Source: Deltaproteobacteria bacterium
Lineage (GTDB): Bacteria; Myxococcota_A; Polyangia; Polyangiales; JADJMO01
Length of the DNA: 33,516 nt
Assembly (NCBI GenBank): GCA_022843175.1
Contig: JALHOE010000086.1
Span: 1 to 33,516, forward strand
Reading direction: 5' to 3'
The translations under genes and the position numbers were made by a program. The notes under the pieces were generated by a model. That model ran no database searches and was not told the DNA's origin. It saw only the letters and a program-made list of their open reading frames with translations. Positions 1 through 33,516 of the stretch are shown piece after piece. How positions within the stretch are numbered: the first letter of the stretch is position 1; every line of letters starts with the position of its first letter.

Positions 1-702
1 CGCGGCCGCGGCCTCCGCGAGATCCTCGGGGCGCGCGACGATCGTCGAGTCCGCGGCCGCCACCGGCGACGGCACCAGCCGGTCGACGAAGCGGTTGAGC
101 CCGTGGCGCGCGAGCACCTCGCGGGCGTCGGCGAGATCGTCCGGCGCGCGCGACGCGGGGCCGCTGCCGACGTCGCTCGCGCGTCCGCCGATCACGTCGC
201 TGACGATCAGCGCGCGCGTGCGCCGCGCCACTGCCGCGAGACCGCCCCCCTTGATTCGCGAGAGGTGGCGTCGCACCAGGTTCACGGCGGTGATCGGCGC
301 GCCGCTCTCGAGCAGGCTTCGCACCACGTGCTGCTTGTCCGCGAGCGAGAGCCCCGGCACGGGCGCGCACGCGAGCGCCGAGGCGCCGCCCGAGATCAAC
401 GCGAGGAGCAGCGGTGCGTCGCGCGCGGTGTCGAGGAGCGCCTCGGCCGCGGCGACGCTCCGTTCGTCGGGGATCGGGTGCGCCGCACGGAGCACCGAGA
501 GGCCCAGCGCGTCGGTCCCGTCGGTGGTGACGACGCAGCTTCGCGTCACCGGGCGATCGACGGCGCGGGCCATCGCGGGCGCAGCCTTGCCGACCGCGCA
601 CACCACCACGGGCTCGGTGATCGACGCGATCGCCTCGCGCACGCGCGCGCCGAGGTCGATCGACGCGATCGCCTCGCGCGCGATCGCCTCGGCCTCGGTC
701 AC
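1..702 (-). CDS. Glycerate 2-kinase, DUF4147/MOFRL family (N-terminal part, cut by window edge)
   Basis: Phosphorylates D-glycerate to 2-phosphoglycerate in the cytosol, by family. The 234 visible codons hold typical DUF4147 blocks: AVGKAAPAMA near residue 38, VVTTDG, ISGGASALACAPVPGLSLAD, an IKGGGLA loop, and SDVIGGRASDVGSGP. The C-terminal MOFRL domain lies beyond base 1 and is not seen. The start is a GTG whose GTGA overlaps the stop of the preceding gene by 4 bp, so the two are probably translationally coupled. This start leaves a short N-terminus (about 35 residues before the glycine motif), shorter than many family members. Third gene of a block with ino1 and a small secreted protein. 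Family assignment is confident; the exact substrate is inferred. Confidence 0.85.
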   Translation of the reverse strand, partial: MTEAEAIAREAIASIDLGARVREAIASITEPVVVCAVGKAAPAMARAVDRPVTRSCVVTTDGTDALGLSVLRAAHPIPDERSVAAAEALLDTARDAPLLLALISGGASALACAPVPGLSLADKQHVVRSLLESGAPITAVNLVRRHLSRIKGGGLAAVARRTRALIVSDVIGGRASDVGSGPASRAPDDLADAREVLARHGLNRFVDRLVPSPVAAADSTIVARPEDLAEAAAA

Positions 703-1324
703 TGGAGTGACTCGTCGCCCTTCTGGACGAGCCCCGCGCCGAACACCTGGTGCCACGCGAGCCCGGCGCCGAACATCACGGCACGCCCTTGCGGATCGTC
801 GCTGCCCTCGAGCCGCTCGGGCGCCCAGCGCACCTGGCTCGAGAGCCGCAGAAAGAGCCCGGACGCCCGGGCGAAGAGCGGCAGCTCCACGGCCACGCCC
901 GCGTACATGCCGAAGCGCCGCGACGCGCTGCCCACGCGCTGCGGGAGCCACGCGCCCATGTCGAGCGAGAGGGAGTCGAGCGTCAGATCGAAGAAGCCGT
1001 GCCCCGTCTGCTTGGCCTTGAGGAAGCGAATCGGGAACAGCGGACGGAGCTCGACGCCGGCGAGGAAGGCGCGGCGCACCGAGCCGATGCCCCCGGTGCC
1101 CGACAGGCCCTCTTCGTAGGACACCGCGGCGCCCGCGGCGTCGAGGTACCGCAGACGCAGATCGCCCGAGGCGAGCGCCGAGTCGCGAACCACGCTGGCC
1201 CCGGCACCCACCACCGCCGTGAGGTCGCCGTCCAACCGCCCATACGCGCCGTCAGCCGACGCCGCGCCGCTGACCAGGAGCGCGGAGACGGCGAGCAGCG
1301 GGCTGAAGGCGGAGGGCGCGTGTC

Positions 1325-1328
<4 letters not shown>
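699..1328 (-). CDS. Secreted, probable outer-membrane protein of unknown function
   Basis: A 209-aa protein I do not recognise by family. It opens with a signal peptide: a basic N-terminus, then the hydrophobic run FSPLLAVSALLVSG, with probable cleavage after ASA. The mature part alternates polar and apolar residues (for example GDLRLRYLD, GVELRPLFPIRFL, FFDLTLDSLSLDMGAWL, GLFLRLSSQVRW), which suggests beta strands of a small barrel. The frame stays open far upstream through ino1, but a TTG at 1326-1328 overlaps the ino1 stop as TTGA and gives exactly the signal peptide, so I take it as the start. It is sandwiched by 4-bp overlaps between ino1 and the glycerate kinase. The barrel call is inference from sequence pattern only. 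Confidence 0.7.
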
Positions 1329-2638
<1,310 letters not shown>

Positions 2639-2755
2639 GGCGCCTCCGAACTAGTGCATTTCCGGTGCCGGGTCGAATGACTTCCGACGAACGGGGATCT
2701 GCGGCCCACGACCTGTGCCGCCACGGCACGATGTGAACCCCCGGCGGGCGGGTGC

Positions 2756-5005
2756 TCACGGCGGCGGCAGCGGCAGCTTGCGGGGCAGCGTCGGCGTCGG
2801 GGCGCCGGCGATCACCGAGTAGCGGACGAGGTTGCCGAGCACACGCGCCACGTAACCGCGCGTCTCGAGATACGGCGTGCGCTCGATGAAGACGTCGGCG
2901 TCCATGTCGGGGGACTCCTTGAGCCAGCGCTTCACCGAGCCTGCGCCGGCGTTGTACGCCGCGATCACGAGCGGGATGGCGTCGCGCTTGCGCTCCTCGG
3001 GCGCGCCGTCGCCGGCGAGCTCGACGAACAGCGCATGCAGGTGTCGCGCGGAGAGATCGAGCTGGAGGAAGGGGGCCTGGAGCGCCGCGATGTCGGTCGG
3101 ATCGAGCGGCTGTCCGATCGCGGACGCCGTCTGCAGCGCGGTCGCCGGCATGAGCTGAGCGATGCCCACCGCGCCGGCCGGCGACACGACCTCGACGCGG
3201 AACGCGCTCTCCTGACGGAGGATCGAGAGCAGCAGCCCGCGCGGGAGCCCCTCGCGCGCCTCGAGCGCGCTCACGACCGCGCCGTAGGGAGAGGGAAAGC
3301 TGCAGCGCCACTTCCACGCGTTGGCGGCGTCGGGGGCGACGTCCGTGGCCACATGGAGGCCGAGCTTGTAGGCCTCGAAGCCCTCGTCGAACGTCTCGTA
3401 GAACGCGCAGCGCGCCGGCTCGTCCTTGGGCAGCGTGATGCTCGGCAGCGCCTCGCGCGCGAGGCCGGCGGAGGCGAGGAGCTGCGCGTTCGGCAGCAGC
3501 GCGGGCAACGACGGCAGCGGGATCGGCCCGACCGGCCAGGCCCCGACGCTCTCGCCCGCTCGGGTGAGCCGACCGCGCGCGGCGAGGTCGAGGTAGCCGT
3601 AGGGATGCGCGCTCGCGAGCTTCTGGTGGAGCGCGATCGCCGCTGCGCGATCGCCGCTGCGCTCGATGGCGATGGCCTCGAGGAGCTCGAGCCGCGCGCG
3701 TGCGTACGGATCGGTCGCGTAGGTGTCGCTGGCCGCGAGCATCTTGAAGAGCCGCCGCGCCTCTGCGTGCTTGCCCCACTCGAGATAGGCGAGCGCGCGG
3801 GCGCGCTTGGCCTCGCGGGCGTTGCCCTCCTGGTGCGGGGCCTTGACCCACGGTCCCTGCAGGTAGCGATCGAACGCGAGGATCGAGTCCTGCCACTTGC
3901 CCTTGAGCCAGCGGAGGTGCGCCGCGAGGTAGCTCGCCTCGCCGCCCCACTTCGACGCCGGGTGCTTCTTGGCGATCGCCTCGTATTGCAGGATCGCGGC
4001 GTCGTCGTCGCCCGCGCGGCTCGTGGCGCGCGCGGCGAGGAACGCGTCCTCGATCGCGTCGTCGCCCTGCGCGTGCAGCGCCGATTCCTTGAGGGCAACC
4101 GCCGCCCGGGGATAGGCGCGCGCCTTGTACAGCGCGTGCGCGCGCGCCCGGGCGAGCTTCTTGGCCGAGACCCCGGGGACGGCGGCGTCGAGCGCCTGCA
4201 TCGCACTCTCGGCGCGGCCGAGTCCGGCCAGCGTGTCGGCGCGCTTCATCCACCCCGCGGCGTCGAGCTCCGGCGCGCTCGCGGTCTCGTTGAACGAGAG
4301 CGGGAACTCGATGAACACGCGCTTGCGGTCGCTCTCGATCGCCTTCTTCGTCTCCGGGCTCGCCGGCAGCTTGCGGAGCACGCGGAGGCGCGTGTTCAGC
4401 AGCGTACCGACCGGCAAGCCGGCCGCGGCGCCGCCCTCGATCGCCTCGGTGATCGCCGCGCGCGCGCCCGTGAGATCGCCCGCCTCTTCCATGGCCCGCG
4501 CCCGAAACACCGCCGCGCGCGCGCCCTTGCGCGCAGCGAGCGCGCCCGGGCCGGTGACCGCGAGCGCTTCGCCGGCGCGTCCCGCGCAGATCAGCGCGTC
4601 GACGCGGAGCGAGGCGACCAGGTCTGCGGGCTCGGTCACTGTCTTCGCGAGCTCGAGCGCGCGCTCGCCCTCGGGCTTGGTGCAGCGCCCGACGGCGACG
4701 CGCAGCCGCGCGAGCTTCATCGCGGGCGTGGCCGGCTCGGGGAGCGCGTCGAGCGTCGACGCAGCGAGCTCCCACGCCTCGGCGGCGACGAGCGAGGTCC
4801 ACGGCACCGACCGCAGCGGATCCGCGGCCACCGCGACCGACGTCGACGCCGAGGCCGACGTCGACGCCGAGGCCGACGTCGAGACCGCGGCGAGGGCCGA
4901 GGCCGAGGTAGACGTCGAAGCCGAGGGCGCGGGGGCGCCGCCGGGGGCGCCGCGGCACGCGAACGGCGCGACCGCGATCAGGGCGACCACCCAACCCCCC
5001 CGCAC
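2756..5005 (-). CDS. Soluble-type lytic murein transglycosylase (Slt family), probable envelope-anchored
   Basis: Cleaves peptidoglycan glycan strands to 1,6-anhydro-muropeptides in the periplasm. The C-terminal SLT domain (about residues 580-730) shows RQESAF with catalytic Glu about residue 599, GIAQLMPAT, and AAYNAGAGSVKRW. The middle 500 residues are helical TPR-like repeats, as in the Slt superhelix. The frame runs open into der, so I chose the GTG at 5005, just after the der stop. It gives a hydrophobic N-terminus (WVVALIAVAPFAC) ending in a possible but imperfect lipobox Cys, then a 40-residue Ala/Ser/Thr linker, so a lipoprotein anchor is plausible. Six bases separate it from der, so the two are likely co-transcribed. 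The domain is certain; the start and anchoring are not. Confidence 0.88.
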   Translation of the reverse strand: MRGGWVVALIAVAPFACRGAPGGAPAPSASTSTSASALAAVSTSASASTSASASTSVAVAADPLRSVPWTSLVAAEAWELAASTLDALPEPATPAMKLARLRVAVGRCTKPEGERALELAKTVTEPADLVASLRVDALICAGRAGEALAVTGPGALAARKGARAAVFRARAMEEAGDLTGARAAITEAIEGGAAAGLPVGTLLNTRLRVLRKLPASPETKKAIESDRKRVFIEFPLSFNETASAPELDAAGWMKRADTLAGLGRAESAMQALDAAVPGVSAKKLARARAHALYKARAYPRAAVALKESALHAQGDDAIEDAFLAARATSRAGDDDAAILQYEAIAKKHPASKWGGEASYLAAHLRWLKGKWQDSILAFDRYLQGPWVKAPHQEGNAREAKRARALAYLEWGKHAEARRLFKMLAASDTYATDPYARARLELLEAIAIERSGDRAAAIALHQKLASAHPYGYLDLAARGRLTRAGESVGAWPVGPIPLPSLPALLPNAQLLASAGLAREALPSITLPKDEPARCAFYETFDEGFEAYKLGLHVATDVAPDAANAWKWRCSFPSPYGAVVSALEAREGLPRGLLLSILRQESAFRVEVVSPAGAVGIAQLMPATALQTASAIGQPLDPTDIAALQAPFLQLDLSARHLHALFVELAGDGAPEERKRDAIPLVIAAYNAGAGSVKRWLKESPDMDADVFIERTPYLETRGYVARVLGNLVRYSVIAGAPTPTLPRKLPLPPP
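4839..4880 (-). repeat. 18-bp tandem repeat encoding the Ser/Ala/Thr linker of the transglycosylase
   Basis: Two exact copies of gacgtcgacgccgaggcc (4839-4856 and 4857-4874) are followed by a partial third. They encode part of the low-complexity Ala-Ser-Thr stretch behind the N-terminal anchor. Such repeats change length by slippage, so linker length may vary among strains. Confidence 0.8.
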
Positions 5006-5010
5006 GGCCG

Positions 5011-6432
5011 TCAGGTCTCCTCTTCGCCCTTCTTGCGCTTGCTCTTGTAGCGAATGCGGATCGGCGTGCCCTCGAACCCGAAGCGCTTGCGGATCTGGTT
5101 CTGGATGTAGCGCTGGTAGCTGAAGTGCACGCGCTCGGGCTCGTTGGTCACGACCACGAACGTGGGCGGGCGCGACTCGGCCTGGGTGACGTAATAGAGG
5201 CGGACGGCGCGTCCACCCATGGTGGGCGGGGGATGGGTCGCGAGCACTTCCTCGAAGAAACGATTGAGCTCCGAGGTTCCAATCCGCTTGACCCACTCCT
5301 TGCGGACCTCGGCGATCGTGTCGATGAGCGCGCCGACGCCGCGGCCGGTCTTGACGCTGCAGCGAACGACCGGCGCCCACGGCGTGAACGAGAGCTTGTC
5401 GCGCGCGTCGTCCTCGGCGCGCTTGAGCTGCTGGGCGTCCATCAGATCGGTCTTGTTGAGGGCGATGACGACGCCGCGCCCGCGATCGGTGGCGAGACCG
5501 AGGATCTTCGCGTCCTGCTCGGCGACGCCCTCGGCCGCGTCGCACATGAGCACGACGACCTCGGCGCGCTCGATCGCGCGCACGGCGCGCAGCACGCTCA
5601 CGGCCTCGACCGTCTCGCTCACCTTGGATTTGCGGCGGATCCCGGCGGTATCGAGCACGACCAGCGCCTGCTCGTGCTCCTTGCCGTCCTTGCCCTTGCG
5701 CTTGAGCTTCACGAGCGCGTCGACGGTGTCGCGCGTGGTGCCGGGGCGGTCGTCGACGAGCGAGCGCTCCTCGGACGCGAGCCGATTGAGCAGCGACGAC
5801 TTGCCGGCGTTGGGGCGGCCGATGAGCGCGATGCGCGGGACGTCGTCGCCGACGTCGAGCTCGTTGAGCTCGGGCTGGTCGGGCAGCGCGTTGACGATGG
5901 CCTCTTCGAGGTCGGCGAAGCCGCGGCCGTGGAGCGCCGACACCGGGAAGACCTTGTCGACGCCGAGGCGATAGAGCTCGGCGGCGTCCGCGTCGACGGC
6001 CTGCGAGTCGGCCTTGTTGGCGGCGTAGAGCACCGGCTTCTTGCTCCGGCGGAGCAGCTTGATCGCGTCGCGGTCGGCGCCGGTGGGGTCCATCGTCGCG
6101 TCGAGGACGCACACGATGACGTCGGCCTCGTCGATCGCGACCTGCACCTGGCGACCAATGCCCTTCTGCATCGGGTCGTCGCTCTCGGGGTCGAAGCCGC
6201 CGGTGTCGACGAGCGTGTACTCGACGCCGCGGGCGAACGCGTCGGCGTAGTTGCGGTCGCGGGTGACGCCGGGCTCGTCGTGGACGATGGCGATCTTGGC
6301 GCCGGCGAGGCGGTTGAACAGCGTCGACTTGCCGACGTTGGGGCGGCCGACGATCGCGACGATGCCGCGCGCCCGCGCAACTGCCGGGATGGGATCGTCG
6401 TGGTGGATGCGCTGGGGACGGTGGCGAGTCAT
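5011..6432 (-). CDS. der: Ribosome biogenesis GTPase Der (EngA)
   Basis: Essential double GTPase for 50S subunit maturation. The 473-aa protein carries two tandem G domains. The first has GRPNVGKST near residue 29, DTGGF, NKAD and SALHG. The second has GRPNAGKSS near residue 204, DTAGIRRKSK and NKTD. A C-terminal KH-like domain of about 110 residues ends in a Lys-rich tail. The ATG at 6432 gives about 23 residues before the first beta strand, longer than many homologues, and there is no obvious Shine-Dalgarno. No better in-frame start is visible nearer the G1 loop. Downstream the transglycosylase begins almost at once; upstream a 103-bp gap with an inverted repeat separates it from ilvE. Confidence 0.97.
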   Translation of the reverse strand: MTRHRPQRIHHDDPIPAVARARGIVAIVGRPNVGKSTLFNRLAGAKIAIVHDEPGVTRDRNYADAFARGVEYTLVDTGGFDPESDDPMQKGIGRQVQVAIDEADVIVCVLDATMDPTGADRDAIKLLRRSKKPVLYAANKADSQAVDADAAELYRLGVDKVFPVSALHGRGFADLEEAIVNALPDQPELNELDVGDDVPRIALIGRPNAGKSSLLNRLASEERSLVDDRPGTTRDTVDALVKLKRKGKDGKEHEQALVVLDTAGIRRKSKVSETVEAVSVLRAVRAIERAEVVVLMCDAAEGVAEQDAKILGLATDRGRGVVIALNKTDLMDAQQLKRAEDDARDKLSFTPWAPVVRCSVKTGRGVGALIDTIAEVRKEWVKRIGTSELNRFFEEVLATHPPPTMGGRAVRLYYVTQAESRPPTFVVVTNEPERVHFSYQRYIQNQIRKRFGFEGTPIRIRYKSKRKKGEEET

Positions 6433-6446
6433 AGGGATCGAGGGGG

Positions 6447-6498
6447 CGAGGGGTCGAACGGTTTGGGGGCGGACGTCACGGTCTCGTTCGACCTCTCG
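6447..6498. repeat. Inverted repeat between ilvE and der
   Basis: Arms cgaggggtcgaacg (6447-6460) and cgttcgacctctcg (6485-6498) are complementary at 13 of 14 positions and separated by 24 bases. The repeat lies downstream of ilvE and just upstream of the der start on the same strand. There is no T-run, so it is not a classic terminator. It could be a transcript-stability or leader hairpin. Confidence 0.55.
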
Positions 6499-6535
6499 AC
6501 CCTCGACCTCTGACTCGGCCGAGGAGCGAGCGCGC

Positions 6536-7453
6536 TCAGACGTACGTGAGCCACTCCGGGTGCGAGTTGTCGTTGCCCTTGACGACGTCGAAGTAGCGGG
6601 CCTGGAGACGTTTGGTGACGGGGCCCATCTTGCCCTCGCCGAGGGTGCGGTTGTCGACCTCGCGGACGGGCGTGACCTCTGCGGCGGTGCCGGTGAAGAA
6701 GCACTCGTCGGCGAGGTAGAGCTCGTCCCTCGTGATGCGGTCCTCTTTGACCGTGATGCCCTCTTCGCGGGCGAGCGTGATGATGGTGTCGCGGGTGATG
6801 CCCGCGAGGATCGACGACGAGAGCGGCGGGGTGACGAGCTCGCCGTGGCGCACGATGAAGAGGTTCTCGCCCGAGCCCTCGCTGACGTAGCCCTGCGCGT
6901 CGAGCAGGATGGCCTCGTCGTAGCCGCCGAGCTTGGCCTCGCGCTTGGCGAGGATGGAGTTGGTGTACTGGCCCATCATCTTGGCCTTGTTGAGGCCAAT
7001 GTTGATGTGGTGGCGCGCGAAGCTCGAGATCTTGGTGCGGATGCCCTGAACGAGCGCCTCTTGCCCGAGGTACGCGCCCCACTTCCACGCGACGACCGCG
7101 ACCTTGGTCGGGTTGTTCACGTAGATGCCCATGGCTCCCTCGCCGACGTAGGCGATGGGGCGGAGGTAGCCCTCGGGGAGCTTGTTGGCGCGAAGCACGT
7201 CGGAGCAGGCCTGCATCACCTGCTCGCGGGTGAACGGCATCGGCATGAGACAGAGCTTGGTCGTGTCGAACAAGCGGTCGATGTGCTCACGCAGCCGGAA
7301 AATAGCTGAGCGGCCGTCGCCCCTTTGGTAGGCGCGGATGCCCTCGAAGCCGCCGAGGCCGTAGTGCAGGGTGTGGGTCAGGATGTGAACCGTCGCCGCG
7401 TCCCAGTCGACGAGCTGTCCATCCATCCAGATCTTGTCGAGGCGATCGACCAT
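6536..7453 (-). CDS. ilvE: Branched-chain amino acid aminotransferase
   Basis: PLP-dependent class IV aminotransferase for the last step of leucine, isoleucine and valine synthesis, and the first step of their breakdown. The 305-aa length is normal. Visible family blocks are HYGLGGFEGIRAY, the PLP lysine about K158 within NKAKMMGQY (aligned by eye to the E. coli AKAGGNY lysine), YDEAILLDAQGYVSEGSGEN, SILAGITRD, and LYLADECFFTGTAAEVTPV near the C-terminus. The ATG at 7453 sits close to the conserved IWMDGQLV strand, supporting this start. It diverges from the MshEN gene over a 122-bp region and may be read together with der downstream. Confidence 0.95.
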   Translation of the reverse strand: MVDRLDKIWMDGQLVDWDAATVHILTHTLHYGLGGFEGIRAYQRGDGRSAIFRLREHIDRLFDTTKLCLMPMPFTREQVMQACSDVLRANKLPEGYLRPIAYVGEGAMGIYVNNPTKVAVVAWKWGAYLGQEALVQGIRTKISSFARHHINIGLNKAKMMGQYTNSILAKREAKLGGYDEAILLDAQGYVSEGSGENLFIVRHGELVTPPLSSSILAGITRDTIITLAREEGITVKEDRITRDELYLADECFFTGTAAEVTPVREVDNRTLGEGKMGPVTKRLQARYFDVVKGNDNSHPEWLTYV

Positions 7454-7530
7454 GCCGGGTAACTAGCCCCTTGGTGAACGCCTGTCACGCGTCGCCGATC
7501 GGAGACCCCTTCGGATCGGGCCAAGTCCGC

Positions 7531-7560
7531 TATGCTCGACGCCCGAACCCACCTCGGGTT
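7531..7560 (+). promoter_or_regulatory. Possible -10 element and alternative leader hairpins before the MshEN gene
   Basis: TATGCT at 7531-7536 resembles a -10 hexamer, but no good -35 is seen. Between it and the ATG, two mutually exclusive 5-bp hairpins can form: CCCGA/TCGGG (7542-7546 with 7554-7558) and AACCC/GGGTT (7546-7550 with 7556-7560). This is weak evidence, and the structures could be chance. Confidence 0.3.
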
Positions 7561-7575
7561 CAACACGTGAGGGGC

Positions 7576-8511
7576 ATGTCCGCACCGACCAACCAGGGCG
7601 CGCCGCGCATTCGACTCGGAGAGCTGCTCGTGCAGGCAGGCGTGCTCAGCGCCGAGCGGCTGGAGGAGGCCCTCACGCTCCAGAGGGAAGAGGGCAGCAA
7701 ACGCCGTCTCGGTCGCCTGCTGGTCGACTCGGGCTTCGTCGACGAGACGCAGCTCACGCAGGTCCTCGGCCGCCAGCTGTCGGTGCCGTGGGTGTCGCTC
7801 TATCACGTCGACTTCTCGCGTCAGCTCCTCAACCTCGTCCCGCGCGAGGTCGCCGAGGGCTACGGCGTCATCCCAGTCTACGTGCGCCACGTGCGCGGCC
7901 AGGGCGAGACGCTCTACGTCGCGACCGACGACCCCACCAACGACGAGGGCCTGCGCAGGGCCGCGGCGTACGCGGGGCTCCCGGTGCGCCCGATGATCGC
8001 GTCGGCCAGCGACATCCGCTCCGCGATTCGCGCCTACTACGGCGGAGCTCCGGCCCCCGGCCCCGCCGTCAAGGTCGAGCACGTCGAGGTCGCTGCAGTG
8101 GAAGCACCCGTGCCCGCGCCCGCGCCCGCGCCCGAGCCCGCCCCCGCTCCCGAGCCCGCCCCCGCCCCCGAGCCCTACGACGACACGCCCGAGCTCGAGG
8201 CGAAGCCAATCCCCCCGCCCGCGCGCAAGAAGGGCCGCGCCATCGCCCTCACCTTCCTCGACGGCACCCAGATCCGCCTCCCGGCGCCCCGCATCGGCAA
8301 AGTCAAGCCGAAGGAGGCTCCCGCCGAGGACGAGCTCACCGCCCACGACCTCGTCGCGGCGCTCCGGGCCGTGTCCAACGGCGCCAAGCCGCAGGAGATC
8401 CTCGGCGACAACCCGCGCTGGGAGGCGATGTTCGCGGCGCTCCTCTCGCTGCTTCTGAAGAAGCACCTGATCGCGGACTGGGAGTTCGTCGAGGAGTTCC
8501 GGAAGATTTAG
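7576..8511 (+). CDS. Orphan MshEN-domain protein, candidate cyclic-di-GMP receptor
   Basis: The 311-aa protein begins with the domain that forms the N-terminus of type II secretion/type IV pilus ATPases (GspE/PilB/MshE), but no ATPase follows. Residues 13-36 and 44-67 each match the 24-residue MshEN cyclic-di-GMP motif (RLG, a hydrophobic pair, a Gly, spaced Leu, final Gln), with a spacer of seven residues here where five is usual. A Pro/Ala/Glu linker of about 30 residues follows near 178-205, then a C-terminal region of about 100 residues that I do not recognise (TFLDGTQIRLPAPRIG, then a helical end). The start was chosen at ATG 7576. GAGGGG lies only one base before it, unusually close, and an in-frame GTG at 7567 is possible. 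It is probably a signalling adaptor; function unknown. Confidence 0.8.
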   Translation: MSAPTNQGAPRIRLGELLVQAGVLSAERLEEALTLQREEGSKRRLGRLLVDSGFVDETQLTQVLGRQLSVPWVSLYHVDFSRQLLNLVPREVAEGYGVIPVYVRHVRGQGETLYVATDDPTNDEGLRRAAAYAGLPVRPMIASASDIRSAIRAYYGGAPAPGPAVKVEHVEVAAVEAPVPAPAPAPEPAPAPEPAPAPEPYDDTPELEAKPIPPPARKKGRAIALTFLDGTQIRLPAPRIGKVKPKEAPAEDELTAHDLVAALRAVSNGAKPQEILGDNPRWEAMFAALLSLLLKKHLIADWEFVEEFRKI

Positions 8512-8513
8512 CG

Positions 8514-8560
8514 GCGTCAGGCGCTCGCTGACGCGCGCGCCTATTGGGGCGCGCGCCTAT
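8514..8560. repeat. Palindromic element, copy 1 (convergent junction)
   Basis: GCGTCAG and CTGACGC (8514-8520 and 8528-8534) form a perfect 7-bp stem around a 7-base loop, followed by GCGCGCGCCTAT, which recurs at 8549-8560. The 30 bases 8515-8544 are identical to 12888-12917. It lies between the convergent MshEN and cupin genes and overlaps the last 4 bases of the cupin. It is probably a REP-like element that may also stop or stabilise transcripts. Confidence 0.7.
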
Positions 8561-9093
8561 CTGAGCTTCATCTTCACGGTGTCCGGCGGCTCGTCGCGCG
8601 TCAGCTGCTCGACGACCGAGCGGATGAGCGGGAACTCCTTGAGCAGCACGCGGCGCGACGGCATCTCGAAATCGAGGAAATCGAAGCCGGGCGCCACGGT
8701 GCAGCCGCAGAGCGCGTAGCGCTCGCCGACCGGGACGGCGGCCTGCCATACGCCCGCCGGCACGACCTGCTGGGGACGCTGGCCGGCGAGCAGGTTGCTT
8801 CCGAGGCGGACGACGGCGTGCAGGCCCGTGCGGTCGATGGTGTGCAGGTCGAGCGGATCGCCGTCGTAGTGGTGCCACACCTCGTCGCTCGAGACCCGGT
8901 GGAGCGCGCTGAACGCGCCCGACGGGAGCAAGTAGTAGATCGCGGTGCTCGCCGCGCGTGTCCCACCGGGGACCGCGAGGTTGTCGAGCTTCAACATGCT
9001 GCGGAAGGTCTCGCGGTAAAACCCGCCCTCCGGGTGGGGAGTCAGACCGAGCGCACGAACCACGGCCTCCGCGTCGGGGTGCATGACGCTCAT
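8557..9093 (-). CDS. Cupin family protein (DUF985/cupin_5)
   Basis: A 178-aa single-domain cupin of the DUF985 type. It opens with ALGLTPHPEGGFYRETFRS, the usual start of this family, then AIYYLLPSGAFSALHRVSSDEVWHHYDGDPL, GLGSNLL-type strands, and FEMPSRRVLLKEFP near the end. Members are small beta-barrel proteins whose reaction is mostly unknown, though the fold resembles sugar-nucleotide epimerases. HRVSSDE plus HH could bind a metal. Start at ATG 9093; a second Met at residue 4 is equally possible. It stands alone, convergent with the MshEN gene and divergent from the protease, so context gives no clue to function. Confidence 0.88.
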   Translation of the reverse strand: MSVMHPDAEAVVRALGLTPHPEGGFYRETFRSMLKLDNLAVPGGTRAASTAIYYLLPSGAFSALHRVSSDEVWHHYDGDPLDLHTIDRTGLHAVVRLGSNLLAGQRPQQVVPAGVWQAAVPVGERYALCGCTVAPGFDFLDFEMPSRRVLLKEFPLIRSVVEQLTRDEPPDTVKMKLR

Positions 9094-9172
9094 GAGACCA
9101 CGTGCGTGTCGCGTTGCGTAATGAAGCTTCTGCTACCTAAGCGCGGGACTCCTTCCTAAACTTTGCGCCCCC

Positions 9173-12100
9173 ATGCGCCGTCGTCTCCTCTTGCTCCCCT
9201 CGCTCGTTGGTCTGCTGGTGCTCGCCGCGTCTACGCAGGACGCGAGGGCCGGTTGGCCGCCCCCGTCGGGCGCCACGCCGGAGCAGCTGAAGGATCCGGC
9301 CAACTGGCCGAACGATCCCGACTACGGACCGCACAAGGCCGGCAAACCGGACGTCAACGGAACCGGCGGTTCGTGGCAGCAGTGGTCGTGGGTGCCCAAC
9401 CGCCCCGAGAGCAACAAGAGCTTTCGCAAGGCGGAGACGGCGGCGGGCATGAGCGCCGACGTCGCGTGGACGTACACCATCGGCGATCCGCGCGTGAAGA
9501 TCGCGGTGCTCGATAGCGGCATCAAGTGGGACGAGCGGGACATCGCGCACACCGCGGCGATCAACCAGAAGGAGCTCGTCAACGCCAAGCCGCTCGACAA
9601 GGACGGGAAGCCCTGCGGCGGCATGGCCGATCTGGCCGGGTTCGACTGCAACGCCGACGGCACGTTCGATCTCTACGACTACGAGGTCAGCAAGAAGGTG
9701 CAGACGCCCACCGGCGTCGTCGACTTCAAGGACGCCAACGCCAACGGCATCCTCGACCCGGGCGATCTCATCACCCTGTTCTCCGACGGCAAGGACGACG
9801 ACGGCAACGGCTTCACCGACGACATCTGCGGCTGGGACTTCCTCAAGGACGACAACGATCCCTACGACGACACCCGCTACGGCCACGGCACGGGCGAGGC
9901 GCGCGACTCCACCGCCGAGGCGAACAACGGCATGGGCACCGCCGGCTTCTGCCCGAGCTGCAGGCACATCCCGCTCCGTGTCGGCGACAGCTTCATCGTC
10001 GACGTGCAGGACTACGCGCAGGCGGTCACCTACGCGACCGACAACGGCGCGAAGGTCATCCAGGAGGCGCTCGGCTCGGTCAACCAGACCAACCTCTCAC
10101 GCGCCGCGATGGACAACGCCTACAAGAAGGGCACCGTCATCATCGCGTCTGCGGCCGACGAGAACAGCCGGCACCACAACATGCCGGCGGCGGCCAACCA
10201 CACGCTCATCGTCCACGCGATCCAGAAGGACCGCGAGGAGCCCTCGCAGGCCACCACGTTCCTCTCGTTCCACCCGTGCTCGAACTTCGGCGGGCAGATC
10301 CCGCTCTCGGCGTCCGGCACCGGCTGCGCGTCCGAGGCGACCGGCAACCTGAGCGGCATCGCCGGCCTCGTGTACGCGATGGGCCTCAAGAAGGGCCTCA
10401 CCCCGGAGCTGAGCGCAGGAGAGGTCGAGCAGGTCCTCAAGATGACCGCCGACCTCATCGACATCCCCGAGTCGTACGACACCAACCACCCGAGCTACGA
10501 CCCGAAGAAATACTACCCGAGCAAGCCCACCTTCTCGCAGCGCTTCGGCTACGGGCGCGTGAACGCCGGCGCCGCGGTGAAGATGGTCGCCGAGGGGAAG
10601 ATCCCCGCCGAGATCGACATCGTCTCGCCGCAGCTGTTCGAGGTTATCTACCCGCAGCGGGTGACCGGCGACGTGCCGATCAAGGGCACGATCAGGGCGC
10701 GCGCGGGCACCACCTTCGAGGGCAAGGTCGAGTGGGCGCCGGGCGTCGATCCCGACGAGAGCAAGTGGCAGACGATCACCACCATCCCCTCGCAGCCCGG
10801 CGGCGGCACGGGCTTCGGCGGCGACACGCCCCTCGCCTTCCTCAAGGTCAAGGATCTGAAGATCGACAACATCAAGGACAAGCTCACGACCGAGAAGGAG
10901 AACCAGTACACGATCACGGTTCGCATCCAGGTCAACGCCACCTACCCGGGCGGCGTGGGCGCGGTGAAGGGCGAGCAGCGGCGCACGCTCTACATCCACG
11001 ACGATCCGACGCTGCTCGCGGGCTTCCCGAAGTTCCTCGGCTCGTCGGGCGAGGCCTCGCCCCGCCTCGTCGATCTCGACGGTGACGGCAAGCGCGACAT
11101 CCTCTACCCCGCCGCCGACGGGCTCCTTCACGCCTACCGGTTCGACGGCCGCGAGATCGACGGCTGGCCGTTCAAGACGCGTCACATCGACGGCCTCCAG
11201 CCCGACAAGGTCGAGGCGTCGCCGTTCGTGCAGAACTACCTCGGCGGGAAGAACTCCTGGACCGACGGCTCGATGAACGTCGAGCTCGCGCGCGAGACGC
11301 TGATGTCCGCGCCCGCGATCGGCGACATCGACGGCGACGGCAAGGACGACATCGTCTTCGGCACGTGGTCGGGCACGGTCTACGCGATCCACACCGATCG
11401 CACGCCGGTCGCCGGGTACCCGAAGCGCCTCCCCGACATCCCCTCCTGCCCCCGCGGCGTCGCCCCGGCGCTCCCCGCCGGCACCACGTGCATGGACCTC
11501 ACCCACGGGCTCGCGCGCGGCGCGTTCGCCGGCATCGTGCTCGCCGACATGAACAACGACAAGAAGCTCGACGTGATCGTCGCTGCGTTCGACGCCAAGG
11601 TGTACGTCTGGGATGGCGCCGGCAAGGATCTCCCCGGCTTCCCGGTGCTCGTCGACTACCAGGGCGGACTCGACAAGGACAACCGCGTGTCGCGCATCGT
11701 CACGACGCCCGCGGTCGGCGACATGAACGGCGACGGCTTCCCCGAGATCGCCGTCGGCTCCAACGAGTACCTCGGCACCGGCGGCAACGTCGGCGCGTTC
11801 TTCCTCATCGACGGCCGGGGCATGAACGCGCCCGGCGGCAAGCCGTACGTCGACGGGTGGCCGGTCACCGTGTCGAGCTTCAAGCTGTTCCCGCTCGTCG
11901 GCGAGGGCATCGTCAGCGCCGGCATGATGGCCGACGTCGACGGCGACAAGATCCCCGAGGTGATCTTCCACGGCACTGGCGGCGCGCCCGTGGTGCTGCC
12001 GCTCCACCCGACCAAGCCGGCCGTCATCGGCGGCGCGTTCCCCAACGCCAAGGCCACGCTCGATCCGCTCTACGGCGCGAACTACGACTTCGACAACAAC

Positions 12101-12880
12101 CTCGGCGGAAACAACTTCATCGGCGTGTTCTCGCAGCCCTCGATCGGCGACCTCAACCAGGACGGCACGCCCGACGTCGTCGCGGTCGGTGCGTCGTTCT
12201 GGCTCGCGCTCGCGCTCTCGGCCTCCGAACGCCGCGACTACGAGCAGATGGTCGCCTTCTGGAACATGAAGGACGTCCGGCCGTGCTCGAACGATCAGCC
12301 GGGCAACTGCGCGTTCATGTTCCCCGGCTCGCCGACGATCATCGAGGACTACACGTTCTTCCACAACATGACGATCGGCGACGTGAGCGGCGACGGGTAC
12401 CCGGAGACCATCGTCGGCACGGGCGGCTACTACGTGCGCGCGGTCGACGCGTGCGGCCGCGAGGCGCCCGGGTTCCCCAAGTTCACGGGCCAGTGGATCA
12501 TTCCCTCCGTCGCGCTCGGCGATCTCGACGGCGACGGCAAGCTCGAGGCCGTCACCGGCACGCGCGACGGCTGGCTCTACGCCTGGAAGACCGAGGGCCG
12601 CGAGGACGGCGTCCTCGAGTGGCCGACGCATCACCACGACAACCGCAACACCGGCAACTACGCGACGCCGCTCGACTTCCCGAAGGCCACGCGCGCGGCC
12701 AAGCCGCTCGACCTCGCGGAGTGCAAGAAGCCCGACGTCAACGCGCAGCCGCCGCAGGAGCCCGAGGCCAGCGGCTTCGGCTGCGGCTGCCGCACGCCGA
12801 GCAAGCCGGCAACCACCGCCGGCTTCGCGCTCTCGGCTGTCGCGTTGGCCCTCGCGTTCGCACGCCGCCGCCGCCACTAA
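9173..12880 (+). CDS. Secreted subtilisin-family protease with FG-GAP repeats and MYXO-CTERM tail
   Basis: A 1235-aa exported protein. Residues 1-26 are a signal peptide (RRR, then LLLLPSLVGLLVLAAS). The S8 domain follows: Asp114 in AVLDSGI, His238 in YGHGTGEA, and Ser387 in CASEATGNLSG. These blocks are recognisable but diverge from the usual HGTHVAG and GTSMAAP. The usual oxyanion Asn is replaced by Asp329 (ASAADEN). About 120 residues between Asp and His hold Asp-rich EF-hand-like loops (DANANGILD, DDDGNGFTDD), so calcium binding is likely. From about 610 to 1150 there are eight FG-GAP/VCBS-like repeats with DxDGDGxxD loops, predicting a beta propeller. The end has GCGC, a hydrophobic helix and RRRR, the myxobacterial C-terminal sorting tail for surface display. 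Activity is likely but not certain given the altered sites. Confidence 0.9.
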   Translation: MRRRLLLLPSLVGLLVLAASTQDARAGWPPPSGATPEQLKDPANWPNDPDYGPHKAGKPDVNGTGGSWQQWSWVPNRPESNKSFRKAETAAGMSADVAWTYTIGDPRVKIAVLDSGIKWDERDIAHTAAINQKELVNAKPLDKDGKPCGGMADLAGFDCNADGTFDLYDYEVSKKVQTPTGVVDFKDANANGILDPGDLITLFSDGKDDDGNGFTDDICGWDFLKDDNDPYDDTRYGHGTGEARDSTAEANNGMGTAGFCPSCRHIPLRVGDSFIVDVQDYAQAVTYATDNGAKVIQEALGSVNQTNLSRAAMDNAYKKGTVIIASAADENSRHHNMPAAANHTLIVHAIQKDREEPSQATTFLSFHPCSNFGGQIPLSASGTGCASEATGNLSGIAGLVYAMGLKKGLTPELSAGEVEQVLKMTADLIDIPESYDTNHPSYDPKKYYPSKPTFSQRFGYGRVNAGAAVKMVAEGKIPAEIDIVSPQLFEVIYPQRVTGDVPIKGTIRARAGTTFEGKVEWAPGVDPDESKWQTITTIPSQPGGGTGFGGDTPLAFLKVKDLKIDNIKDKLTTEKENQYTITVRIQVNATYPGGVGAVKGEQRRTLYIHDDPTLLAGFPKFLGSSGEASPRLVDLDGDGKRDILYPAADGLLHAYRFDGREIDGWPFKTRHIDGLQPDKVEASPFVQNYLGGKNSWTDGSMNVELARETLMSAPAIGDIDGDGKDDIVFGTWSGTVYAIHTDRTPVAGYPKRLPDIPSCPRGVAPALPAGTTCMDLTHGLARGAFAGIVLADMNNDKKLDVIVAAFDAKVYVWDGAGKDLPGFPVLVDYQGGLDKDNRVSRIVTTPAVGDMNGDGFPEIAVGSNEYLGTGGNVGAFFLIDGRGMNAPGGKPYVDGWPVTVSSFKLFPLVGEGIVSAGMMADVDGDKIPEVIFHGTGGAPVVLPLHPTKPAVIGGAFPNAKATLDPLYGANYDFDNNLGGNNFIGVFSQPSIGDLNQDGTPDVVAVGASFWLALALSASERRDYEQMVAFWNMKDVRPCSNDQPGNCAFMFPGSPTIIEDYTFFHNMTIGDVSGDGYPETIVGTGGYYVRAVDACGREAPGFPKFTGQWIIPSVALGDLDGDGKLEAVTGTRDGWLYAWKTEGREDGVLEWPTHHHDNRNTGNYATPLDFPKATRAAKPLDLAECKKPDVNAQPPQEPEASGFGCGCRTPSKPATTAGFALSAVALALAFARRRRH

Positions 12881-12887
12881 ACGACGT

Positions 12888-12979
12888 CGTCAGGCGCTCG
12901 CTGACGCGCGCGCCTATCGACGCAGCCCCATCCCGACCGGCGCGCGCGTCACGACCGGCGCGCGCGTCAGCGAGCGCCT
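12888..12979. repeat. Palindromic element, copies 2 and 3, forming a 23-bp inverted repeat
   Basis: Bases 12888-12917 are identical to 8515-8544. A reversed copy at 12957-12979 gives a perfect 23-bp inverted repeat (arms 12892-12914 and 12957-12979) with a 42-base loop. Inside it the 18-mer cgaccggcgcgcgcgtca is tandemly duplicated (12934-12951, 12952-12969). It lies just after the protease stop, between the convergent protease and ompA-like genes. Confidence 0.75.
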
Positions 12980-12985
12980 CCACGC

Positions 12986-13028
12986 AAAAAAAAGAAAAAC
13001 GCCCGGGGCCGTGGGGCCTCCGGGCGTT
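12986..13028 (-). terminator. Rho-independent terminator of the OmpA-like gene
   Basis: On the minus strand a perfect 9-bp stem AACGCCCGG/CCGGGCGTT (13020-13028 with 12998-13006) is followed by a run of T interrupted by one C (complement of 12986-12999). It starts 18 bases after the ompA-like stop codon. This is a textbook intrinsic terminator and could also help end the convergent protease transcript. Confidence 0.9.
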
Positions 13029-13046
13029 CTCTGGTTCAGCGAGCGA

Positions 13047-13769
13047 TCAGAGGACCGGATCGGGCTTGACGCCGGCCTTGGCGGCCGCGTCGCAACCGAG
13101 CTTGATGTCGGTCTTCTTGCCCTTGACCTTGAGGATCGCGAACTGCACGCGGCGGTTCTTCTCGTGCGCCTCGGGCGAGTCGCCGGTGTCCTCGGGGCAG
13201 AACTCGCCGTAGCCCTTCGCGCGAAGCTTCTTCGCGTCGACGCCACGCTTCACGAGCGCCTCGACGACGGCCTTGGCGCGCGCCTCGGTGAGCTTGGTGT
13301 TGGCCTTGTCGTCGCCCTGCTTGTCGGCGTGGCCGCCGACCTCGATCAGGTCGACGTCGCCGCCCTTCTCCTTGAGAACGGTAGCGATCTCGTCGATGAG
13401 CTTGTCCGACTCGGGCTTGATCGTCGCCTTGCCGAGGTCGAACATGATCTTGTCCTTGATCTTGACCTCGTTACCGACGATCTCGACCTTCTGGACCGGC
13501 GCCATCGCGAGCTTCGCGGGCTCCGGGCAGCCGTTCTTGTCGGCTTCGTCGCTGGCCTTGCCAGCCTTGTCCTTGCAGGCGTCCTTGTCGTCCGGGATGC
13601 CGTCGCCGTCGGAGTCGACGGGGGGCGGCGGGGTCGCGGCGACCGGCGACGCGGTCGGGGCAGCGGCCTCGGTGCCGGTCGAGACGCTTGCTTTGCAGCC
13701 AATCGCCATGGCGCCAACGAGGCCGAAGGCCGCGATGGAGACGGTGAGACCGTTGCGAATGAAAGACAT
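13047..13769 (-). CDS. OmpA-family peptidoglycan-binding lipoprotein
   Basis: A 240-aa envelope protein tethering the outer membrane to peptidoglycan. The signal sequence ends in lipobox AIGC (Cys25). A Pro/Ala linker and a thrombospondin type 3-like calcium loop (DSDGDGIPDDKDAC, about residues 52-65) come next. The OmpA C-terminal domain covers about 90-205: FDLGKATIKPESDKLIDEIA, VGGHADKQGDDKAN, LTEARAKAV, GYGEFCP and KNRRVQF. There is no N-terminal beta barrel, so it is Pal-like rather than true OmpA. I chose ATG 13769, which gives the lipobox signal, rather than longer in-frame starts up to 13907; an AAGGA-type ribosome site lies about 10 bases upstream. It ends at a strong terminator and is probably transcribed from its own promoter in the 169-bp gap after gmk. 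Confidence 0.92.
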   Translation of the reverse strand: MSFIRNGLTVSIAAFGLVGAMAIGCKASVSTGTEAAAPTASPVAATPPPPVDSDGDGIPDDKDACKDKAGKASDEADKNGCPEPAKLAMAPVQKVEIVGNEVKIKDKIMFDLGKATIKPESDKLIDEIATVLKEKGGDVDLIEVGGHADKQGDDKANTKLTEARAKAVVEALVKRGVDAKKLRAKGYGEFCPEDTGDSPEAHEKNRRVQFAILKVKGKKTDIKLGCDAAAKAGVKPDPVL

Positions 13770-13938
13770 GTTTCTATTTTCCTTTTGCTCTGGGGGCCGA
13801 GCGGTCGGCCGCAGACGGCGGGGAACATACACCCGTTTCGACCGCCAGTGGGAGGGGGACCTTCTCCGTGTTTCGGACGGGGGAAGCCCCGGGGCATTCA
13901 TCGACAACCGAAGTGAGGCCCGAAGTCCTCAGCTGCGG

Positions 13939-14601
13939 CTATGGGAGCGACACGCGCCCATGGCGTAACAACGATTCCGCCAGCATGGCCTTACGGATCC
14001 TGCGGGCGCTCTCCGCCAGGACGACGCTGCGCAAACGGTCGTAGGCACGGTCGAGGTCGTCGTTGACGACCAGGTAGTCGAACAGCGCGTAGTTCTCGAT
14101 CTCTTTTTGCGCCTTGGCGAGGCGTTTTTGGACAGTCGGCTCGTCGTCCGTCGCCCGTCCGCGGAGGCGGCGCTCGAGCTCCTCGAGGGACGGCGGCAGG
14201 ACGAACACGGCGACCGCCTCGGGGACCTTCGCGCGAATCTGCCGCGCACCCTGGAAGTCGATGTCGAAGAGGATGCCCGTGGCGTTGTTCCTGCGCGCGG
14301 TCTCGATCTCGCGGAGCGACGTGCCGTAGAGGTTGCCGTGGACCTCGGCCCACTCGGCGAACGCGTTGTCCGCCGCGAGCTTGCGGAACTCGGACACGTC
14401 GACGAAGTGATACTCGCGACCGTCCTGCTCGTTGGGGCGCGGCTTGCGCGTGGTGTGCGAGACCGAGAACGCGAGCTCGCCGAACTCCTTGCGCAGCCGA
14501 TTGCAGAGGGTGGTCTTCCCCGCGCCGGACGGCGACGAGATGATGAGAAGGAGGAAGTCCTCGGCGCCCGCACGAAGCTCACCGAGCACATCGTTCGCCA
14601 T
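13939..14601 (-). CDS. gmk: Guanylate kinase
   Basis: Phosphorylates GMP to GDP with ATP, an essential purine step. The 220-aa form has the P-loop SSPSGAGKTT (residues 22-31), FSVSHTTRKPRPNEQDGREYHFV for GMP binding, FAEWAEVHGNLYGTS, GILFDIDFQGA, and the lid RLRGRATDDE. I prefer ATG 14601 over the in-frame ATG at 14646, because homologues have only a short lead before the P-loop. Neither has a strong ribosome-binding site. It follows yicC at 55 bp, a gene order widely conserved in bacteria. The C-terminus (about 25 residues after the usual NDDL block) is ordinary. Confidence 0.95.
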   Translation of the reverse strand: MANDVLGELRAGAEDFLLLIISSPSGAGKTTLCNRLRKEFGELAFSVSHTTRKPRPNEQDGREYHFVDVSEFRKLAADNAFAEWAEVHGNLYGTSLREIETARRNNATGILFDIDFQGARQIRAKVPEAVAVFVLPPSLEELERRLRGRATDDEPTVQKRLAKAQKEIENYALFDYLVVNDDLDRAYDRLRSVVLAESARRIRKAMLAESLLRHGRVSLP

Positions 14602-14656
14602 CGCGGCGAGATGATACACGAGAACCAGGGCACATGGAGGTGCCACGGCGTCGTGT

Positions 14657-15526
14657 TCACTCGACGTTCTGGACCTGCTCGCGCATGCGTTCGAGCTCGC
14701 TCTTGGCCTCCACGACCAGGTGCGCGACGTCGGCGTCCTGCGCCTTGCTGCCGATGGTGTTGACCTCGCGGACCATCTCCTGGAGGAGGAAGTCGAGGCG
14801 GCGACCGCACGCCTCGACCGCGTCGAAGAGGGCCTCGAACTGGCCGCAGTGCGAGTTGAGCCGGATGAGCTCCTCGGTCACGTCGCTCCGGTCTGCGAGG
14901 AGCGCGACCTCCTGCTCGAGCCGGCCCGGATCGAGCGGCACCTCGGAGCCGAGCAGGCGCGCGAGCCGCTGCTTGAGGCGCTTCTGGTAGACCTCGACGA
15001 GCTGCGGCGCGCGCGCGCCGATCGCGTCCGCGGCGCGCCGCACCGCCACGAGCCGCGCGCGAAGGTCGTCGCGCAGCACCCTGCCCTCTTCGACCCGCAT
15101 CGCCTCGAGCGCGGACACCGCGCGGTCGAAGGCGCTGCGACACGCCGAGCGCATCGTCTCGCGCTCCTTCTCGGTCGCCGGCGAGAACAAATCGGGCACC
15201 GCGGAGAGGAGCGAGAGCGGCACGTCGGCGGACGGCGAGAGCTCGTCGCGCAGCTTGCAAAGGGCCTCGTAGGCGCCGCGCGCGCGATCGACGTCGAGCG
15301 CGACCGCCTGTCCGCCGGTGGATTCGACGCGAATCGCGAGCTCGATCCGACCGCGGGTGAGCTTCTCGCGGGCGAGCTGCTCGGCGAACGCTCCGAGGTC
15401 ACCGAGCTCACGCGGCGCACGCACGCGCACGTCGAGGAAGCGGTGATTGACTGCTCTCACCTCGACGATGAGGCGTCCTGCGGGCGTCTGTGCCTCACCG
15501 ACGCCGAAGCCGGTCATGCTCTTCAT
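14657..15526 (-). CDS. yicC: YicC/YloC family endoribonuclease
   Basis: A 289-aa protein starting with the family hallmark MKSMTGFG, then EVRAVNHRFLDVRVRAPREL. It ends with the DUF1732 region: LDPGRLEQEVALLADRSDVTEEL, RLNSHC, GRRLDFLLQEMVREVNTIGSKA. Members are reported to act on RNA (the E. coli protein in sRNA turnover) and are often next to gmk. The ATG at 15526 has a good GGGGGGA ribosome site five bases upstream. It sits between DUF507 (30 bp upstream) and gmk (55 bp downstream) on one strand, so a DUF507-yicC-gmk transcript is likely. Length and all core blocks are normal. Confidence 0.95.
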   Translation of the reverse strand: MKSMTGFGVGEAQTPAGRLIVEVRAVNHRFLDVRVRAPRELGDLGAFAEQLAREKLTRGRIELAIRVESTGGQAVALDVDRARGAYEALCKLRDELSPSADVPLSLLSAVPDLFSPATEKERETMRSACRSAFDRAVSALEAMRVEEGRVLRDDLRARLVAVRRAADAIGARAPQLVEVYQKRLKQRLARLLGSEVPLDPGRLEQEVALLADRSDVTEELIRLNSHCGQFEALFDAVEACGRRLDFLLQEMVREVNTIGSKAQDADVAHLVVEAKSELERMREQVQNVE

Positions 15527-15556
15527 GACGTCCCCCCACGGGTCATCGGCTCGAGC

Positions 15557-16069
15557 TTACTTCATGCCCTTGCTGCGCTTGATGACCTCGAGCGTCTTGC
15601 CGTACTCGATGTCCCACGCGGGCGTACCTTCTTCGAGGTGCTTGAGGCGGCCGCGGACCTCGCGGTCCAGCTCGTCGTCGACCGCCATGTGCTTCTTGAG
15701 GATCGGCGCCATTTTGCGGCGGAGATCGATGTCGGCGCCGAAGACCTCGTCGACGTTGGTGGAGTAAAGGAAGCTCTCGACGAGCTGGTCGAGGAGGAAG
15801 TCGATCACCTCGTCGCCGAGCTTGAGGCCCTTCTGCTCCGCGACCGACTTCTTCACCCGTCCGAACTCGCTCGGCGGGAGCTTTCTCCCGTCCATGAGCT
15901 CTTTGGTCTTGCTCGTGACCTCGCGCTCGAGACGCAGGTACTCGTTGAGCACCGCCTCGACGTCCTTCTCGACCTCGGCGGGGTGCTCGGCCTCGAGGTC
16001 CTCTTCGGCCACGAGCTTCTTGACGATCTCCCCGGCAATCACCGGGACCTTCGAGCTGAAGAGGCGCAT
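15557..16069 (-). CDS. DUF507 family protein
   Basis: A 170-aa cytosolic protein of unknown function. It begins MRLFSSKVPVIAGEIVKKL, the standard opening of DUF507, and is largely charged helix (EKDVEAVLNEYLRLEREV), with DIDLRRKMAPILKKHM in the second half. Two DUF507-type halves fit the length of about 170 residues. I chose ATG 16069 to match that family start; an in-frame ATG five codons upstream (16084) is possible. First gene of the run with yicC and gmk, and divergent from the membrane kinase over 136 bp, where the promoter must lie. Family recognised; role unknown. Confidence 0.85.
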   Translation of the reverse strand: MRLFSSKVPVIAGEIVKKLVAEEDLEAEHPAEVEKDVEAVLNEYLRLEREVTSKTKELMDGRKLPPSEFGRVKKSVAEQKGLKLGDEVIDFLLDQLVESFLYSTNVDEVFGADIDLRRKMAPILKKHMAVDDELDREVRGRLKHLEEGTPAWDIEYGKTLEVIKRSKGMK

Positions 16070-16123
16070 CGCAGAGGGATCCATAGCCCGGGGAGCGCCC
16101 GGGGCGGTTGGGATTTCGACGTT

Positions 16124-16144
16124 CGGCGCTCAATATTTGCGCCG
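16124..16144. promoter_or_regulatory. Palindrome with AT-rich centre in the DUF507/kinase divergent region
   Basis: CGGCGC and GCGCCG (16124-16129, 16139-16144) flank the nine bases TCAATATTT, the only AT-rich patch in this divergent intergenic region. It may be an operator or promoter core for either gene. This is inference from symmetry and base composition only. Confidence 0.4.
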
Positions 16145-16148
16145 ATCC

Positions 16149-16190
16149 CGCCGGTCCGATTCCTGCTCGACGGGAGGCTCCGGACCGGCG
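16149..16190 (+). promoter_or_regulatory. Leader hairpin just before the kinase ribosome-binding site
   Basis: CGCCGGTCCG (16149-16158) and CGGACCGGCG (16181-16190) form a perfect 10-bp stem with a 22-base loop. The stem ends three bases before TTGGAG, the ribosome-binding site of the kinase ATG at 16206. A stable structure here could affect translation or mRNA life, if transcription starts upstream of it. Confidence 0.5.
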
Positions 16191-16205
16191 AACCTTGGAG
16201 TGTCG

Positions 16206-18053
16206 ATGGCGCGAAGGGAGGACGACAAGCCGGCGCGTTCATCCCGCGTCCCTCAGGTCACGACGACGGGCATGCGCGAGGAGCTTCGCGCAGCGATGCT
16301 CAAGATTTTCGTCCTCAAGCTGCGGGCGGCGCGCGGCGAGGATGCTGCGCGCGACGTGCTCGCCGGCGCCGGGATCGACCCCGCCGCCGTCGACCTCGAG
16401 ACCGCGTGGGTCTCGGTCGAGGCGACGCGGCGCGCGCTCCTCGCGGTGTCCGAGGAGCTCGGTCCGAGCTGGACCGAGGACGTCGCCTCGTTTGTCGCGC
16501 ACCCCGAGGCGCTCGGAACCTGGGTCCGACTGGTGCGCGAGGCCCACGAGCCGCTCGACGCGTATCGGTACCTCGTCGCGCACGGCCAGGAGCTCACGCG
16601 GGTCGGCGAATACACCGTCGAGGAGCCGCCGGCCGAGCCGCCCAAGAAGCCGAGCCCCCTGCGCACGGTCACGGTCGTCTATCGGCCGCGCCCGGAGGAG
16701 CCCGCCGAGACCGACGATCTGCTCTGCCAGATGCGCGAGGCGCAGCTCGCGGGCCTGCCGGCGCTGTGGGGAATGCCGCACGCGAAGATCACCCACGAGG
16801 CGTGTCTCGCGAAGGGCAATGACTGTTGTCGCTATCGGGTCGATTGGGACGAGCGCCCCAAGACCCGGATCGGCTCGGTGCCGCTCGCGGCGGTCGCGGG
16901 GGTCGCGTGCGGCGCGCTCGTCGCTCCCTTTCACTGGATCGGCGGGCTGATCTCGGCGGTCGTCGCCGGTGCGCTCGGCTACGGCCTCGGCGAGGTCATG
17001 GGCCGCTCCGCGCGCGCCGAGCGCGAACGTGCCTTCGAGAAGACGCGCATCGCCGCGCTCGAGCGCGGCCTCGAGCTCCGTGGCGACGCGCCGATCACCT
17101 CGCAGGGCGATCTCGTGGGGACCATCCTCGCCGGCAAATACCGCATCGGAAAGCGGATCGGCTCGGGCGGCATCGGCGTCGTGCACGCGGCCGAGCACCT
17201 CGGCCTCGGCACCCAGGTCGCGGTCAAGGTCCTCCGCGGCGCCGCGGCGAAGGACGGCTCCGAGATCGCGCGCTTGCGCCGCGAAGCGCAGGTCGCGAGC
17301 GCGCTCGACCACCCCAACGTCGTCAAGGTCTTCGACCTCGACCAGCTCCCCGACGGCTCGATCTTCGTCGTGATGGAGCTGCTCCGCGGCCGCTCGCTCG
17401 CCGAGAAGCTCCACCGCGACGGCCCGCTCGGTCCCGGCTACGCGGTGCAGGTGTTCCGCCAGGTGTGCCTCGCGCTGCAGGCCGCGCACGACATCGGCGT
17501 GGTGCATCGCGATCTCAAGCCGGGCAATGTGTTCCTCCTCGAGGACGGCGAGAGCGCGAAGGTGCTCGACTTCGGCATGTCGAAGCTCGCCACGGGCACG
17601 CTCGACGGCAAAGAAAAGCTCACGCAGGACGGCTATACGCTCGGCACCCCCGAGTACATGGCGCCCGAGCAGTGCATCGGTGCGAGCGTCGAGCCGCGCA
17701 CCGACCTTTATGAGCTCGGCGTGCTCATCTACGAGGCGCTCACGGGCGACCTTCCGATCAAGAGCGCCAACCGTCGCGAGCTGCTCGACCTGCACCAACG
17801 CCAGGTGCCCCCGCCGATGCGCCAGCGGCGCCCCGATCTGCCGATTCCCCGCGAGCTCGACGACGTCATCGCGCTCTGCCTCCGCAAGCGGGCGCACGAG
17901 CGGCCGGAGACGGCGAAGATGCTCGAGCGGATGCTCGCCGCCGTCCCGCTCGAGGGCGTCCCCATGCACTACCCGCGCAACGTGGGCCGCACGCCGCAGC
18001 GCAAGGCGACGAGCGAGGACCCGCGACCCACCGAGAAGGCTCGTTCACGCTGA
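16206..18053 (+). CDS. Membrane Ser/Thr protein kinase with N-terminal V4R-like sensor module
   Basis: A 615-aa kinase with an unusual front end. Residues about 20-215 resemble the sensor module of many delta-proteobacterial histidine kinases and diguanylate cyclases: [20 protein letters not shown], then a Cys-bearing V4R-like part ([38 protein letters not shown]). About 225-262 is a two-helix membrane hairpin, followed by a charged coiled coil. The kinase domain (about 310-580) is complete: GSGGIGVVH loop, Lys341 in [14 protein letters not shown] with Asp436, DFG Asp455, and TPEYMAPEQ. It should be active, with the sensor and kinase both in the cytosol across a hairpin. GGAG lies seven bases before ATG 16206; the frame is open further upstream, but that part overlaps DUF507. 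Ligand unknown. Confidence 0.88.
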
Positions 18054-18112
18054 CGCGCCGCACGCGCGCAAGAGGGCTTGCGGCACCGCCCGAATACAAC
18101 AAGAAGACCCCC

Positions 18113-18961
18113 ATGAGCGGCGGTTCGAACAAGCGGGAGCTCGAGGCGGGGATCGCCGTCGATCTGAAGCGGGAGCTCACCTACGGCGAGTACCTCGGCC
18201 TGCCGACGCTGCTCTCCTCGCAGTCGCCGCGGAGCCCGCACCACGACGAGATGCTGTTCATCATTCAGCATCAGGTGTCCGAGCTGTGGATGAAGCTGAT
18301 CATCCACGAGCTCAAGGCGGCGATCGCGCTGCTCGAGCACGACGACGTGAACTCCTGCCTCAAGGTCCTCGCGCGCGTGAAGCACGTGCAGGGGCAGCTG
18401 TTCGCGCAGTGGGCGGTGCTCGAGACGCTCACGCCCTCGGAGTACATGCAGTTCCGCGACTCGCTCGGTCGCTCGTCCGGCTTCCAGTCCGCGCAGTACC
18501 GCACCATCGAGTTCCTCCTCGGCAACAAGAACGCCGACATGCTCAAGGTGTTCGACCACGATCTGGCCGCGCGCGAGGGGCTGCGCGCCGCGCTCGAGGC
18601 TCCGAGCCTCTACGAGGTGTTCCTCCAGTACCTCGAGCGCCGCGGCCACGCCGTCCCCGCGTCGTGCGTGCGCCGCGACTTCACCCAGCCGCACGTGTCG
18701 GAGCCGGCGCTGGTCCCGGTGTTCAAGCGCATCTACGAGCAAACGAGCACGTACTGGCCCGAGTATCACCTCTGCGAGCAGCTCGTCGACGTCGAGGAGA
18801 GCTTCCAGCTCTGGCGCTTTCGCCACATGAAGACCGTCGAGCGGATCATCGGCCACAAGCCGGGCACCGGCGGGTCGTCGGGCGTCGGCTTCCTACGCCG
18901 CGCGCTCGACCTCACGTTCTTCCCCGAGCTGCTCCAGGTCCGCACGGTCCTCGGCACATAG
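18113..18961 (+). CDS. kynA: Tryptophan 2,3-dioxygenase
   Basis: Haem enzyme that opens tryptophan to N-formylkynurenine, the first step of the kynurenine route. The 282-aa length matches bacterial enzymes. Family blocks: [32 protein letters not shown] (substrate and haem pocket), [33 protein letters not shown] with the axial haem His about residue 238, and FFPELLQVR at the end. It follows the membrane kinase by 59 bp on the same strand, and a small hairpin (18067-18082) lies between, so co-transcription is possible but unproven. No other kynurenine gene is in the window. It converges on metK. Confidence 0.95.
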
Positions 18962-18994
18962 AGCGATCGCCCCGTTGGTGTAGCCGCGCCCCAC

Positions 18995-19018
18995 GTGCCC
19001 GTGCCCGTGCCCGTGCCC
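18995..19018. repeat. Tandem (GTGCCC)x4 between kynA and metK
   Basis: Four perfect GTGCCC units in the convergent intergenic region. It is a short simple repeat likely to vary in copy number. No coding or regulatory role is visible. Confidence 0.8.
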
Positions 19019-19048
19019 GGAGGCACTGCAGGGGCACAAAACGAGCGA

Positions 19049-19076
19049 GGGCGGCGCCCGAAGAAGGACGCCGCCC
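19049..19076 (-). terminator. Probable terminator of metK
   Basis: GGGCGGCG and CGCCGCCC (19049-19056, 19069-19076) form an 8-bp stem with a 12-base loop, 18 bases after the metK stop. On the minus strand a short T-run (complement of about 19038-19041) lies 7 bases beyond the stem, so it is a weaker match to an intrinsic terminator. Confidence 0.6.
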
Positions 19077-19094
19077 CAACTCGCAGAGGCCTGC

Positions 19095-20342
19095 TCAGGC
19101 GCTGACGCGCGGCATCGACTTGCGGCCGCCGCTCTTCGCGGAGGCGTGGCCGTTGGCGCCGTTCTGCTTCTTGAGCTGCTTGGCGAAGTCGTCCGCGAGC
19201 TTGGCCGCGCGGTCGGTCTTCTCCCAGGCGAACTCCTTGCGGCCGAAGTGGCCGTAGCTCGACGTGGCCCTGTAGATCGGGCGGAGGAGGTCGAGCTCTT
19301 CGATGATCGCGCGGGGGCGCATGTCGAAGTGCTTCATGACGTACTCGCCGAGGACGTCCTCCGAGATCTGGCTCGTGCCGAACGTGCGCACGTAGACGCC
19401 GACCGGCTTGGCGACGCCGATCGCGTACGCGATCTGGACCTCGCAGCGCTTGGCGAGCTTGGCCGCGACCAGGTTCTTCGCGACGAAGCGGGCGTAGTAG
19501 GCGGCCGAGCGGTCGACCTTCGACGGGTCCTTGCCGGAGAACGCGCCGCCGCCGTGACGGCCCATGCCGCCGTAGGTGTCGACGATGATCTTGCGGCCGG
19601 TGACGCCAGCGTCGCCGAACGGACCGCCGATGACGAAGCGGCCGGTCGGGTTGATGAAGATCTTGGTGTTCTTGTCGATCAGCTTGGCCGGCACGACCTT
19701 GTTGATCACGAGGTCGATCATCGCCTCCTTGATCGCCTTGTGCTTCACGTGCTCGGCGTGCTGCGTCGAGATCACGATCGCGTCGATGCGCGAGGGCTTG
19801 CCGTCCTCCTCGTACTCGACGGTGACCTGGGTCTTGCCGTCGGGGCGGAGCCAGTCGATGCCGTCCTCTTCCTTCTTACGGACCTCGGAGAGGCGCTTGG
19901 CGAGCTTGTGCGCCGTCTGGATCGGCATCGGCATGAGCTCGGGGGTCTCGTCGCAGGCGAAGCCGAACATGAGGCCCTGATCGCCGGCGCCCTGCTCCTT
20001 GTGCAGGCCCTCGCCCTCGGTCACGCCCTGGCTGATGTCCGGCGACTGCTTCTCGATCGCGGCGAGCACCGCGCAGGTGTTCGCGTCGAAGCCCATCGAC
20101 GAGTCGGTGTAGCCGATCTCGCGGATCGTCTCGCGGATGACGACCGGGAGGTCGATCCACGCCGTGGTGGTGATCTCACCGGCGACGACCGCCATGCCCG
20201 TCTTGACCAGGGTTTCGCAGGCGACGCGGGCCTTCTTGTCCTGCTTGAGGATGCCATCGAGCACGGCATCGCTGATCGCGTCGCAAATCTTGTCGGGATG
20301 TCCCTCGGTCACGGACTCCGAGGTGAACTGGTAGCGGCTCAT
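19095..20342 (-). CDS. metK: S-adenosylmethionine synthetase
   Basis: Makes S-adenosylmethionine from methionine and ATP; essential. The 415-aa protein has the standard signatures: [23 protein letters not shown] at residues 7-29, [67 protein letters not shown], and PVGVYV. The last 20 or so residues ([10 protein letters not shown]...) form a basic, probably flexible tail beyond the usual end. ATG 20342 has AAGGAGA seven bases upstream, a strong ribosome site. A leader hairpin lies at 20370-20403. It stands alone on its transcript and ends near a GC hairpin. Confidence 0.97.
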
Positions 20343-20369
20343 CGTGTCTCCTTGTCAGAATCTCCGGTG

Positions 20370-20403
20370 GAGGACGCCGGCCGACTACGGACGGGTGGTC
20401 CTC
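20370..20403 (-). promoter_or_regulatory. Small leader hairpin upstream of metK
   Basis: GAGGAC and GTCCTC (20370-20375, 20398-20403) can pair within the probable metK leader, about 28 bases before the start. It does not match the SAM or SAH riboswitch cores I know. It is a simple hairpin of uncertain meaning. Confidence 0.3.
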
Positions 20404-20501
20404 GAGCGCAGATTGCCGTTCTCTCGCGAGAATGGTTGCCCGCCGGAAGGCGGACGTTCTACGAGGCGAAACCCCGTCCGTCAACGCCGTCCGTTCAGTA
20501 C

Positions 20502-20714
20502 ATGACCGACCCCCGCGTCCACCACCGATTCCTCGCCTACCGGGAGCGTCACGCATATTTCGGGCGCCAAGACCTCAGGCAGCCGCTCAGCCTTTCGGAG
20601 TACGCCGCGCTCGACGCGGAGCGGCTGCGGCTGATTTCGCTGCCCGCTTCGGCTCGGTCGGCGGCGGAGGAGACGCGGCTCGCGGAGGTTCGGCGACTGA
20701 TGCTGGAGGACTGA
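20502..20714 (+). CDS. Small hypothetical protein (70 aa) overlapping rlmE tail
   Basis: A 70-residue ORF from ATG 20502 (MTDPRVHHRFLAYRERHAYFG ... EETRLAEVRRLMLED). I do not recognise a family. The composition is protein-like: two amphipathic helices rich in Arg, Glu and Leu, with LSLSEYAALDAERLRLISLP resembling a helix pair, and nothing like the Arg/Ala noise of shadow frames. Its last 128 bp overlap the rlmE 3' end in opposite orientation, covering only a low-complexity rlmE tail, so both could be real. Divergent from metK (159 bp between starts). No strong ribosome-binding site is visible. Moderately supported. Confidence 0.5.
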   Translation: MTDPRVHHRFLAYRERHAYFGRQDLRQPLSLSEYAALDAERLRLISLPASARSAAEETRLAEVRRLMLED

Positions 20715-21339
20715 GCCCGGCCGGCTCGGTCCGCTTGCCGATACCGACCAGGAACACCTCGGTGCTCACCGAGCGTGTGCCCTCGGGACGGATCACCCGT
20801 TCCTCGTCGAACATCTCGCGCACCCGCTTGCGGAGCCCGATGAGCGCCTCGCTCATGAACAGCTTGGCGATCCACACGCCGCCACGGCTCAGCCATTGCT
20901 CGGCGACGTCGAGCGTCCGCTCGACGAGCTCGGCGCTGCGGGCCTGGTCGGCGAACGGCGTCCCGGAGGTCGAGGGCGCCATATCCGACATGACCACGTC
21001 GTACGGCGCGCCCTCGACGAGGAACGCCTCGACCTCGGGCCCGGGCGTGAGCGCGTCGCCCGCGATCGCGATCGCGTTGGGCGGGAGCGCGACCTCGAGT
21101 CCCTTGAGGTCGATGCCGCGGACGCGGCCGCCGGGGGCGACCTTCTTGGCCGCGTACATCAACCACGAGCCCGGCGCGCACCCGAGATCGAGCACGCGCT
21201 GCCCCTGCTTGAACACGCGAATGCGACGATCGATCTCCTCGAGCTTGTAGACCGAGCGCGCCGGATACCCCTCGGACCGAGCCTTCTGCGCGTACATATC
21301 GGCCCGCGCGTAGGGATTCTGCCGTTTGTCGCGACCCAT
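20587..21339 (-). CDS. rlmE: 23S rRNA 2'-O-ribose methyltransferase RlmE (FtsJ)
   Basis: Methylates the 2'-O of a conserved 23S rRNA uridine (U2552 in E. coli) using SAM, late in 50S assembly. The 250-aa protein has the FtsJ K-D-K-E tetrad: Lys32 in RSVYKLEE, Asp119 in SDMAPSTSG, Lys159 in WIAKLF, Glu194 in VSTEVFLV. The SAM loop is VLDLGCAPGSW (49-59). A tail of about 43 residues (Pro/Ala/Arg/Lys-rich) follows the normal end; it overlaps a convergent small ORF. ATG 21339 begins MGRDKRQNPYARADMY, the expected N-terminus. The open frame upstream to 21492 reads through an inverted-repeat element and is not coding. Confidence 0.94.
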   Translation of the reverse strand: MGRDKRQNPYARADMYAQKARSEGYPARSVYKLEEIDRRIRVFKQGQRVLDLGCAPGSWLMYAAKKVAPGGRVRGIDLKGLEVALPPNAIAIAGDALTPGPEVEAFLVEGAPYDVVMSDMAPSTSGTPFADQARSAELVERTLDVAEQWLSRGGVWIAKLFMSEALIGLRKRVREMFDEERVIRPEGTRSVSTEVFLVGIGKRTEPAGLSPPASVAEPPRAASPPPPTEPKRAAKSAAAAPRRARRTPKG

Positions 21340-21378
21340 GCCCGCGCTTCTAAGCCAAAACCCTCCGCGCGTAAGCCC

Positions 21379-21508
21379 GGAGCCGCGACCGTGAGGGAGC
21401 GGGTTGTCGAGGACGACGGGGCCGCGCGCGTGAGCGCGCGGTTGCCGCTGAGTATCGAGATCGAGCCGGTCTGTCCGAGACAACCCGCTCACTCACGCTC
21501 GCGGCCCC
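21379..21508. repeat. 130-bp inverted-repeat element between rlmE and the histidine kinase
   Basis: 30-base arms (21379-21408 and 21479-21508) are complementary at 27 of 30 positions. Inside, CCGCGCGC/GCGCGCGG (21422-21429, 21434-21441) forms a second hairpin with loop GTGA. The left arm includes ccgcgaccgtgagggagc, which on the minus strand reads as LPHGRGS-type peptide, a phrase I recall from spurious ORFs of other large environmental genomes. It is probably a dispersed palindromic element. It lies 8 bases past the kinase stop and 39 bases before rlmE. Confidence 0.75.
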
Positions 21509-21516
21509 ATCGAAGC

Positions 21517-23069
21517 CTACGACTCGCTGCGCTCGCTCAGGGGGGGCAGCGTCGAGGTGCGCGAGGGCGGGTGCGAGCTGCGGATGGCCTCGACCTCGGT
21601 GGGGTTGCTCGGGAGGAAGACGCTCACCACGGTGCCCTCCCCCGACCGGCTCTTGATCTGGAGGACTCCGCCGTGCGCGGTGACGATGCGATCGCAGATC
21701 GCGAGGCCGAGGCCCGTGCCGCCGGGGCGCGTCGTGAAGAACGGCGTGCCGGCGCGGGAGCGGACCTGGGTGTCCATGCCCTCGCCGGTGTCGGAGACCT
21801 CGACGATCACGCCGGAGACGCCGTCCTCGGTGGCGGCCCTCGCGCGCACGGTGAGCGTGCCGCCGTTGGACATCGCCTGACAGGCGTTCTGCACGAGGTT
21901 ATCGAAGACCTGCCGCAACATCGTCGCGTCGCCGTAGACGGCTGGCGTGTCGTCGCTCGACCAGCCGATCTCCATCGTGAGCTGCACCTGCGCGTGCGCG
22001 CGCGAGAGCTCGGTGGCGCGCCCGAGCAGCGCGTCGATGTCGAGCTTGTTGCGCTCGACGTGGAGCGGCTTGGCGTAGCGCAGCAGATCGCCAACGAGAC
22101 GATTGAGACGCGCCGTCTCCTCGTCGAGGATCGAGAGCAACGTCTCGCGGTCCTCCGGCGACGTGCCCCCACGGCGCAAGCCGGCGACCGCGTTGGTGAT
22201 GATCGCGAGAGGGTTTCGGACCTCGTGGGAGACAACGGCGGCGAGCTCGCCGACGAGCGCAAGCTGCTCCTTGCGGACGAGCTCCTCCTGCGCGGCGCGC
22301 AGCTCCTCGTAGGCCTTGCGGAGATGGCGCGCTCGGCGCCGAAGCTCGGCGCCCTTGAGGGTGAGCTCGTCGGAGACGCGCTCGTGACGCGCGAGGAGCG
22401 TGTACGAGAGCCCGAACGCGACCGCGGCGAACCCGTGCACCGATAGGTAGAGGCCGCGGTGCGCGCCGAGCGCGATGAGCACGTCGTTGGCGACGGCCGC
22501 GAGCATGACGAACCCGCCGAGGCACGCGAGGAGCGCCTCGCGCTTGCCGGCGAGGTACGCGCGCACCAGGAGGTAGACCATCGCCGCGATGAGCCCGACG
22601 AGCAGCATGAACGCGATCGGCTGCGCGGGCGTCGCCTTGAAGTGGAAGTGCGTGTAGCGGAGCGGACCGAAGCCGAGCACGCGCGGATCGAGCTGCCCGG
22701 GGCGGTGCAGCAGATTGAGCACGGTGGCGATCGAGGCCGCGCCCGCGCTCACGTAGCCGAACGTGACGAGGCGCGTGCGAAACGGCGACGCCACCTCTGC
22801 GTAGAGCGCGGAGGTGTGGAGCGCGGTCGCGGCGGCGAGCGGTGCGATGGCGAAGGCCCGCGCTCCCCAGGTGGCCGACGCCATCGGATCGGTCGTGTGG
22901 TAGCGGACGCCGTGGCAGAACGCGAAGACGCCGACGAACACGCACGTCAGCGCGAAGGTGGCGTAGTCCGCGCCGCCGTCGGGGCGGCGCGCGGCGAGAA
23001 TTCCGAAATAGATCGCCAGCAGAACGTAGACGACGCACCAGCTGAACGCCGCGCCCGCGAGCAGATCCA

Positions 23070-23070
<1 letters not shown>
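21517..23070 (-). CDS. Membrane sensor histidine kinase with seven-helix N-terminus
   Basis: A 517-aa sensor. Residues 1-235 are about seven membrane helices with short loops and no recognisable periplasmic domain, then a coiled coil (AELRRRARHLRKAYEELRAAQEELV). The HisKA H-box SHEVRNPLAI has the phospho-acceptor at about His282. The ATPase domain shows the N box DNLVQNACQAM, G1 SDTGEGM, F box PFFTTRPGGTG and G2 TGLGLAI. A Ser/Pro-rich tail of about 30 residues ends it. Its ATG shares one base with the stop of the response regulator gene (TGATG), so the pair is coupled and is the clear cognate pair. The frame is open upstream, but that stretch overlaps the regulator. Signal unknown; membrane or lipid-phase sensing is a guess. 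Confidence 0.93.
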
Positions 23071-24524
<1,454 letters not shown>

Positions 24525-24545
24525 CGGTTCCTCTTCTTCCCGCTG

Positions 24546-25928
24546 TCACTTGCGGCAGCGCGCCGAACCCGCCGTCCCCGGCAGGCCCGTGCACCACACG
24601 ACGTATGCGACGTTCTTCCCGCGCGCGCCGACCACCAGCGTGTCCTGGGTGCCGACGAGACCGCTCGCCACCGACGCCCCGAAGGCCGCGTTCTCCTGCG
24701 GCTTGCCGAGGTAGCGGACGTCGAGGACCTCGTTCGTTCCGCCCACCGTCGGCGAGTAGAGGTAGACGGCGCCGGACGCGACGCCGTCGGTGACCGCGAA
24801 CGGTGCGCCGATCGCGACGTCCTTCTTGCCGTCCTTGTTGAAGTCACCGACCGCGACCGTGCTGCCGAAGCCGCTCGTCGCGCAGCCGGTCGCGCCCTTC
24901 TCCTCGCACTTCAGGACAATGCTGGACTCGGGCCACTTCGCACACGGCTGCCCGGCCGCGGGCGCCGCGGGGCGGTCCTTGCCGAGGAACACCTTGATGG
25001 TGCCGCCGTCGTTGACGAACAGGTCGTCGTCGGCGTCGCCGTCGAAGTTGGCGGCGTGCAGCGTCTCGCCGAGCCCGACCGAGCCCTCGAGGCAGGCCAC
25101 GTTCTGGCTGGTCGCGGTCTTCTCGTCGACCGTCCACGCGAACACCTTGCCGATGCCGGGCGCGGAGACGAGGAAGATGTGCGCGCCCTTGCTGCGCGCC
25201 ATCGCCACCGCGGCGCCGTATTTCTCGCCGCGGGTGTCGGCGGCAGCGGTGATCTCGATCGGATCGACCTGCGAACGGATGGTCGGGTAGACCCACGCGC
25301 GCTCGTCGACGTCGGTCGCGACGACGATGCCCGGATTGACCGACTTGCCATCGTGCATCACCGTCGCCATCGCGACGTGCTGGGCGCGGATCTCCTGCTC
25401 GTTGCGCGAGGCGAACGCCTTGGCGAGCCCCGAGTCGCCCGCCGGCTTCATGGTGTAGAGACCGCCGTCGGTGCAGTAGACGATCGGTCCGGGCTCGATG
25501 TCGCTCGTGTCGCTGCGACGTCCGTAGCCGATCGCGAAGCATCCGGGGTGCACCTGCTTGAGCGTCGCCGTCTTGGCGTCGAGCTCCTGGAGAACGCCGG
25601 CGGGCGAGAGCGTCGTCGCCGACAGGCACGCCGAGCCGGCGGTGATCTTGTCGCTCGCGATCTCGCACTGCGCGCTGTTGGTGAGCGGCGCGCCGCTCGG
25701 CTCGGAGGTGCCCTGACCGAGGCCGTAGAAGCGCGCGCCGTCGGGGGCGACGCCGCCGGCGCCGACGATGGCGTTGCCCTCGGTGTCGGTGGTGATTGCC
25801 ACGCGCGCGCCGAACGCGCGGTTCGAGATCGCGAACATCGGCGTGTCCGACTTGTAGTCGTTGTAGACCGACCACGAGCACGCGGTGAGGGCGGTGGAGG
25901 CGAACAGAAGCACTTGAAGGGCGCGCAT
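24546..25928 (-). CDS. FG-GAP repeat lipoprotein
   Basis: A 460-aa envelope protein. Signal peptide with lipobox LTAC (Cys17). The rest is beta-rich with FG-GAP/integrin-alpha-type units: ANFDGDADDDLFVNDGG, GFGSTVAVGDFNKDGKKDVAIG, and AFGASVASGLVGTQDTLVVG near the end. A seven-bladed propeller is likely. Several Cys (for example CEIASD, ACLS, HPGCFAIGYG) may form disulfides. GGAGAG lies about nine bases before ATG 25928; the frame is open upstream, but that part overlaps the TPR gene. Just 2 bp separate it from the TPR/PEGA-like gene, so the two are one transcript and probably work together at the cell surface. Precise role unknown. Confidence 0.88.
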   Translation of the reverse strand: MRALQVLLFASTALTACSWSVYNDYKSDTPMFAISNRAFGARVAITTDTEGNAIVGAGGVAPDGARFYGLGQGTSEPSGAPLTNSAQCEIASDKITAGSACLSATTLSPAGVLQELDAKTATLKQVHPGCFAIGYGRRSDTSDIEPGPIVYCTDGGLYTMKPAGDSGLAKAFASRNEQEIRAQHVAMATVMHDGKSVNPGIVVATDVDERAWVYPTIRSQVDPIEITAAADTRGEKYGAAVAMARSKGAHIFLVSAPGIGKVFAWTVDEKTATSQNVACLEGSVGLGETLHAANFDGDADDDLFVNDGGTIKVFLGKDRPAAPAAGQPCAKWPESSIVLKCEEKGATGCATSGFGSTVAVGDFNKDGKKDVAIGAPFAVTDGVASGAVYLYSPTVGGTNEVLDVRYLGKPQENAAFGASVASGLVGTQDTLVVGARGKNVAYVVWCTGLPGTAGSARCRK

Positions 25929-25930
25929 GA

Positions 25931-27544
25931 TCAGAACTCTCCGCTGAGCGCAAAGCCGGCGAACGACGGCGACCACGCCGGCGTCACGTGGAACGACGCC
26001 GACTTCTTCACCGGCGCAGGGGTGTTGTCGAAGTCGCGCGGCTTCTCCATGTAGCCCTTGGACGGCGGGAGGGGATCCTTCACGAAGTTGTAGACCGAGA
26101 TGAGCGCGAGGACGCCGCCGACCGCGAAGCAGGCGTCGGCGCCGATGGCGAAGTACTGACCGCGCTTGATTCGCGGGTCCTCCTGGTCGAGGCGGAGGCC
26201 GCCCTTGGCGGCGTCGAGCTCGTCGCGGAGCTTGTTGGATTGGAGGCCGAGGTAGATGCCGCCGCCGATGAACGCGGCCGCGGCGATCGCGCTCGTCCAC
26301 GCGGAGCCGCGCGCGACCGATTGCTTGAGCTCGGTGTGCACCACGACCATGTGGCCCTTCGGCACGTCGACGTCGGCGACCCAGGTCTTGCGGTCGTCGG
26401 CCTTCACCTTCACGCGGTGGGTGCCGGCGGGGACCTTCTTCTCGACCGGCGACCCCATCGTCCAGGTGCCGACCTCCTCGCCGTCGATGAGCACCTGCGC
26501 GCTGTCGACGTTGGCGACCTCGACGCGAATGAGGCCGTCGTCGGTGCGATCGAGGTTGAAGTTCTGTTCGTCGATCTTGCCGTGGGTGACCTCGAGCTTG
26601 CGCTCCATCGGCTTGAAGCCGGGGAGCTCGACGCGAATCGAGTACATGCCGCTCTCGAGCGACTCCTCGTAGGGGGTGACGCCGCGGTCGACGAACTTGC
26701 TGTCGCCCTCCTTCTTGAGGAGCACGTGCGCGCCGCGCACCTCGCCGCTCTCGGAGAGCGTGCGGATCTTCATCACGCCGAAGAAGGCGCCCTGCGAGAG
26801 GTTCGCCTTGAACATCGAGATCGTGGCGGCCGCGACCGTGACGTCCGTCTCGGTGGCGCGGTAGTCCTGAAACTTGGGCAGGACGACGTGGTAGTTGCCG
26901 AGCGGCAGCGACTGCGTGAACACCGTGTTGCCCGAGGCGACCCGCGTCCAGCCCGGGTTCTCGGCGCCCATCACGAACTTGCCGGCGGTGGCGCTCGTCT
27001 TCTGCCAGATCTCGACCGGCGCGTTGTCGGGGACGCTCTCGACGACGACGATGGAGCGCATTTCGTCGATCGTCGCGGCGACCGGTCCCGTGGAGGGGGC
27101 GCCGGCGTCGCCGCCGGCCTTCTCGGCCTCGAGCTTGGCGATGCGCGCGAGCACGTTGGGCTTGTCGGGCGCGTTGGGGTCGACCTCGACGTACTTCTTG
27201 AAGAGCGCGATCGCGTCGTCGTACTTCTTGATCTTCTCGTGACACACGGCCTCGTTGAAGAGGAACGTGGAGAACGGCTTGATCTGGTAGGCGGCGCGGA
27301 ACTCCACCGCGGCCTCGGCGAATTTCTTCTCGAGGAAGAGCCCCTGCCCCTTGTCCATGTGGGCCTTGGCGTCGGCAACGGTTCCCGTTTTGGCGGGGGC
27401 CGGCGCGGCCGCTGTGCCCTGAGCGTAGGGCGAGCGGGGTACGAGGGAGATGGCGGATGCGAAGAGCACGGCCGACATGGTGGCGGCGAGGGCGCTTCGG
27501 GCGTATCCGTGGGACCGGGGTGGTGAAGTAAAGGGCGGGCGCAT
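25931..27544 (-). CDS. TPR and PEGA-like envelope protein with C-terminal membrane segments
   Basis: A 537-aa exported protein. It has a signal sequence ending near SPYAQG and one or two TPR units at about 40-115 (AKAHMDKGQGLFLEKKFAEAA, FNEAVCHEKIKKYDDAIALF). Three or more PEGA-like beta domains follow at about 145-410 (GVTPYEESLESGMYSIRVEL, VLIDGEEVGTWT, PAGTHRVKVKA). Two hydrophobic helices come after (about 425-440 and 475-495). The end FAGFALSGEF resembles an outer-membrane closing strand. ATG 27544 was chosen over a TTG at 27577 and an internal Met at 27478, because it gives a basic-then-hydrophobic leader. It heads the block with the FG-GAP lipoprotein and the two-component pair. Its divergent neighbour has the same layout. 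Function not known. Confidence 0.85.
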   Translation of the reverse strand: MRPPFTSPPRSHGYARSALAATMSAVLFASAISLVPRSPYAQGTAAAPAPAKTGTVADAKAHMDKGQGLFLEKKFAEAAVEFRAAYQIKPFSTFLFNEAVCHEKIKKYDDAIALFKKYVEVDPNAPDKPNVLARIAKLEAEKAGGDAGAPSTGPVAATIDEMRSIVVVESVPDNAPVEIWQKTSATAGKFVMGAENPGWTRVASGNTVFTQSLPLGNYHVVLPKFQDYRATETDVTVAAATISMFKANLSQGAFFGVMKIRTLSESGEVRGAHVLLKKEGDSKFVDRGVTPYEESLESGMYSIRVELPGFKPMERKLEVTHGKIDEQNFNLDRTDDGLIRVEVANVDSAQVLIDGEEVGTWTMGSPVEKKVPAGTHRVKVKADDRKTWVADVDVPKGHMVVVHTELKQSVARGSAWTSAIAAAAFIGGGIYLGLQSNKLRDELDAAKGGLRLDQEDPRIKRGQYFAIGADACFAVGGVLALISVYNFVKDPLPPSKGYMEKPRDFDNTPAPVKKSASFHVTPAWSPSFAGFALSGEF

Positions 27545-27628
27545 CGAGCGGCCGGAGCTTATCCGACTCGCGCGCAAGATTGGGGGGTCACGTGATCCCG
27601 GGCATCCGCCACGACCGGCCCCCTGGTT

Positions 27629-27641
27629 TGCGAATTTCGCA
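27629..27641. promoter_or_regulatory. Operator-like palindrome in the divergent TPR gene promoter region
   Basis: TGCGAATTTCGCA is a perfect 6+6 inverted repeat around one T, in the 133-bp region shared by the two divergent TPR genes. A second perfect palindrome, TCACGTGA, lies at 27588-27595. Either could bind a dimeric regulator. This is inferred from symmetry and position only. Confidence 0.5.
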
Positions 27642-27677
27642 GGACCGCCCGGGTGTGGTAGGTCTCACCGCGTCAAC

Positions 27678-28607
27678 ATGCGCGTCCGGAGCTTTGTGCC
27701 GTGGGTGCTGGTCGCCTCCGTCTCGTTGGGGGGCCTCGGGATCGGTCCGTTGCTCGGGTCGCGCGCCAGCGCGCAGGCCATCAAGGAGCCCGGGTGGCCG
27801 CCCGCCGAGGGCGCCGCCTGCAAGCCGAGCAAGACCGACGACGACGAGGCCAAGACCTTGTTCGGCCTCGCGGCCAAGGCAGAAGACACGTCGAATTACA
27901 CCGACGCGATCAAGTACTACAAGGACGCGTACAAGCGCGCCTGCAACCGGCACCTGCTCCTCAAGAACCTGGGCCGCGCCTACGAGAAGGACGCCCAGTA
28001 CGCCGCCGCGGTCGAGGCCTACAAGCTCTATCGCGCGCGCGGTAAGCCCACGGGCGAGGAGCTCGACCAGATCGATCAGAAGATCGCCAACCTCTCGAAG
28101 AAGGTTGGCTCCGGCACCGAGCCCACCGGGACCGCGCCGACGACGACCGCCACCACCACCGAGACGGCGCCCACCAGCACGGTCACCGCCGTCCCCACCG
28201 CCACCGCGGCCCCGACGACGACGGCCACCGCCAACGGCGCGCCGCTCCCGATCGCGCCGCTCATCGTCACCGGTCTCGGCGGCGTGATGCTCATCGGCGG
28301 GTCGATCGTGTGGATCGGCGCCAACGGCACGGTCTCCGAGAAGCAGGACCAGTTCACCGGAGCCGGCTGCGACCAAGAGGGCCGGCCCAAGAACCTCGGC
28401 CTGTGCAACCAGATCAAGTCCGACGGCGAGAAGGCCTCCACCAACCGCACCATCGGCGCTGTGGTGGCGGGCGTCGGCGCCGCGGCCGTGGTCGGCGGCC
28501 TCGTTTGGTTCTTCGTCGCCAAGAAGAAGGCGGCCGAGTCACCCACCGCGCTGCAGATCACGCCCGGTCCGGGCCTCCTCGGGCTGGGCCTGTCCGGCAC
28601 TTTCTAG
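27678..28607 (+). CDS. TPR envelope protein with Thr/Pro linker and membrane helices
   Basis: A 309-aa exported protein. Signal peptide (PWVLVASVSLGGLGIG, probable cleavage after ASA), TPR units at about 55-125 (AAKAEDTSNYTDAIKYYKDA, NLGRAYEKDAQYAAAVEAY), and a Thr/Pro/Ala linker at about 153-195. Two hydrophobic helices follow (about 198-215 and 258-282), and a last strand LLGLGLSGTF. It has the same layout as the divergent neighbour (signal, TPR, linker or beta region, two helices, G-x-LSG-x-F end) but lacks the PEGA-like part. ATG 27678 was chosen because longer frames overlap the neighbour's 5' end and have no signal peptide. Similar TPR proteins are common in myxobacteria; role unknown. 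Confidence 0.85.
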   Translation: MRVRSFVPWVLVASVSLGGLGIGPLLGSRASAQAIKEPGWPPAEGAACKPSKTDDDEAKTLFGLAAKAEDTSNYTDAIKYYKDAYKRACNRHLLLKNLGRAYEKDAQYAAAVEAYKLYRARGKPTGEELDQIDQKIANLSKKVGSGTEPTGTAPTTTATTTETAPTSTVTAVPTATAAPTTTATANGAPLPIAPLIVTGLGGVMLIGGSIVWIGANGTVSEKQDQFTGAGCDQEGRPKNLGLCNQIKSDGEKASTNRTIGAVVAGVGAAAVVGGLVWFFVAKKKAAESPTALQITPGPGLLGLGLSGTF

Positions 28608-28610
28608 CGG

Positions 28611-28650
28611 CTCGACGTAACGGCTTCGTTATAGTAGACATCCCTCTACT
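28611..28650 (+). promoter_or_regulatory. AT-rich promoter candidate before the rhodanese-MoeB gene
   Basis: TATAGT (28630-28635) is a good -10 match in otherwise GC-rich DNA, 15 bases before the GTG start. Two small inverted repeats overlap it: TAACG/CGTTA (28618-28631) and AGTAGA/TCTACT (28633-28650). No clear -35 and no ribosome site are seen, so the mRNA may have a very short leader. Confidence 0.4.
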
Positions 28651-29832
28651 GTGGCCCAGACGTATGCCGACCTGATCGCGTCCATCCGAAAGTCCGTCAA
28701 AGAGGTCTCCCTCGACGAGGTGAAGCGCCGGCTCGAGACCCGCGCGCCGATGACCCTCCTCGACGTCCGCGAGAAGGACGAGTTCCGCGCGGGGTTCATC
28801 CCCGGCGCGATCTCGCTGCCGCGCGGCTTCCTCGAGATCCAGGTCGAGCAGAAGGTGCCCGACAAGAACGCGCCGATCGTCCTCTATTGCGCGGGCGGCA
28901 CGCGGAGCGCGCTCGCGGCCAAGACGCTGCAGGAGCTCGGCTACACGAACGTCGAGTCCGCCAACCCGGGCTTCGTTCGATGGAAGGACCTCGGCTATCC
29001 GATGGAGACGCCGCCGGCCCTCACCGAGGCCCAGCGCGAACGCTACGGCCGCCACCTCCTGCTCCCCGAGGTCGGCGAGGTCGGTCAGGCCAAGCTGCTC
29101 AAGTCGCGCGTGCTCTTGCTCGGCGCCGGTGGTCTCGGCTCACCGGCTGCGCTCTACCTCGCGGCGGCCGGCGTCGGCACGATCGGCCTCGTCGACGCGG
29201 ACACCGTCGACGCGTCGAACCTCCAGCGTCAGATCCTCCACGCCACGAGCCGCATCGGCACGCCGAAGGTCGACAGCGCGCAGAAGACGATCGCCGAGCT
29301 CAACCCCGACGTGAAGGTCGTTCAATACAAGGAGCGGCTCACGAGCGAGAACGTCGACCGCATCTTCAGCGGCGAGGGCACCGGCGGTCCGTGGCAGGTC
29401 GTCGTCGACGGCTGCGACAACTTCCCGACCCGCTACCTCGTCAACGACGCGTCGCTCTTCCACAAGATCCCCGTCGTCCACGGCTCGATCTTTCGCTTCG
29501 ACGGGCAGGCCACGACGTTCCAGCCCTTCGAGGGGCCCTGCTACCGCTGCATGTATCCGGAGCCGCCGCCGCCGCACCTCGCCCCGTCGTGCCAGGAGGC
29601 CGGCGTGCTCGGCATCCTCTGCGGCATCATCGGCACGGTGCAGGCCACCGAGGCGATCAAGCTGCTCCTCGGCAAGGGCCACCCGCTCACGGGCCGCCTC
29701 CTCACCTACGACTCGCTCAACATGAAGTTCCGCGAGCTCCGGGTCCGGCGCGATCCGAGCTGCCCTGCCTGCGGCAAGAACCCGACGATCAAGGGCTACA
29801 TCGACTACGAAGGCTTCTGCGCCCGCGGCTGA
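28651..29832 (+). CDS. Rhodanese-MoeB/ThiF fusion (sulfur-carrier adenylyltransferase)
   Basis: A 393-aa fusion. Residues 18-120 are a rhodanese domain with active Cys80 in LYCAGGTRS. Residues 125-393 are an E1-like MoeB/ThiF domain: GAGGLGSPAALYLAAAGVG (158-176), VDADTVDASNLQRQ, VVDGCDNFPTRYLVND. It has paired zinc Cys 297/300 (CYRC) and 371/374 (CPAC), and Cys314 in APSCQEAGVLG. It should adenylate the C-terminal glycine of a ThiS/MoaD-type sulfur carrier and hand it sulfur from the rhodanese Cys, for molybdopterin, thiamin or other sulfur routes. The rhodanese lies in front, opposite to MoeZ and MOCS3. No carrier gene is nearby. The start is GTG 28651 without a ribosome site. Confidence 0.92.
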   Translation: MAQTYADLIASIRKSVKEVSLDEVKRRLETRAPMTLLDVREKDEFRAGFIPGAISLPRGFLEIQVEQKVPDKNAPIVLYCAGGTRSALAAKTLQELGYTNVESANPGFVRWKDLGYPMETPPALTEAQRERYGRHLLLPEVGEVGQAKLLKSRVLLLGAGGLGSPAALYLAAAGVGTIGLVDADTVDASNLQRQILHATSRIGTPKVDSAQKTIAELNPDVKVVQYKERLTSENVDRIFSGEGTGGPWQVVVDGCDNFPTRYLVNDASLFHKIPVVHGSIFRFDGQATTFQPFEGPCYRCMYPEPPPPHLAPSCQEAGVLGILCGIIGTVQATEAIKLLLGKGHPLTGRLLTYDSLNMKFRELRVRRDPSCPACGKNPTIKGYIDYEGFCARG

Positions 29833-29877
29833 TCGCGAGTCGACTGCCGACGCGCGACGTATGCGATACTCCCGGCC

Positions 29878-31527
29878 GTGCTGCGGACGCGGCTGTTTGG
29901 TGGCGTCGTTGCCGGGACCATCCTCAGCGTGGTCTTCGCCGCGTTGTTCACGATGGTGTGGGGCTACGAGCTCTTCGGACGGCGTGCGCCGCGGTTCGGC
30001 GAGTCGGTCGCCTTCACGCTCCGGGTCCCGTACTCGCCGCAGTTCGTTCACACGATCGACGACATCAGCCGCGCGCGGTTCGATTACCGCCGCGTGATCG
30101 TCCCGCGCGGCACGGTGCTCCGCGACGACGTCGAGGCGCACCGGATCGCCGTCAGCTACGAGGCCTCGCGCGGCACCGTCACGCCGCTCCGCCTCACCGG
30201 GATCGCCCTCCTCTACTTCACGCTCTCCACGCTGCTCGTCACGTACACGCGGCGCTTCGGCCCCAGCATGGCCAAGCTGCTCCGGGCGCAGATCGGCATC
30301 TTCGTCCTGATGCTCGGGATCATGGTGTCGGCGAAGGCGCTGCTCCTGTTCACCGCGCTGCCGGAGTACTGGGTGCCGCTGTCGACGGTGCCGCTCTGGG
30401 CCTGCCTGTACCTCGACCGGCGCACCGCGTTCATCATGAACGTGGTCCTCGGGTTCTTCGCCGCGAGCCTGCTCCGCTTCGACATCCTGCTCCTTATCGT
30501 GCTGTTGGTGCGCGGCATGGCCTCGTCGCTCGCCTTTCGCGATCGCAAGCACCCGCGCACGATGTTGCTCGCGGGGTTCCTCGCGGGGCTCGCGGGCGCG
30601 CTGCTCTGGTCGGCGACGACGCTCGCGTTCGACGGCGCGCTCGACCTCGTCGGCGATCTGCGCAAGGGCGCGGACTCGTCTCTGGTCGCGTGCATCGGCG
30701 GCGGCACGCTCGCCGGCACGATCGCGGTGTTCCTCCGCGAGCCGGCCGAGCGGCTCCTCGGCGCGGTGGGACGCGACCGGCTGCTCGATCTCACCGACCT
30801 CGAGCAGCCGCTGCTGCAGAAGATGGCGCGCGAGGCGCCGGGCAGCTGGGAGCACTGCCGCGCGATGGCCAACCTCGCCGAGGCCGCGGCGAGCGCGATC
30901 GGCGCCGACGCGCTGCTCACCCGCTGCGGCGCCTACTACCACGACCTCGGCAAGACGATTCAGCCCAAGTACTTCGTGGAGAACCTCGCGCCCGGCGAGC
31001 GCTCGCCGCACGAGGACCTCGAGCCCGACGTGTCCGCGGACGCGATCATGGCGCACGTCGTCCAGGGCACGAAGATCCTCCGCGACGGGGGCGTGCCCGA
31101 GCCGGTGGTGGAGTTCGCGTACACCCACCACGGCACGCAAGTGGTCGAGTACTTCTGGCACAAGTGCCAGGAGCAGGGGAACCCGAAGGACCTCACCGAG
31201 GACCACTTCCGCTACCCCGGCATGAAGCCGCGCACGCGCGAGACGGCGATCCTCATGCTCGTCGACTCGATCGAGGCCGCCTCGCGCACGATCGATCCGC
31301 CGGAGCGAAAGAAGTTCGAGGAGATGATCCAGCGAGTCATCTTCACCAAGCTCAAGTCCGGCCAGCTCGACGAATGTGGCCTCGAGGCCCCGCACCTGCG
31401 GCAGTTGGTCGTGCGCATGGCCGACACGCTGGTGAACATGTACCACTCGCGCATCAAGTATCCGTGGCAGAAGGAAGCCGAGGCGAAGGGCAACGTGGTG
31501 CGCCTGCCCTCCCGACCGGAAAAGTAG
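29878..31527 (+). CDS. PgpH-like 7TM-HD membrane phosphohydrolase, shortened extracellular part
   Basis: A 549-aa membrane HD phosphohydrolase. A first helix (8-30) is followed by only about 75 outside residues, then six or so membrane helices (about 105-290), then a cytosolic HD domain (310-520). The HD residues match PgpH: His326 (SWEHCRAMANLAEAA), His355-Asp356 (YYHDLGK), His393, His417-418 (THHGT), and Asp in MLVDSIEAA. PgpH hydrolyses cyclic-di-AMP to pApA, so that is the likely substrate, though unproven here. Typical PgpH proteins are 700-800 aa, and the loss is in the extracellular 7TMR-HDED part. GTG 29878 was chosen; no ribosome site. It is followed 2 bp later by the acyl-CoA dehydrogenase, and phoH and ybeY, the usual partners, are absent. 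Confidence 0.9.
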   Translation: MLRTRLFGGVVAGTILSVVFAALFTMVWGYELFGRRAPRFGESVAFTLRVPYSPQFVHTIDDISRARFDYRRVIVPRGTVLRDDVEAHRIAVSYEASRGTVTPLRLTGIALLYFTLSTLLVTYTRRFGPSMAKLLRAQIGIFVLMLGIMVSAKALLLFTALPEYWVPLSTVPLWACLYLDRRTAFIMNVVLGFFAASLLRFDILLLIVLLVRGMASSLAFRDRKHPRTMLLAGFLAGLAGALLWSATTLAFDGALDLVGDLRKGADSSLVACIGGGTLAGTIAVFLREPAERLLGAVGRDRLLDLTDLEQPLLQKMAREAPGSWEHCRAMANLAEAAASAIGADALLTRCGAYYHDLGKTIQPKYFVENLAPGERSPHEDLEPDVSADAIMAHVVQGTKILRDGGVPEPVVEFAYTHHGTQVVEYFWHKCQEQGNPKDLTEDHFRYPGMKPRTRETAILMLVDSIEAASRTIDPPERKKFEEMIQRVIFTKLKSGQLDECGLEAPHLRQLVVRMADTLVNMYHSRIKYPWQKEAEAKGNVVRLPSRPEK

Positions 31528-31529
31528 CA

Positions 31530-33245
31530 ATGGCCGAACAATCCTTCATGAAATCGCTGTTCCACGGCGTGATCGCCGAGGAGCTGATCTCGCCGTGGCC
31601 CGAGTCGTCGACCGAGGAGCGCGAGCAGGTGCAGCGTCTGGTCGACTCGGTTCGCAAGCTCGCCGAATCGGTCGACTCGGCGGAGATCGATCGCACCGCG
31701 ACGATCCCGCCCGAGCACCTGCGCAAGATGAAGGACCTCGGCTTGTTCGGCGTGCCGATCGCCAGGGAGCACGGGGGGCTCGGCCTCGGTCGAGGCGCGT
31801 CGGCGCGGGTCGTGTCCGAGCTCGCCGCCATCGACTCCTCGCTCGCCGTCACCCTCGGCGCGCACCTGTCGATTGGCCTCGATGGACTCTTGATGTTCGG
31901 CACCGACCAGCAGAAGCGCAAGTACCTCCCGCGCCTCGCGACCGGCGAGCACCTCGCGGCGTTCGCGCTCACCGAGCCGACGGCGGGCAGCGACGCGGCC
32001 GCCATCCAGACGCGCGCCGATCCGTCCCCCGAGGGCGAGGGATGGATCCTCGACGGCGGCAAGATTTGGATCACCAACGGCGGCGTCGCCGACTTGTTCA
32101 CCGTGTTCGCGCGCACGTCGCCCCCCGAAGAGGGCACCAAGCCGAGGATCACCGCGTTCCTCGTCGAGCGTGCGCACGGCATCGAGACCGGCGCGCGCGC
32201 GACGACGCTCGGCGTGCGCGGCGCCTCGACGACGGCGATTCGCTTCGATCGCGCGCAGATCCCGGGCGGCAACGTGCTCGGCGACGTCGGTCGCGGCTTT
32301 CGCGTGGCGGCGGCGGTGCTCGACGGGGGCCGGGTCTCGCTCGGCGCCCAGTGCGTCGGTCTGTGCAAGCGACTGGTCTCGATGGCCGTCGCGCGGTGCG
32401 GCGAGCGCCGCGCGTTCGGGCGCGCGATCGGCCAGTTCGGCCTCATCAAGGACAAGATCGCCCGCATGATGGTCGACACCTTCGCCCTCGAGAGCGCGGT
32501 GTTCCTCACCGCCGGTATGGTCGACGCGAAGATCGCCGACTGGTCGGTCGAGAGCGCCATCTGCAAGATCCTCGGGAGCGAGGCGCTCTCCCGCGTCGCA
32601 CACGAAGCCCTGCAGATCGCCGCCGGCGCGGGCTACATGGCCGATCACCCCTGGGAGCGGCTCCTGCGCGACGCGCGCGCCCACCTCGTGTTCGAGGGCA
32701 CCAACGAGACCCTGCGCTGCTTCGTGGCGCTCGCCGGCATGCAGAGCCCCGGTCGCGCCCTCTCGGACGTGACCCGCGCCATGCGCGAGCCGATCAAGGG
32801 CTTCGGGCTCCTCTCGGATTTCGCCATCCGCAAGGCGCGCTCCGCGCTCGGCCGGGAGCGCGTCCACCGCGTCCATCCGCTCCTCAACAAAGAGGCGGTG
32901 CTCTTCGAGGAGTACACCGTCGAGCTGCAGCGCAACGTCGAGAAGGTGCTCCGCAAGCACGGCACCGAGATCGCCGAGATGCAGTACACCCAGCGCCGCG
33001 TGGCCGACATCGCGATCGATCTCTTCGCGGTCGCCGCGTGTCTGTCGCGCACCACCCGCGCGATCGAGAAGAAGGGCGAAGAGGGCGCGCGCCGCGAGAT
33101 CGAGCTGACGACGGCCTACGCCGCGGGCGCCGCCGAGCGCATGGCGCAGAACGTCCGCGCCTTCGAGCGCAACGACGACGAGCTCCTCAAGAGCATCGCC
33201 TCGCGCACCTACCAGGACGGCGGCTACCCCTTCGACGCTCCCTAG
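31530..33245 (+). CDS. Acyl-CoA dehydrogenase (very-long-chain/ACAD9-like)
   Basis: FAD enzyme that introduces the first double bond in fatty-acid beta-oxidation. The 571-aa length and extra C-terminal helical region (about 410-571) resemble VLCAD/ACAD9 rather than the 380-aa short-chain type. Visible blocks: FGVPIAREHGGLGLG, FALTEPTAGSDAAAIQT for FAD and substrate, KIWITNGG, RRAFGRAIGQFGLIKDKIA, and catalytic Glu389 in FEGTNETLR. ATG 31530 is 2 bp after the PgpH-like stop, so the two are probably co-transcribed. No electron-transfer flavoprotein or other beta-oxidation genes are in view. The gene ends 22 bp from a convergent ORF, with only the palindrome CCCCGGGG between. Confidence 0.94.
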   Translation: MAEQSFMKSLFHGVIAEELISPWPESSTEEREQVQRLVDSVRKLAESVDSAEIDRTATIPPEHLRKMKDLGLFGVPIAREHGGLGLGRGASARVVSELAAIDSSLAVTLGAHLSIGLDGLLMFGTDQQKRKYLPRLATGEHLAAFALTEPTAGSDAAAIQTRADPSPEGEGWILDGGKIWITNGGVADLFTVFARTSPPEEGTKPRITAFLVERAHGIETGARATTLGVRGASTTAIRFDRAQIPGGNVLGDVGRGFRVAAAVLDGGRVSLGAQCVGLCKRLVSMAVARCGERRAFGRAIGQFGLIKDKIARMMVDTFALESAVFLTAGMVDAKIADWSVESAICKILGSEALSRVAHEALQIAAGAGYMADHPWERLLRDARAHLVFEGTNETLRCFVALAGMQSPGRALSDVTRAMREPIKGFGLLSDFAIRKARSALGRERVHRVHPLLNKEAVLFEEYTVELQRNVEKVLRKHGTEIAEMQYTQRRVADIAIDLFAVAACLSRTTRAIEKKGEEGARREIELTTAYAAGAAERMAQNVRAFERNDDELLKSIASRTYQDGGYPFDAP

Positions 33246-33267
33246 AGCTTCCCCGGGGCCACCTACT

Positions 33268-33516
33268 CTAGTTGGGGATATCGACCAGCACGCGCCAGGC
33301 GTCGCCCTCGCGCTCCATCGGCACCGTGCTGCGCTGGGTCGCGGGGTCGGGGCCGGTGACCTCGATGGTGGCGTGGGTGCCGTCGGGGGCGATCGTCGAC
33401 TTGGTCTTGGAGACCTCGAAGCGGAGCGGCGTGAAGGCCGGCACCAGGAGCTGCTCGGGGGTGACCGGGCGCCCCATCAGCGCCGTCGCGCGCTGGGCGC
33501 GGAGCTCGAGCGCGCG
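33268..33516 (-). CDS. Hypothetical protein, DUF4878/NTF2-like (C-terminal part, cut by window edge)
   Basis: An open frame running off the right edge, 82 codons visible. The end has alternating strands (LRFEVSKTKSTIAPDGTHATIEVTG, RSTVPMEREGDAWRVLVDIPN), a pattern I associate with DUF4878/lumazine-binding or NTF2-like lipoproteins, in which an acidic GDAWRV strand closes the sheet. An ATG at 33477 exists, but the frame upstream of it (LELRAQRATAL) continues the same helix, so the true start is probably outside the window. Family and function tentative. Confidence 0.5.
   Translation of the reverse strand, partial: RALELRAQRATALMGRPVTPEQLLVPAFTPLRFEVSKTKSTIAPDGTHATIEVTGPDPATQRSTVPMEREGDAWRVLVDIPN

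Follow-up and report, generated by a model that had tools for sequence, protein, structure and literature searches.

A composite REP element at a kinase-rlmE junction and a class-3 TnpA_Y1 gene bordered by related units in a probable myxobacterium

The kinase-rlmE junction and its element

The window, i.e., the whole stretch of DNA analyzed here, comprises 33,516 nt of contig JALHOE010000086.1 from a Deltaproteobacteria bacterium. A sensor histidine kinase gene (21517..23070, minus strand; HisKA and HATPase_c domains, with the start taken from our own gene caller) is followed on the same strand by rlmE (20587..21339, minus strand), which encodes a 23S rRNA methyltransferase of the FtsJ family (FtsJ domain, E 2.5e-41) and has orthologues in four family members. 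The 177-nt gap between the two genes holds a 130-bp repeat element, which spans 21379-21508 exactly as placed by the initial annotation but lies upstream of rlmE rather than behind it, beginning 8 nt from the kinase stop codon and ending 39 nt before the rlmE start codon. In two relatives, G140 and G141, the reading frame of the kinase gene terminates within the rlmE start (ATGA); a third, G143, has by eye the same ATGAGC sequence as these two, and the gap in G142 is 5 nt. As rlmE is only 59-71% identical to the orthologues of these four relatives, the ends of the insertion cannot be fixed. We infer from this comparison that a REP insertion opened a tight kinase-rlmE junction, and likewise infer its timing and any effect on rlmE. 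Elsewhere in the window, positions 9173-12880 (the protein is also given as 9173-12877) encode a large subtilisin-like protein with FG-GAP-like repeats recognized by eye, in which a MYXO-CTERM C-terminal sorting domain (24 bits; cut-off 20) suggests that the host belongs to Myxococcota.

The arms of the element (21379-21414 and 21473-21508) are 36 nt each, 86% complementary and separated by a 58-nt spacer, and an inner 8-bp hairpin, CCGCGCGC-GTGA-GCGCGCGG, occupies 21422-21441. The paired arms and internal hairpin first described are therefore both real, with arms somewhat longer and less complementary than the 30 nt and 90% given at that time, and the fold is strong: the predicted RNA reaches -90.6 kcal/mol versus -60.17 (sd 4.25) for shuffled sequences (z -7.16), and the predicted DNA fold of the whole element gives z -6.76, with none of 200 shuffles equally stable in either case. 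Folded singly as DNA, the units described below give weak scores for REPa (z -1.70 and -1.09) and a stronger one for REPb (z -3.10). No curated Rfam family matched any part of the window at the gathering threshold.

Arms and inner hairpin proved to be versions of one hairpin unit of about 30 nt, so that the element is a mosaic of three REP units, REPa(+), REPb(+) and REPa(-), rather than a single 130-bp unit. All three share one design, comprising a foot, a CC-stem, a GTGA loop, a GG-stem and a GTTG- or TTGC-type tail. REPa unit 1 (21379..21408, plus strand) has the foot GGAG, a type A stem, CCGCGACC-GTGA-GGGAGCGG (21383-21402), and the tail GTTGTC. It is followed by the REPb unit (21415..21446, plus strand), in which the inner hairpin stands between GACGGGG and TTGCC, and by the inverted REPa unit 3 (21479..21508, minus strand), with the foot GGGG, a type B stem, CCGCGAGC-GTGA-GTGAGCGG (21485-21504), and again the tail GTTGTC. 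The peptide LPHGRGS, noticed earlier in one frame of the arm, is encoded on the minus strand of 21379-21399.

Distribution, arrangement and stem variation of the units

A 26-nt REPa core pattern with at most two mismatches matched the genome 238 times and its reversed control not once, in agreement with the initial view of a widespread dispersed repeat and at odds with a single-copy sequence; REPb gave 88 matches and a third family, REPc, 632, and a BLAST search of the element against its own genome (9.75 Mb, 470 contigs) returned 84 pieces. A sample of 139 further genomes of the phylum contained no match to the same REPa 26-mer at up to two mismatches. An 18-nt REPa pattern allowing one mismatch matched 223 times in the own genome, 0 times in the sole same-genus genome (G140, 91% complete) and in three same-family genomes, and 13 times in 7 of 33 other genomes, where the reversed control gave 7 matches. 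Among eight relatives searched, REPb had no match and REPc one, in a genome that also had one control match, and G140 carries no REPa, REPb or REPc units. Counts of short hairpins, with stems of 6-8 bp and a 4-nt loop of any sequence, in 400 kb of the own genome and 333 kb of G140 gave no useful signal. The G140 contigs (L132-L151) are rich in simple tandem 15-mers, which recur as many as 38 times over 333 kb.

REPc is a related family that outnumbers REPa and has an ATAG-like 5' side and the stem GCGCGCGC-GTNA-GCGAGCGC. By pattern matching, three REPc units lie in gaps between convergent genes of the window, one at 8520..8541 (minus strand) and two inverted with respect to each other within one gap, at 12893..12914 (minus strand) and 12957..12978 (plus strand). 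No transposase was linked to the units of this commonest family.

Among 114 REPa units, from loci partly picked for their likeness to the window element, neighbors within 80 bp had their feet outward in 43 cases, inward in 5 and in tandem in 5, and in 41 of the 43 feet-outward dimers a type A unit is joined to a type B unit, the arrangement of the window element. Unit clusters were surveyed over 433.5 kb, i.e., 20 stretches chosen by place together with the window, and 19 of 20 were intergenic, with 13 in convergent, 6 in tandem and none in divergent gaps, versus 37, 92 and 54 such gaps in the background (convergent excess, Fisher p 2.8e-5). The gene caller used had been seeded with rlmE, lexA, fumC and the kinase gene, so that its correct calls of rlmE and the kinase gene are no test of it; family matches, weak in two cases, were obtained for all ten of the window genes scanned, whether or not these include the seeds. 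Another caller, which placed 16 of 20 clusters between genes (4 convergent, 6 tandem, 5 divergent), was rejected for drawing plus-strand genes over the element and metK.

These properties might suggest that the element is mainly an RNA structure, such as a terminator, an mRNA 3'-end stabilizer or an attenuator acting at the kinase-rlmE junction, and has been retained for that purpose: its RNA fold is very stable, the clusters prefer convergent gaps, i.e., gene 3' ends, and REPs act in RNA in other species according to part of one account (PMC3733652). However, the element is missing from the same junction in four relatives, its foot, loop and G-A mispairs are retained at transposase genes of other phyla (see below), and an RNA role leaves the copies unexplained; we therefore regard such a role as unlikely to be the main one, with a secondary role possible.

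The stems vary in a compensated manner. At stem position 7, 89 distinct own REPa copies, collected by their 3' half only, have C-G in 44 cases, G-C in 42, G-G in 2 and G-T in 1, and 29 REPb copies include 10 with GGC/GCC, 9 with CGC/GCG and 10 that are mixed, some of them mismatched. Two founder subfamilies could explain much of this covariation in REPa and REPb. The 5-nt feet of REPa copies read CGGAG, GGGAG, TGGAG and the like.

A class-3 TnpA_Y1 gene and its counterparts in other phyla

A class-3 TnpA_Y1 (single-tyrosine HUH) gene, the only one found in the genome, lies at G000:C15:18315-18794 between genes read by eye as lexA and fumC, homologues having been found for fumC. When A2, an alignment built from seven class-3 sequences, was used to search the own genome and 37 relatives, the sole strong match was the own protein (E 6.3e-45), and five relatives gave weak matches (best 1.2e-6; the value for G140 was 2.4e-4). 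Upstream of fumC, G140 differs from the own genome, which prevented a comparison of the lexA-fumC gap. The protein keeps EHVH, WA and YVLYEQ, close to but not identical with the published motifs NHVH, W[TA] and YV[VI][AENY]EQ (PMC6006769, in part), and is divergent, with 32-39% identity to nine others. Its AlphaFold model (pLDDT 84.8, pTM 0.79) has as top structure match 4er8, the complex of a RAYT and a REP hairpin (E 6.1e-5, TM 0.48-0.50, 11% identity), level with the IS608 transposase 2a6m, and a sequence search of the PDB with A2 gave weak transposase matches only (E 0.05 and 0.078). Five tandem REPa-type units stand at the 3' end of the gene, and a sixth, inverted unit overlaps with the gene start and makes the first codons REP sequence, an arrangement that could permit self-regulation. 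The overlapping unit, L344 1985-2009, encodes MEPRASASGL; the gene is on the minus strand of L344.

The protein falls outside the matches to PF01797 at E 0.01 (E 0.024 when scored singly), and five Y1 matches to this family were found in the genome, four of them RAYT-like. These four HUH genes (L032 228-1010, L033 1273-1881, L034 1264-1926 and L035 1315-1926) encode HNHVHL-type motifs and are 51-71% identical to L034. As RAYTs are the usual mobilizers of REPs in the parts of one account used here (PMC3733652), REPa might have been spread by one of these class-2 type proteins, with the class-3 gene merely sitting among the units. However, no REPa unit occurs in the flanks read around the RAYT-like genes, which reach 1.5 kb at most and less near the ends of contigs, six REPa-type units stand at the ends of the class-3 gene, and elsewhere such hairpins accompany class-3 genes; spread by a RAYT-like protein is accordingly improbable.

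The exact 24-mer GAGCCGCGACCGTNAGGGAGCGGG occurs in at least 102 stretches of genome contigs, several per genome in places and nearly all of them metagenome-assembled genomes (MAGs). By title, the matches listed comprise 71 from Planctomycetota, 25 from Acidobacteriota, 3 from Deltaproteobacteria (one MAG), 1 each from Verrucomicrobiia and Zixibacteria and 1 without a named group, so that the link to planctomycetes named at the outset holds at the DNA level. Class-3 matches at 1e-8 were obtained in 34 of 45 genomes with the 24-mer and not in 11, including the Deltaproteobacteria record, a co-occurrence that is partly circular because A2 derives from six of these genomes. It is very improbable that this likeness reflects chance or convergence of GC-rich palindromes, even though every host seen is GC-rich, the class-3 proteins have diverged and single records, nearly all from MAGs, may be misbinned, since class-3 genes that are homologous and are bordered by the same core occur in Planctomycetota, in Acidobacteriota and here, and the 139 other genomes of the phylum lack even a near match.

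PF01797 was searched in 27 genomes carrying the 24-mer, and 90 neighborhoods were read, comprising 30 returned by the search and 60 hand-picked among weaker matches. A unit with at most two mismatches was found in 15 of the 90, and 12 of these 15 genes are class-3 matches, the exceptions being L262, L286 and L316. With a filter defined after examples had been seen, hairpins with an AG foot, an 8-bp stem and a GNNA loop were located within 350 bp of the gene at 18 of 31 class-3 loci (the own locus and 30 that overlap with these neighborhoods), on both sides in 15 and as an inverted pair across the gene in 10, and were absent within that distance at the other 13. Over the 31 loci, 47 such hairpins lie in 35.8 kb near the genes versus 3 in 66.5 kb far from them. 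With the own locus excluded, hairpins accompany 17 of 30 class-3 loci versus 2 of 22 IS200-like controls from the same genomes (Fisher p 0.0004), and neither of these two control genes has the REPa stem. At L268 471 and 1045, a non-class-3, IS200-like gene is flanked by an inverted hairpin of another stem type, CCCACGGC-GTNA-GCCGTGGG, with a TAG foot. A tree of the 31 class-3 proteins, in which L373 is represented by its wrong strand and stop-bearing rows carry X, had little resolution, with stars on 6 of its 28 inner branches, and no claim is based on it.

In a set of 19 hairpins from class-3 loci (one from the window, one from the REPtron of this genome and two from one locus), every stem starts with CC/GG, five of the eight stem pairs are changed on both sides, and the covariation score is 0.288 versus 0.054 (sd 0.023) for shuffles and at most 0.084 for slid controls, although the selecting scan, which let through standard and G-A positions alone, biases the set toward pairing. 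Standard pairing is missing at stem position 5 in 14 and at position 6 in 15 of the 19 rows, these being G-A mispairs by that scan. Compensatory changes, proposed at the outset as a check, are present both among the own copies and across class-3 loci. In other genomes, the class-3 genes L365, L371, L372, L378 and L381 are accompanied by compensated variant stems, CCCCGACC, CCGACTGC, CCCCACGC, CCGGGAGC and CCTCCCGC, a natural series for the recognition code.

Interpretation and comparison with known systems

The repeat is multi-copy, covarying and patchily distributed, class-3 genes are bordered by REPa-type units both here and in other phyla, and the junction is closed in relatives. We consider it quite probable that the element represents a composite REP (BIME/REPIN-like) insertion and that REPa is non-autonomous, having most likely been copied or moved in trans by the class-3 TnpA_Y1 protein, whose catalysis and transposition in trans are deduced from this association. 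In structural terms, the element would be an inverted REPa heterodimer with its feet outward and a REPb unit in the spacer, and each REPa unit could fold as DNA into a hairpin that has a GAG-type foot on its 5' side, tandem G-A mispairs in its 8-bp stem and a GTNA loop. The class-3 protein would bind this hairpin, recognize its foot, and cleave and rejoin single strands, and its gene, bordered by REPa-type units, would constitute a REPtron, the source of the enzyme acting in trans; one such insertion at the window locus would have opened the kinase-rlmE junction. The initial suggestion of a mobile palindrome is accordingly strengthened by the 24-mer in other phyla, the compensatory changes and the linked HUH transposase gene. 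The element is best assigned to the REP/BIME sequences of a class-3 REPtron, a known but little-studied kind, with mobilization as its presumed mode of spread.

A broader scenario, which we put forward tentatively and hold to be somewhat less than even in probability, is that class-3 REPtrons make up a REP system that moves horizontally and is common to Planctomycetota, Acidobacteriota, probably Verrucomicrobiota and this probable myxobacterium. Recognition by the enzyme may fix the core (tandem G-A mispairs, GTNA loop and GAG foot) while the enzymes drift to 32-49% identity, and the system may have entered this genome recently and expanded to several hundred units, or perhaps some 950 if REPb and REPc are counted, the same-genus genome having neither units nor a class-3 gene. 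As repeat and enzyme are jointly present here and jointly absent in the nearest genomes examined, and the core recurs in distant phyla, it becomes possible to test whether REP systems spread from one lineage to another. For tnpA_Y1 genes, such horizontal spread has been proposed earlier (PMC6006769), and some REP families occur in distant species (PMC3733652), as stated in the parts of these papers used here.

The element is ordinary in kind (REP/BIME), but it is tied to a little-studied transposase class and its hairpin core is common to several phyla. Class-3 TnpA_Y1 proteins are rare and occur beside unusual hairpins, and their discoverers called for experiments, according to the part of their report drawn on here (PMC6006769). 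Judged from sequence, this genome would offer a defined candidate pair of enzyme and substrate, in which the stem varies naturally and the G-A mispairs are conserved. In addition, the repeat would explain LPxGRGS-like peptides in mispredicted ORFs and would exemplify how an inserted REP can open a tight junction between genes. We found no report of the REPa repeat in myxobacteria in the open-licence literature searched, which is not to claim its absence from print.

The units combine the features by which REP/BIME sequences are recognized, being short high-copy palindromes that are extragenic near 3' ends, arranged in inverted pairs or mosaics and compensated in the stem, with those of a class-3 REPtron, namely, a Y1 HUH protein with near-published motifs and hairpins beside its gene. 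REPINs, in which an inverted REP doublet is reportedly the unit, resemble the element in this respect, and are said to have been described in Pseudomonas, with REP sequences other than those found here. The GTAG and CGTC superfamilies, as presented in part of PMC3733652, are likewise palindromes of 20-40 nt that are paired, intergenic and near gene 3' ends, with subfamilies showing compensating stem changes; unlike them, REPa has no GTAG or CGTC end, and its stem starts with CC/GG, where CGTC families have AT. A GTAG (GYRG-like) end next to the stem was not found among REPa feet, nor was a CGTC type with an A-T stem start; REPb carries a CGTC on the outer strand, although its stem does not begin with A-T. 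Similarly, the E. coli REP/BIME and TnpA_REP system (PMC8266576, in part) shares inverted mosaics of hairpin variants, conserved stem mismatches, which TnpA_REP needs in the REP stem, and an HUH Y1 enzyme, and differs in having a GTAG foot where GAG-type feet occur here, in its enzyme class and in its mispairs, which are G-A here. The ends of IS200/IS605 elements (IS608, ISDra2) are alike in hairpin-plus-guide logic (PMC6006769, in part) and, as the model predicts, in enzyme fold, whereas the unit here has no internal transposase gene and hundreds of gene-less units are dispersed in the genome.

The closest likeness is to TnpA_Y1 class 3 as described in the parts of PMC6006769 compared, with motifs of the HVH, W[TA] and YV..EQ type, hairpins beside the gene and a high copy number (about 600 copies in Solibacter usitatus); the hosts given there, Planctomycetes, Acidobacteria and Proteobacteria, match the groups found here. 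The published CnGA foot, the register of which was taken without the figure, is present in 5 of 6 units at the class-3 gene but only in at least 32 of 89 dispersed REPa copies, and within the window in unit 1 (CGGA) and not in unit 3 (TGGG). The heterodimers, the three subfamilies and the constant cross-phylum core observed here extend beyond what those parts of the class-3 description contain.
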